Source of the DNA: Bifidobacterium breve
GTDB lineage: Bacteria; Actinomycetota; Thermoleophilia; Solirubrobacterales; Solirubrobacteraceae
DNA length: 64,000 bases
NCBI GenBank assembly: GCA_945878865.1
Contig: CAMCUD010000004.1
Span: forward strand, 62,001-126,000
Direction: 5' to 3'
In this document: positions 1 to 64,000 of the stretch, piece by piece
Layout of the letters: each line of letters opens with the position of its first letter
Numbering within the stretch: the first letter of the stretch is position 1
Notes under the pieces: model-generated
Told to the model about the DNA's origin: nothing
Databases searched by the model: none
Seen by the model: the letters and a program-made list of their open reading frames with translations, nothing else
Program-made: the position numbers and the translations under genes

Positions 1-2
1 GG

Positions 3-1304
3 CGGGAACTCGTCGACGGAGTGACCCCGTCGTTCGAGGTCTACGCGGCACCGACCGAGCACCCGCTCTACGTCTTCGTCGCCGCCGTGTTCGGCGTGGT
101 CGGGGAGGGCGCCGACCGGCTGCTCGTCCTGGCCGGGCTGCTGTCGCTCGTCGCGCTGGTCTGCGGCGTGTGGCGCCTGGCCCGCGAGCTGTTTGGCCTG
201 TGGCCGGCGGTGCTCGCCGCGCTGTTCGTCGGCTCGAGCTTCGCGTTCTTGCTCTACGCGGTGCGCGCCTACGTCGACGTCCCGTTCCTGGCGCTTGTCG
301 CGTGGGCCGCCGCGCTGGAGGTGCGCGGCCGCCGCTGGTGGCCGATGGTGCTGCTCGTCTTCGCCGGGTTGCTGCGGCCCGAGGCGTGGGTGCTCGCCGG
401 GCTGCTCTGGCTGTGGCGGGCGTTGGGGGGCGAGCAGTCGCGCCGGGACCTCGTGGGGCTCGCCGGGCTCGTCGTGCTGGCGCCGATCGGCTGGTTCCTC
501 ACCGACTGGATCGTCACCGGCGACCCGCTGCACTCGCTGACGTCCACGAGCGAACTGGCCGAGGCGCTGGGCCGCGACCGCGGGATCGTCAAGGCGCCGC
601 GGGTGTTCGTGGTCTCCGTTCTCGACGTGGCGCGCGCGCCGGTCGCGCTGGCGGGCATCGCCGGCGCGGTGCTGGCCGTCCGGCGGTTCGGGTGGAGGGC
701 GATGGCGGTGCCGCTCGCGCTGCTGCTGGCGGGCGTCGTGACGTTCTTCGCCGCCGGGGTCGCGGGGCTGTCGCTGCTGCCGCGCTACCTCACGGTGCCG
801 GCCGTCGGGCTCTGCCTCTTTGCCGGGTACGCCGTCGCCGGCTTCACCACCCTGGCGGCCGACGACCGGTGGCGCGACACGTGGAAGCGGGGCGCGATCG
901 TCGCGCTCGTCATCGGCGGCGCGTTCTTCGCCTACAAGCTCCCGAGCTTCAAGACCCTGGCCAACGAGCTGCGCTTCGTCGATCGCACGCACGAGCAGCT
1001 CGTCGATCTGCTGCACGACCCGAAGGTCCGCGAGGCGCGCACGTGCGGCCCGATCACCTTCCCGACCTATCGGCTGGTTCCCGACACCCGCTGGGTGCTC
1101 GACGTCGGCAACGACGCGGTGACCACGCGCGCGGCGAGACAGTCCGACCGCGGTGTGGCGATCTTCATCGACCGCAGCGAGAAGAAGCCGCGCCAGCGCT
1201 ACGGCGAGGCCGACGGCGTGTCGCGGGCGACGAACCGCGAGGTGCCCGAGGGGTTTGTGGAGATCGCGCGGCGCGGGCCGTTCATCGCGTACGGCCGCTG
1301 TTGA
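3..1304 (+). CDS. 5'-truncated multi-pass membrane glycosyltransferase (GT39/ArnT-like)
   Basis: The frame is open to the left edge of the window, so the true start and first membrane segment lie outside. A GTG at 21 exists, but the residues just before it read on naturally and there is no ribosome site. What remains has about nine hydrophobic segments, an early EHPLYVF loop of the kind seen after the first membrane helix of lipid-linked sugar transferases, and a soluble C-terminal part of about 100 residues. The family moves a sugar from a polyprenyl-phosphate carrier to an acceptor on the outer face of the membrane. Several glycosyltransferases downstream support an envelope role. The family is assigned by topology, not by a catalytic motif I can see. 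Confidence 0.6.
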   Translation, partial: RELVDGVTPSFEVYAAPTEHPLYVFVAAVFGVVGEGADRLLVLAGLLSLVALVCGVWRLARELFGLWPAVLAALFVGSSFAFLLYAVRAYVDVPFLALVAWAAALEVRGRRWWPMVLLVFAGLLRPEAWVLAGLLWLWRALGGEQSRRDLVGLAGLVVLAPIGWFLTDWIVTGDPLHSLTSTSELAEALGRDRGIVKAPRVFVVSVLDVARAPVALAGIAGAVLAVRRFGWRAMAVPLALLLAGVVTFFAAGVAGLSLLPRYLTVPAVGLCLFAGYAVAGFTTLAADDRWRDTWKRGAIVALVIGGAFFAYKLPSFKTLANELRFVDRTHEQLVDLLHDPKVREARTCGPITFPTYRLVPDTRWVLDVGNDAVTTRAARQSDRGVAIFIDRSEKKPRQRYGEADGVSRATNREVPEGFVEIARRGPFIAYGRC

Positions 1305-1308
1305 GGCA

Positions 1309-1355
1309 GTTGGAAACAAAATCGTCCAACTGGACGGTCCACGTACCACGTGGAC
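1309..1355 (+). promoter_or_regulatory. Two inverted repeats upstream of the MNT gene, operator-like
   Basis: GTTGGA (1309-1314) pairs with TCCAAC (1325-1330) across 10 nt, and GTCCACG (1337-1343) pairs with CGTGGAC (1349-1355) across TACCA. The second dyad covers the GTG start at 1350. Toxin-antitoxin operons are usually autoregulated through such dyads, so these may be the leftover operators of the broken module that follows. Confidence 0.45.
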
Positions 1356-1910
1356 GTGGCTCGGCCCCACCGCGCTGTGGTGCCCTCGTTGGACGGCGAC
1401 GTGCTCGTCACCCTGGCGTGGACGACGGCGCCGCTATCCGGTCGGGGGGTCGCGCGGCTTCTGCCTGACGCTTCCCAGGTGGGGATCAAGCGGGTGCTCG
1501 ACCGCTCTTCGCTGAACCGGCGACACGTCGCCGCTCCCGCGGTCGAGATCCTCGCCGATCTCCGCGCTGAGCTCGTCGCGCGCCTGCGCGAGCGTGTCGA
1601 AGGATGGGAGCTTCAGCCGATCCACGCCTCGATCTTCGGCAGCGCCGCGCGGGCGACGGGCGATGCCGCAAGCGACCTCGACCTCTTCGTGGTGGTGGAT
1701 GACGACATCGCGCAGAACGAGCGATGGGAGGAGCAGCTCGATGACCTCACGGACGATGTCCGCGCGTGGACTGGTAACCCCGTGCATGCGATCTCACGCA
1801 CGCCAAGGTCCGCCTGCAGGACGCAGGCGCGTTCCTTGATGTCGCGCAGACCCACGGCCCGGCGGATGCTGGGGGGAAGCAGGCCAGCGTCGCACTCCGA
1901 CGCGTGCTGA
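1350..1910 (+). pseudogene. MNT nucleotidyltransferase antitoxin with N-terminal winged helix, disrupted
   Basis: The GTG start at 1350 opens a winged-helix-like N-terminus followed by a minimal nucleotidyltransferase domain. The signature GSAARATGDAASDLDLF (about residues 96-112) holds the GS and DxD residues that bind nucleotide and metal. In this family the domain AMPylates and silences a neighbouring HEPN RNase toxin. Two things look wrong. The segment between the recognition-helix region and the LNRRHVAAP motif is much shorter than I remember for the family, as if the wing were deleted. After the residues GNPVHAIS near 1795 the frame turns into basic low-complexity sequence, while the other frame reads as a HEPN C-terminus. 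I infer that deletions fused and killed the pair. Confidence 0.6.
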
Positions 1911-2023
1911 GCCTGAAGAGCAACGTCCAGTACGTCGGCGGGCGGACGTCGCAGAGGCACTTGGCCGATGCTCGGAAGGGGGCGGCGGTGGTGGTCGGCT
2001 TCGCGGAACGCGTTGTGGTCTGA
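1778..2023 (+). pseudogene. HEPN toxin remnant, frameshifted behind the MNT gene
   Basis: This frame, offset from the MNT gene, opens just after a TAA (1775-1777) and has no start codon near its beginning. It reads THAKVRLQDAGAFLDVAQ, then VLSLKSNVQYVGG, and ends GFAERVVV followed by TGA at 2021. I recognise these as the first helix and the C-terminal helices of actinobacterial HEPN proteins that pair with MNT antitoxins. The central part, where the Rx4-6H RNase motif should lie, is missing. The toxin is therefore inferred to be dead. Identification is from memory of the family. Confidence 0.5.
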
Positions 2024-2105
2024 GCGACGGGCGGTCAGGTCACATGCTCCGCTCACGCCCGAGCGCGGCCACCAGGCGCTGCTGAGGGCTCGGTACGCTG
2101 GAGGG

Positions 2106-2510
2106 GTGCTGATCGCGCTGAACTCCAGGTTCCGCCGGCATGGCAGTCGCATCGCCGTGGGGCTTGCCGTCTTCGCGCTGGCATTCGCGATCGTGATGGC
2201 GCACGGGGCGCTTGGCGCCGAGCACATGGACGGCAGCGGTGGCGCCACGATGACGATGGTCCATGGCGACCACGGCGGGGCAGCGATCGATCAGCCGGAC
2301 GTCGTGCACGCGATGGTCGCGATGTGCCTGGCGATCGCCGAGACGGCGGCGATCGGCTTCGGCCTGCTCGCCGCCATCGCGGCGCTCCGTCTGGCGCTGG
2401 CGCTCATCCGTCCGCGTATGCCCGACGTCCTCCCGACAACTCGGCCGCGGATGGCGGCCGTCCCGTCGGCGCGCGCCGGGCCCGCGGTCCTTCAGGTCTT
2501 TCTGCGGTGA
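2106..2510 (+). CDS. Small His/Met-containing membrane protein, unknown function
   Basis: A 134-residue protein starting at a GTG that lies 6 nt after the hexamer TACGCT (2094-2099). It has a basic N-terminus, one membrane segment at about residues 11-32, and a loop rich in His and Met (EHMDGSGGATMTMVHGDHGG). A second membrane segment follows at about 60-90, with a basic tail. Such His/Met loops can bind copper or other soft metals. The gene is 71 nt upstream of a DUF305 lipoprotein on the same strand and could share its transcript. I know no named family for it; a metal role is inferred only from composition and neighbours. Confidence 0.6.
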   Translation: MLIALNSRFRRHGSRIAVGLAVFALAFAIVMAHGALGAEHMDGSGGATMTMVHGDHGGAAIDQPDVVHAMVAMCLAIAETAAIGFGLLAAIAALRLALALIRPRMPDVLPTTRPRMAAVPSARAGPAVLQVFLR

Positions 2511-2581
2511 GCCGGGCCGGCCCGCCCCGATCGGGGCCGGGTCGATCCGCCGATTCCGCACAACGACCGAAAAGGATCACC

Positions 2582-3244
2582 ATGCATCACCGACGCATCA
2601 CCACCGCGCTGACGGTGGCCGCCCTGGCGGCTGGCGCAGTCGCCCTGACCGCCTGCGGCGACGACGACAGCTCGAACGCCGGGGCGACCGCGACCGCGAC
2701 CGCTCAGGCTGGGAAGGCCAACGGCACGGACCTCGCGTTCGCCACCGGGATGATCGGCCACCACGAGATGGCCGTCGACATGGGGAAGACCGCGCAGGAG
2801 CGCGCGACCCACGAGCAGGTCAAGACGCTGGCCAAGGCCATCGTCACGACCCAGACCGCCGAGATCGCGCAGCTCAAGAAGGCGCGCGAGCGCATGGCCG
2901 GCGCGGGCGTCACCCCGAAGGACCTTGGCATGAGCCGGTCCGAGACGGGGATGACTGGCGACATGCCGATGCTCGAGCAGAGCAAGGAGTTCGACCGGAC
3001 GTTCCTGACCATGATGGTGCCCCACCACGAAGGGGCGATCAGGATGGCCCGCGTGGAGCTCGCACGGGGTCAGGATCCCGAAATGCGGGCGCTGGCCAAG
3101 CAGATCGTCACCGCGCAGTCCAAGGAGATCGACGAGATGACCGCGTGGCAGAAGGACTGGTACGGCGAGGACACCGCGGGCTCGGGGCACATGTCCGGCT
3201 CCGATCACATGTCGACGTCGGGGATGATGGATCACTCCGACTGA
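2582..3244 (+). CDS. DUF305 family lipoprotein (putative copper-binding, ferritin-like fold)
   Basis: The ATG at 2582 follows an AAAGGA ribosome site. The 220-residue product has a lipoprotein signal with lipobox LTAC (Cys near residue 24), so it should be anchored outside the cytoplasmic membrane. Two DUF305 halves follow, each with the hallmark Met/His pair: GMIGHHEMAVDM and MMVPHHEGAIRM. The tail is Met/His-rich (GHMSGSDHMSTSGMMDHSD). DUF305 proteins are four-helix bundles often found beside copper-resistance genes. The 3' end overlaps the convergent MFS gene by 13 nt. Confidence 0.9.
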   Translation: MHHRRITTALTVAALAAGAVALTACGDDDSSNAGATATATAQAGKANGTDLAFATGMIGHHEMAVDMGKTAQERATHEQVKTLAKAIVTTQTAEIAQLKKARERMAGAGVTPKDLGMSRSETGMTGDMPMLEQSKEFDRTFLTMMVPHHEGAIRMARVELARGQDPEMRALAKQIVTAQSKEIDEMTAWQKDWYGEDTAGSGHMSGSDHMSTSGMMDHSD

Positions 3245-4551
3245 TCGGCGGGCTCGCGTCTCCAGACCCGCGCCGCGACCCCGAGTGCGGCGGCGGCCAG
3301 TGCGCCCAAGAGCGCGCCGGCCGCCGCCGGGCTCCACACGGTCGCGACGCCGCCCGCGATCGGATACGTCACCAGCCAGCACGCATGCGACAGGGAGAAC
3401 TGCGCGGCGAACAGCGCGTTGAGTTCGTTGTCGTCGCCCGAGCGGCGGATGAGCCGGCCCGCGGGGCTCTGAAGCAGGCTCATCCCGACCCCGAGAACGA
3501 CCCAGACCGCAAGGAGCGCGCCGTATCCCGTCACGAGCGGGAGGGCGGCGAGTCCGGCGACCGTCGCGACGCCCCCGCCGAGCATGAGCGTGCGGTCCGA
3601 GGTTCGGTCGAGCGCGCGCGGCAGCGCCAGAGCGGCGGCGATCGACCCGATGCCCGCCACGGCCAGGGCGACCGCGACCGATGAGCTGCCGTGGCCGAGG
3701 TCGGTCCGGACGAGCACCACCGTGTTGACGATGACCATCGCGCTGCCCGCCGCAGCGACCAAGCTCAGCGCGAGCAGGCCGCGCAGCCGTGGCGTCGCGA
3801 GGTAGCGCCAGAGCCCCGCGGTCATCCTCGTCCGCACCTCGACGACCCCGGCGCGGGCGGGCGGAAGCGCCGTCAGGGACACCAGCGCAGCCGACGCCAG
3901 GAACGCGAGCCCGTTGGCGGCGAACAGCGCGTGGAAGTCGACGACCAGCAGCAGTGCGGCGGCGAGCAAGGGGCTCGCCAGGGCCTCCAGGTCATACGCC
4001 AGGCGCGAGAGCGACAGGGCCTTCGTGTACTCGCGTTCCTCGGGAAGCAGGTCCGGGATCACCGCCTGAAACGCGGGCGTGAATCCGGCCGAGCAGCCGT
4101 TGAGCACGAAGATCAGGACGAAGACCTGCCAGACCTCGGTCACCCACGGCATCGCCAGGACGATCGCGGCCCTCACAAGGTCGAGTCCGACGAGGACCCG
4201 CCGGCGCGGGAGGCCCTCGACGATCGCGGCCAGCACGGGCGACAGCGCCACGTACGCGACCATCTTCAGCGCGAGCACCGCCCCGAGCACCGCGCCCGCG
4301 TTCGCGCCCGCGAGGTCGTAGGCGAGCAGGCTCAGCGCGACGCTCGCGACGCCCGTGCCGAGGAGCGCGACGACCTGCGCGGTGAAGAGACGCCGGTAGG
4401 TCCGGTCGCGCAGCGGCGTCGTCAGGCCGTCGTGCCGGACGGGGTCGGTGACGTCCCGGGCGCGGTGCGGATGCAGGACGTGGCGATGGCCGGGTCCGGC
4501 TGGGTGCGCGTGGACGTAGCTGCCGTGGCGGTGGACGAGAGGCGTGCCCAT
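3232..4551 (-). CDS. MFS transporter with His-rich N-terminal tail
   Basis: A 439-residue protein with about 12 membrane helices and the YRRLFTAQVVALLG start typical of the MFS drug/enterobactin exporter branch. Before the first helix comes a tail of about 50 residues with eight His in the first 30 (HRHG, HAH, GHRH, HPHR). The ATG at 4551 is the only usable start ahead of the first helix, because the nearby Val codons are GTC, so the tail is probably real. His-rich tails occur in nickel/cobalt and other metal exporters. With the DUF305 gene next door I infer metal efflux, but substrate is not shown. It lies 27 nt after the methyltransferase gene and may share its transcript. Confidence 0.8.
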   Translation of the reverse strand: MGTPLVHRHGSYVHAHPAGPGHRHVLHPHRARDVTDPVRHDGLTTPLRDRTYRRLFTAQVVALLGTGVASVALSLLAYDLAGANAGAVLGAVLALKMVAYVALSPVLAAIVEGLPRRRVLVGLDLVRAAIVLAMPWVTEVWQVFVLIFVLNGCSAGFTPAFQAVIPDLLPEEREYTKALSLSRLAYDLEALASPLLAAALLLVVDFHALFAANGLAFLASAALVSLTALPPARAGVVEVRTRMTAGLWRYLATPRLRGLLALSLVAAAGSAMVIVNTVVLVRTDLGHGSSSVAVALAVAGIGSIAAALALPRALDRTSDRTLMLGGGVATVAGLAALPLVTGYGALLAVWVVLGVGMSLLQSPAGRLIRRSGDDNELNALFAAQFSLSHACWLVTYPIAGGVATVWSPAAAGALLGALAAAALGVAARVWRREPADQSE

Positions 4552-4578
4552 GCCGCGCTGCGCTTCCGCCCGGCGGCG

Positions 4579-5457
4579 TCAGTCGGGCCAGCCGGGCCAG
4601 GCGTCGGCCACGGCCTTCGGCACGACGAGGACTTGCTGGCCCGGCGGGGTCCAGAAGTGGTCCTTGGCCTGCTCGCGGAAGTGCAGCAGCTCGATGCCCA
4701 GCTGCTCGGCGAGCTGGCCCGCGGTCGGGCAGTACCCGCCACTTCCCTCGATGAGCACGACCTGGTCGGCGGGCTGGCGCAGCGCGACACCGAACTCGTG
4801 GCGCTGGTTCTCCTCGGTGTGCGGCGTGTCCTGCAGCAGCATCCCGATCGGCTCGCCGGCGACGACCTCGGGCAGCTTGTCACTCGTGAAGCCGATGACC
4901 TTCGTCCAACGCTTCGTGAGCTCCGCGTCGTCGCGGACGAGGAACCCCGAGTGCGGGTCGGTGTCGAGCGAGACGAGCCGGCCCTCCGCGCCCTCGCGCG
5001 CGTTGTGCTCCAGCGCACGCAGCAGCACGATCGAGCCCAGGCCCTCGTAGATGCCGGTCTCGATGATGAGCGGCGGCTTCGTCGCGCGGGCGGCGACGTA
5101 CCAGAGCAGGCGGTTGCCGACGGGCAGCTTCGTCTTCGCGTCGAAGCGCCAGCGGGTGCGCTCGCTCAGCCGGGTCGTGAGCTCAGGGTCGGTGCGCGCC
5201 TCGCGCAGGTAGCCCTTCGCGTCATCGACGGTGCAGCCGAAATTGCGGGCCGCGAACGCGCACAGCTCGTCGTCGTTGGCGATCTCGTAGCTGTAGCTCT
5301 CAACCTCGGGATCCCACAGCAGGTACCGCAGGTAGATCTTCGGCTCGTCGCGCAGCTTCACGTCGTAGCGCTGGAGGATGTGGCGCTTGGTCAGCCACCG
5401 CAGGCGGCTCATGCGGCGCAGGGCGTGGCGGGCGGTGGCGCGCAGATCGTCGGGCAT
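4579..5457 (-). CDS. SAM-dependent methyltransferase, cephalosporin-hydroxylase/CmcI-like
   Basis: The 292-residue product has a helical N-terminal region (about 1-105) and a Rossmann-fold methyltransferase domain. The SAM-binding loop is IIETGIYEGLGS (about residues 130-141) and the acidic end of strand 2 is LVSLDTDPHSG. This is the Methyltransf_24/CmcI group, which O-methylates sugars or small molecules. Its start lies 13 nt after the deacetylase stop and a glycosyltransferase is upstream, so modification of a surface glycan is the likely job. Acceptor unknown. Confidence 0.75.
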   Translation of the reverse strand: MPDDLRATARHALRRMSRLRWLTKRHILQRYDVKLRDEPKIYLRYLLWDPEVESYSYEIANDDELCAFAARNFGCTVDDAKGYLREARTDPELTTRLSERTRWRFDAKTKLPVGNRLLWYVAARATKPPLIIETGIYEGLGSIVLLRALEHNAREGAEGRLVSLDTDPHSGFLVRDDAELTKRWTKVIGFTSDKLPEVVAGEPIGMLLQDTPHTEENQRHEFGVALRQPADQVVLIEGSGGYCPTAGQLAEQLGIELLHFREQAKDHFWTPPGQQVLVVPKAVADAWPGWPD

Positions 5458-5470
5458 CGAGGGGCGCAGC

Positions 5471-6496
5471 CTACGCGGCCGTCCGGCGGGCGTCATCGGT
5501 CTGTCCACTGCGCTCGGCGGCGTCGAGCAGGTCGGCCCAGCGCGCGGTGTGCGGGGCGATGACGTCGCAGAGGCGCCGCAGGCTCTCGAAGCCGTCCTCG
5601 AGCTCCCAACCCCAGTGCAGGACGATCGGGATCCACGTGCCGCCCTGGCGTTCCACCGCTGCCCGCGCCGGGTCGGCCACGACGCTCGCGCCGGCGTAGA
5701 ACGGCTCGTAGGCGGGGAGATACACCGCGTCGCGCAGCCACACCGGGCCGGCCTGTAGGCCGAGCAGCCGCACCGTCTCCGGCCCGCCCGTGATGACGCG
5801 GAAGCGTGAGGCGAGCACGTCCCACTGCGACGCGGCGAACCGGTTCCACGGCGGGACGAGGATCTGCGCGTCGATGCCCAACGCGCGCAGCCGCTCCAGC
5901 CCCTCGTCCAGGCGGGCGGCGAGCGCGTCGTCGTCGAGGCCGAGCAGCTCGGCCTGCTTGCGCGGGTTGCGGTCGCGCGTGCGGTGGTCGAGCCCGTGCA
6001 TGGCGAACTCGACGCCTTCGGCGGGCAGGCGGGCGAGCACCGCGCGCTCGCGGTCGTCGAGCTCGCGGCGGCGTGTGTCGTCCGGGTCGTTGGGGTTCGG
6101 CGCGGGGTGCGGTACGACCGCCGTGAGGTACGGGACCCCCGCGCTGGCCATGACGTCGTGGAAGCGCTCGAAGTTCTCGGTGCCGAACTTCTCCGGCAGG
6201 TCGGCGGCCAGCCAGTGGGGGAACTCGTCCTGGCGGACGAGGAAGCGCGGCGGGGCGGCCGCGTCGTCACCCAGGACCGTGCGGCGTAGCTCCTCCAGCC
6301 GCCGGACGGTGACGGTCTCGGGCTCGCGCCGGCCGAGCTTGATCGCCACGCGCTCGGCCTCGCGCATGGGTCGCGGCGGGACCCGCACGCGCAGCGCGCG
6401 CAGGACGTCCGGCTGCGTGATCCGCGCTTCGGTGACGCGCCCGGCGGTGAGCGCGTCGTCGAAGAGCAGGCGCGCGGTGCGGACGTCGCTCGACAT
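5471..6496 (-). CDS. DUF2334-type polysaccharide deacetylase family protein
   Basis: The 341-residue product carries the metal-dependent deacetylase pattern of DUF2334: RQDEFPH near residue 90, EFAMHGLDHR near 165, LVPPWNRF near 215 and VLHWGWE near 300. The acidic D/E and His residues in these motifs match the metal and catalytic positions of carbohydrate esterase family 4 relatives. No signal peptide is seen, so it probably acts in the cytoplasm on a precursor. I start at the ATG at 6496; an in-frame ATG at 6508 is possible. It sits 48 nt after the GNAT gene and 13 nt before the methyltransferase, in one polysaccharide operon. Confidence 0.75.
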   Translation of the reverse strand: MSSDVRTARLLFDDALTAGRVTEARITQPDVLRALRVRVPPRPMREAERVAIKLGRREPETVTVRRLEELRRTVLGDDAAAPPRFLVRQDEFPHWLAADLPEKFGTENFERFHDVMASAGVPYLTAVVPHPAPNPNDPDDTRRRELDDRERAVLARLPAEGVEFAMHGLDHRTRDRNPRKQAELLGLDDDALAARLDEGLERLRALGIDAQILVPPWNRFAASQWDVLASRFRVITGGPETVRLLGLQAGPVWLRDAVYLPAYEPFYAGASVVADPARAAVERQGGTWIPIVLHWGWELEDGFESLRRLCDVIAPHTARWADLLDAAERSGQTDDARRTAA

Positions 6497-6544
6497 GGGG
6501 GAGAGCATCGCACCCCTCGGTGTCGGTCGGAGCACGCCGTACCT

Positions 6545-7024
6545 TTATGGACGGCGTGCCCAGTACGTCACGGTGCGCTCGGTGAAGCCCTCGCGCTCGT
6601 AGAACCGGCGCGCGCCGTCGTTCGAGGCGATGACGTCCAGCGCGACCGTGTCGATCCCCAGCGGCGCGAGCTCGGCGTAGACGCGGTCGAGCAGTGCCTT
6701 GCCGATCCCGTTCCCCCGCTGCGCGGCGTCGACGGTGAGCGTGTCGACGACGCCGAGGCGCTCGGGCTGCGTCCACCCGGGCATCCCGTCGGCGAGGTGG
6801 GTGAAGGCGTAGCCGAGGGCGTTCCCGTCGTCATCGCGGGCGACGAGCACAAACGCGTCCTCGTCGGCGATCGCCCGCCGGTACCGCGCGATGCGCCGAG
6901 CCCACGCGCCGTCATCGTCGCGGATCTCGCCGAAGTGCGGCGCCGCGGCGGCGTGGTGGTCGCGCAGGCCGAGGTACAGGGGCCGCAGCTCGTCGAGGAC
7001 CTCCGCGCCGTGGCGGGTGATCAC
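6545..7024 (-). CDS. GNAT family N-acetyltransferase
   Basis: A 159-residue single-domain protein. The acetyl-CoA pyrophosphate loop QRGNGIGKALL follows strand 4 (VVDTLTVDA), and the C-terminal NDGARRFYEREGF is the classic GNAT motif B. The GTG start overlaps the TGA of the upstream glycosyltransferase by four bases (7021-7024), so translation is likely coupled. In this setting it could acetylate an amino sugar or a nucleotide-sugar intermediate, but the substrate cannot be read from sequence. The frame stays open far upstream; the GTG at 7024 is chosen because of the coupling and domain length. Confidence 0.8.
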   Translation of the reverse strand: MITRHGAEVLDELRPLYLGLRDHHAAAAPHFGEIRDDDGAWARRIARYRRAIADEDAFVLVARDDDGNALGYAFTHLADGMPGWTQPERLGVVDTLTVDAAQRGNGIGKALLDRVYAELAPLGIDTVALDVIASNDGARRFYEREGFTERTVTYWARRP

Positions 7025-8061
7025 GCCGTGATCCCCAAGGCGTTGAGCCGTTCCCACAGCGGCGCGTTCTGCCGTTCGGCGGTCTGCGCGAGCGCCCAGT
7101 CGCGCAGCGCGAGGTCGGGCGTCGCGCGCCGGCCGGCGTGGGCTCGGAGCGCCTCGGCGAACGCGTCCGCATCGGCGGCGGTCGTCACGGCGGTGTCCCA
7201 CGTATGGACGCCGGGGAGCTCGGGCGCGACGGTGCGCACACCCTGGCGCGCGTACTTCAGGATCCGATAGGGCAGCCCGGCCTGGTTGAACGGCTCGTCC
7301 TTGAACGGGACGATCCCGACGTCCGCGCACCCGATGAGCCGGGCGGCCGCCTCGTCGTCCTGCGATCCGAGCCAGACGATCTGCGGGCACGCGCGGCACC
7401 ACGCGGCGTCGGCGTCGCCGCTGACCTCGTCCTCGTGGAACGCGCCGATCGCCAGGACGGTGAGCTCGGGCACGCGCTCGCACACCGCGCGCAGCAGCGC
7501 CCAGTCGCAGCGCCGGCCGAGGTGTCCGAGCGAGACCGCGACGACGCTGCGCCCCGGGTCCAGTGCGGGGAACGTGTCGGCGGCGAGCGCGACGAGCGTC
7601 GGCTCCCGCCCGGCCTCGCGTTCCAGGCGGGCGAGCTCGTCGGAGGCGACGAACACGAGGTCGGCGCGGGCCGCCGCCTCGTCGTGGAGTTCTGCCAGGC
7701 GCTCGCGCAGGGACGGGCCGGCGTCGTAGGCCATCTCGTAGCGGTCCCAGCGCCCGTACCAGAGCTCGGCCTCGGGCTTGGCCGCGAGGATCGCCTGCGC
7801 CAGCGGCCACTGCACGGGGTGGAAGATCGTCAGCGCGCGAAGCTGGCGCTGCGGGCCGAGCGAGCGCAAGAGCCGCTTGGCGGTGGTCCGGGCGATCCGG
7901 TCGGCGATCGGGCGGGGCAGCCGCGCGAACGTCCCGTACTTCACCGGCGGCGGGTCGGCGGCCACGACGCCGTCGGCGCGCAGCAGGTCCTCGGCCTGGT
8001 CGCGCAGGATGAACTGCTCGAGCGGGCGGGGCAGCAGCAGGAGGCACGTCGGGTCGGGCAC
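7021..8061 (-). CDS. Glycosyltransferase, GT-B fold (family 1/4-like)
   Basis: A 346-residue protein with two Rossmann-like halves. The N-terminal half runs to about residue 160. The C-terminal half begins VVAVSLGHLGRRCDW and has the donor-site region ADVGIVPFKDEPFNQAGLPYR, which resembles the EX7E-type motif with a variant acid. It lacks a membrane segment and should act at the inner membrane face, adding a sugar to a lipid-linked glycan. The GTG start lies 8 nt after TAGCGT (8075-8070, minus strand). The flippase gene diverging at 8108 has the same box and spacing, so the two form a compact divergent promoter. Confidence 0.75.
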   Translation of the reverse strand: MPDPTCLLLLPRPLEQFILRDQAEDLLRADGVVAADPPPVKYGTFARLPRPIADRIARTTAKRLLRSLGPQRQLRALTIFHPVQWPLAQAILAAKPEAELWYGRWDRYEMAYDAGPSLRERLAELHDEAAARADLVFVASDELARLEREAGREPTLVALAADTFPALDPGRSVVAVSLGHLGRRCDWALLRAVCERVPELTVLAIGAFHEDEVSGDADAAWCRACPQIVWLGSQDDEAAARLIGCADVGIVPFKDEPFNQAGLPYRILKYARQGVRTVAPELPGVHTWDTAVTTAADADAFAEALRAHAGRRATPDLALRDWALAQTAERQNAPLWERLNALGITA

Positions 8062-8107
8062 GCCGCCGGACGCTAGTCGACACCGGTGTCGCGTAGCGTC
8101 CCCCGCC

Positions 8108-9556
8108 GTGCCCGGGTACCTCCGGCGCCTGCTGGCCGGCGGCGCCGCCTACCAGTCCGCGAGCCTGCTGTCTGCCGGCCTCGCGCTCATCACGCTCCCG
8201 CTGTACACGCGCAAGCTGACGCCCGCGGACTTCGGCGTGGCGGAGACGCTGCTGACGTTCATCATCCTCGCGTCGATCCTGCTGCGGGTGGGGCTGGGCG
8301 AGGCGTTCGTGCGCTCGTGGTACCAGCGCGAGACCGAGGCGGAGCGCGCCGCGCTGACGCGGACCGCGCTGGGCGGTGTGGTGCTGACGACCACCGCGGT
8401 CGCGCTCCTGTGCGCGGTCTTCGCGGGGCCTTTGAGCGACCTCGTCATCGCGCGCGACGACCCGCAGATCATGCGCGTCGCGGTCTTCGGCCTGTGGGCG
8501 TTCACGAACCTCGAGATGGCCTACGCGCTGCTGCGGGTGCAGGAGGCGCGCGGCGTGTACCTCCGGGCGTCTTTGGCGAACGTCCTGCTGACGGTGGGGT
8601 TGACGGTGACGCTGGTCGTCGTCCTCGACCAGGGGGCGCCGGGCTACCTGGCGGGCAACTACACGGCGTCGGCGCTCGTGCTGGTGGCGATCTGGTGGTC
8701 GCAGCGCGCGGTGCTCTCCGGCCCGGGCACGCGGACCGTGGAGGTCCGCCCGCTGCTGCGCTTCGGCGTCCCCACGATCCCCGCCGAGGCGGCGGTGTTC
8801 GCGCTGAACGTCGTCGACCGCGCGTACCTGCTGCGCGCGCAGGGTGCCGCGGCGGCGGGGTTGTACGCGCTGGCGGTGAAGCTCGCGACGATCGTGATTC
8901 TCACGGTGCGCGCGTTCCAGCTGGCGTGGCCGCCGCTGGCCTACTCGGTGCAGGACGACGAGGAGGCCGGCCGCCTTTACGCGGTGGTGTGCACGTGGTA
9001 CGTCGTGTCGACCGGGACGGTCGTCGCGGGGCTGGCGCTGCTGGGCCGCTGGCTCGTGGACCTCTTCGCCGCACCCGACTTCGCCGACGCGTTCGAGGCG
9101 CTGCCGTGGGTGGGGCTGGGCTGGGCGATGTACGGGCTGCTGCTGCTGCTCGTCACCGTCGGCGGGCGGGCGGGCGTGACGACACGGAACTTCCCGGCAG
9201 CCGCGCTCGGGCTGGCGGTCAACGTGGTGGCGCTGCTGGTGCTCGTCCCGCCGCTGGGCATTGCGGGCGCGGGCATCGCGCTGTGCCTCGCCTACGCGGT
9301 GATGCTGGTGACGCTGCACCTGTTGACGCGATCGCTGTTCCACGTGCCGTTCCAGTGGGGCCGACTCGTGCACGCGGTGGTCGTGATCGCGGCGCTCGGC
9401 GTGGGCGGTGAGCTGCTGCTACCCGACGCGGGGATGGCGGGGTTCGTCAGCCGGGCGGTCGCCCTGGCGGCGATCCCGGTGGTGCTGGTGGCGACGGGGT
9501 TCCTGCAGCCGGGGGAGCGGGCGGGGTTGGGGCGGTTGCGGGCGCGGGGCGGGTGA
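8108..9556 (+). CDS. Polysaccharide flippase, Wzx/MOP superfamily
   Basis: A 482-residue protein with about 14 hydrophobic helices. It opens GGAAYQSASLLSAGLALITLP and continues LYTRKLTPADFGV, the normal start of lipopolysaccharide/O-antigen flippases of the MATE-like MOP superfamily. It would move a lipid-linked oligosaccharide across the cytoplasmic membrane. GTG start 8 nt after TAGCGT (8094-8099), with no Shine-Dalgarno sequence, so probably a leaderless message. It is surrounded by glycosyltransferases and is likely the exporter for this gene cluster. A strong hairpin follows its stop codon. Confidence 0.88.
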   Translation: MPGYLRRLLAGGAAYQSASLLSAGLALITLPLYTRKLTPADFGVAETLLTFIILASILLRVGLGEAFVRSWYQRETEAERAALTRTALGGVVLTTTAVALLCAVFAGPLSDLVIARDDPQIMRVAVFGLWAFTNLEMAYALLRVQEARGVYLRASLANVLLTVGLTVTLVVVLDQGAPGYLAGNYTASALVLVAIWWSQRAVLSGPGTRTVEVRPLLRFGVPTIPAEAAVFALNVVDRAYLLRAQGAAAAGLYALAVKLATIVILTVRAFQLAWPPLAYSVQDDEEAGRLYAVVCTWYVVSTGTVVAGLALLGRWLVDLFAAPDFADAFEALPWVGLGWAMYGLLLLLVTVGGRAGVTTRNFPAAALGLAVNVVALLVLVPPLGIAGAGIALCLAYAVMLVTLHLLTRSLFHVPFQWGRLVHAVVVIAALGVGGELLLPDAGMAGFVSRAVALAAIPVVLVATGFLQPGERAGLGRLRARGG

Positions 9557-9557
9557 G

Positions 9558-9602
9558 GGTGTGACCCGAATCGCGCGCTATATGCGCGATCGGGGTCACA
9601 CC
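9558..9602. repeat. 45-nt palindromic element, terminator-like, between convergent genes
   Basis: Nineteen-base arms (9558-9576 and 9584-9602) pair with two mismatches around a 7-nt loop. The right arm, read on the minus strand, matches 13641-13662 at 20 of 22 positions, so this is a repeated element rather than a one-off terminator. It can serve as a bidirectional transcription barrier between the flippase and the FAD oxidase gene. There is no clear T-run; a C-run follows on the plus strand. Confidence 0.75.
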
Positions 9603-9620
9603 CCCCCGCCGGCACGCCGA

Positions 9621-10994
9621 TTAGTACGCCCGAACCTGATGGTTCGCCACCATCAGCCGATCCGGGTCGATCGCCGCCGCGATGTCCCGCAGCCGGCGGA
9701 TCGTCGTCGTCCCGAACGCCTGGGACGCGTCGATCGGCATCTCCGTGAAGTTCAGGAACGCGCCGCCGGTCGCCCACGGCGCGAGGCCGTCGATCGTCGC
9801 CGGGATCGCCTGCTCCAGCGCCCCGGCGAGCTCGGGGCTCATCACCGCGCCGACCATGAACACCGCGTAGCGGCCCTGCAGGCAGCTCAGCGCGCCGGCG
9901 CCCTCGGCGCACCGGCCGACGGCTCCGCCGAGGTGGCGGAACTCGATGCCGATCAGCGGGGAGCCCGACCCCGGGCCGCACATCTCGATGACCGCGTCGA
10001 TCGCCGCGTCGGGCAGCTCGGCGAGCATCGTGCCGCCGCCCATCGCGGGGACGGGGTGCGGCGGGTCGCCGTGCAGGCCGAGGAGCATCGTCGGCGCACC
10101 CGTGGTGAACGTGTCGAGCTCGGGGCGCAGGTCGCGCAGCGGCTGCAGCAGCGCGGCGGTCTCGTTCTCGCCCAGGAGGCTGACGGCTTCGACGACGACC
10201 ATCTGCTTGCCGCGGAGCGGCTCGGGCACCGCGGGGTCGGGCGGGAAGCTCTGCAGCCGGCCGATGGAGGTGACCTCCTCCGGGAGGCGGTCGGTCAGGT
10301 CGCGCCAGCGGGCGAGCACCTCGCTCGCGCGGTCGGCCGGCCACATCAGCACGCCGGCGTGGACCTCGTCGATCGGCAACAGGGAGAACTCCATCTCCGT
10401 GACGACGCCGAACGATCCGCCGCCGCCGCGCAGCGCCCAGAACAGCTGTGGGCACTCGACCGCCGTTGCGTGGACGAGCTCGCCGCTCGGCACGACGATG
10501 TCGATGGCGGTCACGTGCGACGAGGCGAGGCCGTGCTTTCGCGCGAGGAACGACAGGCCGCCGCCGAGCGTGTAGCCGACCACGCCGACGTCCGGTGAGC
10601 TGCCGTGCAGCGCGACGAGGCCGTGCGGCGCGCTCGCGGCGACCACGTCTTCCCACAGCGCGCCGGCCTGGACGCGCGCGACGCGCCGCTCGGGATCGAC
10701 GGTGACGCCGCGCAGCGCCGAGGTGCGCAGGAGGATCGCGTCACCGAGGTCGCCGCCGCGCGCCGCCGCGCCGTGGCCGGTTCCCTGCACGGCGATCCGC
10801 AGGCCGGCCTCGCGCGCCGCGAGGACCGTCTCGACGATGTCCGCCGTGTCCGCGGCCTCCACGACGACCGCCGGACGCTGGTCGACGGCGAGGTTCCACG
10901 CCTGGCGGGCCTGGTCCCATGTGGGGTCCTCGGGCGTGGTGACTGCACCGCGGATGCGGGTGCGCAGGTCGGTGATGCGATCGATGACGGACAT
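9621..10994 (-). CDS. FAD-linked oxidoreductase, berberine-bridge enzyme type
   Basis: A 457-residue protein with an N-terminal PP-loop FAD domain (AVQGTGHGAA near residue 70, with the His available for covalent flavin) and the VGYTLGGGLSFLARKHGL segment near 140. It ends with a BBE motif (FLNFTEMP ... AIDPDRLMVANHQ). The usual second covalent Cys in the G-x-C motif is not evident, so one-point flavin attachment is likely. Relatives oxidise sugars, nicotine-type amines or phenolics using O2. The ATG at 10994 has a good GGAG site. It is a lone gene, and the substrate is unknown. Confidence 0.85.
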   Translation of the reverse strand: MSVIDRITDLRTRIRGAVTTPEDPTWDQARQAWNLAVDQRPAVVVEAADTADIVETVLAAREAGLRIAVQGTGHGAAARGGDLGDAILLRTSALRGVTVDPERRVARVQAGALWEDVVAASAPHGLVALHGSSPDVGVVGYTLGGGLSFLARKHGLASSHVTAIDIVVPSGELVHATAVECPQLFWALRGGGGSFGVVTEMEFSLLPIDEVHAGVLMWPADRASEVLARWRDLTDRLPEEVTSIGRLQSFPPDPAVPEPLRGKQMVVVEAVSLLGENETAALLQPLRDLRPELDTFTTGAPTMLLGLHGDPPHPVPAMGGGTMLAELPDAAIDAVIEMCGPGSGSPLIGIEFRHLGGAVGRCAEGAGALSCLQGRYAVFMVGAVMSPELAGALEQAIPATIDGLAPWATGGAFLNFTEMPIDASQAFGTTTIRRLRDIAAAIDPDRLMVANHQVRAY

Positions 10995-11093
10995 GGCAGC
11001 TCCAGGAAGGTCGTGACGTGGATGCACGACGTACCTTCGAGGCGGCCGACGGCCCGCGCATCGGGGAACCCCCTAGGGGCGCACCCCAGACAT

Positions 11094-12608
11094 TCAGCGG
11101 CGCGGAACCGACAGCGACAACGTCGCGGGGCGGCTCACGTTGCCCGAGGCGTCCTTCGCGGTCACGGTGAAGCGGTAGCGCGCGATCGCCAGGCGCGGCG
11201 TGCGCACGACGAACAGGCCCGTCCCCGCGCGCTTGGCGGCGATCGTGTGGTCGGCGCGGCAGCGCTTGCCGCGACGGCCCTTCGCGCAGCCCGTCAGCCG
11301 CCGGTAGACGGCGCGCGCGCTGGTCGCCGGCCCGCCGCTGTCTCTCGCGGTGATCGTCAGCGTGCAGCGGCGCTTGGCACACGAGCGGCGGGTGACGCGG
11401 GCGACGGGAGCGGTGAGATCGAGCGGGGTGCCGCCCGACGCGGCCGGCGTCGCCGCGGCGGGTGTCGACTGGGCCGTCCCCTGGACGACGGTCGGGGCGG
11501 TCGCCACGGGGCCGACGACCCGCGCCTGGATCGTCCGCGTGCCGCCGGCGTTCACTGCGATGACGTCGCACGTCACGACCCGGCGAGCCATCGCGCTCGA
11601 CAGTGTGAGCTGCTGCGCCGTACCGTCGGCGCGCACGTCGTAGGGCTCTCCGGCGGCGTTGATCAACGCGCTCAGCCAGACAAAGCTCAGCGCCGGCGAG
11701 CCCGTCCACGTTCCGGGGTCACAGGTCAGCGTCTGCCCGGTCGCGGGCGTCCCCGTCACGGTCGGCAGCCCGTTCGGGATCGCGCGGGCGGGCGGATCGG
11801 CGGCCAGCGCGCGGGCGTTGAGGTCGGGGTTGGCCAGCCTCGTGTACACGCCGGGGAAGTCCGGATCGGCGCAGCCCACGCCGAACGACACGATGCCGGC
11901 GAGCGTCTTCGACAGCGTGTCGGTGAGGACGAGCGGGCCGCCGGAGTCGCCCTGGCATGCGTCGACGGTTCCGCCAGGCGACGTGCCTCCGGCGCAGAGC
12001 ATCGTCGCGGCGACGTAGTCCGAGCCGTAGCGACGGCACGCGCTGTCGGCGTACACCGAGACCGGCGCCTGCTGCAGGGCATCGGGGATCGCGCCCTCGT
12101 CGCTGAGCAGACCCCAGCCCGAGATGAGGCCGGGGCGGCCGGTCATCGTCTCGTTCGCGGAGACGAGCGGCGCGGCCGTTCCCTTTGTCAGGGCCCCGGC
12201 GAGGGTGAGGATGCCGAGGTCGTTGCCGCCCGCCGGCCAGGACGGATGCGTCGTCACGGCGGCGACCGGCACGACCTCCGTGTTCGTCCGCACACCGGTT
12301 CGGTAGAGGTTCGCCACGACCGCGAGATCCGGCGCGTCGAGGTCGGCGAGGCAGTGCGCCGCGGTGATGACGTGCGTCGGGTCGCGAATCGTCCCCGCGC
12401 AGAAGACCTCGAACGGGAACTTCGGGCTGCCGCCCTCGGCTTCCACGAGCGCGACCTGGTAGGCGATCGGCCCGCCCGCGTCGGTGCCGTTGACGATGCT
12501 GCCGCGCACGGGATCGCCGGTGCGAATGCGCTGGGCGTCCGCCGGCGCCGCGGCGAGCAGCGCCACGCCGAGGGTGAGAAGCAGCGCGCGGATCACGATC
12601 TCCAACAT
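11094..12608 (-). CDS. Secreted trypsin-like serine protease with C-terminal Ig-like domains
   Basis: The 504-residue precursor has a signal peptide (about 1-25, ending PADAQ) and a chymotrypsin-fold domain starting [10 protein letters not shown]. The triad is visible as H85 in TAAHC, D130 in GGNDLGIL and S222 in CQGDSGGP, so it should be active outside the cell. Asp six residues before the catalytic Ser (DACQGDSGG) suggests trypsin-like specificity for Arg/Lys. After residue 270 come an Ig/PKD-like module ([17 protein letters not shown]) and a basic Cys-containing C-terminal beta domain common in this lineage. It is monocistronic. Confidence 0.9.
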
Positions 12609-12641
12609 TACGGAGTAACGGGCCGGGCCGCTACTGCTGCA

Positions 12642-13589
12642 TCACAGTCTGCGCCCGCCCCGGTTGTGATCGTACGCAGCTTCACGCAGACCTTCACCCA
12701 CTTCGGGGTGCAGCGTTGCGGTTACGTGGCGCCAGTAGCGCTTGGCGCTGTGGTGCGGCAGGACCGTCGCCGCGGCCGCGCGCACGGCGTACGTGTAGGC
12801 GGTCAGCCACCGCACGATCGCCGCCGCCGCGGCGGAGTGGTGCTTGCGCATGTAGCGGTCGCGGTTGCGCGAGAGCTCGACGATCCGCCGCTCCGGCACC
12901 GCGCCCGTCGACAGCTGCTCGTGGTGGATCGCCCGCGCGGACGGGACGTACAGCGTGTGCCACCCGGCGTCCTTCAGGCGCTTGCAGAAGTCCACCTCGT
13001 CGGAGTAGACGAAGAACGCGGGGTCGAAGAAGTCAATCTCGGCGGCCGCTTCCCGGCGGACCATGAGCGCGGCGGACTGCGCCCAGTCGACGCGCCGCGT
13101 CTTCTCCCCCGTGCTCTGCACCGTGAAGAGCTTGTGCAGGAACAGCGCGTTGATGAACGCCGTGAGCGGCGTGGGGAACCGCCACGCCGACGCCTGCTGC
13201 TGCTCGTCGGGACGCAGTAGCAGCGCGCCCGCGGCGCCGGCGCGCTCGTCCTCGACGAGCGCGTCGCGCAGCGCGGCGGTCGCGCCGGGCTTCAGCTCGG
13301 AGTCCTCGTTGAGCAGGAGGCAGAAGCGGCCCCTGGCGCGCTCGAGCAGCGCGGTGTCGTTCTCGCCCTTGCCGCGCCGCAGTTCGTTGACGATGACCTC
13401 ATCGCAGGCCGGGTGGTTGCGCGCCGCGCCGACCGAGCCGTCGCGCGATGCGTTGTCGAGCACGAGGACCTCGGTGGGCACGCCGAGCGCCTCGCGTTCG
13501 GCGGCGATCGCGTCGAGGCAGCGGACGAGCAGCTGGCGCTGCTCGGTGTTCACCACGCAGAAGGTGACCTCGACGGGACCGGGCGTCAT
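12642..13589 (-). CDS. Glycosyltransferase family 2
   Basis: A 315-residue GT-A enzyme: VEVTFCVVNTEQR, the nucleotide-site LVLDNASRDGS, a metal-site region CLLLNEDSELKPGA in place of a strict DXD, and the acceptor/catalytic motif YSDEVDFCKRLKDAGW. These features match rhamnosyl- and related transferases of cell-wall polymers. I use the ATG at 13589; a GTG sits just before it at 13592. The plus-strand glycosyltransferase diverges from it across about 80 nt that contain direct repeats of CATACTGCCGCG (13597-13608 and 13659-13670). Confidence 0.85.
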   Translation of the reverse strand: MTPGPVEVTFCVVNTEQRQLLVRCLDAIAAEREALGVPTEVLVLDNASRDGSVGAARNHPACDEVIVNELRRGKGENDTALLERARGRFCLLLNEDSELKPGATAALRDALVEDERAGAAGALLLRPDEQQQASAWRFPTPLTAFINALFLHKLFTVQSTGEKTRRVDWAQSAALMVRREAAAEIDFFDPAFFVYSDEVDFCKRLKDAGWHTLYVPSARAIHHEQLSTGAVPERRIVELSRNRDRYMRKHHSAAAAAIVRWLTAYTYAVRAAAATVLPHHSAKRYWRHVTATLHPEVGEGLREAAYDHNRGGRRL

Positions 13590-13640
13590 CACCTTCCATA
13601 CTGCCGCGCTGCGCGTCTCGGCGCGGTGTGGCGGTCAGGG

Positions 13641-13662
13641 GGTGTGACCGCAATCGCGCATA
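13641..13662 (+). repeat. Half copy of the 9558-9602 palindromic element
   Basis: Twenty of 22 bases match the right arm of the element at 9581-9602 (minus strand). Here only one arm is present, so no hairpin forms. It lies immediately upstream of the glycosyltransferase GTG at 13671 and may now contribute promoter sequence: its end provides the CATACT hexamer at 13659-13664. Confidence 0.55.
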
Positions 13663-13670
13663 CTGCCGCG

Positions 13671-14768
13671 GTGCGCATCGACGTCGTCGACCCCGCCGCC
13701 TATACGCCCCCGTACGATCACGCGCTCTGTGCGGCGCTCGCCCGCGCGGGCGCCGACGTGCGGCTGCAGACTTCGCGGTTCGCCTACGGCGACGTGCCTG
13801 AGCCCGAGGGCTACACCCGGGTGGAGCGGTTTCATCGGCTGGAGGTCGGAGCGCCCGGCGGCCGCGTGCGCACGGCCACGCGCGCCGCGCAGCACCCCGT
13901 CGACATGCTGCGCTATCGCCGCGCCGCCCGCGCGGCCGAGGTCGTGCACTTCCAGTGGCTGGCGTGGCAGCACGTCGACCGCCACCTGCTGCCGGACCGC
14001 CCGCGTGTCCTGACCGCCCACGATGTCCTGCCGCGCGAGCCCAAGCCCGGGCAGGTCGCGGCGCAGCGCCGGCTCTACGAGCGGATGGATCACGTGATCG
14101 TGCACTCCGCGCACGGCCGCGGCCGGCTGATCGACGAGGTCGGCGTCCCGGCCGACCGGGTCACGGTCATCCCGCACGGCGTGCTCGACGCGCTCACCCG
14201 GGTGCCGGCTGTCGCCCCGCCGGAGCTCGCGGACGTCGACCCGCAGGTCCCGGTCGTCCTGTGCTTCGGGCTGCTGCGCCCGTACAAGGGGATCGACGTG
14301 CTGCTGCGCGCCTGGGCGGGGATCGCGGGTGCGGAACTCTGGATCGTCGGGATGCCGCGGATGGACGTCGCGCCGCTGCGGGCCGCGGCGCCCCCGGGCG
14401 TGCGCTGGGTGACCCGCTTCGTCTCCGACGCCGAGGCGGCTGCATGCTTCGCGCGCGCGTCGCTCGTCGTCCTGCCCTACCGCGAGATCGACCAGTCCGG
14501 CGTGCTGTACACGGCACTCGGCTTCGGGGCTCCGATGGTGCTCACCGACGTCGGCGGGTTCGGCGAGGTGGCCGAGCAGGGGGCGGCGGCGCTCGTGCCG
14601 CCCGACGATCCGGGAGCGCTGCACGCCGAGCTCGCCCGGCTGCTGGGCGATTCCGCGGCGCGCGACGCGCTGGCCGCGGGTGCCCGTGCGGCGGCGGCGG
14701 GGCCGTATGCGTGGGACCCGATCGCGCGGGCGACGCTGGGGGTCTACCGACGCGTCGAGCGTTCCTGA
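13671..14768 (+). CDS. Glycosyltransferase family 4 (GT-B)
   Basis: A 365-residue GT-B enzyme. The C-terminal half has VVLCFGLLRPYKGIDVLL (start of the glycosyl-transferase-1 domain) and the donor-site motif VLPYREIDQSGVLYTALGFG, equivalent to EX7E. The N-terminal half has VLTAHDVLPRE and VIVHSAHGRGRLIDE, typical of enzymes adding sugars to lipid-linked acceptors. I choose the GTG at 13671. An upstream in-frame GTG at 13644 would run through the repeat element and adds nothing recognisable. No ribosome site is visible. Confidence 0.85.
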   Translation: MRIDVVDPAAYTPPYDHALCAALARAGADVRLQTSRFAYGDVPEPEGYTRVERFHRLEVGAPGGRVRTATRAAQHPVDMLRYRRAARAAEVVHFQWLAWQHVDRHLLPDRPRVLTAHDVLPREPKPGQVAAQRRLYERMDHVIVHSAHGRGRLIDEVGVPADRVTVIPHGVLDALTRVPAVAPPELADVDPQVPVVLCFGLLRPYKGIDVLLRAWAGIAGAELWIVGMPRMDVAPLRAAAPPGVRWVTRFVSDAEAAACFARASLVVLPYREIDQSGVLYTALGFGAPMVLTDVGGFGEVAEQGAAALVPPDDPGALHAELARLLGDSAARDALAAGARAAAAGPYAWDPIARATLGVYRRVERS

Positions 14769-14831
14769 CTGACCGAACAGTCGCCGCCCGGCCTGCACCG
14801 ACGGGCCCGAATACCGCAGAATGGCCGCTTC

Positions 14832-15968
14832 GTGCTCACCCGTCTCGTCATGTGGATCGCCTTCGGGCTCCTGGCCTACGCGCAGGCGGGCTACTGGGCG
14901 GCGCTCGCGCTGCTGACCCGCGGGCGTACCGGTCCTGACCGTCCGAAGCCGCCGGTGCCTGAGGCGGACCTGCCGTTCGTCAGCCTCATCCTCGCCGCGC
15001 ACAACGAGGACGCGGTCATCGGCGCGAAGGTCAAGAACGCGCTCGCGCAGGACTACCCGGCCAACCGGTACGAGGTCATCGTGTGCAGCGACGGCTCGTC
15101 GGACGACACGGTGGTCGTCGCCCAGGCTGCAGGCGCGCACCGGGTGCTGGATCTCCCGCGGGGCGGCAAGGTGCGTGCGCAGGACGCGGGCGTCGATGCT
15201 GCCCGGGGTGAAGTGCTCGCGTTCTCCGACGCCAACGCCGAGTGGGAGCCTGGCGCGCTGCGGGCGCTCGTCGCCGCGCTCGCTCCGCCGGATGTCGGTT
15301 ACGCCTGCGGGCGTGTGACGTTCGTCAGCGCCGACGGCGGGACGAATCAGGAAGGCCTCTACTGGCGCTACGAGATGGACATCCGCGCGCGGGAGTCCGC
15401 GCTCGCGGGGGTGACGGCGGGCAACGGCGCGATCTACGCGGTGCAGCGCGAGGCCTATGTCCGCTGCGACCCCGTGATGGGCCATGACCTCGCGCTGCCG
15501 TTCCAGGTGGTCAAGGGCGGCCGGCGCGCGGTCGACGTCCCGGAGGCCCGCGCGACGGAGAAGATGGTCCCGACGATCGAGGGCGAGCTGCGGCGCAAGC
15601 GGCGGATGATGAGCCACGCGTGGCCGATCGTCCTGCGCGGCGGGTTGCTCGACCCGCGCGGCTACAGCCCGCTGTACGCGTGGGAGGTCTTCAGCCACCG
15701 GCTGCTGCGCTACGCCGGGCCGTTTCTCCACGCGAAGCTCCTGGCCGCGACGCTGCTGGCGGCGAAACGGTCGCGCGTGGCGCGCGTGCTGCTGGCCGGC
15801 CAGCTGGCGTTCCTTGCCGCGGCGGGCGCGGGCGGCGCGGTGCGGTCCCGTCCGCTGCTGATCGCCCGGTACTACGTGCTGACCCAGGCGTCGATCGCGC
15901 TCGGGCTGTTCGACCACCTCGCCCACGGCACCCCCGCGGGCTGGGAGCCGCCGGAGGGCACGCGGTAG
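14832..15968 (+). CDS. Membrane glycosyltransferase family 2 (processive-type)
   Basis: A 378-residue protein: an N-terminal membrane helix, then a GT2 domain (LILAAHNEDAVIGAKVKN, VIVCSDGSSDDT, the metal-site FSDANAEWEPGA, and the acceptor region VMGHDLALPFQVV). Two to three C-terminal membrane helices follow. The last motif is RKRRMM, a basic variant of the QxxRW motif of hyaluronan/chitin-synthase-like enzymes. It probably polymerises or extends a glycan at the membrane. It starts at a GTG 63 nt after the preceding glycosyltransferase, on the same strand. Confidence 0.8.
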   Translation: MLTRLVMWIAFGLLAYAQAGYWAALALLTRGRTGPDRPKPPVPEADLPFVSLILAAHNEDAVIGAKVKNALAQDYPANRYEVIVCSDGSSDDTVVVAQAAGAHRVLDLPRGGKVRAQDAGVDAARGEVLAFSDANAEWEPGALRALVAALAPPDVGYACGRVTFVSADGGTNQEGLYWRYEMDIRARESALAGVTAGNGAIYAVQREAYVRCDPVMGHDLALPFQVVKGGRRAVDVPEARATEKMVPTIEGELRRKRRMMSHAWPIVLRGGLLDPRGYSPLYAWEVFSHRLLRYAGPFLHAKLLAATLLAAKRSRVARVLLAGQLAFLAAAGAGGAVRSRPLLIARYYVLTQASIALGLFDHLAHGTPAGWEPPEGTR

Positions 15969-15994
15969 CCCGCCGCCCGCTCCCGCCCCGAGGA

Positions 15995-16116
15995 GTGAAC
16001 GGTGGTTCACCGGGGGTGGAGGCCCGCAGGACGTACGCTCGGCCGGGCGGGTCGGGTGAGCGGTGGTCGTGCGGGGTCAGGGCCCCGCAGGACGTACGTT
16101 CGGCGCCCGGGGCGGC
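15995..16116 (+). repeat. Two tandem copies of a 61-bp imperfect repeat
   Basis: Copy 1 is 15995-16055 and copy 2 is 16056-16116, in exact 61-bp register. Both begin GTGA-CGGTGGT and share a core CCGCAGGACGTACG-TCGGC (16024-16043 and 16085-16104) with a single mismatch and a central CGTACG palindrome. The pair lies just upstream of the small membrane gene and the priming sugar transferase and may be a double binding site. Confidence 0.6.
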
Positions 16117-16155
16117 GTGGCCGGCCGGCCCCGCCGGGTCGGTACCCTGTCTCTG

Positions 16156-16506
16156 ATGTCGCTGCACCTCTCGCTCGACGACGCGCGCGACTCGCTCGCG
16201 TACTGGGAGCGCCGGCAGCAGACGCTGCCGCGCCGGGCCGTTCGTGCCCGCAGGGAGGCGCGCGACATGGCCGAGCGCTGGCGCGCCCGGGTCACCGAAG
16301 CCGAGCGCGAGACCTACGGCGCCGGGCTCCTCGGCATCCTGCTGTGTCTCATCTTCGAGCAGCGCCTGCCCGAGCCCGCCCGCCACGCGGGCCGTCGCGC
16401 GGCACGGGTCACCGTCTTCGCGGTGGCCGGGGTCGCGCTGACCCTGCTCGTCACCGCGATGATCGCCGTCGCGCTCTTCCTCGCCGTGATCATCGCCATC
16501 CTGTAG
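16156..16506 (+). CDS. Small membrane protein of unknown function
   Basis: A 116-residue protein starting at an ATG 7 nt after TACCCT (16143-16148). The first 60 residues are charged and probably helical (Arg/Glu-rich, coiled-coil-like). A long hydrophobic stretch at about 78-114 could form one or two membrane helices. Its stop lies 3 nt before the sugar transferase start, so the two genes are co-transcribed and probably translationally linked. I do not recognise the family; a helper role for the transferase is only inferred from position. Confidence 0.7.
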   Translation: MSLHLSLDDARDSLAYWERRQQTLPRRAVRARREARDMAERWRARVTEAERETYGAGLLGILLCLIFEQRLPEPARHAGRRAARVTVFAVAGVALTLLVTAMIAVALFLAVIIAIL

Positions 16507-16509
16507 CGC

Positions 16510-17094
16510 GTGCTGCGTCGCTGCTTCGACGTCCTCGTCGCGGGGACCGCCCTGCTGCTCTCCTCGCCCGTGCTCGCGGTCGCGATCGTCGCGATCCGCC
16601 TGGAATCCCCCGGCCATCCGATCTACCGCCAGCGGCGCATCGGCCGCGGCGGCCGGCCGTTCGACGTCATGAAGCTGCGGACGATGGTCGACGGCGCGGA
16701 GAAGATGGGCGCCGGTCTCGCCGTCGACGAGGGCGACACGCGGATCACGAAGATCGGGGCGTTCCTACGCCGCACGTCGATCGACGAGCTGCCGAACCTC
16801 GTAAACGTGCTGAAGGGCGAGATGGCGATCATCGGCCCGCGCCCCACGGTGCCGGTGCAGGTCGAGCAGTACACCGACCGTCAGCGCGGGCGGCTGGCCA
16901 TCCGGCCCGGCATCACTGGCTGGGCGCAGGTCAACGGCCGCGCGACCCTGCCGTGGGACGAGCGCATCGAGCTCGACCTCTGGTACATCGAGCATCGTTC
17001 GCTGCGGCTCGACGTCCAGATCCTCTGGCGCACGCTGCTCATGGTCTTCGGCGGGGACGGGCTGTACCGCGGGGAGACCGGCGGCTGGCGCTAG
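16510..17094 (+). CDS. Undecaprenyl-phosphate sugar phosphotransferase (short monotopic type)
   Basis: A 194-residue bacterial sugar transferase domain: FDVLVAGTALLLSSPVL (re-entrant membrane helix), RIGRGGRPFDVMKLRTM, the catalytic Asp-Glu pair in RTSIDELPNLVNVLKGEM, IIGPRP, and RPGITGWAQVNGR. The family transfers a sugar-1-phosphate from a UDP-sugar to undecaprenyl phosphate, the first committed step of exopolysaccharide or glycoprotein assembly. It has only the catalytic module, not the N-terminal domains of WbaP/WcaJ. It completes the polysaccharide set of this region. Its TAG shares a CTAG tetranucleotide with the convergent GAP-family gene. Confidence 0.92.
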   Translation: MLRRCFDVLVAGTALLLSSPVLAVAIVAIRLESPGHPIYRQRRIGRGGRPFDVMKLRTMVDGAEKMGAGLAVDEGDTRITKIGAFLRRTSIDELPNLVNVLKGEMAIIGPRPTVPVQVEQYTDRQRGRLAIRPGITGWAQVNGRATLPWDERIELDLWYIEHRSLRLDVQILWRTLLMVFGGDGLYRGETGGWR

Positions 17095-17762
17095 ATCGCC
17101 GCGATCCCGCTGCCCAGGAGCTTCGCCCCGATCACGAGGCACAGCACCGCCATGATCGTCGCGTTCTCGCGCGCCAGCCACCCGTGGAGGTCCTCGAGCA
17201 GCGCGTTCGCGCGCGCGCCCATCGTCAGCGAGATCACGATCGGTGCGATCACCCCCACCGTCCCGATCACCACGAACACCGCGAGGGCCACCGCCTCGTC
17301 CCCGGCCGCGATGCCGGTCTCCGCGATCGCCGCCGCCGCACCCGCGGTGAGCACGAGGTTCTTCGGGTTCGCCGCCGACAGCAGCACGCCCATCCCAGCG
17401 GCCTTCACCGGGGAGAACGCGTCGACGCGCGCCATCCACCCCGGGAGCTCCGGCGCGTCGTCGCCGCGCGGTCTGCCCCGCCACTGCTTCACCGCGAGGA
17501 TGAGCAGCAGGACGCCCAGCGCGAGTTCCGCGACGCCGGCGCCCGTGGAGGGCTCGCCGCTGTCGCTGGCGCCCGCGCCGCCGGCCACCGCGATCACGGC
17601 GGCGCCCACGGCGCTGAGCCCGAGCACCCAGCCGAGCAGGAACGCCGGGCCGTTCACATGGCCGCGCGGGGTCGACAGCATCACGACCACGGCGACGATC
17701 GGGATGGGCGACAGGCCCACGCCTACGGCGAAGGGAAGCAGCTGACCGATGGCGTCGCCCAC
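17091..17762 (-). CDS. GAP (Sap/SfLAP) family six-helix membrane protein
   Basis: A 223-residue protein with six hydrophobic helices and the LSPIPIVAVVVMLSTPRGHVNG opening of the GAP family, related to LysE-type exporters. A charged cytoplasmic loop lies between helices 3 and 4, and SAANPKNLVLTAGA precedes helix 4. Mycobacterial members help address sulfolipids or peptidoglycolipids to the surface, which fits the neighbourhood. The GTG start at 17762 lies 9 nt after TAGGGT (17777-17772, minus strand). The ends of this gene and the sugar transferase overlap by 4 nt. Confidence 0.8.
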   Translation of the reverse strand: MGDAIGQLLPFAVGVGLSPIPIVAVVVMLSTPRGHVNGPAFLLGWVLGLSAVGAAVIAVAGGAGASDSGEPSTGAGVAELALGVLLLILAVKQWRGRPRGDDAPELPGWMARVDAFSPVKAAGMGVLLSAANPKNLVLTAGAAAAIAETGIAAGDEAVALAVFVVIGTVGVIAPIVISLTMGARANALLEDLHGWLARENATIMAVLCLVIGAKLLGSGIAAI

Positions 17763-17788
17763 GTGGGCCCCACCCTAGAGCCCCGCGC

Positions 17789-19552
17789 TTACGCCTTGGC
17801 CGCTGCGCCGCCGCGCGACGCCTTCGGCCGGATCGCCCGGAGGACGACGTCCGCCGATGTCGCCGCGGCGTTCGTCTTGTCCCCCGCGAAGCGGATCCGC
17901 AGCCGGTGCAATGCGGGCCGGCGCAAGCGGGTGACGACCCGGAACGCGCCGCGCTTCGGCGTGATCCGCACCCGCGCGACGACGTGGTACTTCTGGTCGC
18001 GGCCCTGCCGCGCGATCTCCAGGACGAGCCGCCCCTTCGCAGGGCGCACGTTGCCGGTGATCGTCAGGGGCCGGCCGTAGACGACGCGGCGCGCGGCCTT
18101 CGCGGTGACGACGGCCTGCACGGCGATCTTCAGCGGGGACGACGTCGCGGCACGCTGTCCGTTGACGTAGGCCAGCGCCCGCACCTGGCGCGTGCGCGTG
18201 GACGGCATGGTCGCCAGCCACCCTCCGTCGTCGCCCGCGGTGGTGGTCGTGACGGTCTGCCAGCGCGAGGCTGTGCGCACCTGGACCTTGATCTGCGCCC
18301 CGCCGTAGCCGCTGCCGTCGTTGCGGGTCACCCGGCCGCCGATCTGCGCGCCCGCGCCGTACGCGACGGTGGCGTTCGGCGCGGCGATGGTGATCGCGCC
18401 GCTCGGGACGGGCGTCGTCGGCTGCGGGCCGCTCGGCACACCCGCCGTGCCGTTGGCGACGAGATCACGGAGGTGGGGCATCTGGTCGTAGAGCGCGTTG
18501 CCCGGGCAGTCGGTGTTGCCGACGTCGCGGTGCGCGCTGACCACCGGGATCGTCACGGTCTTCCCCGCCGCGTACTTGCTCTGCGAGCCGCCGCCCGAGC
18601 GGATGGACGCGGTGCCCGTGAGCGGCACGCCGCTGATCCCGAGCTTCCAGGCGATCACCCGCGCATTGGCCTGCAGCGCGACCTCCGGGACGCCCTCGGT
18701 CATGTACGTCCCGAGGTTCGAGATGCCCGTGGTGGTGGCGTTGAAGCCCTGCGCCTGCGCGCCGACGACCGCCTTGTCGATCCCGCCCTCGCGACCTTCG
18801 TAGATCGTGCCGTAGCGGTCGACGAGGAAGTTGTAGCCGATGTCCGACCACCCGTTGCTGTTGCGGTGGTACCGGCAGATCGCCAGGACCATCGACGGGC
18901 CGTCCTGCGCGGTGTAGAGGTTCGACGTCACCGTGTGATGGACGATCGCGGCCTGCACCCGGCCGACGTCCGGCGCGTTGCGCGGCTTGCACTGGCCGGC
19001 CGGATCCCACTGGTCGCGGGTGACCATCGGCGGGGCGCCCGAGGCCTGACGCTTGGCCGCGACGGCCGGCGCGCCGAACGCGGTGATGACCGCCGTGTTG
19101 ACCGTGTGGCGGACCTTCGTCAGCAGCCGGGCGCCGCGGTCGGCGGTGCCGGTCGCGTTGACGAAGTGCAGCTTCAACCCGCGCGGCAGCCGGTTGAGGC
19201 GGACTTGGACCTCGTCGGTCCCGCCGGTCAGCAGCGGCGGCGTGCCGCGCTCTCCGCTCTCGGCCTCGCCGGGATCGAGCCACGCGCTCCAGCGGCCGCC
19301 CTCGCGGCGCACCCGGATTCGCGCCTCGACCGCGCGCGCATCCTTCCACTTCAGGCCCACGAGATCGAAGCGCTTGGGCGCGCGCATCACGGGCAGCACA
19401 ACGGGTCCGCCGGCGGCGCGTGCGTGCACGCCCGCGGCGGGAGTCAGCTCGAACTCGGCCACCTTCGGTGTGTACGGCTCAACGGACAGCGCGGGAGCGG
19501 CGACCCAGGCCAGCACACCGAGGACGACCGCCAATGGGAGCAACCGGCGCAT
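17789..19552 (-). CDS. Secreted N-acetylmuramoyl-L-alanine amidase (PGRP fold) with C-terminal beta domains
   Basis: The 587-residue precursor has a signal peptide (1-24) and a beta-rich N-terminal domain. The PGRP/amidase_2 domain spans about 175-360. Zinc ligands are H205 (AIVHHTVTS), H341 (SAHRDVG) and C349 (TDCPG), and the conserved WSDIGYNFLVDRYGTIYEGR segment is complete, so the enzyme should cut the peptide from glycan in peptidoglycan. The C-terminal third (about 380-587) looks like two Ig-like domains that may bind wall material. I use the ATG at 19552; an upstream GTG at 19570 and the frame opening at 19597 are less likely. Confidence 0.88.
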   Translation of the reverse strand: MRRLLPLAVVLGVLAWVAAPALSVEPYTPKVAEFELTPAAGVHARAAGGPVVLPVMRAPKRFDLVGLKWKDARAVEARIRVRREGGRWSAWLDPGEAESGERGTPPLLTGGTDEVQVRLNRLPRGLKLHFVNATGTADRGARLLTKVRHTVNTAVITAFGAPAVAAKRQASGAPPMVTRDQWDPAGQCKPRNAPDVGRVQAAIVHHTVTSNLYTAQDGPSMVLAICRYHRNSNGWSDIGYNFLVDRYGTIYEGREGGIDKAVVGAQAQGFNATTTGISNLGTYMTEGVPEVALQANARVIAWKLGISGVPLTGTASIRSGGGSQSKYAAGKTVTIPVVSAHRDVGNTDCPGNALYDQMPHLRDLVANGTAGVPSGPQPTTPVPSGAITIAAPNATVAYGAGAQIGGRVTRNDGSGYGGAQIKVQVRTASRWQTVTTTTAGDDGGWLATMPSTRTRQVRALAYVNGQRAATSSPLKIAVQAVVTAKAARRVVYGRPLTITGNVRPAKGRLVLEIARQGRDQKYHVVARVRITPKRGAFRVVTRLRRPALHRLRIRFAGDKTNAAATSADVVLRAIRPKASRGGAAAKA

Positions 19553-19624
19553 CGTCTGGTCCAACACGGTGACACACCCGTTCGGTGCGCTCCGCACGGA
19601 CCCTTGCGCGCCAGGACGTCTGTT

Positions 19625-19790
19625 CTAGTGGCGTGATGCAGCAGCTCGGCACCACCTGGTGGCGCCGGCATCGGATCTCCCGGCACCCGAGATCCCAGCC
19701 GGACCACCAGTACGACAGCGGATCTCGGTCACCGGGAGATCCGCGCCGGCATCCACCAGCTGCCACCGAGCTGCTGCATCACGCCACTAG
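19625..19790. repeat. 166-nt near-perfect inverted repeat flanked by CTAG
   Basis: The outer arms are 25 bp with no mismatch (19625-19649 and 19766-19790), both ending in CTAG. Inside, further paired blocks follow: 19656-19662 with 19753-19759, 19664-19669 with 19745-19750, 19673-19683 with 19732-19742, and 19687-19695 with 19720-19728. A loop of about 24 nt remains. The right arm contains the TAG stop of the DUF3105 gene. It may act as a transcription or RNA-processing barrier, or be a non-coding mobile element; no T-run is present. Confidence 0.85.
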
Positions 19791-20497
19791 GGAATGAACT
19801 CGGGACCCTTGTCGACGAACCGGTCGCGGAACACCCGGATCGCGTCGAAGGTCTGCTCGTTGAACGTCTTGCACGTGAGACTGCGCGTCCACGCGACGGC
19901 GGCGACCTCGTAGGGCATGTCCGTGTTGTTCTCGAACAGCATCGTGTGGTAGCCGGGGCTGCCCTTCACGGACTCGCCCTGCAGCGTCTGAAGCTGGGCG
20001 ATCCGGCGCGCCGGCGTGCCGGGCGCGTACTGGATCTCGATCCGGCCGTGCTCGAGGCTGTGGACCCAGTTGTTCGGGTCCGGGCTGTTGCCGGGGTCGT
20101 ACACGCCGTCCTCGGCGGGGGTCGGCTTGTGCGTCCCGGACGTCGGCGGGTTCGTCTTGTAGCCATCGAACGGCTTGTCCGAGTGGACCGCGCCCTCGGA
20201 CGGGAAGTCCTTGTACACGCAGCCGGCGGCCTTCACGGCCGCGTTGAAGTTCTTCGTCTGCTGCTCGGGGATCGCGACATCGCCCCCGACCTTGCCGGTG
20301 GAGCCTGCGCTCATGCTGCTCGTGTCGTCGCCGCCGCTGAGCAGGAGGATGGCGACGATCGCGAGCACCGTGCCGACGGTCGCGACGCCGAAGCCCACGA
20401 GGACGAGCCGCTTGCGGGTCTCGGCCTTGGCGGCTGCGGCCTCAGCGGCCTCGCGCTCTTCGCGCCGCTGGCGCTTCTCTTCTTCCCGGCTGGCCAT
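19787..20497 (-). CDS. DUF3105 family membrane-anchored protein
   Basis: A 236-residue protein. Residues 1-28 are highly charged (coiled-coil-like), then comes one membrane helix (about 30-52), then an extracytoplasmic DUF3105 domain with the family marks NPPTSGTH and WVHSLEHGRIEI, plus Cys residues that may form a disulphide. Function of the family is unknown. The ATG at 20497 lies 10 nt after TAGGCT (20513-20508, minus strand). It diverges from the sigma-factor gene across 70 nt, so the two promoters are adjacent. The stop codon is embedded in the right arm of the long hairpin. Confidence 0.85.
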   Translation of the reverse strand: MASREEEKRQRREEREAAEAAAAKAETRKRLVLVGFGVATVGTVLAIVAILLLSGGDDTSSMSAGSTGKVGGDVAIPEQQTKNFNAAVKAAGCVYKDFPSEGAVHSDKPFDGYKTNPPTSGTHKPTPAEDGVYDPGNSPDPNNWVHSLEHGRIEIQYAPGTPARRIAQLQTLQGESVKGSPGYHTMLFENNTDMPYEVAAVAWTRSLTCKTFNEQTFDAIRVFRDRFVDKGPEFIP

Positions 20498-20567
20498 CGC
20501 GTCGGACAGCCTAGTAGCGCGACGGCGTCGTCGGCACTCCCTGAGACTTCGGGATACGGTTCCGGCT

Positions 20568-21056
20568 GTGGTTCCCGAGCTGCGCCCGGAGACCCTGGGC
20601 GACCACATCGACCGTCTCTACCGCGCGGCGTGGGCGTTGACCGGGTCCCGCGAGGACGCCGAGGATCTGGTCCAGGAGACCTACGCGAAGATCCTCTCCA
20701 AGCCGCGCTGGCTCGATCAGGACGACGAGCTCGGCTACCTCCTGCGGACGCTGCGCAACGTCTTCGTCAGCTCGCTGCGGACGAAGGACCGCCGGCCGCA
20801 GACGGTCGGGATGGACGCCGAGGCCGAGGACCGGCTGCGCAGCGACGCGCCCGGGACGGCCGAGGTCGTCTCCAGCCGCGAGGTGTTCACCGCGATCAGC
20901 GAGCTGCCCGAGGAGTTCCGCGACGTCGTCGTCGCGGTGGACATCGCGGGGCTGAGCTACGCCGAGGCGGCCGAGCTGCTGAAGATCAAGCAGGGCACGG
21001 TGATGAGCCGTCTCTCCCGCGGCCGGGGCCGCCTGGCCGACCGCCTCTCGGCCTAG
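20568..21056 (+). CDS. ECF-type RNA polymerase sigma factor
   Basis: A 162-residue sigma-70 family protein with region 2 (LYRAAWALTGSREDAEDLVQ, about 16-35) and region 4 (SELPEEFRDVVVAVDI ... SYAEAAELLKIKQGTVMSRL, about 105-150). It would direct RNA polymerase to a small stress or envelope regulon. The GTG start lies 7 nt after TACGGT (20555-20560). It is short and lacks extra C-terminal domains. Unusually, the likely anti-sigma gene is not downstream in the same operon but faces it on the other strand, overlapping by the tetranucleotide CTAG. Confidence 0.9.
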   Translation: MVPELRPETLGDHIDRLYRAAWALTGSREDAEDLVQETYAKILSKPRWLDQDDELGYLLRTLRNVFVSSLRTKDRRPQTVGMDAEAEDRLRSDAPGTAEVVSSREVFTAISELPEEFRDVVVAVDIAGLSYAEAAELLKIKQGTVMSRLSRGRGRLADRLSA

Positions 21057-21823
21057 AAGGGGACATTCCCCTTGCCTTTCCACCCGGCGAGCTCGAGCAG
21101 CTCGGCACCCGACGTGCCGTCGCCCGACAGCACGCAGGTATGGCCGGCGCGCTCCCAGGTGACGACGGTGCGGCCGTCCGCCTCCAGCACGGTGAACGCG
21201 CGGCCGTCGATCGTCTTCGTCGTCCCGTCGGGCACCTCGAGCGCCTCACCGCCGACGATCGTGTAGGCGATCTCCCGCCCGTCCTTCTCGTAGAAGACGG
21301 TGGTCGTCTGGCGCCCGTCGATCTCGTCGGTGCGCGCGCCCGTGGCCTCCCACCCGAACTTCTTGATGAAGTTGGGGAACGGCACGCCGTCGCGGTCGAG
21401 CGCGAGCAGCTGCGGGACCTCGCGGTTGAGCGAGACCCCGATCGCCGCGGGCTGCGACGCGGCGCTCAGCGTGTCGGTGACCGACGGTGCGCCGCCGCCC
21501 ACGATGAGGATGAGCGCCGCCGCCACCGCGCCGAGCGCGACCGCCGCGCCTGCCGGCAGCCACCAGCGGCGGCGCTTGGCCGGCGCCCGCGTCCGCTGCG
21601 TCTCGATGCGCTCGCGCAGGGCCAGCGGCGCCTGCGTGTCGGCCACCGCCGAATGGACGATCGCCAGGACGCGCTGCTGGCGCGCGTAGGCCTCGGCGAG
21701 CGCCGGCTCGGCGGCCATGCGGGCGCGCAGCGCCTCCGCGCGATCGGGTTCGAGCCGCCCGTCGACGAGCGCCGCCAGGTCGGCGAGATCGTCGTCGGGG
21801 AGGTCGGGCTCGGGCGGCTGCAT
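21053..21823 (-). CDS. Putative membrane-anchored anti-sigma factor
   Basis: A 256-residue protein. The N-terminal 75 residues (DLAALVDGRLEPDRAEALRA, then LRERIETQ) follow the pattern of actinobacterial anti-sigma domains, although no HxxxCxxC zinc motif is present. One membrane helix spans about 92-112. A roughly 140-residue outer domain follows with repeated beta-strand pairs (VVTWERAGHTCVLSG near the end). The ATG at 21823 is the first start that gives a clean anti-sigma domain. Partnership with the sigma factor is inferred from adjacency and domain type. Confidence 0.7.
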   Translation of the reverse strand: MQPPEPDLPDDDLADLAALVDGRLEPDRAEALRARMAAEPALAEAYARQQRVLAIVHSAVADTQAPLALRERIETQRTRAPAKRRRWWLPAGAAVALGAVAAALILIVGGGAPSVTDTLSAASQPAAIGVSLNREVPQLLALDRDGVPFPNFIKKFGWEATGARTDEIDGRQTTTVFYEKDGREIAYTIVGGEALEVPDGTTKTIDGRAFTVLEADGRTVVTWERAGHTCVLSGDGTSGAELLELAGWKGKGNVPF

Positions 21824-21902
21824 CGGGGCTCTGCAGGCAAGGACGCCGCAGGACCCCGGAATATTCCCGAACGGCGAGCCGAACGACCCCGGCCGGTAGT
21901 GT

Positions 21903-21914
21903 TTGGCCAGCCAA
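21903..21914. promoter_or_regulatory. TTGGC-CA-GCCAA palindrome upstream of SDR gene
   Basis: A perfect 12-bp dyad (arms 21903-21907 and 21910-21914) 30 nt upstream of the SDR start. Size and symmetry suit a dimeric repressor site. No regulator gene is adjacent. Confidence 0.4.
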
Positions 21915-21944
21915 CCAGTCTGCGTTCGGGAGGAGACCCGCACC

Positions 21945-22841
21945 ATGGCCAAGCAGCCCCGCCAGCTCGCCGGTCAGGTCGTCGCGATCACCGGTGCCGC
22001 GCGTGGCATCGGCCGCGCCACGGCCGAGGCCTGCATCCGCCAGGGCATGAAGGTCGCGATCGGCGACCTCGATCTCGAGATGGCCCAGAAGACCGCGAAC
22101 GACCTCGGCAACGGCACGATCGCCCTGCCGCTGAACGTCACGCAGCGCGAGTCGATGAAGGCGTTCGTCGACGCCGTCGAGGAGCAGCTCGGGCCGATCG
22201 ACGTCTTCGTCAACAACGCCGGGATCATGCAGATCGGCCCGTTCCTGGACGAGGACGACGCCACCGCCCAGCGCCAGATCGACATCAACGTCAACGGCGT
22301 GCTGTTCGGGATGAAGGAGATCCTCCCGCGCATGGTCGCGCGCAACCGCGGCCACGTCGTGAACATCGCGTCGGCGGCGGGCAAGGGCGGCTTCCCCGGC
22401 GGCGTCACGTACTGCGGCACGAAGCACTTCGTCGTCGGCGCGACCGAGGCCGCGCGCGCCGAGCTGCGCGACACGAACCTCGGGTTCTCCGTCGTCATGC
22501 CGGCGCTCGTGAACACCGAGCTGGCGTCGGGCACCGAGGACTCCCGTGCCGTCAAGCGGGTCGAGCCCGAGGACGTCGCCGCCGAGATCATCTGGGCGCT
22601 GCAGCACGACAAGTTCGACGTCTACGTCCCGCGGGCCGTCGCGCGGATCAGCTACGCGATGAACCTCCTGCCGCGCGGCGGGCGCGAGGCGATCGCCCGG
22701 GCGCTGAAGGCCGACAAGGTCCTCACGCAGATCGACCAGAACCAGCGCCGCGCCTACGAGCTGCGCGCCTCGCAGTCCGAGCCCGGCCTGGAGCCGGGCA
22801 GCCAGCCCGCCCAGCTGACCACGAGCTCGAACGGCTCGTAG
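21945..22841 (+). CDS. Short-chain dehydrogenase/reductase
   Basis: A 298-residue classical SDR: the cofactor loop TGAARGIG (residues 16-23), acidic ending strand 2 at GDLD (NAD preference suggested), NNAG near residue 93, catalytic Ser in NIASAAG and YxxxK as YCGTK near 163. It has a 50-residue C-terminal extension beyond the usual 250. The ATG is preceded by a strong GGGAGGAG site. It is monocistronic, with an operator-like dyad in its leader. The substrate is not predictable; long-chain alcohol or ketone oxidation is common for this subgroup. Confidence 0.88.
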   Translation: MAKQPRQLAGQVVAITGAARGIGRATAEACIRQGMKVAIGDLDLEMAQKTANDLGNGTIALPLNVTQRESMKAFVDAVEEQLGPIDVFVNNAGIMQIGPFLDEDDATAQRQIDINVNGVLFGMKEILPRMVARNRGHVVNIASAAGKGGFPGGVTYCGTKHFVVGATEAARAELRDTNLGFSVVMPALVNTELASGTEDSRAVKRVEPEDVAAEIIWALQHDKFDVYVPRAVARISYAMNLLPRGGREAIARALKADKVLTQIDQNQRRAYELRASQSEPGLEPGSQPAQLTTSSNGS

Positions 22842-22880
22842 CTCCGGCCCGCGCACCCGGGCATCTACCCTTCGGGGCGG

Positions 22881-23519
22881 ATGTCCGGGCGGGTGGTCTT
22901 CACGTGGCGCGCGGCCCTGCTCGCCGCGGGGGCGAGCCTGCTGTTCACGTTCGTCGTCTACCTCGCGGCGCGCCAGTGGGGCACGTACTGGCTTGATCGC
23001 CGCATCACCGAGGCGATCGCGTGGCGCGCCGGCGAGCACGGCCTGACGTCGGCGGAGAACATGCACGACGTCCGCACGCTGTACGACCTGCTGCCCTACT
23101 CGATGGCGGTGCTCATCCTGCTCGCCAGCGTGATCTGGCGCCGGCAGACGGCGCTAGCCGGGCTCATGCTCGCGATGCTGCTCGGCGCGAACCTCTCGAC
23201 CTGGGTGCTCCAGCACCGCGTCGGTGAGACGAAGCTCGTCAAGCTCCTGAACGAGCCGAGCTGGGCGACGTTCTGGCCGAGCGGCCACACGACCGCCGCG
23301 GTGGCGATCGGCGCCGCGGCGATCATGGTCAGCACGCCGCGCTGGCGGCCGTTCGTCGTCGCGGTGGCGGTGCTCGTCACCGCCCTCGGGGTGATGACGA
23401 ACCTCATGCTCCGCGTGCACGTCCCCACGGACGTGCTCGGCGGCCTGGGCGTGGCCGCCACCTGGATCTTCCTCGCGCTGGCCGCGCAGCTGCGCTGGCC
23501 GCAGCTGCAGCCGCGCTGA
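22881..23519 (+). CDS. PAP2 superfamily membrane phosphatase
   Basis: A 212-residue protein with five or six membrane helices and the phosphatase motifs FWPSGHTTAA (motif 2, catalytic His) and LRVHVPTDVLGG (motif 3, nucleophilic His). Motif 1 is weak (ETKLVKLLNEP, lacking the usual RP pair). The family removes phosphate from lipid phosphates such as undecaprenyl pyrophosphate or phosphatidate. The ATG lies 9 nt after TACCCT (22866-22871). It converges on the pyrophosphatase gene with a gap of 6 nt. Confidence 0.82.
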   Translation: MSGRVVFTWRAALLAAGASLLFTFVVYLAARQWGTYWLDRRITEAIAWRAGEHGLTSAENMHDVRTLYDLLPYSMAVLILLASVIWRRQTALAGLMLAMLLGANLSTWVLQHRVGETKLVKLLNEPSWATFWPSGHTTAAVAIGAAAIMVSTPRWRPFVVAVAVLVTALGVMTNLMLRVHVPTDVLGGLGVAATWIFLALAAQLRWPQLQPR

Positions 23520-23525
23520 CGTCCG

Positions 23526-24032
23526 TTACGCCTGCGCGGCGGCCTGCGCGTCCTCGAACCGCTGCTTGGCGATCTCGATCTCGTTCCAGGCCTCCTCGCG
23601 GGAGAACCAGCCGTGGACGTCGACGATCTTGCCCTCCGGGCCCTTGTAGATCGCGAAGAAGTGGGCGATCTCCTCGGCGAGCTGCGACGGAAGGTCGTCG
23701 ACCGTGTCGAGGTGGTTCCAGTTCGGGTCCTTGACCGGGACGCACAGGACCTTGTCGTCCTGCTCGCCGTCGTCGGTCATCCGGAACAGGCCGATGACCT
23801 TGACCGGGATGACGCAGCCGGGGAACGTCGGCTCGCTGACGCAGACCATCGCGTCGAGCGGGTCGCCGTCGGCGCCGAGGGTGTCGCGGATGAAGCCGTA
23901 ATCCGTGGGGTAGACGACGGACGAGAAGAGGAACCGGTCCAGCTTGATCGCCTGCAGCTCGTCATCCCACTCGTACTTGTTGCGGGACCCCTTCGGGATC
24001 TCCACGAAGGCGTGTGTGAGGTAGTCGGGCAT
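23526..24032 (-). CDS. ppa: Inorganic pyrophosphatase (soluble, family I)
   Basis: A 168-residue cytoplasmic enzyme. Active-site elements are [23 protein letters not shown] and the metal-binding DGDPLDAMV (Asp cluster), all intact. It hydrolyses pyrophosphate to drive biosynthetic reactions. The ATG at 24032 lies 8 nt after TAGTAT on the minus strand (24046-24041). Only 21 nt separate it from the divergently transcribed transketolase, and the two genes appear to share one symmetric -10 region. Confidence 0.96.
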
Positions 24033-24053
24033 TGCCCGCGATACTACGGAGCT

Positions 24054-26057
24054 ATGCCGCCCTCCGCCTCCACGTCTTCCCCCTCCGCAGAGCTCGAGCG
24101 CCTCTGCATCGACACCGTCCGTGCTCTGGCGATGGACATCGTCCAGCAGGCGAACTCCGGCCACCCGGGCATGCCGATGGCCATGGCGCCCGCCGCGTAC
24201 GTCCTGTACCGGGAGATCCTCAACCACGACCCGCAGGATCCGGGCTGGGCCGATCGCGACCGGTTCGTGCTGTCCGCCGGCCACGGCTCGGCGTGGATCT
24301 ACGCCGCGCTGCACCTCTCCGGCTACGACCTGCCGATGGAGCAGCTGCAGAAGTTCCGGCAGTGGGGCTCGCTGACGCCGGGCCACCCCGAGCGCGACAC
24401 GCAGCACGTCACCCCGGGCGTCGAGGTCACCACCGGCCCGCTCGGCCAGGGCTTCGCCAACGGCGTCGGCCTGGCGATGGCCGAGCGCTTCCTGCGCGAG
24501 CGCTACGGCGCGGAGGTCCAGGACCACCACACGTACGCGATCTGCTCGGACGGCGACCTCATGGAGGGCATCGCCTCGGAGGCCGCGTCGATCGCCGGGC
24601 AGAAGAGGCTCGGCCGCCTCGTCTACCTCTACGACGACAACTCGATCTCGCTCGACGGCCCGACGGAGCTGAGCTTCAGCGCCGAGGACGTCACGAAGCG
24701 CTTCGAGGCCTACGGCTGGGACGTCTCGGTCGTCGAGGACGTCAACGACGTCGATGCGCTACGCAAGGCCGTCGTCGCCGCGCGTGACGACGAGGAGCGC
24801 CCGTCGCTCATCCGCGTGAAGTCGATCATCGGCTACCCGTCGCCGGACAAGCAGGGCACGAGCAAGGCGCACGGCGCGCCGCTCGGCGAGGAGGAGGTCC
24901 GCAAGACCAAGGAGGCGCTCGGGCTCGACCCCGACAAGACCTTCCACGTCCCCGACGAGGTCTACGAGGCGTTCAACGCGCAGGACAAGGGCACCGAGCT
25001 GCGCACCGCGTGGGAGGAGCGCTTCCGGACGTTCCGCAAGGAGAAGCCCGAGCTGGCCAAGGAGTGGGACGCCGCGTGGGCGGGCAAGCCGCTGCCGGGC
25101 GTCGGCGCGGCACTGGCGGACATCGACTGGGGCGACAAGCCGATCGCGACCCGCAGCGCGGGCGCGAAGGCGATGGCCGCGTTCGAGTCGCTGACCCCGA
25201 CGATGGTCGGTGGCGCCGCGGACCTCAGCGAGTCGACGAAGACCGAGTTCCCCGAGTCCGGGAAGTTCACGGCCGAAGGCCCGGGCCGCAACGTCTTCTG
25301 GGGCGTGCGCGAGCACGGCATGGGCGGCGCGGTCAACGGCCTGGCGGCGCACGGCGGCATCGTGCGGCCCTACGGCTCGACGTTCCTGCAGTTCGCCGAT
25401 TACATGCGCGGCTCGGTCCGGCTGTCGGCGCTCCAGGATCTGCCGGTCGCGTGGGTGTGGACGCACGACTCGATCGCGCTGGGCGAGGACGGCCCGACCC
25501 ACCAGCCCGTCGAGCACCTCGCCGCCCTGCGGGCGATCCCGCAGCTGACGGTCATCCGCCCGGCCGACGCGACGGAGACCGCCGAAGCGTGGCGGGTCAT
25601 CCTCGAGGAGCTCGACGGCCCCGCGGCGCTCATCCTCTCGCGGCAGAACCTGCCGATCCTCGACCGCTCGAAGCTCGCCCCGGCCGCCGACATGGCCCGC
25701 GGCGCGTACGTGCTCGACGATGCGAAGGACCCGGTCGCGACGATCGTCGGCACCGGCGCCGAGGTGCACACCGCCCTGGCGGCCAAGGCGCTGCTCGACG
25801 TCCCCGTGCGGGTCGTCTCGATGCCGTCGTGGGAGCTCTTCGAGCGCCAGCCCGAGGACTACCAGCAGGCGACGTTGCCGGTTGACCTGCCGACGGTGAG
25901 CGTCGAGGCGGGCATCAGCATGGGCTGGGACCGCTACAGCGACGCGCAGATCGCGGTCGACCGCTTCGGCGCCAGCGCCCCGGCGGACAAGCTGATGGAG
26001 GAATACGGCATCACGCCCGAGGCCACGGCCGCGGCGGTGAAGGAACTGCTCAAGTAG
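24054..26057 (+). CDS. tkt: Transketolase
   Basis: A 667-residue enzyme of normal length. Landmarks are [13 protein letters not shown] near 35, the thiamine-diphosphate motif [18 protein letters not shown] ending DDNSISLDG, the catalytic [17 protein letters not shown] region near 420, and [19 protein letters not shown]. It moves two-carbon units in the pentose phosphate pathway. The ATG lies 8 nt after GATACT (24040-24045); a GGAG is also present but only two bases from the start. The divergent neighbour is the pyrophosphatase; 27 nt downstream a secreted-protein gene begins. Confidence 0.97.
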
Positions 26058-26084
26058 TCCCGCCGGCCTCCGATCAGCGGGGCG

Positions 26085-27014
26085 ATGCTGCGGTGTCGCC
26101 CCCTGATCGGTGTCGTTCTCGCCCTCGCGTCGGTGCTGGTGCTGCCCGCCGCGGCGGGAGCGACCCCGCTGCTGTTCGTGCAGCAAGCCGACGGCGGCAC
26201 GCTGGAGCAGACGGCCGCGTCGACCTTCCGTCTCACCCTGCGCGGTGTCGCGCCGAGCGTCGCGGCGTTCGCCGACCGGCCAGGGCGCACGGCGACGGCG
26301 GAGCGGGCCGGGACGTTCGTCTCGCGCTGGCGGGGGCGGTTCGGCACCGACCCGCCCAACGCGGCGCTCGTGATCGACGACGCCCCGCGAGGCCGCGATG
26401 TCGCCATGCTCACGCTCAGCGCCCCGCGGTACCGGCCCCGCGCGCACACGCTGACCTACACGGCGCGGGCGCTCCGCGGCGACGCCGGAGCGGCGCTGAA
26501 GGCCTTTCACGCGCGCCGCGACCCCGTCCGCGAGATGCGCTTCGGTGCCGCGAGCCTGTTCATCGACGATGCGTCGGACCTCATGGCCCAGCAGATGATG
26601 GTCACCTTCAACGGCCCGATGGAGCCGAGCACCGTGTTCGGCCTGGAGATCGCCGCAACGGCGCCCGCGCAGTCGCAGGCGGTCTTCACGGCGGGAACCA
26701 CGGCGGTGCCGGGAGTCTTCGACCTCGGTGGCAATGCGGCCGTCGCGAACCTGCAGGTGACGCCGAGCCGGCTGACCTTCACGCCGACGGACATCGTCGC
26801 CGGTGCCCCGAACATGACGGTCATCGTCACCTTCCTCGCCGCGCAGGACCTCGAGACCCTGACGCTGCGCAGCACCGACTCGACCGCGTTCGCGGTCGTG
26901 TACCAGAACATCTCGGGCCAGAATCCGCTGTCGATCGGTCGACAGGGGGGCGCGGTGCCGTGGTGGGTCACCGCGGCGGCGTACTACGGGGGACCCGCCG
27001 CGTTCGGGGAGTGA
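26085..27014 (+). CDS. Secreted protein of unknown function, paralogue A
   Basis: The 309-residue precursor has a signal peptide ending near GATPLLF. Residues 25-165 form a conserved module: LLFVQQA, LTLRGVAPSVAAFADRP, FVSRW, PPNAALVIDD, RDVAMLTLSAPRY and ARRDPVREMRFGAASLFIDD. The next gene carries the same module. The remainder is beta-rich and ends with an aromatic tail. I recall this FxDRP...PNAAL pattern in uncharacterised secreted proteins but know no function. It starts 27 nt after transketolase; whether it is co-transcribed is unclear. No catalytic motif is visible. Confidence 0.8.
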   Translation: MLRCRPLIGVVLALASVLVLPAAAGATPLLFVQQADGGTLEQTAASTFRLTLRGVAPSVAAFADRPGRTATAERAGTFVSRWRGRFGTDPPNAALVIDDAPRGRDVAMLTLSAPRYRPRAHTLTYTARALRGDAGAALKAFHARRDPVREMRFGAASLFIDDASDLMAQQMMVTFNGPMEPSTVFGLEIAATAPAQSQAVFTAGTTAVPGVFDLGGNAAVANLQVTPSRLTFTPTDIVAGAPNMTVIVTFLAAQDLETLTLRSTDSTAFAVVYQNISGQNPLSIGRQGGAVPWWVTAAAYYGGPAAFGE

Positions 27015-27063
27015 CGCGCGGCCTGCTCAAGCGGCCGCGCTCCCGACCGATCAGCACGGGCAG

Positions 27064-27969
27064 ATGTCACTCCGTGCTCTGCCTGCACTCGGTCTGATCC
27101 TCGCGGTCGGCCTGATCGCTCCCGCGTCGGCGGCGTCCGCGCCGTCGCCTTCCCTGCTCTTCGTCCAGCAGGCGTCGTCAGGGACGCTCGAGCGCACCGG
27201 GAAGGCCGAGTACCGCCTGACACTGCGCGACGTGGCGCCGTCGGTCGCGTCGTTCACCGACCGGCCGAGCCGGAAGGCCGGATCGGAGTCCAGCTCGACG
27301 TTCGTCTCGAAGTGGGCGGGCCGCGGCTTCGCGAAGGACGCGCCGAACGCCGCGCTTGTGCTCGACGGCGAGCCGAAGACCCGTGATCTCGCGATGCTCA
27401 CGCTCAGCCGCCCGCGCTACGACGCCAAGACGCGCGAGTTCTCCTACGTCGCCCGGCCCCTGCGCGGCACCCCGGGCAGCGGGCTCAAGGACTTCACCGC
27501 GCGCCGCGATCCGGTGCGCGAGCTGCGCTTCGGCGCGGCGAGCCTGTTCATCGACGACGCCGGCGCCACGGTCTATCAGCCGATCACGCTGCAGGTCTTC
27601 GGCGCGGCACCCGGCCAGCAGATCGGCGTGCAGCTGTCCGCGTCGCTTCCGGGTGAGATCGCCTGGAGCACCGGCCCGTCGTTCTCGGAGTTCGCCGGCC
27701 TGCAGGTCACGTCGCAGACCGGCAGCCTGCCGGTCGTCGACCTGAACGTCTCCAGCGGCCGGCTGACGATCACGACGTCGGCCACCGGCGGAGGCTGGGG
27801 CACGATGAGCTTCACCGTCCAGCTCTACCTCGCGGCGACCACGGACCTCGACATGTTCTACCTGAGCAGCTCGAGCGACCCGACGGTGCAGATCACGGCG
27901 GCGATCGGCAACGCGGTGCCGCAGGTGGTCAACCAGACGCAGACGCTGTTCCCCTGGCAGCTGAGGTGA
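27064..27969 (+). CDS. Secreted protein of unknown function, paralogue B
   Basis: A 301-residue precursor, tandem paralogue of the preceding gene. It has a signal peptide to about residue 24, then the shared module (LTLRDVAPSVASFTDRP, FVSKWAGRGFAKD, PNAALVLDGEP, RDLAMLTLSRPRYD, ARRDPVRELRFGAASLFIDDA). The C-terminal 130 residues differ from paralogue A in sequence though they are also beta-rich. This suggests one conserved secreted domain joined to two diverged partners after gene duplication. The intergenic gap is 49 nt. Confidence 0.8.
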   Translation: MSLRALPALGLILAVGLIAPASAASAPSPSLLFVQQASSGTLERTGKAEYRLTLRDVAPSVASFTDRPSRKAGSESSSTFVSKWAGRGFAKDAPNAALVLDGEPKTRDLAMLTLSRPRYDAKTREFSYVARPLRGTPGSGLKDFTARRDPVRELRFGAASLFIDDAGATVYQPITLQVFGAAPGQQIGVQLSASLPGEIAWSTGPSFSEFAGLQVTSQTGSLPVVDLNVSSGRLTITTSATGGGWGTMSFTVQLYLAATTDLDMFYLSSSSDPTVQITAAIGNAVPQVVNQTQTLFPWQLR

Positions 27970-28006
27970 GCCGCGGCGCGCGAGCGCCGCGTACGCTGGT
28001 GGGCCG

Positions 28007-28963
28007 ATGTCCGCCGCCGTCGATCCCGCCACCCGGCAGCGCCGCCTCGTCCGCCTCGTCTGGCTGTCGATCAGCGCGGCGATCCTCACCATCGCGCTGA
28101 AGACCGGCGCGTGGGCGATCACCGGCTCGATCGGCCTGCTCTCCGACGCGGCGGAGTCGGTCGTCAACCTCGTCGCGGCGAGCTTCGCGCTCGTCGTCGT
28201 GCACTGGGCCGACCGCCCGCCTGACGAGGAGCACGCCTACGGCCACGAGAAGGCCGACTACCTCTCGGCGGGGCTCGAGGGCGCGCTCATCCTCATCGCC
28301 GCCGTGACGATCGGCGTCACGGCGATCCGGCGGCTCATCGACCCCCAGCCGCTGTCCGACGTCGGGATCGGCCTCGCCGTCTCGCTCGTGGCGACCGCCG
28401 TGAACCTCCTCGTCGCGCGCGTCCTGATCCGGACCGGCGGCGAGTACCGGTCGCTCACGGTGGAGGCCGACGGCCGGCACCTCATGACCGACGTCTGGAC
28501 GTCGCTCGGCGTCGTCGCCGGTGTCGCCGCGGTCGCCCTGACCGGGTTGGACCGGCTCGACCCGATCATCGCGCTGCTCGTCGCCGCGAACATCGTCCGG
28601 GTCGGTGTGTCGCTCGTGCGCAGCTCGCTCGGCGGGCTGATGGACCGCGCGCTGGAGCCCGAGGAGCTCACGGAGGTCCAGCGCGTGCTCGATGGCTACG
28701 CGGGGGATGACGTCCAGTTCCACGCCCTGCGGACGCGCCGGGCCGGCCGGCGCGCGTTCATCACCGTCCACGTGCTGGTGCCGGGCACGTGGTCGGTGCA
28801 GGCAGGACACGACCTCGTCGAGCGCGTTGAAGCCGACCTGCGGGCCGTCGCCGAGCCCACGACGGTGTTCACCCACCTCGAGCCGATCGAGGACCCGGTG
28901 TCCTTCGAGGACACGGCGCTCGATCGCAACGACCAGACCGGTCGCTCGGAATCACCCGCTTGA
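28007..28963 (+). CDS. Cation diffusion facilitator metal transporter
   Basis: A 318-residue CDF protein with six membrane helices. The helix-2 metal site is in LLSDAAESVVN and the helix-5 site in EADGRHLMTDVWTSLG, the H-x3-D form usual for zinc transporters. The C-terminal 100 residues form the cytoplasmic ferredoxin-like domain (FHALRTRRAG, FITVHVLVPG). It exports Zn2+ or similar ions using proton exchange. The ATG lies 9 nt after TACGCT (27992-27997). Its end overlaps the convergent murein hydrolase gene by 12 nt. Confidence 0.9.
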   Translation: MSAAVDPATRQRRLVRLVWLSISAAILTIALKTGAWAITGSIGLLSDAAESVVNLVAASFALVVVHWADRPPDEEHAYGHEKADYLSAGLEGALILIAAVTIGVTAIRRLIDPQPLSDVGIGLAVSLVATAVNLLVARVLIRTGGEYRSLTVEADGRHLMTDVWTSLGVVAGVAAVALTGLDRLDPIIALLVAANIVRVGVSLVRSSLGGLMDRALEPEELTEVQRVLDGYAGDDVQFHALRTRRAGRRAFITVHVLVPGTWSVQAGHDLVERVEADLRAVAEPTTVFTHLEPIEDPVSFEDTALDRNDQTGRSESPA

Positions 28964-30460
28964 CACGCGTTTCGTCTCGCTCTTGAGGACGCCGAGCAGC
29001 TCCTTCGCCCGCGGGCCGGCGGTGATGTGCACCGCGCCGAACTCCGGCAGCCACGCGAGGTAGCCCAGCGCCTGCAGGCGCGTGACCGTGAACCAGAACG
29101 CCGCCTCCTGCTTGGAGGACGCGAAGCGGCGCAGGATGTCGAACGCGTACCCGGTCGTGTGCAGGCTGTAGTCCTTCGTCGCCTGGACGTTCACGCCCGT
29201 GAGCAGGTCCTGGTAGGGCTGGTCGCGCACCGTGCTTGTCACCGAGATCGGCTTCGACGAGCGGCTGATCTCCTGCGTTCCGGCGCCGAGGGTCACGAGG
29301 ACCGCCAGCGCCTCGGGCTGCAGGCCGCGGAACAGCCGGCGCGAGAGCTTGCGTCGCGGCGCGAGCTCGCCCATCTGGGGATCGATCTGCACGCCCTCCT
29401 CGCGCAGCAGCGGCCCGGGCAGGCGGCGCAGCGTCCGGTCGGCGTAGGCGGCGCGCAGCTGGGCGGCCGACTGGAAGCGCTTCGTCGATCCCGCCGGCCA
29501 CAGGACCTCCTCCGAGGAGTTCTTCGCCTGCTGGCGCAGCGCGATCCGGCGCAACTTCGCGCGGTCCTCGCGGTACAGCCGCATGATCTCCTTCGCGGCG
29601 CCGAGCCGCCAGAGGTACGTCGCGGAGTCGTCGCCGAGCGCGGCGAGCTTGCGGTACGCGGCGGCGTTGTGCACCGGCGTGGTGTCGAAGTACAGCTGCG
29701 CGTAGGAGACGTCGTCGCCCTTGCCGTACGCCTTCAGCGCGCTCTGGAGATTGCCGATCCCGGCGTGGTAGCTGGCCAGCGCGAGGTCCTCGCGGCCGAG
29801 CTGGCGCTTGGCGTAGCGCAGGTAGCGCACGGTGCCCTGGAGCGCCTTCGGCGGGTCGTAGCGCTCGTCGACGGTGCGGCGCTCCGCCTCGAGCGCCCGC
29901 ACCTGCGCGGTCTGGCCGCGCTTCGCGGCGCGGCGGATCCGGCGCCCCAGCGAGCGCGCGGCCCGCGGGTCCACGCGCATGTCCAGCAGGCCGCTTCCGG
30001 TCTGGGCGACGATCTGCGTGAGGCCGACCGCGCCCTCGAGGCTCGCGTCGGCGGCGGCCGCCGGGCGGCCCGCGCTCTCGAGGTAGACGATCGCCTCGAG
30101 GTCGTCTGGGTCGACGTCGCCGGCCTCGGCGATCGGCTCGATGAGCTGGCGGTAGCGCGCGGTCCGCGCAGCCGATGCGACGACCCCGCCCGGGACGAGC
30201 GTGTACAGGGGATGGGCGAACCCGCGCGCGGCGGTGGCGACGAGCGCGTCCTCGCGCTGGGAGGACCACGCGAGCGGGTCGACGGTGTCGTCGCTCTCGC
30301 CGGCCGCGACGCCGGTGCCCGGGGTCAGCCGCGGCGGCGGGTTGTCGCTCAGGCGGTCGGCGATCGAGAGGAGCGCGGCGAGCGCGACGGCGGCGGCGAG
30401 CAGCGCGAACACCGCCCGGCGCAGGGACGAGCGCCCGGTCCGTGGTGCGGAGACCGACAT
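28952..30460 (-). CDS. Two-domain murein hydrolase: lytic transglycosylase plus M15-like peptidase
   Basis: A 502-residue protein with an N-terminal signal anchor (about 13-34). Domain 1 (about 105-275) is a lytic transglycosylase of the SLT type: catalytic E128 in AIVYLESAGRP, GAVGLTQI, and LASYHAGIGN. Domain 2 (about 355-495) has SLHTTGYAFDI (H434, D441) and VHIT (H478), the spacing of M15 D,D/L,D-peptidases such as VanY, close to DUF5715. One polypeptide could therefore cut both glycan strand and peptide. GGAGG ribosome site. Domain 2 is assigned from the metal-site pattern only. Confidence 0.8.
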   Translation of the reverse strand: MSVSAPRTGRSSLRRAVFALLAAAVALAALLSIADRLSDNPPPRLTPGTGVAAGESDDTVDPLAWSSQREDALVATAARGFAHPLYTLVPGGVVASAARTARYRQLIEPIAEAGDVDPDDLEAIVYLESAGRPAAAADASLEGAVGLTQIVAQTGSGLLDMRVDPRAARSLGRRIRRAAKRGQTAQVRALEAERRTVDERYDPPKALQGTVRYLRYAKRQLGREDLALASYHAGIGNLQSALKAYGKGDDVSYAQLYFDTTPVHNAAAYRKLAALGDDSATYLWRLGAAKEIMRLYREDRAKLRRIALRQQAKNSSEEVLWPAGSTKRFQSAAQLRAAYADRTLRRLPGPLLREEGVQIDPQMGELAPRRKLSRRLFRGLQPEALAVLVTLGAGTQEISRSSKPISVTSTVRDQPYQDLLTGVNVQATKDYSLHTTGYAFDILRRFASSKQEAAFWFTVTRLQALGYLAWLPEFGAVHITAGPRAKELLGVLKSETKRVSSG

Positions 30461-30488
30461 CCCCTCCAGGCTTGCACACCCGGCGGCG

Positions 30489-30520
30489 CGGCCGGGAGAC
30501 CGCGAGCGATCTCCCGGCCG
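30489..30520. terminator. 11-bp hairpin between the phytase-like and murein hydrolase genes
   Basis: Arms 30489-30499 and 30510-30520 are fully complementary with a 10-nt loop. It lies just after the phytase-like gene on the minus strand. There is no U-run, so it is a weak or factor-assisted terminator candidate. Confidence 0.5.
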
Positions 30521-30530
30521 GTTCCTGCTG

Positions 30531-31724
30531 CTAGCGCGTCAGCAGGCGCGGCGCGAACACCGTGATCATCTCGGTGTCGTCCGGCCGGTCGCGCGCCGTC
30601 CAGCGGCCGTCGCTGCCCGGGTAGTTGTTGTCGTTGGCGATGAGCAGCACGCCGTTGCCCATGACCTCCAGGCTCTCGACCGACTGCAGCGGAAAGCTGA
30701 ACTTCCGCCCGACGCCGAACTCGCCGGGACGGCCCGGCAGCGAGACCTTGAACGGGTCGTCGATGTGCAGGAGGTCGAGGATCCGCGTCTTCTTCAGGTA
30801 GCCGTCGGCGTCGGTCTTGCGCAGGTCGACGAGGTAGATCTTCTTCTGCTGCGCCTCGGCGCCCTGGAAGTCGTCGCGCTCGATCGCGACGTAGCGGTTG
30901 CGGTCCAGCGCCGTGAAGTCGCCGATGACCGCGCCGGGGAACGCAGCGTCGGTGCGGTACTGCCAGGTGCGACCCGTGTACTGCTTCGTGGCGAGGTCGA
31001 ACTCGTTGACGATGCGCCGGCGCGGGTCGCTGTCGGTGGTCAGCGCGCCCTCGAGGACCGGGAGGAGCTTCGTTCCGTCCTTCGACAGCGCCATGCCCTC
31101 GAACCCGCGGCTGCTGGGAAGGTTCGGGGTCCCGGCGCCGAGCGTGTGATTCTGCGGGGCCTTGACGCCCGGCAGCTGGATCGGCGCGTCGAAGACCTTG
31201 CCGGTGGCGTCGGTGTGCACGAGGTACGGGCCGAACTCCTCGCCGAACCAGAAGGTGCCGTCGGGCGCGCGGCGGACGGACTCCAGGTCGAAGTCCGCGC
31301 CGGTGAGCAGGCGGTCCTCGCGGGCGATCGGGAACGGGACGAGGCCGTCGGGGTCGCGCAGCTGGAGGTAGGAGAGCACGTCGACCCGGCCGCTGCCGCC
31401 GAACGGCGTCTTCGCGTTCGTCCGCACCTTGTAGAGGCGCAGGAGGAAGTCGGCGGAGTTGCCCTTGGCGCCGTAGCCGTTGTCGGGCATCGCCCAGAAC
31501 GTCGAGCTGGTGATCTTCAGGACGGCCGAGAAGCCGGGGATCGGCTGGCCGGGAAACGGCGGCGTGACGCCGTTGTTCGGCGCGACGGCCGCGCCCGAGG
31601 GCGGCCCCTCCTGGTAGGCGTCGGCGGGCAGGATGGACCGGCTCAGCAGCGTGTCAGCGTGCGCGGGGACGGCGCCGGCCGCGAGGGCGAGCGCGGCCGC
31701 CGCGACGGCGGGGGCGAGACGCAT
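30531..31724 (-). CDS. Secreted esterase-like phytase family protein
   Basis: A 397-residue precursor starting at the ATG at 31724, with a GGAGG site. The signal peptide ends near VPAHA. The mature part is a beta-propeller-like domain of the esterase-like phytase family: FWAMPDNGYGAKGNSADFLL, DFDLESVRRAPDGTFWFGEEFGP, SRGFEGMALSKDGTKL and a C-terminal SVESLEVMGNGVLLIANDNN. Acidic residues in these blocks match the Ca2+/phosphate-binding positions of the fold. It may release phosphate from organic phosphates outside the cell. Monocistronic. Confidence 0.85.
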   Translation of the reverse strand: MRLAPAVAAAALALAAGAVPAHADTLLSRSILPADAYQEGPPSGAAVAPNNGVTPPFPGQPIPGFSAVLKITSSTFWAMPDNGYGAKGNSADFLLRLYKVRTNAKTPFGGSGRVDVLSYLQLRDPDGLVPFPIAREDRLLTGADFDLESVRRAPDGTFWFGEEFGPYLVHTDATGKVFDAPIQLPGVKAPQNHTLGAGTPNLPSSRGFEGMALSKDGTKLLPVLEGALTTDSDPRRRIVNEFDLATKQYTGRTWQYRTDAAFPGAVIGDFTALDRNRYVAIERDDFQGAEAQQKKIYLVDLRKTDADGYLKKTRILDLLHIDDPFKVSLPGRPGEFGVGRKFSFPLQSVESLEVMGNGVLLIANDNNYPGSDGRWTARDRPDDTEMITVFAPRLLTR

Positions 31725-31837
31725 GGGGAAGGCCTCCAGGGGGAAGGAGTCGGATGGACCCCGCAAGCGTGCGCGCTGCTCCCGGCTCCCGCGTTGTCCG
31801 TCCGTGACCGCGCGGTGAAGATCCGGTCACGCACTGC

Positions 31838-31863
31838 GTTTCACGAACTGCATGACGGGGAAG
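31838..31863 (+). promoter_or_regulatory. SigB/SigF-type promoter upstream of the sigma gene
   Basis: GTTTCA (31838-31843), a 14-nt spacer, then GGGAAG (31858-31863). This matches the GTTT-N13-16-GGGWAN consensus known for SigB/SigF promoters in Gram-positive bacteria. It lies 34 nt before the start of a gene encoding just such a sigma factor, so positive autoregulation is likely. Confidence 0.65.
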
Positions 31864-31897
31864 TACCTGTCGGGCCCCCGATCAGAGAGGTGCCTTG

Positions 31898-32668
31898 ATG
31901 TCGACGACCCTGCCAGCACGTCGCGCCACCGCGGCCGAGACCCGCGATCGGCTCCTGCGCGAATACGCCCGTACGGGTGATCCGCATGTGCGACGTGAGC
32001 TCGTCGAGCTTCACCTGCCCCTCGTCCGCGGTCTCGCCGCGCGGTACGCCCGCCGCGGCGAGCCGATGGATGATCTCGTCCAGGTCGGCAGCCTCGGCCT
32101 GCTCAAGGCGCTCGACCGCTTCGACCCGTCTCGCGGCGTGCCCTTCGAGGGGTTCGCGACGCCGACCATCACCGGCGAGATCCGCCGGCACTTCCGCGAC
32201 CACTGCTGGAGCATCTCGGTTCCGCGCAGCCTCCAGGAGCTGAGCGCCCGGGTCATCTCCGAGCGTGAACGGTTGAGCACCGAGCTCGGTCGCGCCCCGA
32301 CGGTCAACGAGCTCGTCGAGGCCACGGGCGCGCCGCTCGAGCAGGTCCTCGACTGCCTGCGCGCGCGGGAGGCCTACCGCCCGCCGTCGATCGACGGGCC
32401 GGCCGGCGGCCCGCAGGGCGATGGCGCCACGACAGTCGGCGAGACGCTCGGCGGCGATGACGAGGGACTGCGCCGTGCGGATCGCCGGATCACCCTCGAC
32501 GAGGCGCTCGCGCACCTCAGCCCGCGCGACCGCAAGGTCGTCTACCTGCGGTTCTACGAGGACCTGACCCAGCGGGAGATCGCCGAGCAGGTCGGCGTCT
32601 CGCAGATGCAGATCTCGCGCATCCTCCGCGCCTCCATGGACCGCCTGCGCGACGCCCTGGGCGAGTAG
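31898..32668 (+). CDS. SigB/SigF-family alternative sigma factor
   Basis: A 256-residue sigma factor: region 2 (HLPLVRGLAARYARRGEPMDDLVQVGSL, PFEGFATPTITGEIRRHFRD), region 3 (SVPRSLQELSARV, LGRAPTVNELVEATG) and region 4 (HLSPRDRKVVYLRFYEDLTQREIAEQVGVSQMQISRIL). The group controls general stress or sporulation-type regulons and is normally held by an anti-sigma kinase. No RsbW/RsbV-like gene is adjacent, so control must come from elsewhere. The ATG at 31898 is preferred over the TTG immediately before it; a GAGAGG site precedes both. Confidence 0.92.
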   Translation: MSTTLPARRATAAETRDRLLREYARTGDPHVRRELVELHLPLVRGLAARYARRGEPMDDLVQVGSLGLLKALDRFDPSRGVPFEGFATPTITGEIRRHFRDHCWSISVPRSLQELSARVISERERLSTELGRAPTVNELVEATGAPLEQVLDCLRAREAYRPPSIDGPAGGPQGDGATTVGETLGGDDEGLRRADRRITLDEALAHLSPRDRKVVYLRFYEDLTQREIAEQVGVSQMQISRILRASMDRLRDALGE

Positions 32669-32702
32669 CGCGAACGACGGGCCGGGCGCCTACGCTCCAC
32701 GC

Positions 32703-33761
32703 GTGCCCGACCCCGTCGTCCGTGATGCAGAGACCGGCTGGTGGCACGTCGGCACCGACGCCGGCGTGCGCGCCGTCCTCGGCGATCCGGCTCGCTGCTC
32801 CTCGGCGCCGATGGGCGCGCTCGACCGCGTGCTCATCGGAGCGGATCCGCCGGAGCACGCGCCGGTCCGCCGGCTCGTCGGGGCCGCGCTGCGCGCCACC
32901 GCGGTGCCCGACGACCGCATCGCCGCGATCGCCGGCAAGCTCCTCTACCCCGTGGTGCGCGCGGGCGGCGGCGACGCCGTCCAGCAGCTCGCCCGGCCGC
33001 TCGCCGCGCGGGTGACCGCCGCCCAGCTGGGTCTCGACCCGGCGCACGCCGACGACCTTCTGCGCTTCGGCGACGCCGTCGCCGACGTCGCGGACTTCGC
33101 GCCGGCGGACGCCGAGGCGTTCCTCGCGCTCGACCTCGCCGTCGCCCGGTGGGCGGCGCAGCGCCGCGTGTGCCCGACGGGCGACGGCATCAGCATCGTC
33201 GTCACCGGCGCGCGCGGGCAGGCGAACCTCCGGTCGGGTCAGGTGCGCAGCCTGATCCGCCTGCTCGTCGTCGCCGGGATCGTCACGAGCGCGCGGCTCA
33301 GCGCCGGGGCACTGCTCGCCGTCGCCTCGGATCCTGGCCTGCAGGCGGAGGTCCGCGCCACGCCGGCGCTCGTCCCGCGCGTCGTCGAGGAGGTGCTGCG
33401 CCGCGACCCTCCCCTGCGGTTCATCCTGCGCGAGGTGGTCGGGGAAGGGCTCGAAATCGACGGTGTCGCGCTGCCGGCGGGCGCGACGCTGGCCTGCCGG
33501 CTCGACGGGGCGAATCGCGATCCCGCCGCGCACCCCGACCCGGATCGCTTCGACATCGAGCGCGACGAGTCGCACCTCGCCTTCGGCGCGGGCGCGCACC
33601 GCTGCCCGGGCGCCGGCCTCGCCCGCCGGCAGGCGAAGGTGCTGCTCGAGCTCGTCCTGGCCCGCACGACGCAGCTCGGGCTCGCGGGCGACGTCTCGTG
33701 GGAACGCGACCGGCACCTCCAGGGGCCGGCCGCCGTCCCTCTGCGCGTCTCGAACGTCTGA
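32703..33761 (+). CDS. Cytochrome P450, short form
   Basis: A 352-residue P450, about 50 shorter than usual, mainly at the N-terminus. Present are the I-helix AGIVTS (191-196) with oxygen-activating Thr, the ExxR motif EEVLRR (229-234), PDRFDIER, and the heme loop FGAGAHRCPGAGLAR with Cys301. It should be a soluble monooxygenase needing separate ferredoxin partners; none is encoded nearby. The GTG start lies 6 nt after TACGCT (32691-32696). The I-helix lacks the acidic residue before Thr (GIVT instead of GxDT), which may alter catalysis. Confidence 0.88.
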   Translation: MPDPVVRDAETGWWHVGTDAGVRAVLGDPARCSSAPMGALDRVLIGADPPEHAPVRRLVGAALRATAVPDDRIAAIAGKLLYPVVRAGGGDAVQQLARPLAARVTAAQLGLDPAHADDLLRFGDAVADVADFAPADAEAFLALDLAVARWAAQRRVCPTGDGISIVVTGARGQANLRSGQVRSLIRLLVVAGIVTSARLSAGALLAVASDPGLQAEVRATPALVPRVVEEVLRRDPPLRFILREVVGEGLEIDGVALPAGATLACRLDGANRDPAAHPDPDRFDIERDESHLAFGAGAHRCPGAGLARRQAKVLLELVLARTTQLGLAGDVSWERDRHLQGPAAVPLRVSNV

Positions 33762-33767
33762 ATCACG

Positions 33768-36464
33768 CTACGAGCGGCCGGCCGGCAGGAACGTCGTTCC
33801 GCCGCCGACCGGCTGCAGGCCGCCGCCGTCGTTGCTGATGATGCCCGCGCCGTCGTTGGCCAGCAGCCGGGTCACCGGAACGAGCGCCGCGCCGTCGTTG
33901 GCGATGAGGCCCGTCGAGTGGTTGCTCACGATGCCGCCGCCGTTGTCGGAGACGAGCGCGCCGCTGTGGTTGCTGATGATGCCCGCGCCGTGGTCGCTCA
34001 TGAGCGAGGTGCCGTCGTTGGCGATGAGCCGCCCGCCGAGCACCGCGCCGGGTCCTGCGAGCGTCAGGCCCGTGACCGGGTCGATGAGCACCGCGCGGCC
34101 GCACCCGAACTGCGCGCCGTCGGTCTTGCCGGAGATCGCGGCCCCGCCCGCGTAGGCCAGGGCGTCGACGCGCTTGACCTCCGGGGCCTTCCACGTCGGG
34201 CACAGCCGCCCGGCCTGCGTGGCGGCGATGCCGGGCAGCAGCTTGACCTGGCGCAGGCCGAACAGCGCCCGCGCGGGGCTGTCGTCGGCGATGCCCGACA
34301 TCGCGGCGAGCTTGAGCTCAAGCGCCTGGCGCTCCCCTTCGCCCAGCCCCGCCCGGCGGGCGAGCTCGGCGGCCAGTGCCTTGACGTTCGCGGCCTTCCC
34401 GATGTCGATCCCAAGCTGGATCGCGAACATGGCCCCCGGGGTCCCACCGCCGGCCTGGCGCAGCTGCGCCGCGGCGGCCTTCGCAAAGCCGTCGCCCTTG
34501 CGTTTGTAGGTCCCGCCGGCCACGCCTGTCCAGGTCGCCCCCGGAGTCACGGCGGTCAGCTCGAGGATCCCCTCCTGCGTCACCGTGTCACCCGTCGCTG
34601 GATCCTTCCGCGAGCGCGAGACGTAGAGGTCGTAGGCCCCGGGGGACGCGATGAAGCCGGTCAGCGAGACCATCCCGTCGGTCCCGGCCTTGCCCGACGC
34701 GACGATGCCGCCACCGGGCGCCGACAGCTCGACGACGGCGCCCTCGGCGATCCGCCCGGTCGCGGTCTCGCGGATGTTCAGCTCGGCGCGGACGGTGCGC
34801 CCGGCGGGCAGCTGGAGCGTCGAGCTGAGCGGCAGTTCGTTGGCGCGCAGGCTGAGCGGCTCGGTGAAGGTCGTGAGGAAGTCGTTGCCCTGCTTGGGCG
34901 CCGTGACCTGCAGGAAGAAGCCCTGCACCCGGGTGGTGCGGGTCTTCGTCTTGCGCACGAGCGTCTTCGCCTTGGCGACCTTCACCGTGGCCGCCTTGAC
35001 CTTCGCCGAGTAGGTGATCTTCGCGTCGTACGGGCAGCCGATCCGGCGCAGGAGGTTCTGCGCGGCGCCCTCGTTGCCGGCGGTGCCCTCGCGGAACTCC
35101 AGCCCGCGCAGCACGGATGTCAGCGGGCGCGGGGTCGCGTCGCCGCTGCGCAGGCGCGCGGTTGGCGTGCACGGCTGCTTGACGGCGTCCTTCGACGGGT
35201 CCCAGTAGAACGCGCGGACCACGACGGGGCTCAGCGCGCTGCCCGTCACGGTCGCGCCGGGGTTCGGTGACTGGGCGATGACGTCGTACGGCTTGGGCTT
35301 GGCCTTGCCCGACCTGGCCGCGGCCTGCTGGTAGGTCAGCGCGACGGGCAGGATGACGCTCCACACCGAGGCGCGCAGCTCGTACTCCATGGCGGAGAAC
35401 GACAGCCCGCGGAACGGCTCCTCGCCGAGGTCGGGCATCTTCGTCGTGCTGCCCGTCTGGACCTTCGTCAGGCCGGGCAGGGGCGTCGTCGGCGTGGTCG
35501 GTGTCCCGCCGGCGGCGCTGCGGTCCTCGGTCTCGCAGTGCTTGACGGCGGGGTCGTTGGCGTCGGTGATCGCGGTGTCTGTGCCGTCGCCGCAGTCGAT
35601 CGCGCTGTCGGCGGTGCTGTCGCGCGCTTCGATGCGGTCGTCTCCCGCCGCGCCGTAGAGCGTGTCGACGCCGAGGCCGCCGACGATCGTGTCGTTGACC
35701 GCCGAGCCGAAGATGAGATCGTCGAAGTCGGTCCCGACGACCTTGTCGATCCCCACGCTCACCGTGTCGGCCGCCGTCGCGCCGTCGATGCCGTCCGCGC
35801 CGTCGTTGCTCTGCCCGTCGTCGATCGTGACGTTCACGCCGCGCGAGTTGTGGGCGGTGTCGTTGTAGCTGACGGTGTCCACGTCGCCGGGCGTCGTGCC
35901 CGCGTCGCTGAAGAAGTCCCGGCCGCCGTTGCCCTGGAGGAGGTCCGAGCCCTCTCCGCCCTTCAGCGTGTCGTGACCCGCACCGCCGGTGAGGGTGTCG
36001 TTCCCGGCGCCGCCGTCCATCTCGAGGTCGATCTCCTTGCCGGTGGCGGCGGGGACGACCGTGAGCGTGTCGTTGCCGCCGCCGAGCGTGGAGCCGTCGG
36101 TGCGGACCTCCGCGGCGTCGTCGGCGATGTAGCAGACGGTGCTGTTCTCGGAGGGGATGTCCTTGCAGTAGTCCGCGCTGTCGGAGCCGCCGATGGACGC
36201 GTCGTGGGACGTTCCCGACGGGTCGGTGACCTTGATCATGTCCATGTTCGCCAGCAGCGGGACGCCCGGCGAGTCGGTCTCCACGCGCTGGATCGTGACG
36301 TTGCTGCTTGCGCTATCGCCGGTGATGACGAGCTTCGCGCTCGTGGCGCCGACACCGCGGGAGCCGGAGGAGAGGGCGAACGAGAGGTCGGTCGCCGCCT
36401 GCGCGGATGGCGCAACGGCGAGAACGGCGAGGACGGCGGCGACGACAGCGCGCGTCGAGGACAT
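33768..36464 (-). CDS. Secreted RTX-type calcium-binding protein with C-terminal octapeptide repeats
   Basis: An 898-residue protein with a signal peptide (1-23). Two blocks of RTX nonapeptides (about 150-190, GGAGNDTLTGGAGHDTLKGG; about 245-280, FDDLIFGSAVNDTIVGG) form Ca2+-binding beta-rolls. A Thr/Pro linker follows near 320. Residues about 340-800 hold PASTA-like and Ig-like beta modules. A striking 8-residue tandem repeat occupies about 814-883. No type I secretion genes are near; the Sec signal suggests general export. It is likely a surface or adhesion protein. The ATG at 36464 has an AGGAG site. It converges on the P450 gene. Confidence 0.85.
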   Translation of the reverse strand: MSSTRAVVAAVLAVLAVAPSAQAATDLSFALSSGSRGVGATSAKLVITGDSASSNVTIQRVETDSPGVPLLANMDMIKVTDPSGTSHDASIGGSDSADYCKDIPSENSTVCYIADDAAEVRTDGSTLGGGNDTLTVVPAATGKEIDLEMDGGAGNDTLTGGAGHDTLKGGEGSDLLQGNGGRDFFSDAGTTPGDVDTVSYNDTAHNSRGVNVTIDDGQSNDGADGIDGATAADTVSVGIDKVVGTDFDDLIFGSAVNDTIVGGLGVDTLYGAAGDDRIEARDSTADSAIDCGDGTDTAITDANDPAVKHCETEDRSAAGGTPTTPTTPLPGLTKVQTGSTTKMPDLGEEPFRGLSFSAMEYELRASVWSVILPVALTYQQAAARSGKAKPKPYDVIAQSPNPGATVTGSALSPVVVRAFYWDPSKDAVKQPCTPTARLRSGDATPRPLTSVLRGLEFREGTAGNEGAAQNLLRRIGCPYDAKITYSAKVKAATVKVAKAKTLVRKTKTRTTRVQGFFLQVTAPKQGNDFLTTFTEPLSLRANELPLSSTLQLPAGRTVRAELNIRETATGRIAEGAVVELSAPGGGIVASGKAGTDGMVSLTGFIASPGAYDLYVSRSRKDPATGDTVTQEGILELTAVTPGATWTGVAGGTYKRKGDGFAKAAAAQLRQAGGGTPGAMFAIQLGIDIGKAANVKALAAELARRAGLGEGERQALELKLAAMSGIADDSPARALFGLRQVKLLPGIAATQAGRLCPTWKAPEVKRVDALAYAGGAAISGKTDGAQFGCGRAVLIDPVTGLTLAGPGAVLGGRLIANDGTSLMSDHGAGIISNHSGALVSDNGGGIVSNHSTGLIANDGAALVPVTRLLANDGAGIISNDGGGLQPVGGGTTFLPAGRS
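33816..34025 (-). repeat. Octapeptide repeat array within the RTX protein gene
   Basis: Eight regular units and one irregular 6-residue unit of the form [ILMV]-[SA]-[ND]-[DHN]-[GS]-x-x-[LI] run without break, for example IANDGTSL, MSDHGAGI, ISNHSGAL, VSDNGGGI, VSNHSTGL and ISNDGGGL. Hydrophobic residues fall at positions 1 and 8 and polar or turn residues between, as expected for one short strand and turn per repeat in a beta-solenoid. Confidence 0.75.
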
Positions 36465-36576
36465 GCGGGCGGCTCCTGGTGACCCGGCGGTCCGTCCCGT
36501 TTTGGACAGAGCGCCTTGATACGGAGACGAAAAAGTAGAGCGTCGCCAGCCTCCCCGCAACCGTCCATGCGTCCCG

Positions 36577-36596
36577 TATAGTACGACACGTACTAT
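36577..36596 (+). promoter_or_regulatory. Palindrome overlapping a TATAGT box, upstream of the epoxide-hydrolase-like gene
   Basis: ATAGTACG (36578-36585) and CGTACTAT (36589-36596) form a perfect 8-bp dyad around ACA. The left arm overlaps TATAGT (36577-36582), a near-consensus -10. A repressor bound here would block the promoter. It is one of the few AT-rich spots in the window. Confidence 0.5.
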
Positions 36597-36612
36597 TGCA
36601 TCGGGGGCGCAG

Positions 36613-37632
36613 ATGGACCGACCGACATGGATGACCCGCCGCGGCATGCTGGGCGGGGCCGGCGCGCTGCTCGCTGCGGGGACCGTTCCCGCGCGCGCGG
36701 CCGCCCCGCGCTCCTGGCAGGCCAGCGTGCGCGAGCTCGAGCGCCGCGTAGAGTTGCGCTACGCCCAGCACGACGACGTGCGACTGCACTACGCCATCGC
36801 CGGCCGCGGCAGCGGCAGGCCGCTCATCCTGTTCGTGCACGGCTTTCCGGGCTGGTGGTGGACGTGGCGTCACCTCATGGCCGCGCTCATGGATCGCTAC
36901 ACGGTTGCGGCGCTCGACATGCGCGGCTACAACCTCTCCGACAAGCCCACGGCGGTCGATCGCTACAAGATCGAGGAGCTCGTCGTCGACCTCGCGCACG
37001 TCATCACCGACGCCGGCTTCACGAGTGCGACGGTCGTCGGACACGACTGGGGCGGCGGCGCCTGCTGGGGCCTGGCCGGCGGGGCGCCGCAGTTCGTCGA
37101 CCGCCTCGTCACGCTGAACTGCCCGCACCCGTGGGGCATCGAGCGCGAGCGCCACGAGAATCCCAAGCAGGTGGCTGCGGCGAAGTACGCGCAGGCCTTC
37201 CGTCTGCCGGACGCGGCCCAGCGCGCGCTGCCCGAGCAGATGGCTCGCAAGCTCCTGTACGTGCAGACGCGACCGACCCCGCTCGCGCTCGCGCTGATCC
37301 TCAGTCAGCGCGAGCCGCTCGATCTGCCACGCCACCTCGAGGCGATGCGCCGCACGAGCATCCAGGCGGCGCTGAACTACTACGGGGCGAACTGGCCGGC
37401 GGAGCCGTACCCCGCCCCGTCGACCGACCTGAGGATCGGCTGCCCGACGCTGTGCATCTTCGGGGAGGCCGACGAGTTCCTCCTCGTCGACGGGCTCGAC
37501 GGCACGCACGCCTTCGTCGACAACGACCTCACGATCGAGGTGATCCGGCGAGCGGAGCACTTCGTCCAGAACGACGCACGCGCGCACGTCACGCGGGTGC
37601 TGTCCGACTGGCTCGAGCGGACGGTCGGATAA
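36613..37632 (+). CDS. Alpha/beta hydrolase, epoxide-hydrolase-like, possible Tat export
   Basis: A 339-residue protein. The N-terminus MTRRGMLGGAGALLAAGTVP resembles a twin-arginine signal with only one basic pair, cleaved near ARAAA. The hydrolase core has the oxyanion motif HGFPGWWW, nucleophile Asp145 in GHDWGG, Tyr256 or Tyr257 in LNYYGANW, Asp287 in GEADEF and His316 in AEHFVQND, which together fit epoxide hydrolases. It could open epoxides of exogenous lipids or terpenoids. A palindromic operator candidate lies 17 nt upstream. Function as epoxide hydrolase is inferred from residues. Confidence 0.85.
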   Translation: MDRPTWMTRRGMLGGAGALLAAGTVPARAAAPRSWQASVRELERRVELRYAQHDDVRLHYAIAGRGSGRPLILFVHGFPGWWWTWRHLMAALMDRYTVAALDMRGYNLSDKPTAVDRYKIEELVVDLAHVITDAGFTSATVVGHDWGGGACWGLAGGAPQFVDRLVTLNCPHPWGIERERHENPKQVAAAKYAQAFRLPDAAQRALPEQMARKLLYVQTRPTPLALALILSQREPLDLPRHLEAMRRTSIQAALNYYGANWPAEPYPAPSTDLRIGCPTLCIFGEADEFLLVDGLDGTHAFVDNDLTIEVIRRAEHFVQNDARAHVTRVLSDWLERTVG

Positions 37633-37655
37633 TGTCGGTTATCTGAATCCGATTC
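37628..37655 (+). promoter_or_regulatory. Two small dyads upstream of the glycosidase gene
   Basis: GATAA (37628-37632) pairs with TTATC (37639-37643), and GAATC (37645-37649) pairs with GATTC (37651-37655). The first dyad includes the stop codon of the hydrolase gene. They are plausible sugar-responsive operator half-sites, but short enough to be chance. Confidence 0.3.
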
Positions 37656-37668
37656 CAGGGGGAACCTC

Positions 37669-39078
37669 ATGACGTCCATCGCGGCCGCGCTCGCCGCCGG
37701 CCTCATCGCGCTCGCCACCGCGCCCGCGGCGCTCGCCGCCCCGGCGCCGGTTCCCGCCCAGCCGGCGACCGCGTTCGTCGACGGCCTCGGCGTCAACACG
37801 CACTTCTCCTGGAACGACTCCGCGTACTGCGTCAAGAAGCAGCTCATGAAAGACCGGCTCGCCGAGCTGGGCGTCAAGCACGTCCGTGACGGCGGCGAGT
37901 CCTGGGCCGGATTCGCCGGAACCAACGGGTGCGGAGGCGTCCAAGCGCTCAACACGCTCTACCAGGCGACCGGCATCCGCACGCAGGCCGTCCTCAACGC
38001 GCTGAACCGCTCGGTCACGACGCAGTCCGCGGCGGTCGCCGCGCTCGACAGCACCGGCGTGATGAACGACCTCCTCGACGCGGCGTACGCGCTGAAGGTC
38101 ACCGGCGCGCTGGAGTCCGTCGAAGGGCCGAACGAGTACGACACGGTGGAGAAGACGGTGAACGTCAACGTCTTCGATCCGAAGAACTGGAACAGCTACG
38201 TGCTCCCGTGGCGCGACCGGATCGCGTCGTTCATGCCCGAGCTGCACACCCGCAGCCAGGCGCGCCTGCCCGGCGTCCCGGTGGTCAACGCGTCGTTCGC
38301 CTACGGCCCGCCGCGCACGTACGACCCGACGAACTCCTACAAGGCCTACGCGCGCCTGGGCGATCGCACCTCGACGTTCGAGATCGGGAACATGCATCCG
38401 TACGCGGGGATCGACGCGCCCGAGGGCGGGGTCGCGGCCTGGTTCACCGACGCCCGGGCCATCTCGCGGACGCTGCCGCTGCAGGCCACGGAGATCGGGT
38501 ACTTCGACAAGCTCCGCTCGGACGGGCGCTACGTGTCGCGTCGCGCCGCCTCGATCTACCTGCTCCGCCACATCCTCGAGATGGCCGCCCGCGGGGCGCA
38601 GCGCACGTATGTCTACGAGCTCGCTGACGGGCCGGCGGCGAAGTCCGACCTCTACAGCTGGGGGCTCGTGGACTTCAGCGGGGCGCCGAAGCCGGCGTTC
38701 CTCGCGCTCAAGCGGCTGATCGCGGCGATGCGCGACCAGCAGGCCACCGGGACGGCGCCGGCCTCGGTGCCGCTCGCGGTGACGGGGACCGGCATCCGCT
38801 CGCACGTGGTCGCGCGCCGCGACGGCAGCTACGTCGTGGCCCTCTGGCAGCCCGGGGCGGTCTGGAACACGAGCGCGCGGACCGACGTCACGCCGGCGGC
38901 GGTGGCGGCCCAGCTCACCGTCGACCGCACGTACGACGCGTCGACGTTCCGGCCGGCCGACCAGGCCGCGCTGACGTCGCCGGTGGGGTGGACCGCGGCC
39001 GGGCAGGCGACCAGCACGCAGCCGCTCACCGTCTCGGTCCCGGGCGACCCGGTGCTCGTGATGCTCAAGCCGCGCTGA
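37669..39078 (+). CDS. Secreted glycoside hydrolase, clan GH-A TIM barrel
   Basis: A 469-residue precursor with an AGGGGGAA ribosome site and a signal peptide to about residue 24. The barrel has GVNTHFSW at strand 1, ELGVKHVRDGG at strand 2, the acid/base candidate E156 in VEGPNEYD after strand 4, HPYAG near strand 6, and the nucleophile candidate E275 in QATEIGYF at strand 7. This is the two-Glu retaining arrangement of clan GH-A. A C-terminal beta-sandwich (about 360-469) follows. The substrate is unknown. It is 36 nt downstream of the hydrolase gene and possibly co-transcribed. Confidence 0.8.
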   Translation: MTSIAAALAAGLIALATAPAALAAPAPVPAQPATAFVDGLGVNTHFSWNDSAYCVKKQLMKDRLAELGVKHVRDGGESWAGFAGTNGCGGVQALNTLYQATGIRTQAVLNALNRSVTTQSAAVAALDSTGVMNDLLDAAYALKVTGALESVEGPNEYDTVEKTVNVNVFDPKNWNSYVLPWRDRIASFMPELHTRSQARLPGVPVVNASFAYGPPRTYDPTNSYKAYARLGDRTSTFEIGNMHPYAGIDAPEGGVAAWFTDARAISRTLPLQATEIGYFDKLRSDGRYVSRRAASIYLLRHILEMAARGAQRTYVYELADGPAAKSDLYSWGLVDFSGAPKPAFLALKRLIAAMRDQQATGTAPASVPLAVTGTGIRSHVVARRDGSYVVALWQPGAVWNTSARTDVTPAAVAAQLTVDRTYDASTFRPADQAALTSPVGWTAAGQATSTQPLTVSVPGDPVLVMLKPR

Positions 39079-39149
39079 TCTCTCGACCATCCGGCCGCAG
39101 TTCTGAGGAGGCGTCAAGTCAACGGACAGACGAGCCGACGCGTCTCGTC

Positions 39150-40154
39150 GTGTCCCACTGGCTTCGGCGCCGCCTCGACGTCGACACGGGCTTCGACCCC
39201 GACCGCATCAATATGGCGTTCGCCGCGCAGGTGGCCGCGTGCATGTACCTGGGCGCCGCCGGGACCTCGCTCCTCATCGCGCTGATCCCGGAGCTGGGCA
39301 TCGCGCCTGGCGCCTCGATGGCGCTGTTCGCCCTGTCGCTGCTCGGCGCCGGCGCCTGGATCGTCGTCTTCGACCGCGCGCCGCTGTGGATGCTCTACGG
39401 GGGGATGGCGTTCGGCACGGCGATCATCACCGTCGGCGCGTACCTCGCCGAAGCAACCGGCCAGGGCGTCGCGCTCTACACCTGGGGCGTCATCTACGCC
39501 TTCGTCTTCTTCCCCCGCCGGATCGCCGTCTATTACCTCGCGGGCGTCTGCACCGTCTACGCGGTGGTCCTGCGCATCGCGATGCCCGAGGACGCGTTTC
39601 TCGGTGTCTGGCTCATGGCCTCGATGACGCTCGCGACGATCGGCCTGGTCATCGGCGCGCTGCGCGACCGGCTCGCCAACGCGGTGCGCCGCTCGGAGGA
39701 GCGGGCGATCACCGACCCGCTCACCGGGCTCCCCAACCGCCGGGCGCTCATGGAGGAGCTCGACGCCGCGCTGGCGTCGGGGACGCCGCACCGGTTCATG
39801 CTCTGCGACCTCAACGGCTTCAAGCACTACAACGACACCCGCGGCCATCAGGAAGGCGACGCGCTGCTCGAGCGCCTCGGCGACCGCCTGGCGCGGCTGG
39901 TCGACGGCCGCGGCCGCGCCTACCGCCTCGGCGGCGACGAGTTCTGCGTCCTGTGGCCCCTGAACGCGCACCTCGCCGTGCGCGACGTCGAGCACGCGCT
40001 GAGCGACCGCGGCCCGCGGCACGAGATCACCGCCGCGCACGGCGACATCGAGCTGCCCATGGAGGCGGCCGACGCCGACGCGGCGCTGCGCATCGCCGAC
40101 GGCCGCATGTACGCCCACAAGGCCGCGCAGCGCGAACGCCGCGCGGCCGCGTAG
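39150..40154 (+). CDS. Membrane-bound diguanylate cyclase (GGDEF)
   Basis: A 334-residue protein: five or six membrane helices (about 25-170), then a GGDEF domain with DPLTGLPNRRAL and the intact active-site LGGDEF (residues 260-265). It makes c-di-GMP, which commonly controls surface polysaccharide. The usual inhibitory RxxD site before GGDEF is absent. The start is uncertain: GTG at 39150 is the only start in frame between the previous gene and the first helix. A strong GAGGAGG at 39105-39111 is 38 nt away, too far to serve it. Confidence 0.85.
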   Translation: MSHWLRRRLDVDTGFDPDRINMAFAAQVAACMYLGAAGTSLLIALIPELGIAPGASMALFALSLLGAGAWIVVFDRAPLWMLYGGMAFGTAIITVGAYLAEATGQGVALYTWGVIYAFVFFPRRIAVYYLAGVCTVYAVVLRIAMPEDAFLGVWLMASMTLATIGLVIGALRDRLANAVRRSEERAITDPLTGLPNRRALMEELDAALASGTPHRFMLCDLNGFKHYNDTRGHQEGDALLERLGDRLARLVDGRGRAYRLGGDEFCVLWPLNAHLAVRDVEHALSDRGPRHEITAAHGDIELPMEAADADAALRIADGRMYAHKAAQRERRAAA

Positions 40155-40160
40155 CGCGCG

Positions 40161-41795
40161 CTACTTGATCCCGGGCGTGCGGCGCAGGATCCGCAGGCCG
40201 AGCGTCATGACCTTCGCCCACATCGCGGGCGTCAGCGGCTTGACCGGCGCGATGGGGATGAGGCGCTGGACGGCGACGCTCTGCGCCTCCGTGTACTTCT
40301 TGATGCCCTCGGCGCCGTGGCGCCGGCCCAGGCCGGAGTCGCCCATGCCGCCCATCGGCGCGTCGGTCGAGCCCCACGTCGCGATGTAGCCCTCGTTGAC
40401 GTTCACCGTGCCGGCTCGCAGCCGCGCGGCGATCCTCCGCCCGCGTGCGGTGTCCTTCGTCCACACGCTCGCGTTGAGGCCGTACGCGGTGTCGTTCGCG
40501 CGGCGGATGGCGTCCTCCTCGCTGGAGAACCGGCTGATCGCCACGACCGGGCCGAACGTCTCGTCACGGAAGCACGTCATCCCCTCGCCCACGCCGTCGA
40601 GCAGCGTCGGCTCGTGGAAGTACGGGCCCACGTCCGGGCGGGCGTTGCCGCCCGCGACGATCTTCGCCCCCTTGCCCACCGCGTCCTCGATGTGTGCCCG
40701 CACCGTCTCGAGCTGGCTCTGCGAGATCAGCGATCCCATGTGGGCCTTCCACGACAGCTCGGTGTCGAGGGTCATCTCACCGATGCGCTCGGCCAGTCGC
40801 CGCTGGAACTCGTCGGCGACCGCCTCGTGGACGAGGAGCCGCTCGATCGAGATGCACAGCTGCCCGGCGTTGCCGAACAGCGCGCGCTCGGCGCCGTCGA
40901 CGGCCTTGGCGATGTTCGCGTCCTCGCAGACGATCATCGCGTTCTTGCCGCCGAGCTCCATCGAGCACGGGATGAGGTTCTCCCCGGCCTGCGCGGCGAC
41001 CGTCCGGCCGGTCGCAGTCGAGCCCGTGAACATGATGTACTCGGTCTGCGCGATCATCGGCTCGCCGAGTCGCGCGCCGCTGCCGGTCACGACCTGGAAG
41101 AGGTCGGCGGGCAGCCCCGCCTCGCGCAGCAGCTCGACGCCCCACAGCGCGCAGAACGGCGTCTGCTGGTCGGGCTTGAGGACGACGGCGTTGCCGGCCA
41201 TGAGCGCCGGGGTCGCGTCGCTGATCGCCAGCGTGAGCGGGTAGTTCCACGGCGCGATGATCGAGACGACGCCGATCGGGTGGTGGTGCTGCCAGGTCTG
41301 CGTGAGCACGGGCAGCGCGCCGCGGCGCCGCTGCGTGCGCAGGTGCGCCTCGCCGGTGTTCGCGTAGTACCGCGCGACGATGGCGGTGTCGAGGACCTCC
41401 TCGTGCGCCTGCCGGCGTGCCTTGCCCGCCTCGATCTGCAGGAGATCGAGCGCCTCGTTCTGGCGGTCGAGCACGAGGTCGTGGAAGCGCAGCAGGATCC
41501 GCTTGCGCTCGTCGAAGCTCGTCTGCGCCCACCGCTCCTGGGCGGCGCGGGCGCGCGCGATCGCGGCGGCGAGGTCGGCCTCGTCGCACATCGGGACGGC
41601 GCCGATCGTCTGCCCCGTGAACGGCGCCTCGACCTCGCGCAGCTCGCGCGGGCCCTCGGTGCGCACGAGCGCGGCGAGCCGCTGCAGGCGCGCGGTGTCG
41701 ATCAGGGTGGAGCCGGTCGGCGCGTACGCCGGCTCCGGCGGGGTGGGCTTGCCGTTGGCAGCCGCGACGCCGTTCGTCGTGGCGGTCGAGGACAT
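40161..41795 (-). CDS. NAD(P)+-dependent aldehyde dehydrogenase, succinate-semialdehyde type
   Basis: A 544-residue ALDH with a 30-residue N-terminal extension. Motifs are APWNYPLTLA, FTGSTATGR, MELGGKNAMIV with E280 and GNAGQLCISIERL with nucleophile C314. The sequence is closest in feel to actinobacterial succinic-semialdehyde dehydrogenases (GabD2-like), which oxidise succinate semialdehyde and other aldehydes. The ATG is preceded by GGAGG. It is the last gene of a five-gene minus-strand run with a PadR regulator 43 nt upstream, so broader aldehyde detoxification is possible. Confidence 0.88.
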   Translation of the reverse strand: MSSTATTNGVAAANGKPTPPEPAYAPTGSTLIDTARLQRLAALVRTEGPRELREVEAPFTGQTIGAVPMCDEADLAAAIARARAAQERWAQTSFDERKRILLRFHDLVLDRQNEALDLLQIEAGKARRQAHEEVLDTAIVARYYANTGEAHLRTQRRRGALPVLTQTWQHHHPIGVVSIIAPWNYPLTLAISDATPALMAGNAVVLKPDQQTPFCALWGVELLREAGLPADLFQVVTGSGARLGEPMIAQTEYIMFTGSTATGRTVAAQAGENLIPCSMELGGKNAMIVCEDANIAKAVDGAERALFGNAGQLCISIERLLVHEAVADEFQRRLAERIGEMTLDTELSWKAHMGSLISQSQLETVRAHIEDAVGKGAKIVAGGNARPDVGPYFHEPTLLDGVGEGMTCFRDETFGPVVAISRFSSEEDAIRRANDTAYGLNASVWTKDTARGRRIAARLRAGTVNVNEGYIATWGSTDAPMGGMGDSGLGRRHGAEGIKKYTEAQSVAVQRLIPIAPVKPLTPAMWAKVMTLGLRILRRTPGIK

Positions 41796-41838
41796 GGCGG
41801 GACCTCCGGGTGTCTGGGAGACGGAGGCTACCGCTCGC

Positions 41839-42372
41839 TCAGCGATCGATGGCCTCGTCCTGGAGGTCGATCATCGCGCGATGCAGCGCGGTGCCGAAGC
41901 GCAGCACCCGTTCGGCAGACGGAAGATCTCCCGCTTGGCGTACGCCGTCGAGGTAGCCCTCGAGCATCGCGAGCTGCTCGGTGTGCCACTGCTTCTTCGC
42001 CTCGGCGATCGGGCGCGGGTCTGCCCCGAAGAACACCTTGAGCATGCCCTCGTCGTGCATGACGGGCGGGGCCGCGTGCGCATCGGCGAGCCAGCGGTCG
42101 AGGGCGCGGCGGCCGCGAGGCGTGACGGTGTAGAGCTTGCGGCGCCGCCCACCGGCCTCCTGCTCCTCCTCGAGGTACCCGGCGGAGGCCAGGCGCGCCG
42201 GCTCGGCGTAGAGCGTCGTGTGCGGCGTGGGCCAGAAGTTCGAGACCGTGAGCTCGACGGCGCGCTTCAGGTCGTACGGCGTGGCGCTGCCCAACTGGGA
42301 CACGAGTCCCAGCACGACGTACGACATGCTCGTCAGCTTGATGTCCGGATCCCCCTCGGGCACGCCGGACAT
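41839..42372 (-). CDS. PadR family transcriptional regulator
   Basis: A 177-residue protein. The N-terminal winged helix spans about residues 15-90 (SYVVLGLVSQLGSATPYDLKRAV, FWPTPHTTLYAEPARLASAGYL, RRKLYTVTPRGRRAL). The C-terminal helical dimer domain includes QWHTEQLAMLEGYLDGV. PadR proteins repress genes for phenolic-acid or drug detoxification and release DNA on binding the compound. It lies between LtrA (18 nt upstream) and the aldehyde dehydrogenase (43 nt downstream), which suggests it controls this operon. Confidence 0.9.
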   Translation of the reverse strand: MSGVPEGDPDIKLTSMSYVVLGLVSQLGSATPYDLKRAVELTVSNFWPTPHTTLYAEPARLASAGYLEEEQEAGGRRRKLYTVTPRGRRALDRWLADAHAAPPVMHDEGMLKVFFGADPRPIAEAKKQWHTEQLAMLEGYLDGVRQAGDLPSAERVLRFGTALHRAMIDLQDEAIDR

Positions 42373-42390
42373 CCTGCTAGATCGCGCCGT

Positions 42391-43566
42391 TCAGTGCTCG
42401 GCGACCTGATGGCGCAGCCGATCGCGCAGCTCCGCGAACCGCCACGTCTCGTAGGCGATCAGCGCCCAGAGGACCACCACCGCGATCCCCACCGACACGA
42501 GCGCCTCGATCTCGGTCACCACGGGGATGAGCGCGAGCAGCGCGACGGCGGTGATGACGCGCTGGCTGCTGAAGCGGTGGACGTTGCGCCAGCGAAACGC
42601 GACGTGGGCGAGCAGGTACAGCGCCAGGCCGCCCATCAGTGCGACCGCCGGCACGAGCTTGAGCGGGTCCTCGACGTGCGCGAGCGTCTTCTTCAGCCCG
42701 AGCGCGGCGAGCACGATCCCCACGACCATCGGCAGATGCAGGTAGGAGTACGAGTCGCGCGCGATGCCGTTCTGCTCGCTGCCGGGCGCCGCGTGGCTGA
42801 GCCGCCGCTCGGCCACGAGCGCGACGACGTCGAAGTACAGCCACCACAGCGCGCCCGCGATGGCGACGCCGCCGACCGCGGCGAGCACCTCGCCGGCGCC
42901 GATCTCCAGGCCCTCGGCACCGACGCCGATCGCGACGATCGACTCCCCCAGCGCGATGATGAGGATGAGCCCGTGCCGCTCGGCGAAGTGCCCGGGGACG
43001 ATCTTCCAGCCGTCCTGGCCGAAGAGGAACGGCCCGCCGAAGTCGATGACGATCGCGAGCGCCCACAGGGCCGCCTGGCCCTCCGTGCTGAGGAACGTGC
43101 CGCCGATGATCAGCGCGCCCGCGAGCAGCGTGCTCGGCAGCAGCCCGGTCAGCGTCGCCCGGCGCAGGTTCGCGTCGTCGGGGTCGCTGAGCAGGAGGAG
43201 CACGATCTGCAGGAGCCGGACGAGCAGGTAGGCGACGGCGAACAGCAGCGCTCGGTCGTCGAAGGACTCGGGGACGCACAGCGCGACGACGATGAGCCCG
43301 CCCATGGCGCCGAGCATCGCGAAGCGGACCGCGCCCTCCTCGGGGTCGACGACACTCGTCAGCCACGCGTAGCCGACCCAGCTCCACCACATCAGCGCCA
43401 TGACGAGCAGACCCTTCGCCACGCCGGCCCACGTGGGCTGGTGGCTCATGAGCGCCGTGACCTGCGTGAGTGCGAGGACGAAGACGAGGTCGAAGAACAG
43501 CTCGAGCGGCGTGACCCGCGCCTCCTCGCCGCGGACCTTCGCGAGCCGGTGCCCCGAAGCGCTCAT
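42391..43566 (-). CDS. Low-temperature-requirement A (LtrA) family membrane protein
   Basis: A 391-residue protein with about ten membrane helices. The hallmark start TPLELFFDLVFVLALTQVT is present, as are GHFAERHGLILIIALGESIVAIG near 190 and SYSYLHLPMVVGIVLAALG near 275. The family is named for a Listeria gene; its biochemical role is unknown. Its ATG overlaps the TGA of the CMD gene (ATGA, 43563-43566), so the two are translationally coupled. This ties LtrA to redox enzymes rather than to cold response here. Confidence 0.92.
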   Translation of the reverse strand: MSASGHRLAKVRGEEARVTPLELFFDLVFVLALTQVTALMSHQPTWAGVAKGLLVMALMWWSWVGYAWLTSVVDPEEGAVRFAMLGAMGGLIVVALCVPESFDDRALLFAVAYLLVRLLQIVLLLLSDPDDANLRRATLTGLLPSTLLAGALIIGGTFLSTEGQAALWALAIVIDFGGPFLFGQDGWKIVPGHFAERHGLILIIALGESIVAIGVGAEGLEIGAGEVLAAVGGVAIAGALWWLYFDVVALVAERRLSHAAPGSEQNGIARDSYSYLHLPMVVGIVLAALGLKKTLAHVEDPLKLVPAVALMGGLALYLLAHVAFRWRNVHRFSSQRVITAVALLALIPVVTEIEALVSVGIAVVVLWALIAYETWRFAELRDRLRHQVAEH

Positions 43567-44153
43567 CGCTCCTGCTCGGTCTGGACTCCGAGACCGTTCA
43601 GCGTCATGGCCAGGCCCTCGTAGGCGCCGACGAGCATGAGCAGCTCGATCGTGTCGCGCTCGCCGAGGTGGGTGCGCAGGTCGGCGAACGTCTCGTCGCT
43701 GAGCTGGTGCGCGGCGTGCAGCTCGTCGGCGCACCGCAGCAGCGCTTCCTGCCGCGGCGAGAAGGCCCCTGACAGGGGCCCCTCCTCGGCCGCCGCGGCG
43801 ACCTGCGCGGCGGTCAGCCCGCTGCGCATCCCGAGCAGCACGTGCTGGTGCCACTCGTAGTGGCTGCCGGTGTTCGCGGCCACGCGCAGGATCACGAGCT
43901 CGGTGTCCTCGCGCGGCAGCTTGCCGCCGGGCATGAGCGCGCCGGCGAAGACGAGCCAGCGCCGGAACAGCCAGCGGTGCCGGCCGAGCGTCGTGAAGAT
44001 GTGCATCGGCCCGGTGCCGGCGACGCGGCCTCCGATCGCCGCGATGGTCCAGTTCAGCGTGCCGACGTCTGCGCGGCGGCCCGGCGGGATCCGGGCGACG
44101 GAGGGGCCGCGCGCGGGCACGAGCGCGCGCAGCTCGGCGAGGGTGAGCTCCAT
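43563..44153 (-). CDS. Carboxymuconolactone decarboxylase (CMD/AhpD-like) family protein
   Basis: A 196-residue helical protein. The CMD core is ELVILRVAANTGSHYEWHQHVLLGMRSGLTAAQVAA. The E...YEWHQH residues replace the CxxC of AhpD, so it is not a peroxidase of that type. Related proteins act on gamma-carboxymuconolactone or similar aromatic-pathway lactones, but many are uncharacterised. Start ATG at 44153; an in-frame ATG at 44162 is an alternative. It lies 17 nt after the alcohol dehydrogenase gene and overlaps LtrA by 4 nt. Confidence 0.85.
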   Translation of the reverse strand: MELTLAELRALVPARGPSVARIPPGRRADVGTLNWTIAAIGGRVAGTGPMHIFTTLGRHRWLFRRWLVFAGALMPGGKLPREDTELVILRVAANTGSHYEWHQHVLLGMRSGLTAAQVAAAAEEGPLSGAFSPRQEALLRCADELHAAHQLSDETFADLRTHLGERDTIELLMLVGAYEGLAMTLNGLGVQTEQER

Positions 44154-44170
44154 GCCCGCCATCCTTGCGG

Positions 44171-45229
44171 TTACAGCGTCGCCATGTCGATGACGTACCG
44201 GAAGTCGATCTTTCCGGCCGCGATCTCGTCGTAGGCGGAGTTGACGCGCTCCATCGGGATCGTCTCGATGTCCGCGACGATCCCGTGCTCGCCGCAGAAG
44301 TCCAGGAGCTCCTGGGTCTCGGGCAGCCCGCCGATCGCCGAGGCGGTGATGCTGCGGCGCAGGTACAGCAGCCGCGCGTCGAGGCCTTCGTCGAACGGCT
44401 CGATCGCGCCGACGAGCACGAGGTTGCCGTCGAGGCGCAGCAGCTTGAGCAGCGGGTTGAGCTCGTGGTGCACCGGGATGGTGTCGATGATGAGGTCGAG
44501 CGACATGCGCGCGCGGCGCAGGTCGTCCTTCTCCGTGGAGATGACGACGTCGTGCGCGCCCGCCGCCTTGGCGTGCTCGCCCTTCTCCGGGCTGCGGGTG
44601 ATCGCCGTCACCTCGGCGCCCAGCGCCCGCGCGAGCTTGATCGCCATGAGCCCGAGCCCGCCGAAGCCGGCGACGCCGACGTGCACGCCGGGGCCCGCCC
44701 CGAACTTGCGCAGCGGCGACCAGGTGGTGATCCCCGCGCAGAGGATCGGCGCGGCCGCCGCCGGGTCGAGCGTCTCGGGGACGCGCAGGACGAAGCGCTC
44801 CTGGACGACGATCGTCGTCGAGTACCCGCCGAACGTGCGGCGGTCGAAGTCCGGGTCCGGCCAGTTGTAGGTCTGCGTCGCGCCGCGCACGCAGTACTGC
44901 TCCAGGCCGCGCCGGCAGGACGGGCACTCGCGGCAGGAGTCGACGAGGCAGCCGACCCCGACGACGTCACCCGGCTTGAAGTCGATGACGCCCGGGCCGA
45001 CCTCACGGACGCGGCCGACGATCTCGTGGCCCGGCAGGCACGGGTAGGCGGTGCCGTGCCACTCGTTGCGGACGGTGTGGACGTCGGAGTGGCAGATGCC
45101 GCAGTAGTCGATGTCGATGACGACATCGCCATCGCGCGGAGCCCTTCGCTCGAACGTGATCGGGGCGAGCGGGGCGTCGGCCGCGGAGGCGGCCCAGCCC
45201 CGCGCGGGCAGCGGGGGAGTCGTGGCCAT
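44171..45229 (-). CDS. Zinc-dependent alcohol dehydrogenase (cinnamyl-alcohol-dehydrogenase type)
   Basis: A 352-residue MDR enzyme. Catalytic zinc ligands are C43 (DYCGICHSD), H68 and E69 (PGHE) and a later Cys. The structural zinc site is C99, C102, C105 and C113. The cofactor loop is VAGFGGLGLMAIKLA. These match YahK/CAD-type NADPH-dependent aldehyde reductases. The ATG lies 7 nt after TACGGT (45242-45237, minus strand), making this the first gene of the ADH-CMD-LtrA-PadR-ALDH operon. The AlkZ-like gene diverges from it. Confidence 0.92.
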   Translation of the reverse strand: MATTPPLPARGWAASAADAPLAPITFERRAPRDGDVVIDIDYCGICHSDVHTVRNEWHGTAYPCLPGHEIVGRVREVGPGVIDFKPGDVVGVGCLVDSCRECPSCRRGLEQYCVRGATQTYNWPDPDFDRRTFGGYSTTIVVQERFVLRVPETLDPAAAAPILCAGITTWSPLRKFGAGPGVHVGVAGFGGLGLMAIKLARALGAEVTAITRSPEKGEHAKAAGAHDVVISTEKDDLRRARMSLDLIIDTIPVHHELNPLLKLLRLDGNLVLVGAIEPFDEGLDARLLYLRRSITASAIGGLPETQELLDFCGEHGIVADIETIPMERVNSAYDEIAAGKIDFRYVIDMATL

Positions 45230-45284
45230 GGGCGGCACCGTATCGCGGCCACCTCCCGGCCGGGATTCCCCGTACGGTGCCTGC

Positions 45285-46370
45285 GTGCCCCGGCGCCGCG
45301 TCCTCACCGCGCGCGAGCTCACCCTCGCCCTCCTGCACCGCCAATCGCTGCTGGCGCGAGGGAGCATGTCGGCGCCGGCCGCGGTCCGGCGGCTCGTCGC
45401 CGTGCAGGCGCAGTACTCGCCGTCGCCGTACCTCGGCCTGCACGCGCGGCTCGACGGCTTCGCGATCGAGGAGCTCGAGCGGGCGCTGCGGCGCGGCACC
45501 GTGGTGAAGGCGACGCTGATGCGCGGGACTCTGCACCTCGTCCATCGCGCCGACCATGCCGCCTTCGCCGCCGCGTCGCTCGACCAGCTCGGGCGGATGG
45601 TCCGCGGGCGGATCAAGCTGCCCGACGCCGAGCACGAGCGGGTGGTGGCGGAGCTGCGGGCGTTCTGCGAGCAGCCGCGCGCCACCGACGACATCCGCGC
45701 CCGTTCCCGCGAGCTGGCGGGCCCGCCGATCGAGGGCGCGGCGCTCGACTACGCGCGTGTGCATCTGCCCCTGGTGCACGTGCCGCCGTCGGGCGCCTGG
45801 CGCTCGTTCGGGAAGTTCTCCCTCGTGCTGCGCGACGCGCCGCTGCCGTCACCCGGTGAGGGCGCCGCCGCCCTCGTGCGCGCGTACCTCGCGGCGTACG
45901 GCCCGGCGACCCGCGAGGACGTCGCGATGTTCACCGGGCTGCGCCTCGGCGTGGTCGACGCGGCGCTGGGCGACGTGCGGCAGCTCACCGACACCGAGGG
46001 CCGGGACCTCCTCGACGTGCCGCGCGCGCCGATCCCCGCGGAGGACACCGCGGCGCCTGTGCGGTTCCTCCCGCGCTTTGACGTCGCGCTGGTGTCCCAT
46101 CGCGACCGCAGCCGGATCACCACCCCGACCTACGAGGCGTTCCGCCGCGGCGTGCCCAACGGCGAGGTGCCGGCCGCCTGGATCGCGGACGGCCAGGTCG
46201 CGGGGCTGTGGCGACACCGGCGCGAGGGCGGGACCGCGACGATGGAGCTCTCACCGCTGCCGGGCGGCAGCACCGACGGGGTCGAGGAGGAGGCGCTGCG
46301 CACGCTGCGCTTCCTCGAGCCCGCAGCGGACGAGCTCGCGGTGGACGTCGTTTACTTCGGTCCGCCGTAG
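45285..46370 (+). CDS. Winged-helix DNA-binding protein, AlkZ/YcaQ-like DNA glycosylase family
   Basis: A 361-residue protein of the HTH_42 family. It starts LTARELTLALLHRQSLLAR and has VRRLVAVQAQYSPSPYLGL, where AlkZ relatives carry the catalytic QxQ/QxD. LMRGTLHLVHRADH and the C-terminal FLPRFDVALVSHRDRSRI and GQVAGLWRHRREGG follow. Characterised members unhook interstrand crosslinks or remove alkylated bases. The GTG start lies 6 nt after TACGGT (45273-45278). Its last 19 nt overlap the convergent TetR gene. Confidence 0.82.
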   Translation: MPRRRVLTARELTLALLHRQSLLARGSMSAPAAVRRLVAVQAQYSPSPYLGLHARLDGFAIEELERALRRGTVVKATLMRGTLHLVHRADHAAFAAASLDQLGRMVRGRIKLPDAEHERVVAELRAFCEQPRATDDIRARSRELAGPPIEGAALDYARVHLPLVHVPPSGAWRSFGKFSLVLRDAPLPSPGEGAAALVRAYLAAYGPATREDVAMFTGLRLGVVDAALGDVRQLTDTEGRDLLDVPRAPIPAEDTAAPVRFLPRFDVALVSHRDRSRITTPTYEAFRRGVPNGEVPAAWIADGQVAGLWRHRREGGTATMELSPLPGGSTDGVEEEALRTLRFLEPAADELAVDVVYFGPP

Positions 46371-47047
46371 ATCAGCCGGCGCAGGGCGTCGAGGATCGTC
46401 GGCGCGAGCTCGGGCAGCGACGTCGTCCCGTGTTCGAGGATGTGCGTGAGGATCAGCTGATGCATGCCGCCGACGAAGAGGAACAGGACCTCCTCGCTGG
46501 GGACCGTGAGCTCGGGGTCGTCCTGCGCGGCTTCGGAGATCAGCCCGTGCAGCGTCCCGGCGAACTCACGCAGGATGTCGCGCTGCAGCTCGAGTGCGCG
46601 CCGGCCGGCCGCCGGGGCTTCGACCATCCGCAGGCGCGTGAAGAGCGGCACGGCGGCGACCTGCTCGAGGAACGCGGTGATGCCCTCCACGGCCATCGCG
46701 GCGCTGGTGCTCGAGCGCGGCGGGTTGCGCGCGTAGCTCAGCACGACGCCGTCCAGCAGCGAGTACGTCGCGTAGAACGCCGACTCCTTGTCGCCGAACA
46801 GCGCGTAGAACGTCTTGCTCGACACGCCCGCCCGTTCGATGATCGCCCGCGAGGTGGTCGCGGCGTACCCGATCTCGTTGACGATCTCGGCGGTCGCCAC
46901 GATGATCCGCGCGCGCTGCGAGGTCTCGACCTGCGAGCGGGTCAGGTTGTGGCGGTGGCGGGGCAGCGGCGTGCGCTCCTCCGTCGAGGTGAGCTTGAAC
47001 ACCTCGGCGATGAGCGCCCCGTCGATCTCGTAGTCGTGCTCCGTCAC
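46352..47047 (-). CDS. TetR family transcriptional regulator
   Basis: A 231-residue protein with a long N-terminal arm (about 45 residues, RHRHNLTRSQ) before the HTH: IIVATAEIVNEIGYAATTSRAIIERAGVSSKTFYALFGDKESAF. The C-terminal ligand domain is helical and shows no known signature. The GTG start lies 10 nt after TACGAT (47063-47058, minus strand). Its target is not obvious; the cyclase gene upstream on the same strand ends 29 nt away. Confidence 0.9.
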   Translation of the reverse strand: MTEHDYEIDGALIAEVFKLTSTEERTPLPRHRHNLTRSQVETSQRARIIVATAEIVNEIGYAATTSRAIIERAGVSSKTFYALFGDKESAFYATYSLLDGVVLSYARNPPRSSTSAAMAVEGITAFLEQVAAVPLFTRLRMVEAPAAGRRALELQRDILREFAGTLHGLISEAAQDDPELTVPSEEVLFLFVGGMHQLILTHILEHGTTSLPELAPTILDALRRLIYGGPK

Positions 47048-47076
47048 GTGGGGCCGGATCGTACGGCCCGCCGGGG

Positions 47077-47868
47077 TCAGCTTCGCGCCGACACGACGTA
47101 GACGTCGAGGTCCTGCGGAGTACCCTTCGCGCGGAAGCGCCGCAGGCGCTTCGCGTCGATGGTCTCGGTGTCCAATCCGGCGAGCGCCGAGGCCGAGACG
47201 AGGACCGTCCCGGCGCGCGCGGCGTCCATGAGCCGGGCGGCGATGTTGACGTCCACGCCGAGGTAGTCGGAGCCCAGCCGGCGCGGCCGGCCGACGTGGA
47301 TGCCGACCCGGATCCGCGGGTCGTAGCCGCCGATGTCGATCTGCGCGAGCCGCTCGCGCGCGTCGAACGCGGCGGCCACCGCGCGCTCGGACGTGAGGAA
47401 CACGGCCATGTGGCCGTCGCCGAGCCGCTTGACGATCCGCCCGCCGTGCTCGAGGACCGCCGGCTCGACCGCGCGCGCGACCTCGCGCAGCAGCTCGAGC
47501 GCGAGCTCGTCGCCGGCTTCGAGCGCCCACGTGGAGAACCCGACGAGGTCGGTGAACATCACCGCGAGCTCCTCGGTGCCGGCCCCGCGCCCGACGGACT
47601 CCGACAGCGCCTGCCAGACCTGCAGCACGCCCAGTCCGACTTCGCGGGAGGCCCGCGGCTCGCGCTCACCCACCTCCGTCAGGCGCCGCGCGAGCACCTG
47701 GGACGGGCGCTGCTCGGCCGTCGACAGCTCGTCGCCGTAGCGCGCGTCACCGGGCAGGATCGCCGCGCGCGCGGTGCGTGCGGCCTCGATGAGCCCGGGG
47801 CTCGTGTCGAGGCGCCGCGTCGCGGCCGAGAGGCGGGTCCAGCGCTTCGGGCGGGGCTCGGTGCCCAT
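47077..47868 (-). CDS. Class III adenylate/guanylate cyclase domain protein
   Basis: A 263-residue protein with a 100-residue N-terminal helical region and a C-terminal cyclase domain: the metal-binding VMFTDLVGFSTWALEAGDE, RIVKRLGDGHMAVF (second metal region), and GIHVGRP ... YLGVDVNIAARLMDAA. The Asp residues for two-metal catalysis are present (FTD and GDG), so it is likely active. It would make cAMP. The ATG lies 6 nt after TACGGT (47880-47875, minus strand). It diverges from the DyP gene across 69 nt. Confidence 0.9.
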   Translation of the reverse strand: MGTEPRPKRWTRLSAATRRLDTSPGLIEAARTARAAILPGDARYGDELSTAEQRPSQVLARRLTEVGEREPRASREVGLGVLQVWQALSESVGRGAGTEELAVMFTDLVGFSTWALEAGDELALELLREVARAVEPAVLEHGGRIVKRLGDGHMAVFLTSERAVAAAFDARERLAQIDIGGYDPRIRVGIHVGRPRRLGSDYLGVDVNIAARLMDAARAGTVLVSASALAGLDTETIDAKRLRRFRAKGTPQDLDVYVVSARS

Positions 47869-47937
47869 CGCGGCACCGTATCGCTCCCCCGGTTCCTCGA
47901 CCTGGCCGCCTCGAGATGCGAGAGTTCCGCGCGCCGC

Positions 47938-48951
47938 ATGAGCACGCCGCAGGCCATCCTCACCCCGCTGACCGAGGCGGCGATCTTCCTCACCGTCGTC
48001 GTGGAGCCGGGAGGGGAGGACGCGGCGCGCGACCTGCTCGCCGACATCGGCGGTCTGCGCCGCTCGGTCGGATTCCGCGCTCCCGAGGACGGCCTCGCGT
48101 GCACGGTCGGGATCGGGTCGAACGCGTGGGACCGGCTGTGCGGCGCGCCGCGCCCGGCCGCGCTGCACCCGTTCCGCGAGATCGCCGGGGCGCGCCACAC
48201 CGCGCCGTCGACCCCGGGCGACCTGCTGTTCCATCTCCGCGGCCGCCGGCTGGACCTGTGCTTCGAGCTCGCGCACCGCATCGCCGACCGGCTCGGTCCG
48301 GCGGGCCGGGTCGTCGACGAGGTCCACGGCTTCCGGTTCTTCGACGAGCGCGACCTGCTCGGGTTCGTCGACGGCACCGAGAACCCCGAGGGCGATGAGG
48401 CCGCGGAGGCCGTGCTCATCGGCGACGAGGACCCGGCGTTTGCCGGTGGCTCCTATGCGATCGTGCAGAAGTACCTCCACGACCTCGCCGCGTGGCGTGC
48501 GCTGCCCGTCGAGGAGCAGGAGCGCGCCGTTGGCCGAACGAAGCTGAGCGACATCGAGCTGCCCGACGATCGCAAGCCGTCGAACTCGCACGTCGCCCTG
48601 AACACCATCGTCGACGAGGACGGCGAGGAGCAGCAGATCATGCGCTTCAACATGCCGTTCGGCGCGGTCGGGCGCGGCGAGTTCGGCACGTACTTCATCG
48701 GCTACGCCCGCACGCCGGCGGTCATCGAGCAGATGCTCGAGAACATGTTCGTCGGCAAGCCCGCGGGCAACCACGACCGCCTGCTCGACTTCTCGACGGC
48801 GCTCACCGGCGCGCTGTTCTTCGTCCCGCCGCAGGCCGTCCTGGAGGACGGCCCGGAAGATCCCGGCACGGACGCGGCATCACCATCTGAGACCGGCACC
48901 CTCGGCATCGGCGCGCTCAAGGAGGCGACCCGTGAACCATCTGCTCCGTGA
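47938..48951 (+). CDS. DyP-type heme peroxidase, encapsulin cargo
   Basis: A 337-residue B-type DyP. The distal motif GFVDGTENP (142-150, catalytic Asp145), the likely proximal His218 (PSNSHVAL) and Arg236 in IMRFNMPFG are intact. After the fold ends near residue 300 comes an acidic linker and then TLGIGALKEA (321-330), the cargo-loading peptide type that docks DyP inside family 1 encapsulin shells. It oxidises dyes, phenols or metals with H2O2. The last 20 nt overlap the encapsulin gene. The exact start (ATG 47938) has no clear ribosome site. Confidence 0.95.
   Translation: MSTPQAILTPLTEAAIFLTVVVEPGGEDAARDLLADIGGLRRSVGFRAPEDGLACTVGIGSNAWDRLCGAPRPAALHPFREIAGARHTAPSTPGDLLFHLRGRRLDLCFELAHRIADRLGPAGRVVDEVHGFRFFDERDLLGFVDGTENPEGDEAAEAVLIGDEDPAFAGGSYAIVQKYLHDLAAWRALPVEEQERAVGRTKLSDIELPDDRKPSNSHVALNTIVDEDGEEQQIMRFNMPFGAVGRGEFGTYFIGYARTPAVIEQMLENMFVGKPAGNHDRLLDFSTALTGALFFVPPQAVLEDGPEDPGTDAASPSETGTLGIGALKEATREPSAP
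48919..48931 (+). promoter_or_regulatory. Encapsulin ribosome site inside the cargo-peptide codons
   Basis: AAGGAGG (48919-48925) lies 6 nt before the encapsulin GTG. The same bases encode Lys-Glu of the DyP cargo-loading peptide (residues 328-329). A single short stretch thus specifies both cargo targeting and shell translation. Confidence 0.85.
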
Positions 48952-49732
48952 GCTTGCCCCCATCGGCGCGGGCACCTGGCAGCTCATCGACGACGAGGCG
49001 AAGGAGCGGCTGACCCCGGCGCTCGCCGCCCGAAAGCTCGTCGACTTCTCCGGCCCGCACGGCTGGGAGCACTCCTCCACGAACCTCGGGCGGGTCGAGC
49101 CGCTGGCCTCGGTGCCCGTCGGCGGGGTCACCGGCGCCCGGCGCAAGGTGCTCCCGCTTGTCGAGCTGCGCGTGGACTTCACGTTGTCCCGCGAGGAGCT
49201 CCAGACCGCCGAACGCGGAGCGGAGGACACCGACCTCGGCGCGCTTGACGAGGCAGCCCGGCAGCTCGCGCAGGCCGAGAACGTCGCGGTGCTGACCGGC
49301 TGGGCCGATGCGATCACCGGCATCGGCGAGGCCGCGACGAACGCGCCCGTCCCGTTGCCGGCCAGCGCGCAGGAGTGGCCGGACGCCGTGGCCGCCGCCG
49401 TCGCCGCGCTGCTCGAGCAGGGCGTCGCCGGTCCGTACGGGCTGGCGCTCGGCACGGCGCAGTACCGCCGCGCGCTGGAGACCGCTGAGGGTGGCGCCTA
49501 CCCGCTGACCAAGCACCTCGCGCGGATCATCGAGGGCCCGATCGTGTGGGCGCCCGGCCTGGAGGGCGGGATCGTCGTCAGCCAGCGCGGGGGCGACTTC
49601 CTCTTCGAGAGCGGCCAGGACATCGCCGTGGGCTACGACGGCCAGGACGGCGACGACGTGCGCTTCTACCTACAGGAGAGCTTCAGCTTCCGGGTCGCCA
49701 CGCCGGAAGCGGCGGTCGTCCTGCCCGCCTGA
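48932..49732 (+). CDS. Family 1 encapsulin shell protein (linocin M18/CFP29 type)
   Basis: A 266-residue HK97-fold shell protein: MNHLLRELAPIGAGTWQLID and ARKLVDFSGPHGWEHSS at the N-terminus, the E-loop region with RKVLPLVELRVDFTLSREEL, and PIVWAPGLEGGIVVSQRGGDF toward the C-terminus. The length is standard for 60-subunit (T=1) encapsulins of about 24 nm. The upstream gene supplies DyP peroxidase with the matching docking peptide, so the two should form a peroxidase nanocompartment. GTG start with an excellent AAGGAGG site. No other cargo gene is adjacent. Confidence 0.96.
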   Translation: MNHLLRELAPIGAGTWQLIDDEAKERLTPALAARKLVDFSGPHGWEHSSTNLGRVEPLASVPVGGVTGARRKVLPLVELRVDFTLSREELQTAERGAEDTDLGALDEAARQLAQAENVAVLTGWADAITGIGEAATNAPVPLPASAQEWPDAVAAAVAALLEQGVAGPYGLALGTAQYRRALETAEGGAYPLTKHLARIIEGPIVWAPGLEGGIVVSQRGGDFLFESGQDIAVGYDGQDGDDVRFYLQESFSFRVATPEAAVVLPA

Positions 49733-49769
49733 GAAGGCCGCACCGGAGCCTGGCCCGGCGCACGTCGCA

Positions 49770-50372
49770 TCACGGCAGCCGGGGAGGAGGCTGGGGCAGC
49801 GGCCGCGCGCCCTCCGGCCGAAGGCCATCGAAGATGATGGCCAGGTAGCGCTGCCAGAGGTCGGGCGGCGGGTCGGCGAGGTTCTCCACGACGTGGACGG
49901 GCGCGCAGAGCAGGAGAAACACGTCGGCGAGGGTGACGTCGGACCGGATGGCCTGCGCTTCGCGGGCGCGGTCGACGAGCACGTCGAGCGCCGCCAGCAG
50001 CGCGTCGCGAACCTCGGCGACGCGCGGGTGCCCCTCGCTGGCCGACTGCAGGAACGTCAGGTCGCGCTGCTGACGGCGCTCTGCGGCCACCGTGAGGAAC
50101 TCCAGCAACGCCGCACCCGGGTCCGGCGCGTCCGCCAGGCGCTGGGCGACGGTGACCAGCGCGGCGAGGTTGTCGCTGACGATCGCGGCGATCAGCTCGT
50201 CCTTCGAGGCGAAGTGGCGGAACACCGTGCCCTTCGCGACGCCGGCCCGGCGGGCGATGTCTGCGACTGAGGCCGCAAGGCCGCGCTCGGCGAACTCCTC
50301 CTCGGCCGCCGCCAGGAGGAGATCGCGGTTGCGCGCCGCGTCCGTGCGGAGCGGGCGGGCCGTCGAAGTCAC
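49770..50372 (-). CDS. TetR family repressor, divergent to an SDR
   Basis: A 200-residue TetR protein: HTH at about 10-50 (LLLAAAEEEFAERGLAASVADIARRAGVAKGTVFRHFASKDEL), with a TetR_C-type ligand domain. I choose the GTG at 50372, which lies 6 nt after TACGCT (50384-50379, minus strand). Upstream in-frame starts would fall inside the operator. Two palindromes between this gene and the SDR fit the classical repressor-plus-target divergon, where the SDR substrate or a related ligand relieves repression. Confidence 0.9.
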   Translation of the reverse strand: MTSTARPLRTDAARNRDLLLAAAEEEFAERGLAASVADIARRAGVAKGTVFRHFASKDELIAAIVSDNLAALVTVAQRLADAPDPGAALLEFLTVAAERRQQRDLTFLQSASEGHPRVAEVRDALLAALDVLVDRAREAQAIRSDVTLADVFLLLCAPVHVVENLADPPPDLWQRYLAIIFDGLRPEGARPLPQPPPRLP

Positions 50373-50390
50373 CGCCCGAGCGTAGCAACA

Positions 50391-50448
50391 TGACCGCATG
50401 GTCAACTTATGCGCTACGGTGTCCGCGGCAACATGACCGCGCGGTCAT
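50391..50448. promoter_or_regulatory. Twin TetR operators in the TetR/SDR intergenic region
   Basis: Site 1 is TGACCGCATGGTCA (50391-50404). Site 2 is ATGACCGCGCGGTCAT (50433-50448), a perfect 16-bp palindrome. They share TGACCGC..GGTCA and are centred 43 bp apart. Site 1 covers the TetR promoter region. A TACGGT box (50415-50420) for the SDR gene lies between them. Confidence 0.8.
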
Positions 50449-50496
50449 CTTCCGTCGGGACGGATCGCCGCGACCAACGCAGAGGAGAACGTGACC

Positions 50497-51210
50497 ATGA
50501 AGATCGAAGGCGCAACCGCCCTCGTCACCGGCACCAACCGCGGCCTCGGCCACCACTTCGCGAACGAGTTGCTGCGACGCGGCGCCAAGGTGTACGCCAC
50601 CGCCCGTCGCCCTGAGCTCGTCGACATCCCCGGCGCCGAGGTGCTGCGCCTGGACATCACCGACCCCGCGTCGGCCGACGCCGTCGCCGAGGTCGCCACC
50701 GACGTCGACCTCCTCATCAACAACGCGGCTTCGACGGCCGGCGGCAACTTCGTCGGCGGCGACCTCGACGCGATCCGCGACGTCATGGACTCCAACTACT
50801 ACGGCACCCTCAACGTGATCCGAGCCTTCGCGCCGATCCTCGCGGCCAACGGCGGCGGGGCGATCCTCAACGTCCTGTCGGCGGCGGCGTGGACGACCGT
50901 CGATGGCAACACCGCGTACGCGGCCGCCAAGTCCGCGGCGTGGGGCTTGACGAACGGCATCCGCGTCGAGCTCGCCACGCAGGGCACGCTGGTCTCAGCA
51001 CTCGTGCCGGGGCTCATCGGCACCCAGACGCTCCTGGACTTCGCCAGGGACGCGGGGATGGTCCTCCCGCCGGCCGCGGTCACGGATCCCGCCGACATGG
51101 CCGCGCTCGCGCTCGACGGGCTCGAGGCCGGAGCCGTCGAGATCTTCGATGACATGGGCGCCGACGCCAAAGCCGGCCTGTCCGGTCCTCCTCGAGCCTT
51201 CAGCCTGTAG
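50497..51210 (+). CDS. Short-chain dehydrogenase/reductase under TetR control
   Basis: A 237-residue SDR: cofactor loop TGTNRGLG, NNAA near residue 74 in place of NNAG, Ser in NVLSAAAW, and YAAAK at the catalytic Tyr-Lys. The Arg pair after strand 2 (TARRPEL) suggests NADP(H). The ATG at 50497 lies 9 nt after GAGGAG; a GTG at 50491 is less well spaced. It is followed by a perfect terminator hairpin shared with the tRNA on the other strand. Confidence 0.88.
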   Translation: MKIEGATALVTGTNRGLGHHFANELLRRGAKVYATARRPELVDIPGAEVLRLDITDPASADAVAEVATDVDLLINNAASTAGGNFVGGDLDAIRDVMDSNYYGTLNVIRAFAPILAANGGGAILNVLSAAAWTTVDGNTAYAAAKSAAWGLTNGIRVELATQGTLVSALVPGLIGTQTLLDFARDAGMVLPPAAVTDPADMAALALDGLEAGAVEIFDDMGADAKAGLSGPPRAFSL

Positions 51211-51217
51211 GACGAGC

Positions 51218-51243
51218 GAAGGCCCCGCCGGGGCGGGGCCTTC
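51218..51243. terminator. Bidirectional 12-bp terminator hairpin between SDR and tRNA
   Basis: Arms GAAGGCCCCGCC (51218-51229) and GGCGGGGCCTTC (51232-51243) are perfectly complementary with a 2-nt gap. The hairpin begins 5 nt beyond the 3' end of the tRNA on the minus strand and 7 nt after the SDR stop on the plus strand. It can end both transcripts. Confidence 0.8.
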
Positions 51244-51245
51244 GT

Positions 51246-51321
<76 letters not shown>

Positions 51322-51395
51322 ACGGACGGTCCAGTGTACCGCGCGGCCGGGGATGGACGGCTGATCCCGCGGGTACCCTGCATTTCGGGTTTTCT

Positions 51396-53294
51396 GTGAG
51401 CTTCCGCCAGCGCCTCACCGGCTTCTTCGTCGCGATCGTGATCCTCCCGATGGCGATCGTCGGCTTCGTCCTGTTCCAGCTCATCGAGGACAACGAGACC
51501 GGCAAGGCGGACGCGAGCCTCGCCGCGCAGCAGGAGGTGGAGGTCAACCTCTTCCGTGAGGCGCGCGACCGCGCCCGCACCGCGGCCAGTCAGATCGCCG
51601 CGGATCAGCGGCTCTCCACCGCGTTGCAGGACGATGACCGCGCCGCCGCGCAGGCGCGGGCCACCCGCCTGCTGGAGACGCGCCGCGCTCGGCGGATCGT
51701 CGTGATCCGGGCCGGCCGGGCGTTCATCGACGTGGGCAGCCGGACGGCGACGGCCCCGGCCGCCACGCGGCTCGTCGGTCCCGACCGCAGCCCGGCCGGC
51801 ACGCTGCAGGTGTCGGTGACCGAGGCCGCGCAGTACGCCAACGACGCCGCAGCGCTCGTCGACGGGGAGGTCGTCGTCAGCGCCGGCGGACAGCTGCTCG
51901 GCTCGAGCGTCGCGCGCGTGCGCGACGCGCGCGAGGTTCCCGACGAGGGGGAGGTCAAGATCGGCGCCGACGTGTTCCGCGCTGCGTCGTTCCAGGCGCC
52001 CGGGTTCCTCGGTGCGCGCACCCGCGTCGTCACGCTCGCCGCGACGGGCGCCACGGACTCCGACGTCGAGCGCAGCCGGATGCTCGCGGCGGGCCTGCTC
52101 GCGCTGTTCTTCGTCCTGGCGTTCATCTTCGCGCTGGTCGTCTCGCGCTCGCTGCAGCAGCAGATCGGCAGCGTGCTGTCGGCGGCCCGCCGGCTCGGCG
52201 CCGGCGACCTCGACGCCCGCGTGCCTGCGGTCGGCAACGACGAGTTCGCCGACCTGGGCCGCGAGTTCAACAAGATGGCCGAGCAGCTCCAGGCCCGGCT
52301 TGACGAGCTCCAGCGCGAGCGCGAGCGGGTCCAGAGCTCGATGCGGCGTCTCGGGCAGGCCGTCGGCTCGAACCTCGACGCCGAGGCGCTGCTCCAGCTC
52401 GTGGTCGAGACGGCCGTCGAGGGCGTGGACGCCGCGACCGGGCGTGTCGTGGTCCGCGAGGGTGACGGCGACCTGCAGGAGGCCGCGCGCGTCGGTGACG
52501 GCGCGCTCAGTGACGCGGTGCGCCAGGCCGAGGAGCGCGCGCTGCAGAGCGGGCGGCCGCAGACCGTCGCCGCCCCCGGATCGGTCGCGCTCGCGCACCC
52601 GCTGCGCGTGCACGAGAGCGATGGCGCCGCGGCCGAGGTCGCAGGGGTCGTGTCCGTCGGTCGCGCCGGGCGGCCCTTCAGCCTCGCCGAGACCGAGCTG
52701 TTCCACTACCTCGCCGCGCAGGCCGCGGTGTCCGTGGAGAACGTCGGCCGGCACGAGGCCGTCGCGCGGCAGTCGGTCACGGACCCGCTGACCCGCCTGG
52801 CCAACCGCCGCCGCTTCGACGAGGCGCTCACCGCGGAGGTCGAGCGGGCGACGCGTCTGGGCCAGCCGCTCGGGCTGGTCCTGCTCGACCTCGACGACTT
52901 CAAGGCGATCAACGACGAGCACGGTCATCAGCAGGGCGACGTCGTCCTGCGTGAAGTCGCGCGCGCGGTGCGTCGCGCGTGCCGCGACATCGACATCGCC
53001 GCGCGCTACGGCGGGGAGGAACTCGCGGTGATCCTGCCAAGCGCCGATCTCGACGGCGCGTTCGAGCTGGCCGAGCGCGTGCGGCGCGGCGTGGCCGCGC
53101 TCGCGGTGCCCCGGCTGGCCGGCGACGGCGAGCTGCGCGTGACGGCGAGCCTCGGCGTCGCGGCCGTCCCCGCCACCGCGACCGATGGGCCGACGCTCGT
53201 CGCGGGCGCCGACGCCGCGCTGTACCGGGCCAAGCGCGAGGGCAAGAACCGCGCCATCCGGGCGGATCTCGCGGGCGTGGTGCCCGCCGAGTAG
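51396..53294 (+). CDS. HAMP-GAF-GGDEF diguanylate cyclase with extracytoplasmic sensor
   Basis: A 632-residue protein. It has two membrane helices (about 8-29 and 230-252) flanking an outer sensor domain. A HAMP region follows (about 253-305, RRLGAGDLDARVP), then a GAF-like domain (about 320-455). The GGDEF domain has DPLTRLANRRRF, active site YGGEEL (GGEEL at 539-543) and an I-site RDID nine residues upstream, so product inhibition by c-di-GMP is expected. GTG start at 51396, 16 nt after TACCCT. The next gene begins 16 nt after its stop. Confidence 0.92.
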   Translation: MSFRQRLTGFFVAIVILPMAIVGFVLFQLIEDNETGKADASLAAQQEVEVNLFREARDRARTAASQIAADQRLSTALQDDDRAAAQARATRLLETRRARRIVVIRAGRAFIDVGSRTATAPAATRLVGPDRSPAGTLQVSVTEAAQYANDAAALVDGEVVVSAGGQLLGSSVARVRDAREVPDEGEVKIGADVFRAASFQAPGFLGARTRVVTLAATGATDSDVERSRMLAAGLLALFFVLAFIFALVVSRSLQQQIGSVLSAARRLGAGDLDARVPAVGNDEFADLGREFNKMAEQLQARLDELQRERERVQSSMRRLGQAVGSNLDAEALLQLVVETAVEGVDAATGRVVVREGDGDLQEAARVGDGALSDAVRQAEERALQSGRPQTVAAPGSVALAHPLRVHESDGAAAEVAGVVSVGRAGRPFSLAETELFHYLAAQAAVSVENVGRHEAVARQSVTDPLTRLANRRRFDEALTAEVERATRLGQPLGLVLLDLDDFKAINDEHGHQQGDVVLREVARAVRRACRDIDIAARYGGEELAVILPSADLDGAFELAERVRRGVAALAVPRLAGDGELRVTASLGVAAVPATATDGPTLVAGADAALYRAKREGKNRAIRADLAGVVPAE

Positions 53295-53310
53295 GCTTAG
53301 GACCGTCCCT

Positions 53311-53874
53311 ATGGGCCTGCTCGACGACGCCATCCGAGAGCACCTCGAGCTCAAGCGCAAGCGCGGCGGCGATCTCACCGAGATCGATCGTCAGGAGCAG
53401 GAGGCTCTCGGTCCCGTACGCCGGACCGGCGATGCCGTGGACGCCCCCGAGGCGTCCGCGCCGCCCGACGCTGCGTTCGTCGAGGAGCAGCTGCCCGTCG
53501 TGGAGGAGCCGGCCCTCTCGCCTGAGCTCGACGTGGAGCTGCCGCCGGAGCCGGAGGCTCCGGAGCCGGTCGCGCCCCCCGAGCCCGAGCCGGTCCCCAA
53601 GCCCGAGCCCGAGCCGGAGCCCGTCGCCGAGGCGCCCGTCGCGCCGCCCGAGCCCGAGCCGCTCCCGGACCACCTTGCGCAGCCCACGGTGGAGTTCTCC
53701 GTCGAGGAGCACCTCGCCGAGACCGCGCAGGCGCCGGATCCCGATGTCGTCGTCCCGGATGACGAGGCGGAGGACGTGCTGGAGGAGACGCCGGACTTCC
53801 TCCAGGAGACGCCCGAACACGACCGCCTGTGGTTCGAGCAGAAGCCACCCAGGGACTTCGACTTCGACGGGTGA
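53311..53874 (+). CDS. Conserved Pro/Glu-rich protein of unknown function
   Basis: A 187-residue acidic protein. The N-terminal MGLLDDAIREHLELKRKRG helix and the C-terminal DFLQETPEHDRLWFEQKPPRDFDFDG look conserved. The middle (about 70-125) is a Pro-Glu-Pro-rich, disordered linker. I recall short proteins with these two ends in Thermoleophilia, but no function is known. TAGGCT (53292-53297) lies 13 nt before the ATG. The gene sits 16 nt after the GGDEF protein and could be co-transcribed. It may bind partners at both ends across the flexible linker, which is speculation. Confidence 0.75.
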   Translation: MGLLDDAIREHLELKRKRGGDLTEIDRQEQEALGPVRRTGDAVDAPEASAPPDAAFVEEQLPVVEEPALSPELDVELPPEPEAPEPVAPPEPEPVPKPEPEPEPVAEAPVAPPEPEPLPDHLAQPTVEFSVEEHLAETAQAPDPDVVVPDDEAEDVLEETPDFLQETPEHDRLWFEQKPPRDFDFDG

Positions 53875-53887
53875 CCGTCGCCGCCCG

Positions 53888-54745
53888 CTGAACACCGGAC
53901 GCCCCCTCACCTGGCTCGACGTCTTCACCGACCGGCCGCTGTCCGGCAACGGCCTGTGCGTGATGCACGAGGCCGACGGGATGAGCGACAGCGTGATGCT
54001 CGCGCTCGCGCGTGAGACGCGGCTGTCGGAGACGACCTTCGTGCAGTCGCCGACCGTCGAGGGCGCCGACTACCGCAACCGGATCTTCTCCCCGCCCGGG
54101 GAGATGCCCTTCGCGGGCCACCCGTCGCTGGGGACCGCCGTGGCCGTCGCCCGCCGGCGCGGCGATCGCGAGGCGCGGTACGTCCAGCAGACCCGGGCCG
54201 GGCTCCAGCCGGTCGAGGTCGAGCTCAGCGGGGTCGCAGCGCGCGCGTCGATGATCCAGCAGCCGGCGGAGTTCGGCGCGGCAGCCGATCCCGCCCGGGT
54301 CGCCTCCGCGCTCGGGATCGACGAAGGCGATCTCGTCGCCGGCCTCCCGCCGATCGTCGCGTCGACCGGGGCGCCGCACGTCCTGTGCCCGATCACCGAC
54401 GCCGGGCTGCTCCCGCGCCTCCAGGTCTCCCCCGCCGAACTCGGCGCGCTGCTCGACGGCCTCGAGGCGATCGTCGCCTACGTCGCCGCGGTCGGCGACG
54501 GCGGGAAGGTCAAAGCGCGGTCGTTCTATCTGGACCGCGGCCTCGTCGTCGAGGATCCGGCCACCGGATCTGCCGCCGGCCCGCTCGTCGGCTACCTCCA
54601 CCGCGAGGGCGTCGCGTCGCGCGTGAGGATCGACCAGGGCGTCGAGATGGCCCGCCCGTCGCGGCTGCACGCCGATGTCGTTCCCGACGGCATCCGCGTC
54701 GGGGGCGACGTGGTCGTCATCGCGGACGCCACGCTGTTGCTCTAG
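53888..54745 (+). CDS. PhzF family isomerase/epimerase-like protein, start codon unusual
   Basis: A 285-residue PhzF-fold protein: LTWLDVFTDRPLSGNGLCVM at the N-terminus, the catalytic Glu in RLSETTFV, PFAGHPSLGTAVAVA, and the C-terminal EDPATGSAAGPLVGYL. The family catalyses isomerisations such as the phenazine-pathway step; most members are uncharacterised. No ATG, GTG or TTG exists in frame between the preceding stop and the first domain residues. The nearest candidate is CTG at 53888, 14 nt after the stop of the upstream gene. Re-initiation at CTG, or a sequence error, is possible. Confidence 0.82.
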   Translation: MNTGRPLTWLDVFTDRPLSGNGLCVMHEADGMSDSVMLALARETRLSETTFVQSPTVEGADYRNRIFSPPGEMPFAGHPSLGTAVAVARRRGDREARYVQQTRAGLQPVEVELSGVAARASMIQQPAEFGAAADPARVASALGIDEGDLVAGLPPIVASTGAPHVLCPITDAGLLPRLQVSPAELGALLDGLEAIVAYVAAVGDGGKVKARSFYLDRGLVVEDPATGSAAGPLVGYLHREGVASRVRIDQGVEMARPSRLHADVVPDGIRVGGDVVVIADATLLL

Positions 54746-54782
54746 TGCCCTGACCCGGACCCTGGACGTGTGTACGAACTCT

Positions 54783-54928
54783 CCGCGCAGCGACTCCTGC
54801 GCGGATGCGGTGTGCCGATATCCAGAGCGGACAGGGTTCGCGTCCCACCGCTGGGGATCGGTTGGATGCGACGGACTTGCCTCGGAGGGCAAGGACGCAA
54901 CGAGGGCGCCTCTTCGGAGGCGCCCTCG
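54783..54928 (+). ncRNA. Candidate structured RNA upstream of the patatin gene
   Basis: Four hairpins occur in series. CCGCGCAG/CTGCGCGG spans 54783-54790 with 54797-54804. A longer interrupted stem around AGCGG...CCGCT lies at about 54815-54855. CTTGCC/GGCAAG spans 54876-54881 with 54888-54893. The final 12-bp stem closes on TTCG. No gene is in this interval. It could be a small RNA, a riboswitch-like leader of the patatin gene or the trailer of the PhzF gene. I do not recognise a known class. Confidence 0.35.
54901..54928. terminator. 12-bp hairpin with TTCG loop
   Basis: CGAGGGCGCCTC (54901-54912) and GAGGCGCCCTCG (54917-54928) are perfectly complementary with a UUCG tetraloop, the most stable loop type. 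It would end transcripts from the PhzF gene or the candidate RNA. There is only a short T run (ATTT) after it. Confidence 0.7.
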
Positions 54929-55019
54929 CCATTTCCGGGGACGCCTCGACGCGATGTCGAAACGATCGCGTTCCGGCTGGGCCAGCGGGACATATGCCGA
55001 GGTCCCCGCGCGCGGGAGC

Positions 55020-56336
55020 ATGCCGGGTCGCATGGCGATGGATCGCAACGGCCCCGCGCCGAAGGTCGCACTGGTGCTTCCCGGCGGCGGAGCCCGCGGC
55101 GCGTACGAGGCGGGCGCGCTGTCCGTCCTGCTCCCGGCCCTGGAGGAGCGGGGCGAGCAGGTGTCCGTGATCTGCGGGACGAGTGTCGGTGCGATCAACG
55201 CGGTGTCAGCGGCAGGGCTCGCGCACCGATCCGCGCAGGAGCAGGTCGACGAGGGGCTGTCGCACTGGCGCAACCTGCGCAAGGACGACGTCATCAGCCC
55301 CGTGCTGGGGCCCGGGCTGGCGATCTCCGCGGCGCGCGGGCTGGCCGAGGCGCTCGGCGTTCCCGGCGTGCGGCTCGCCTCGCTGCTCGACCCCAAGCCG
55401 ATGGCGTCGAGCCTGGAGAAGTGGATCGACTGGATGTCGCTGCACCGCAACGTCCGCAACGGCACGCTCGACGCGGTCTGCGTCGTGGCGACGTCGTTGT
55501 CGACGGGGCGGCCGACGGCGTTCGTGGAGACCCGCGGGCCGGCGCCCCGCAACAAGTCCACGGACGGGATCCGCTTTCAGAAGGTGACGCTGACCGGCGA
55601 GCACGTCCGCGCGTCGGCGGCGATGCCGCTGCTGTTCCCGCCGGTCGAGGTCACGAAGCCCGTCCGGGCGGCGGGGCACTACATCGATGGCGCGACCCGC
55701 CTGAACACGCCGCTCGCGCCCGCGCTCGCGCTCGGCGCCGACCGCGTGATCGTCATCGGCTTCAAGCCGTTCGCGACGCCGCCGGAGGAGGAGCTCGCCC
55801 GCCGGCCGCGGATGACGGACGTCCTGGCGAACATCCTCGACGGGCTGATGATCGACCAGATCGCCGACGACCTGCATCAGCTCGCGGCGATCAACTCGTT
55901 CTTCGCCGACAGCATCGGCGGCGTCTCCTCCAGCGCCCGGGCCTACCGCACCGCGCGCGGGCGGCCGTCGTACCGGCGGATCTCCTACGCGCTCGTGGCG
56001 CCCGAGTCCCGGACGACGCTCGCCGAAGTCGCCGAGCGGGTGCTCGATGAGAAGTTCGGCGGCCTGCGGTTCCTCCGGGACCCGGACTTCCCCCTGCTGT
56101 CGCGCCTGCTCGATGGCGGCCGGCGCGGGGAGCTCATGAGCTTCGTCCTGTTCGACCAGGACTTTGCGGCCGCGCTCATCGAGCTCGGGCAGGCCGACGC
56201 GCAGCGCTGGCTGGATCGCCATCCGCGCTTCTGGTGCTCGGACGCCGCGCACGACCTGGACTTCGACGACTCCAGCGCCGAGGTCATGCGCGAGGAGCAG
56301 GCGATCGACGAGTGGCGCGAGCTGCGCCGGCGGTGA
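55020..56336 (+). CDS. Patatin-like phospholipase
   Basis: A 438-residue protein with the patatin catalytic set: oxyanion loop LPGGGARGAYEAG (about 20-32), nucleophile Ser in CGTSVGAIN, and the dyad Asp in YIDGATR. A C-terminal region of about 150 residues follows without clear domains. It would hydrolyse acyl chains from phospholipids or related lipids; no signal peptide is seen. Start is uncertain: ATGs at 55020, 55032 and 55038, and one at 54954 which adds a basic 22-residue tail. It ends one base before the convergent TetR gene. Confidence 0.87.
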   Translation: MPGRMAMDRNGPAPKVALVLPGGGARGAYEAGALSVLLPALEERGEQVSVICGTSVGAINAVSAAGLAHRSAQEQVDEGLSHWRNLRKDDVISPVLGPGLAISAARGLAEALGVPGVRLASLLDPKPMASSLEKWIDWMSLHRNVRNGTLDAVCVVATSLSTGRPTAFVETRGPAPRNKSTDGIRFQKVTLTGEHVRASAAMPLLFPPVEVTKPVRAAGHYIDGATRLNTPLAPALALGADRVIVIGFKPFATPPEEELARRPRMTDVLANILDGLMIDQIADDLHQLAAINSFFADSIGGVSSSARAYRTARGRPSYRRISYALVAPESRTTLAEVAERVLDEKFGGLRFLRDPDFPLLSRLLDGGRRGELMSFVLFDQDFAAALIELGQADAQRWLDRHPRFWCSDAAHDLDFDDSSAEVMREEQAIDEWRELRRR

Positions 56337-56960
56337 TCAGTCGCCGAGGATGATCCTTTCGAGGATCGGGCCGACCTCGGGCCACGGATCGCGCGGCGGC
56401 CGAGCGGTCGGCTCGAACGCCTGGGTGAGCGCCATGCCGCGCAGCGTGGAGAGCGCGACGCTCACGCGGGCGGTGACGTCGTCGGGCTGCGGCTCGCCGC
56501 CGGTGAGCTCCGGGATCGTCGAGGCGATGTGCCGGGCCAGGCGACGCTCGAGCGGGATGAGCCGCTCGTAGAGCTCGCGGTCGTCCGCGGCGGCGACCCA
56601 GAGCTTCACGAAGATCGTGAAGATCGGGCTGGAGAAGTCGCGCCAGATGCCCTCGAGCACCGCCCGCGCGCGCTCGCGGGGATCCTCCGGCAGCTGGTCG
56701 GTGCGCTCGCGGATGTCGGCGATCCGCTGCTCAGTGGCCTGCTCGAGCGCAGCGCCGACGAGGTCGACCCGCCGGGGGAAGTGGTGCGTCTGCGCGCCCT
56801 GGGAGACCCCGGCGATCTCCGCCACGCGGCGGGTCGTCGTGGCCTGGTAGCCGACCTCGTAGAGGCTGGCGAGCGTGGCGTCGAGCAGCTTGCGGCGCGT
56901 CTCGGCAGTGCGCTCCTCCTGGGTGCGGCGAGGTGCGGGGCGGGGCTGCGTCGCGGACAT
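56337..56960 (-). CDS. TetR family regulator, divergent to acyl-CoA dehydrogenase
   Basis: A 207-residue TetR protein: LLDATLASLYEVGYQATTTRRVAEIAGVSQGAQTHHFPRRVDLV is the HTH, with the unusual QTHHFPRR in place of YYHFxSK. The ATG lies 10 nt after TAGGAT (56976-56971, minus strand). It shares a short intergenic region with the acyl-CoA dehydrogenase gene, where an imperfect palindrome lies. Control of fatty-acid or acyl-CoA metabolism by an acyl-CoA ligand is the likely role. Confidence 0.9.
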   Translation of the reverse strand: MSATQPRPAPRRTQEERTAETRRKLLDATLASLYEVGYQATTTRRVAEIAGVSQGAQTHHFPRRVDLVGAALEQATEQRIADIRERTDQLPEDPRERARAVLEGIWRDFSSPIFTIFVKLWVAAADDRELYERLIPLERRLARHIASTIPELTGGEPQPDDVTARVSVALSTLRGMALTQAFEPTARPPRDPWPEVGPILERIILGD

Positions 56961-56989
56961 CCGGCGATCGATCCTATAGCGGCCGTCTT

Positions 56990-57016
56990 ACAAAGCAAGC
57001 GTTCGGTATGTATCCT
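56990..57016. promoter_or_regulatory. Imperfect palindrome and TATCCT box upstream of acyl-CoA dehydrogenase
   Basis: ACAAAGCAAGC (56990-57000) and GTTCGGTATGT (57001-57011) are symmetric at 7 of 11 positions. TATCCT (57011-57016) can serve as -10 for the dehydrogenase gene. Position and size suit binding by the divergent TetR regulator. Confidence 0.45.
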
Positions 57017-57052
57017 GGCCGCTGCACTGCCCGCGACCCAGGGGACTGGCTG

Positions 57053-58216
57053 ATGGCGACCGCCGCGCCCACCGCACGCACGATCTTCGAGCCCGAGCAC
57101 GACGACTACCGCGAGAGCTTCCGCCGCTTCATCGAGGCGGAGGTCACGCCCTACTACGAGGAATGGCGCGAGGCGCACCTCGTGCCCCGCGAGCTCTTCG
57201 CCAAGGCGGCCGAGCACGGCTTCCTGGCGATGGAGATCCCGGAGGAGTACGGCGGCGTCGGCGTCGACGACTGGCGCTTCAACGCCGTCCTCATCGAGGA
57301 GACCGCGGTCGCCGGCGTCGGCGACGCGTGGGCCGGCGCGACGATCCACACGGACGTCTGCATGCCGTACTTCGCCGCCTCGGCCACGGAGGAGCAGAAG
57401 GACCGCTGGTTCGCGAAGTTCGCCACGGGCGAGCTGCTCACCGCGATCGCGATGACCGAGCCGGGCACGGGCTCCGACCTCGCCGGCATCAAGACGAGCG
57501 CCGTCCGCGACGGCGACGACTGGATCATCAACGGCTCGAAGACGTTCATCACGAGCGGCCAGAACGCCGACCTCGTCATCGTCGCCGCCCGCACGAGCGA
57601 GGACCCGCACCGCGGCCTCACGCTCTTCGTCGTCGAGGACGGCATGGAGGGCTTCGAGCGCGGCAAGTCGATCCACAAGGTCGGCCAGCACGCGTCAGAC
57701 ACGCTCGAGCTGTTCTTCAACGACGTGCGCGTCCCGCACAGCAACATGCTCGGTGAGGAGGGCTCCGGCTTCTTCCAGCTCGTCAGCCGCCTCGTGCCCG
57801 AGCGCCTCACGCTCGCCGTCGCCGCGCAGGCGGGTTCCGAGCGCGTGCTCGAGGAGACGCTGACCTACGTCAAGGAGCGCGAGGCGTTCGGCCGCCCGAT
57901 CGGCACGTTCCAGAACTCGCGCTTCAAGATGGCCGAGATGAAGACGAAGCTCACGGTCACGCGGGCGTTCGTCGACCAGTGCATCAAGAAGTACACCGAG
58001 GGCACCTGCGGCGTTGACGAGGCCGCCATGGCGAAGTGGTGGACCACCGACATGGCGTGCGAGATCGCCGACGAGTGCCTGCAGCTCCACGGCGGGTACG
58101 GCTACACGACCGAGTACGGCGTCAGCCGCGCCTGGACCGACGCTCGCATCGGCCGGATCTTCGCCGGCACGAACGAGATCATGAAGGAGCTCATCGGGAA
58201 GACGATGGGGCTCTAG
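57053..58216 (+). CDS. Acyl-CoA dehydrogenase
   Basis: A 387-residue flavoenzyme of standard length. MEIPEEYGGVGVDDWRF, the FAD/substrate region AMTEPGTGSDLAG, FITSGQNADLVIVAA, YVKEREAFGRPIGTFQ and the C-terminal LHGGYGYTTEYGVSRAWTDARI with GTNEIMKELIGK are all present. It introduces the trans-2 double bond in acyl-CoA beta-oxidation; electrons go to ETF. The ATG follows a GGGGA site. The divergent TetR gene probably regulates it. Confidence 0.95.
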   Translation: MATAAPTARTIFEPEHDDYRESFRRFIEAEVTPYYEEWREAHLVPRELFAKAAEHGFLAMEIPEEYGGVGVDDWRFNAVLIEETAVAGVGDAWAGATIHTDVCMPYFAASATEEQKDRWFAKFATGELLTAIAMTEPGTGSDLAGIKTSAVRDGDDWIINGSKTFITSGQNADLVIVAARTSEDPHRGLTLFVVEDGMEGFERGKSIHKVGQHASDTLELFFNDVRVPHSNMLGEEGSGFFQLVSRLVPERLTLAVAAQAGSERVLEETLTYVKEREAFGRPIGTFQNSRFKMAEMKTKLTVTRAFVDQCIKKYTEGTCGVDEAAMAKWWTTDMACEIADECLQLHGGYGYTTEYGVSRAWTDARIGRIFAGTNEIMKELIGKTMGL

Positions 58217-58230
58217 CCCCTTCGAGCGCG

Positions 58231-58265
58231 CGCGTCCCGGGTCCGGTCTGGGGATCCGGGACGCG
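58231..58265. terminator. 10-bp hairpin between convergent genes
   Basis: CGCGTCCCGG (58231-58240) and CCGGGACGCG (58256-58265) are fully complementary around a 15-nt loop. It separates acyl-CoA dehydrogenase and the stomatin-like gene and could end both transcripts. Confidence 0.6.
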
Positions 58266-58272
58266 GCGCGGC

Positions 58273-59070
58273 TCAGTCCGGTGTCCGGTGGAACCGGCCG
58301 TTCGCGGCGGGGTCCTGCGGCACCGGACGACGGACCATCTCGAGGATGTCGATCGGGATGGGCAGCACCAGCGTGGAGTTGTGCTCGGTGGCGACCTCGG
58401 CGAGCGTCTGCAGCGAGCGCAGGGTCAGCGCGCCGGGCGCCTCGCCGATCACGTCGGCGGCTTCGGCGAGTTTGCGCGAGGCCTCGGCCTCACCCTGGGC
58501 GGCGATGACCTTCGCCCGCCGCTCGCGCTCGGCTTCGGCCTGGCGGGCCATCGCGCGCTTCATCGTGTCGGGCAGCCCGACGTCCTTCGTCTCGACCTTC
58601 ACCACGCGCACGCCCCACGGCTCGGTGCTCTGGTCGATGATCTCCTGGATCAGCGTGTTGATCTCCGCCTGGTTGGCGAGGAGGTCGTCGAGGTCGCGGC
58701 GGCCGATCGTCGCGCGCAGCGTGGTCTGTGCGATGCGCAGCACGCCGTGGGCGTAGTCGCGGATCGCGACGACGGCCTTGACCGGGTCGGTGACCTGGAA
58801 GAAGACCGCGGCTTCGACGCGGATCGTGACGTTGTCCTTCGTGATGAGGTCCTGCGTCGGGATGTCGCTCGTGTCGACCTGGAGGTTGACCCAGCGGGTC
58901 CGCTCCATGAACGGGATGATGAGGACGAGCCCGGGGCCGCGCGCGCCGCGCAGGCGCCCGAGGCGGAAGACGACGACCCGCTCGTACTCGCGCACGATGC
59001 GGATGCTCGCGATGAGCAGGACGATCGCGACGACGGCGGCCGCGATCGCGACGATGGCGGCGATGGACAT
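58273..59070 (-). CDS. SPFH/Band 7 stomatin-like membrane protein
   Basis: A 265-residue protein: an N-terminal membrane helix (about 4-23), then the Band 7 domain (REYERVVVFRLGRLRGARGPGL, TQDLITKDNVTIRVEAAVFFQV, LRATIGRRDLDDLLANQAEIN). An alpha-helical tail rich in Ala/Glu/Arg (RQAEAERERRAKVIAAQGEAEAS) follows. It closely resembles slipins, which form oligomeric rings in membrane microdomains. No NfeD-type protease partner gene is adjacent, which is atypical for slipin operons. Confidence 0.92.
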   Translation of the reverse strand: MSIAAIVAIAAAVVAIVLLIASIRIVREYERVVVFRLGRLRGARGPGLVLIIPFMERTRWVNLQVDTSDIPTQDLITKDNVTIRVEAAVFFQVTDPVKAVVAIRDYAHGVLRIAQTTLRATIGRRDLDDLLANQAEINTLIQEIIDQSTEPWGVRVVKVETKDVGLPDTMKRAMARQAEAERERRAKVIAAQGEAEASRKLAEAADVIGEAPGALTLRSLQTLAEVATEHNSTLVLPIPIDILEMVRRPVPQDPAANGRFHRTPD

Positions 59071-59149
59071 GGGTTCACGTTCCCACTGCGTCGTCCGTGC
59101 GCCATCCGCACGGACTACGCGACCGGACTGCCTGGAACCCGACGACCGG

Positions 59150-60487
59150 TCACCGGCGCCCTCCGACGACGATGAACCCGGCGCGGTGTACCGGGCCTGT
59201 GGCGGCGCGAGCGACGAGCCGGTACCGGCCGGGTCGCAGCGTCCTGCCGCCGACGAGGCGGAAGCGCACGCGGTTCGTTCCCGCGGCGGCGCGGCGCGCG
59301 AACGTGCCGCGGACGGTGACGAAGCGCCGCGGGGCGCCACGCCGGTGGCGCCGAGCCCGCTGGACGGTGAACCGCACCGTCGCCGCGCCGGTCGCCCGGA
59401 ACGTGACCTGCGCGGCGCCGGAGGCGGGCCGCCAACGCGAGGGGCGCACGCGGAGCGCGCTGATCCGGACCGGCGGCTGCGTGGCGGTGACCGGCGGCGT
59501 GGATGTCGCGGGCAGCTCGACCGCCCCGGCGTCACATGCGGCGCCCTGCGGGCGGGGCACGCCGCGCTGATCGACGCCTCCGGCCGCGCAGGCGGCGTCC
59601 GCATCGATCGCCGGGCTCCCCGCCGCAGGCAGGATCGTCGGCGTCGTCCCGCCGTGGTCGCCCAGTCCGCCGAGCTCCAGGGGCGCGGTGCGGTTGGCCG
59701 CGCATGCGGGATCACCCGACACGGTGGCGCCGAGCGACGTGAGCGGCGTTGCGCACGATCCGACGAGAGACGCGCGAGACGCGACCGGCCCGCGCACATC
59801 CGGGGCGCTGCCGTTCTGGGCGACCGTCGTGGCCGTCAGCGTCGCGGCGCCCTGATCGACGGCGACACCGGCGCCGTCCGGCGCCGTGTTGCCCGCGATC
59901 GTGACGTTGCGCGTCACCAGTGCGGAGGCGGCCCCACCGAGGTAGATCCCGCCGCCCTTGGCCGTGGCCGCGTTGCCGGTCACGGCGCTGTCGGTCAGCG
60001 TCGCCGTGCCGCCCGTCGCGTCGATGGCGGCGCCGTTGGCCGCCGTGTTGCCGGTCAGCACGACGTTCGTCGCGCGGAACGCCGCGCCGCCGCCGAACAG
60101 GAGCACCGCGGACGCGCCGCGCGATCCGCTGAGGGTCACGCCGGAGAGGTCCAGGCCGGCGTCCTGCTCGACGAGGAAGACCCGTCCGTCGCCGCCGCTG
60201 ACCTCACGGATGTGCGTCGTCCGCGGGTCCTCCCCGGTGATCTCGAGCTGCTGGCCGATGGACACGATGAGGTCCTGGCCGGTCTGGTCGTACGTGCCGG
60301 GAGGCAGGCGGATGGTGTCCTTGCCGGGGAGCCCGGCCGCGTCGACGATCGCCTGGCGCAGCGTGCACGAGCCCGCGACGGCGCAGTTGCCGTTTCCCGG
60401 CGCGGTGCTGTCGACGCGCAGCTCGGCCGCGCCGGCCGGCGCGGCGAGGGCGAGCGTGGCGAGAAGGGTGAGAACGGGCCCGTGCAC
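59150..60487 (-). CDS. Secreted parallel beta-helix protein with CSLREA and anchor-type C-terminus
   Basis: A 445-residue precursor with a signal peptide (1-20). A CSLREA-like segment (GSCTLRQAIVDAAG) comes at about 38-55. A right-handed beta-helix with repeating NVVLTGNTAANGAAID-like turns covers about 80-260. The AGSPAIDADAAC ... DQRGVPRPQGAACDAGAVE block at about 290-325 is the choice-of-anchor-Q pattern, and a basic beta domain ends the protein. Likely a surface-associated protein. GTG start. It lies 35 nt after the 97-aa gene and may be the last gene of the oxidoreductase operon. Confidence 0.82.
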   Translation of the reverse strand: MHGPVLTLLATLALAAPAGAAELRVDSTAPGNGNCAVAGSCTLRQAIVDAAGLPGKDTIRLPPGTYDQTGQDLIVSIGQQLEITGEDPRTTHIREVSGGDGRVFLVEQDAGLDLSGVTLSGSRGASAVLLFGGGAAFRATNVVLTGNTAANGAAIDATGGTATLTDSAVTGNAATAKGGGIYLGGAASALVTRNVTIAGNTAPDGAGVAVDQGAATLTATTVAQNGSAPDVRGPVASRASLVGSCATPLTSLGATVSGDPACAANRTAPLELGGLGDHGGTTPTILPAAGSPAIDADAACAAGGVDQRGVPRPQGAACDAGAVELPATSTPPVTATQPPVRISALRVRPSRWRPASGAAQVTFRATGAATVRFTVQRARRHRRGAPRRFVTVRGTFARRAAAGTNRVRFRLVGGRTLRPGRYRLVARAATGPVHRAGFIVVGGRR

Positions 60488-60522
60488 ACCGGCACAACGG
60501 CCGGGGCACGGATCCGTTACGG

Positions 60523-60816
60523 CTACGCCTCTTCGGGCTCCCCGGTGACCTGCCCGAGCATCTGCGGCAGGACGGCGAAGAACATCTCCTCCAGCTCATC
60601 GGGCACGTTCAGCGTCACGCCCTCGAAGTGGAAGTGGTCGCCATGCGCGCGGACGTGCGTCTCCACGGACGCGCCGGCGATGACGAAGAAGGGGATCAGC
60701 GAGAAGTACTCGAGATCCTCGAACTCCTCCGGGTCGATCCCGGTCGTGTCCAGCAGCAGCTTGAGCCGCGGGTCGAACTGGGACTCGCCGACGGAGATGC
60801 GCGCGATCTGGGTCAT
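60523..60816 (-). CDS. 97-residue protein coupled to molybdopterin oxidoreductase, unknown
   Basis: A small acidic protein, MTQIARISVGESQFDPRLKL onward, with no signal peptide or Cys pair. It has a central hydrophobic beta segment (YFSLIPFFVIAGASVETHV), a His/Phe cluster (HGDHFHFEG) and an acidic tail. Its ATG overlaps the TGA of the oxidoreductase gene (60813-60816), so it is made in step with that enzyme. It may be a dedicated subunit, chaperone or maturation factor. I do not recognise the family. Confidence 0.75.
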   Translation of the reverse strand: MTQIARISVGESQFDPRLKLLLDTTGIDPEEFEDLEYFSLIPFFVIAGASVETHVRAHGDHFHFEGVTLNVPDELEEMFFAVLPQMLGQVTGEPEEA

Positions 60817-63041
60817 GCCGGGAGTGTCGCAGCCTCCCGGGCCGGGGCCGGCGCCGCGGAGGTCGCGACCTCGGCGCGGACCGGCACCCCGGTGAGGTGC
60901 GCCATCCCCGAGACGGGCTCGACGTCCGCCGGGTCGCTGCTCATCAGCAGGTTGACGTTCACGCCGCCGGTGCCGTCGTCGGCGGTGTTCGCCTTCTGCC
61001 ATCCGCCCTTGTGGCCCCATCCGTGCGGGATCGCGATGACGCCGGGCATGAGGTCCTCGGTGAGCGTCACCGCGATCTCGATCTCGCCGCTCTTCGACGC
61101 GACCTTGATGCGGTCGCCCTCCTCCGCGCCGATTGCCGCGGCGTCCTGCGGATGCATCCGCGCGAGGTGCCGGCGGCCGCCGCGCAGCAGCAGGGGCGCG
61201 TTGTGCATCCACGAGTTCTCGCTGCGCAGCTCGCGCATGCCGATGAGCCGCAGCGGGAACGCCGGGTCGTCGCTGCGGGCCTCCAGGCGCGCGATCTCCG
61301 CGGCGAACGTCGGATGGTCGAGGTGCACTTTGCGGTCGCCGTGCAGCACGATGCCGCGCAGCGCTCCGGCGCGCAGGTAGGGCGAGATCACCTTGCCGTG
61401 CGGGAAGTCGTGCACCAGCTTCTTCAGGTTCAGGCCGCCCCGCCGCAGGCCGAAGAGGTCGCCGCCGGTGCTGAGGCGAACGAGCGCGTCGGTGGCGAGC
61501 TCGGGGCGCAGCCCGCCGAACGGCTTGAGCGCGCGGCGCGCGAGCTCGGCCGCAAAGAAGCCGGGCGTGCGCCGCCACATCGCGCTGGCGAGCTCGTCGA
61601 TGATCGTGAACTCGTCGCGTGCCTCGCCCGCCGGCGCGACGACCGCGGGGGTGGCCTGGCGGAACGGCGTGAGCGACAGCGCCTGGAACGGGATCGGGTA
61701 GTCCGAGCGCTCGTACATCGTCGTCGCGGGCAGGACGTAGTCGGCGTGCTGGTGCGTCTCGTTGACGTAGAAGTCGATCGCGACCTGGAGGTCGAGCGTG
61801 TCCAGCGCCTCCTCGATCTCGTCGCCGTTGGGGCAGCTGATCACCGGGTTGCCGGCCGAGACGAACAGCGCCCGCAGCTGCCCCTTGCCCGGCGTGAGGA
61901 TCTCCTTCGCCATGATCGCCGCGGGCTGCGAGGCGAGGATCGACGGGAGGTTGCCGATGCGCGACCGCGGTTGGCGGTCGTGGCCGAGCGGCACGAGCGC
62001 GAGGCCGAGCTTCGTCGCGAGCCGCTCGAGCGGCAGGCCCATCGAGCCGAACATCGAGCCGCCCTCGACGTCGAGGTTGCCGGCGACGAGGTTCACGGCG
62101 TCGAGCAGCAGCGTCGTGAGCGTGCCCGCCGTCCCGATGCTCGTTCCGATGCGGCCGTAGACCGCGGCGCGCTCGGTGGTCGCCAGCGCGCGGGCGAGGT
62201 CGCGGACCTCCTGGGGCGTGACCCCGGTCTGCGCTTCGGTGGCCTCCGGGGTGTAGGGCGCGGCGAGCGCGCGGAGCTGCTCTGCGCCGCGCGCCTGGGC
62301 GGCGATCGCCGCGGTGTCGGCGAGTCCCTCCTCGAACATGACCTGCAGCAGCGAGAGCAGGAGGTACGCGTCGGTGTCCGGACGGACGGGCAGCCACTCG
62401 AACGCGCGGGCGGTCTCCGTGCGCCGCGGGTCGATGACGAGCACGCGGCCGCCGCGCTCGACGACGCCGTGCAGCAGCTCCTTGATCCGCGGGGCGGTCA
62501 GCACACTGCCGTGCGAGACGACGGGGTTCGCGCCGATGATCACTGCGAGATCGGTGCGGTGCAGGTCGGGGATCGGGGCGACCGCCGGGTTGCCGTAGAG
62601 CATCTCGCTGGCGACGAACCGCTGGTTGACGTCCTGGGAGCCGGCGGTGTAGAGGTGGCGCGAGCCGAGCATGAGCATGAAGCCCGCGACGCCGAGGACG
62701 TGCCCGGCGCTGAACGCGCCCGGGTTGCCGTAGTACCAGCCGATGCTCTGCGCGCCGTGCTCGCCGTGGATCTTCAGCAGGCGCGCCTTGATGTCGCGCA
62801 TCGCCTCATCCCAGCTCACGCGCTCCCACGTGCCGTCGGCGCGCTTGCGCTGCGGGTGCAGGACCCGGTCGGGGTCGTTGTGGACCTCGGCGAACGCGAT
62901 GCCCTTCGGGCAGGCGAACCCCTTCGAGACCGGATGCTCCTTGTCCGGGCGCAGCTGCGTGAGCTTCCCGTCCTCGACGGTCGCGACCATGCCGCACAGC
63001 GGCTCGCAGATCCGGCAGTAGGTGGGCAGCTCTTCCCGCAT
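60813..63041 (-). CDS. Molybdopterin-dependent oxidoreductase (DMSO reductase/formate dehydrogenase superfamily)
   Basis: A 742-residue cytoplasmic enzyme with no Tat signal. The N-terminal 4Fe-4S site is C9, C12, C16 and C44 (YCRICEPLCGM, FACPKG). The pterin-binding core includes VIIGANPVVSHG, VLVIDPRRTETA and VSAGNPVISCPNGDEIEEAL. The C-terminal domain has MHPQDAAAIGAEEGDRIKVAS and HGWGHKGGWQ. The Mo-ligand region is TAGSQDVNQRF, without the Cys/Sec of formate dehydrogenases. Substrate unknown. A GAGAGGAA site precedes the ATG. It is coupled to the 97-aa gene. Confidence 0.88.
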   Translation of the reverse strand: MREELPTYCRICEPLCGMVATVEDGKLTQLRPDKEHPVSKGFACPKGIAFAEVHNDPDRVLHPQRKRADGTWERVSWDEAMRDIKARLLKIHGEHGAQSIGWYYGNPGAFSAGHVLGVAGFMLMLGSRHLYTAGSQDVNQRFVASEMLYGNPAVAPIPDLHRTDLAVIIGANPVVSHGSVLTAPRIKELLHGVVERGGRVLVIDPRRTETARAFEWLPVRPDTDAYLLLSLLQVMFEEGLADTAAIAAQARGAEQLRALAAPYTPEATEAQTGVTPQEVRDLARALATTERAAVYGRIGTSIGTAGTLTTLLLDAVNLVAGNLDVEGGSMFGSMGLPLERLATKLGLALVPLGHDRQPRSRIGNLPSILASQPAAIMAKEILTPGKGQLRALFVSAGNPVISCPNGDEIEEALDTLDLQVAIDFYVNETHQHADYVLPATTMYERSDYPIPFQALSLTPFRQATPAVVAPAGEARDEFTIIDELASAMWRRTPGFFAAELARRALKPFGGLRPELATDALVRLSTGGDLFGLRRGGLNLKKLVHDFPHGKVISPYLRAGALRGIVLHGDRKVHLDHPTFAAEIARLEARSDDPAFPLRLIGMRELRSENSWMHNAPLLLRGGRRHLARMHPQDAAAIGAEEGDRIKVASKSGEIEIAVTLTEDLMPGVIAIPHGWGHKGGWQKANTADDGTGGVNVNLLMSSDPADVEPVSGMAHLTGVPVRAEVATSAAPAPAREAATLPA

Positions 63042-63151
63042 GCGTTCCTCTCCTCGTCGCCCGGTCTGAGGACCGTACCGGGCTGTTGGCGGTCTGTCAG
63101 CAGGGAGAGGCCCCAACCCGCCAGGCCCACGGTGTGGCGCGGGGCCAGCGC

Positions 63152-63610
63152 TCAGCGGCCGAGCGTCCGCGTGAAGTCCCGCGCGTCGGTGCGCAGACCC
63201 TCCACCCGGTCGCGCACCTCGGCCAGGCCGGCGCGCAGCTCGGCGTCGCCGACCTCGACGGGGAGCATCGTGTCCTGGAGCTCGGCGATCTGGTGCGCGG
63301 CCTCCGCCGCCTGGTCCATCGCGCGCTCGATGAACGCCTTGGCGCCCTGTGACGCGTGGCCGGCGTTCGGCGTCTCGAAGGTCCGGGCCGGGAGTCCGTA
63401 GCGCGAGGCGAAGCCCGAGTACGTCCGCTGCGCGGTGCCCAGCGCGTGCTGGACGGGGCGGAACAGCGCCTCCTCCAAGCGGTCGCCGCTCTGCTCGTCG
63501 AGCAGGTCGTACGCCGCGCCGACGCACGCCAGCGAGACGGCGAGGCGGTCCGTCGCCGATGCGAGCTCGTCGAGGATCTGCTGGCGGCCTTCGGCGGCGG
63601 TGTAGGTCAC
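63152..63610 (-). CDS. Conserved helical protein of unknown function
   Basis: A 152-residue, almost entirely alpha-helical protein (TYTAAEGRQQILDELASATD, LVCV-like hydrophobic heptads, then GLPARTFETP and a final coiled-coil-like helix). No membrane segment, Cys or catalytic motif is seen. I have a faint memory of similar proteins in Solirubrobacterales, without function. The GTG start lies 7 nt after TACCCT (63623-63618, minus strand), and the next gene diverges. Transcribed alone. Confidence 0.65.
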   Translation of the reverse strand: MTYTAAEGRQQILDELASATDRLAVSLACVGAAYDLLDEQSGDRLEEALFRPVQHALGTAQRTYSGFASRYGLPARTFETPNAGHASQGAKAFIERAMDQAAEAAHQIAELQDTMLPVEVGDAELRAGLAEVRDRVEGLRTDARDFTRTLGR

Positions 63611-63683
63611 GCGCGGGAGGGTACCTGCGCGGGCGCGGCGGAACCCGGATGACGCGACGAGCGGTCCGGCGTACCGTCGAAGC

Positions 63684-64000
63684 ATGCGCACCCGCCTCCT
63701 CCTTCTCGCCACCGCGGGCTTCGCCTATGCCCGGTGGCTTCGTGCGCCGATCATGCAGTGGGGCGCAGAGCCGGCGGAGGTCGCGGGGACGCTTCCCGGT
63801 GACGAGCTGCTTCCCGACGCCGACGGGATCTCCACCCGCGCTGTCACGATCGACGCGCCGCCGTCGGACGTGTGGCCGTGGCTGGCGCAGATGGGGCCCG
63901 CGCCCCGCGGCGGCGCGTACACGTACGACTGGATCGAGAACCTCCTCGGGCTCGACATGCACAGCGCCGACACGGTCCTTCCCGAGTTTCAGGATCTCCG
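63684..64000 (+). CDS. SRPBCC (START-like) family protein, 3'-truncated by window end
   Basis: The first 105 residues are visible. After an N-terminal hydrophobic segment (LLLLATAGFAYARWL) come the SRPBCC features ISTRAVTIDAPPSDVWPWLAQMG and RGGAYTYDWIENLLGLDMHSAD, seen in polyketide-cyclase-like proteins with a hydrophobic ligand cavity. The ATG at 63684 lies 6 nt after TACCGT (63672-63677). The ligand is unknown. The reading frame continues beyond the window. Confidence 0.8.
   Translation, partial: MRTRLLLLATAGFAYARWLRAPIMQWGAEPAEVAGTLPGDELLPDADGISTRAVTIDAPPSDVWPWLAQMGPAPRGGAYTYDWIENLLGLDMHSADTVLPEFQDL

Follow-up and report, generated by a model that had tools for sequence, protein, structure and literature searches.

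Docking-tail codons as candidate Shine-Dalgarno sites of encapsulin shell genes, and a DyP peroxidase operon with an EncFtn-type shell

In family 1 encapsulin operons the codons that follow the docking core of the cargo protein form a Shine-Dalgarno (SD) sequence ahead of the shell gene; this is a family rule across 315 related junctions, and it applies where the docking peptide lies near the shell start. One such junction is contained in the window (the whole stretch of 64,000 nucleotides analysed here). It joins the genes of a DyP-type peroxidase and an encapsulin. We consider it likely that this DyP is a cargo loaded through its tail, that the post-core codons of the tail provide the SD of the shell gene, and that the operon is a hybrid, with a DyP beside a shell of the EncFtn type.

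The operon and its junction

Features of the locus (window coordinates):
47077-47868, reverse strand: class III cyclase-like gene, named from its sequence only, bounding the operon
47938-48951, forward strand: DyP-type peroxidase cargo gene (337 aa, from the ATG at 47938 to the TGA at 48951)
48901-48918, forward strand: docking-peptide core LGIGAL (CTC GGC ATC GGC GCG CTC), upstream of the SD and outside it
48919-48921, forward strand: +1 codon AAG (Lys), the single codon with a predicted dual role (salt bridge to the shell and SD)
48919-48925, forward strand: SD-like AAGGAGG of the shell gene, 6 nt before the GTG at 48932
48926-48931, forward strand: spacer CGACCC between AAGGAGG and the shell GTG
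48932-49732, forward strand: family 1 encapsulin shell gene (266 aa, GTG start, EncFtn-type shell clade)
48932-48951, forward strand: overlap of the DyP and shell genes (20 nt)
49770-50405, reverse strand: TetR-like gene, the other boundary of the operon, followed by an SDR-like gene
51248-51321: tRNA-Ala, after the SDR-like gene

The Pfam domains Dyp_perox_N and Dyp_perox_C in the first protein and Linocin_M18 in the second score above the curated cut-offs (PF04454 in the shell: 261 bits, cut-off 24). The NCBIfam models TIGR01413 and NF041155 (encap_f1) are both over their cut-offs as well, the latter with 278.8 bits for the shell (cut-off 100). Along with its N- and C-terminal domains, the DyP contains the motifs GFVDGTENPEG (GXXDG) and SNSHVALN (proximal His). 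The GXXDG motif and the proximal His are hallmarks of DyP-type peroxidases. The closest solved relative of the DyP is 7bok, which we take to be the encapsulated DyP of M. smegmatis; the closest solved shell is 9ry4, and further PDB relatives are 8u50 (Klebsiella) and 7p1t. In the register of the 9e5e alignment, the targeting-peptide pocket of the Klebsiella shell (Arg34, Asp38, Asp229, Ile230; PMC10960027) is present in the window shell as R34, D38, D230 and I231. R34 and D230 are invariant in alignment A1, and D38 is nearly so.

The cargo gene, with its C-terminal docking peptide, lies directly upstream of the shell gene. The DyP ends in the docking tail LGIGALKEATREPSAP; the tail reads GTLGIGALKEATREPSAP, and the codons AAG GAG G(CG) form AAGGAGG. 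Encapsulated DyPs carry the targeting motif GSLxIGSLK, and the LGIGAL core aligns to it (PMC10960027). Direct reading of the sequence bears out three claims of the earlier sequence-only reading, namely that the DyP ends in a docking peptide of the LGIGALKE type, that AAGGAGG over the Lys-Glu codons lies exactly 6 nt before the encapsulin GTG, and that the two genes overlap by 20 nt. The heptamer covers the K-E codons after the core and not the core itself, and mutations in the core, which is of the LGIGxL type and upstream of the SD, would leave the SD unchanged.

The anti-SD duplex at the shell start has a calculated energy of -12.6 kcal/mol; the start of the DyP gene has only a weak SD (-3.3). 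The range given for a complement of the anti-SD is 4-11 nt before the start (PMC2784483), and the window junction, with AAGGAGG inside the DyP gene and a spacing of 6 nt, fits the definition of an upstream-coding SD. The heptamer is not rare, with three copies in the window where chance predicts 2.5; what counts is its placement 6 nt before a real start. The GTG is backed by the family-conserved N-terminus MNxL(L/H)RELAPI. Folding of the junction RNA at this locus is unremarkable (z 0.86).

The length of the overlap is unusual. Of the 315 junctions, 137 have 14 nt and 52 have 17 nt between the last docking Leu codon and the shell start (189 in all); in the window this distance is 13 nt, one less than the commonest value, so the DyP frame is shifted past the usual GTGA stop to the next one. 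An overlap of 20 nt was found in just one junction, against 183 with an overlap of 4 nt. The run of three C before the GTG (within 48926-48931) is one base short of the usual spacer, which explains the rare overlap; the missing base may be a real mutation or an error of assembly. If the C run contains a sequencing or assembly slip, the true junction has a 14-nt distance and a 4-nt overlap. One additional nucleotide restores this majority geometry, which is also that of the two sister hybrids (L362 and L364). However, DyP frames ending inside the shell gene, with an overlap of 8 nt, are normal in proteobacterial operons. We regard the slip as rather unlikely.

Codon choice at near and far junctions

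Taken alone, the window locus has an SD no stronger than Lys-Glu gives in a GC-rich genome. When synonymous codons were drawn by host usage, the mean was -11.5 kcal/mol against the -12.6 observed, and an equally strong SD arose in 48% of draws (p=0.48). The null is not rejected, since this genome normally encodes Lys and Glu by AAG and GAG. These results, and the chance-level count of AAGGAGG in the window, would agree with a coincidence, in which binding requires Lys-Glu, a genome of 73% GC writes these residues as AAG GAG by default, and a start happens to lie 6 nt downstream. The family comparison, in contrast, makes such a coincidence improbable.

We surveyed 353 loci from the window's order and phylum, from Nocardia and mycobacteria, and from plasmids of Proteobacteria and actinobacteria. 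Among them are 315 distinct junctions in which a docking peptide precedes a shell start; clustering at 80% identity gives 97 shell clusters. The narrower family alignment in the contig scan yielded mostly Nocardia and Mycobacterium, and the breadth comes from the genome searches and plasmids; no relatives were found in viral contigs and phage records. Junctions with the end of the docking core at most 20 nt from the shell start were considered near (230 junctions, 71 shell clusters).

In near junctions the three post-core codons have a cluster average of -8.25 kcal/mol, compared to -5.96 for the synonymous null (Wilcoxon p 9e-9 over 71 clusters) and -1.9 at internal Leu-Lys/Arg sites of the same genes. 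Codon usage, counted in an earlier set of 219 near junctions, departs strongly from that of the hosts. At position +1, Lys is encoded by AAA in 128 of 164 cases (34 expected) and Arg by AGG or AGA in 32 of 49 (3.1 expected). At position +2, Arg is AGG or AGA in 70 of 72 cases (3.4 expected), and Gly is GGA or GGG in 110 of 127 (34 expected). Moreover, different residues build this SD, each in its own codon phase: LKE by AAGGAGG, LKG by AAAGGA, LKRS by AAAAGGAGC, and LREGS by GAAGGGAGC. Both observations argue against coincidence, and they support nucleotide-level selection on the post-core codons of near junctions as SD, beyond the amino-acid need. The earlier claim that AAGGAGG is conserved beyond this need thus holds for near junctions across the family, not for the window taken by itself.

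Some near junctions carry weak SDs. In two loci (L224 and L225) the docking core, in the tag LRIGSLR, ends 2 nt before the shell ATG and no SD can be seen, which means that initiation of these shells must work differently; the cargo, hemerythrin-like as suggested by its sequence, differs from DyP. A variant tag, Ile-Ile-Gly-Asp-Leu-Lys-Gly, with Ile replacing the first Leu, was observed directly before the shell start of L142.

Far junctions, with a spacer or a longer tail between the docking core and the shell start, serve as natural controls (80 junctions, 26 clusters). Their docking codons have no SD (-1.3 kcal/mol against a null of -2.5; near versus far p 1e-8); most of them instead show an SD closer to the shell start, in the spacer or the tail. 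The +1 basic residue is retained in both groups (95% of the near clusters, 90% of the far ones), whereas SD-type +2 codons fall from 90% of near to 12% of far clusters. A search with the DyP protein retrieved 21 homologous DyPs from the window's order that have docking tails and no shell gene directly downstream. A strong SD is present at the tail of all three DyPs upstream of a shell gene and of one of these 21 (Fisher p 0.002). A strict DNA pattern for unlinked docking peptides, applied to 80 genomes, returned mostly known junctions and a few off-site matches. The loss of the SD-type +2 codon in far and unlinked tails that keep the +1 basic residue is a further argument against coincidence.

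The junctions surveyed are related to one another. Well-supported branches provide five independent pairs in the shell tree and three in the DyP tree; nearly all of these go the predicted way, and sign tests on them do not reach 0.05. The near/far contrast is partly expected of any SD-led gene, because upstream-coding SDs are general, with SDs inside upstream coding ends in 56% of genes spaced 1-4 bp (PMC2784483). In genus g231 (L271-L300, L334-L353) the DyP tags mostly end with LGIGSLR or LGIGSLH right before the stop, the shell SD is in a separate spacer, and the +1 residue is His in many cases, compared to the usual Lys or Arg.

The near/far pattern, with +1 kept and +2 lost, agrees with the alanine scan in Klebsiella, where K346A abolishes loading, K347A has little effect, and the Lys equivalent to +1 forms a salt bridge to Asp38 of the shell (PMC10960027). 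Only the +1 codon appears to be truly shared by docking and SD, the +2 codon being, to judge from these comparisons, essentially SD-only. Docking and shell initiation seem to be coupled by position and separable in evolution. The sequence-only reading had cargo targeting and shell translation locked together. Their link stands, given the shared bases and the SD selection throughout the family; the lock does not, as the 80 far junctions lack an SD at that place and, with the 21 unlinked DyPs, demonstrate that the coupling can be dissolved. That reading had also taken conserved docking peptides without a ribosome site there as a sign of mere coincidence. Such peptides exist, in just these 80 junctions (26 clusters) and 21 DyPs, and they do not make the overlap a coincidence, since SD-type codons are found at just those tails whose position requires them. 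A stronger version, that far junctions refute the dual use altogether, was rejected, as the codons shift with the geometry.

The junction geometry, the family codon selection and the absence of the SD at displaced tails come from sequence; from there we infer the use of the SD in translation, its coupling to ribosomes finishing the DyP gene, and loading. The two genes would form a family 1 core operon with the DyP loaded via its C-terminal docking tail. The tail ends just before the shell start, so its post-core codons may also serve as SD, the +1 Lys codon in both roles and the +2/+3 codons (GAG G) mainly as SD. Ribosomes would start the shell at the GTG through AAGGAGG, aided by those arriving from the DyP gene. 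The strong internal SD and the weak SD at the DyP start would favour shell over cargo, as a 60-subunit shell needs; each such shell holds one or two DyP hexamers, a cargo to shell ratio of 1:10 to 1:5 (PMC8229669). A change of Lys to another residue would then hit loading and initiation, a change in the core loading only, and a change at +2 mostly initiation.

Another possibility, which we find somewhat doubtful, is that the shell is translated mainly by termination-reinitiation after the DyP gene, the SD is only an aid, and the docking codons constrain the output little. The 4-nt overlap of the 183 junctions is typical of this process (PMC6728339, PMC10666635), and encapsulin papers assume strong translational coupling in these operons. 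However, the strong codon bias toward SD would then be unnecessary, the DyP stop in the window comes 17 nt after the shell start codon, and the ratio of DyP hexamers to shell given above requires more shell than cargo.

An EncFtn-type shell with a probable DyP cargo

In the shell trees most family 1 shells split by cargo, most DyP-carrying shells forming one clade and EncFtn-type shells another. The window shell and those of L246 and L269, from the same family, carry DyP, yet they sit inside the EncFtn clade (support 98/94 and 100/99), and forcing all DyP shells into a single clade is rejected (p-AU 0.0024). The cargo of the window shell's relatives is EncFtn-like by Pfam (PF22277). Neither the window's genome nor those of the two other hybrids yielded an EncFtn (G903 being only 83% complete). 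The DyP of the window falls in an order-specific clade (100/99), made up of 16 copies that are not upstream of a shell gene and three adjacent ones. The three hybrids are grouped by the shell tree, but not by the DyP tree.

Docking-tagged DyPs not directly upstream of a shell gene were observed in about 20 genomes of the order (L355-L377; G905, G012, G892, G833, G887, G945, G831 and others). Many genomes with an unlinked tagged DyP keep an operon of EncFtn and shell, and this co-occurrence predicts dual-cargo compartments with ferroxidase and peroxidase. The unlinked DyPs of the order are probably secondary cargos. In genome G905 the two genes are reversed, the shell gene coming first and the DyP gene following after 8 nt (L394:3690-5527, G905:C43); this DyP keeps the docking tail LAIGSLKQPSR with no SD at the tail, and there is no tagged cargo upstream of the shell.

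On the simplest history, EncFtn would once have occupied the core place and a secondary DyP cargo would have displaced it. Tentatively, the docking core and SD might form an exchange joint, at which an unlinked DyP takes the core place and immediately drives shell translation, e.g. by recombination within the shared docking sequence; at least one EncFtn replacement would then have occurred in the order. If so, the predicted dual-cargo compartment would have become a single-cargo one, with the iron-storage EncFtn replaced by a peroxidase.

Alternatively, the DyP beside the shell may be ancestral, with EncFtn replacing it in the relatives, or the hybrid may have arrived as a unit by gene transfer; this we consider possible, though not probable. 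The trees are unrooted for the trait. Furthermore, DyP, shell, TetR and SDR are absent from the syntenic interval of the two sampled genomes of the same genus (L392 and L393), where the flanks match, so gain or loss of the operon in one piece is possible. On the other hand, the three hybrid shells are nested with support inside EncFtn-type shells, and the clade around the hybrid DyPs consists mostly of unlinked copies from the same order. In the window the block of DyP, shell, TetR and SDR (47938-51211) ends near the tRNA-Ala gene. It is possibly an accessory island.

Further DyP-carrying shells within the EncFtn-type clade were observed in family f63 (L306, L312, L301, L305, L307, L228, L230), so the cargo may have changed in more than one event. 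The hybrid operon makes the exchange of ferritin and peroxidase cargos of encapsulins testable within one bacterial order.

Comparison with known systems

An SD inside the upstream gene is textbook biology, and in form the window junction is ordinary for its family and explained by known operon biology. In the literature searched we found no report of an encapsulin docking tag doubling as the shell SD, only general remarks, and this dual use seems to be undescribed there. It partly explains the conservation of targeting peptides: the +1 basic residue is kept for binding, and the Gly, Glu or AGG-encoded Arg that follow mainly for the SD. Sequence logos of targeting peptides therefore combine a protein signal with an RNA one. 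In native operons, changes to the end of the tail, by recoding or by mutation, could alter the shell-to-cargo ratio; this is relevant to encapsulin engineering and to the interpretation of mutant scans carried out in such operons.

In general upstream-coding SDs, described in 2009 (PMC2784483, and Eyre-Walker cited there), the SD likewise constrains the end of the upstream gene; in the window, however, the constrained end is a cargo-docking tag. The secondary cargos EncC and EncD of M. xanthus and BfrB and FolB of M. tuberculosis are docking-tagged and encoded away from the shell (PMC8229669), as are the unlinked DyPs of the window's order; unlike them, these DyPs are closely homologous to a core cargo, and three genomes have a DyP in the core place itself.

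The DyP-encapsulin core operons of M. tuberculosis (Rv0799c-Rv0798c), M. smegmatis, B. linens and K. pneumoniae likewise have a DyP with a C-terminal targeting peptide of the GSLxIGSLK type directly upstream of the shell gene, and in M. tuberculosis the stop and start overlap too (PMC11676171). The window differs from them by its 20-nt overlap and by a shell that belongs among the EncFtn-type shells and not in the DyP-type clade. With the family 1 EncFtn operons of the same order it shares the shell clade, the docking core and the SD joint; however, their cargo is the EncFtn-like protein PF22277, which was not found in the window's genome. This hybrid pairing of cargo and shell is more surprising than the SD within the tag.
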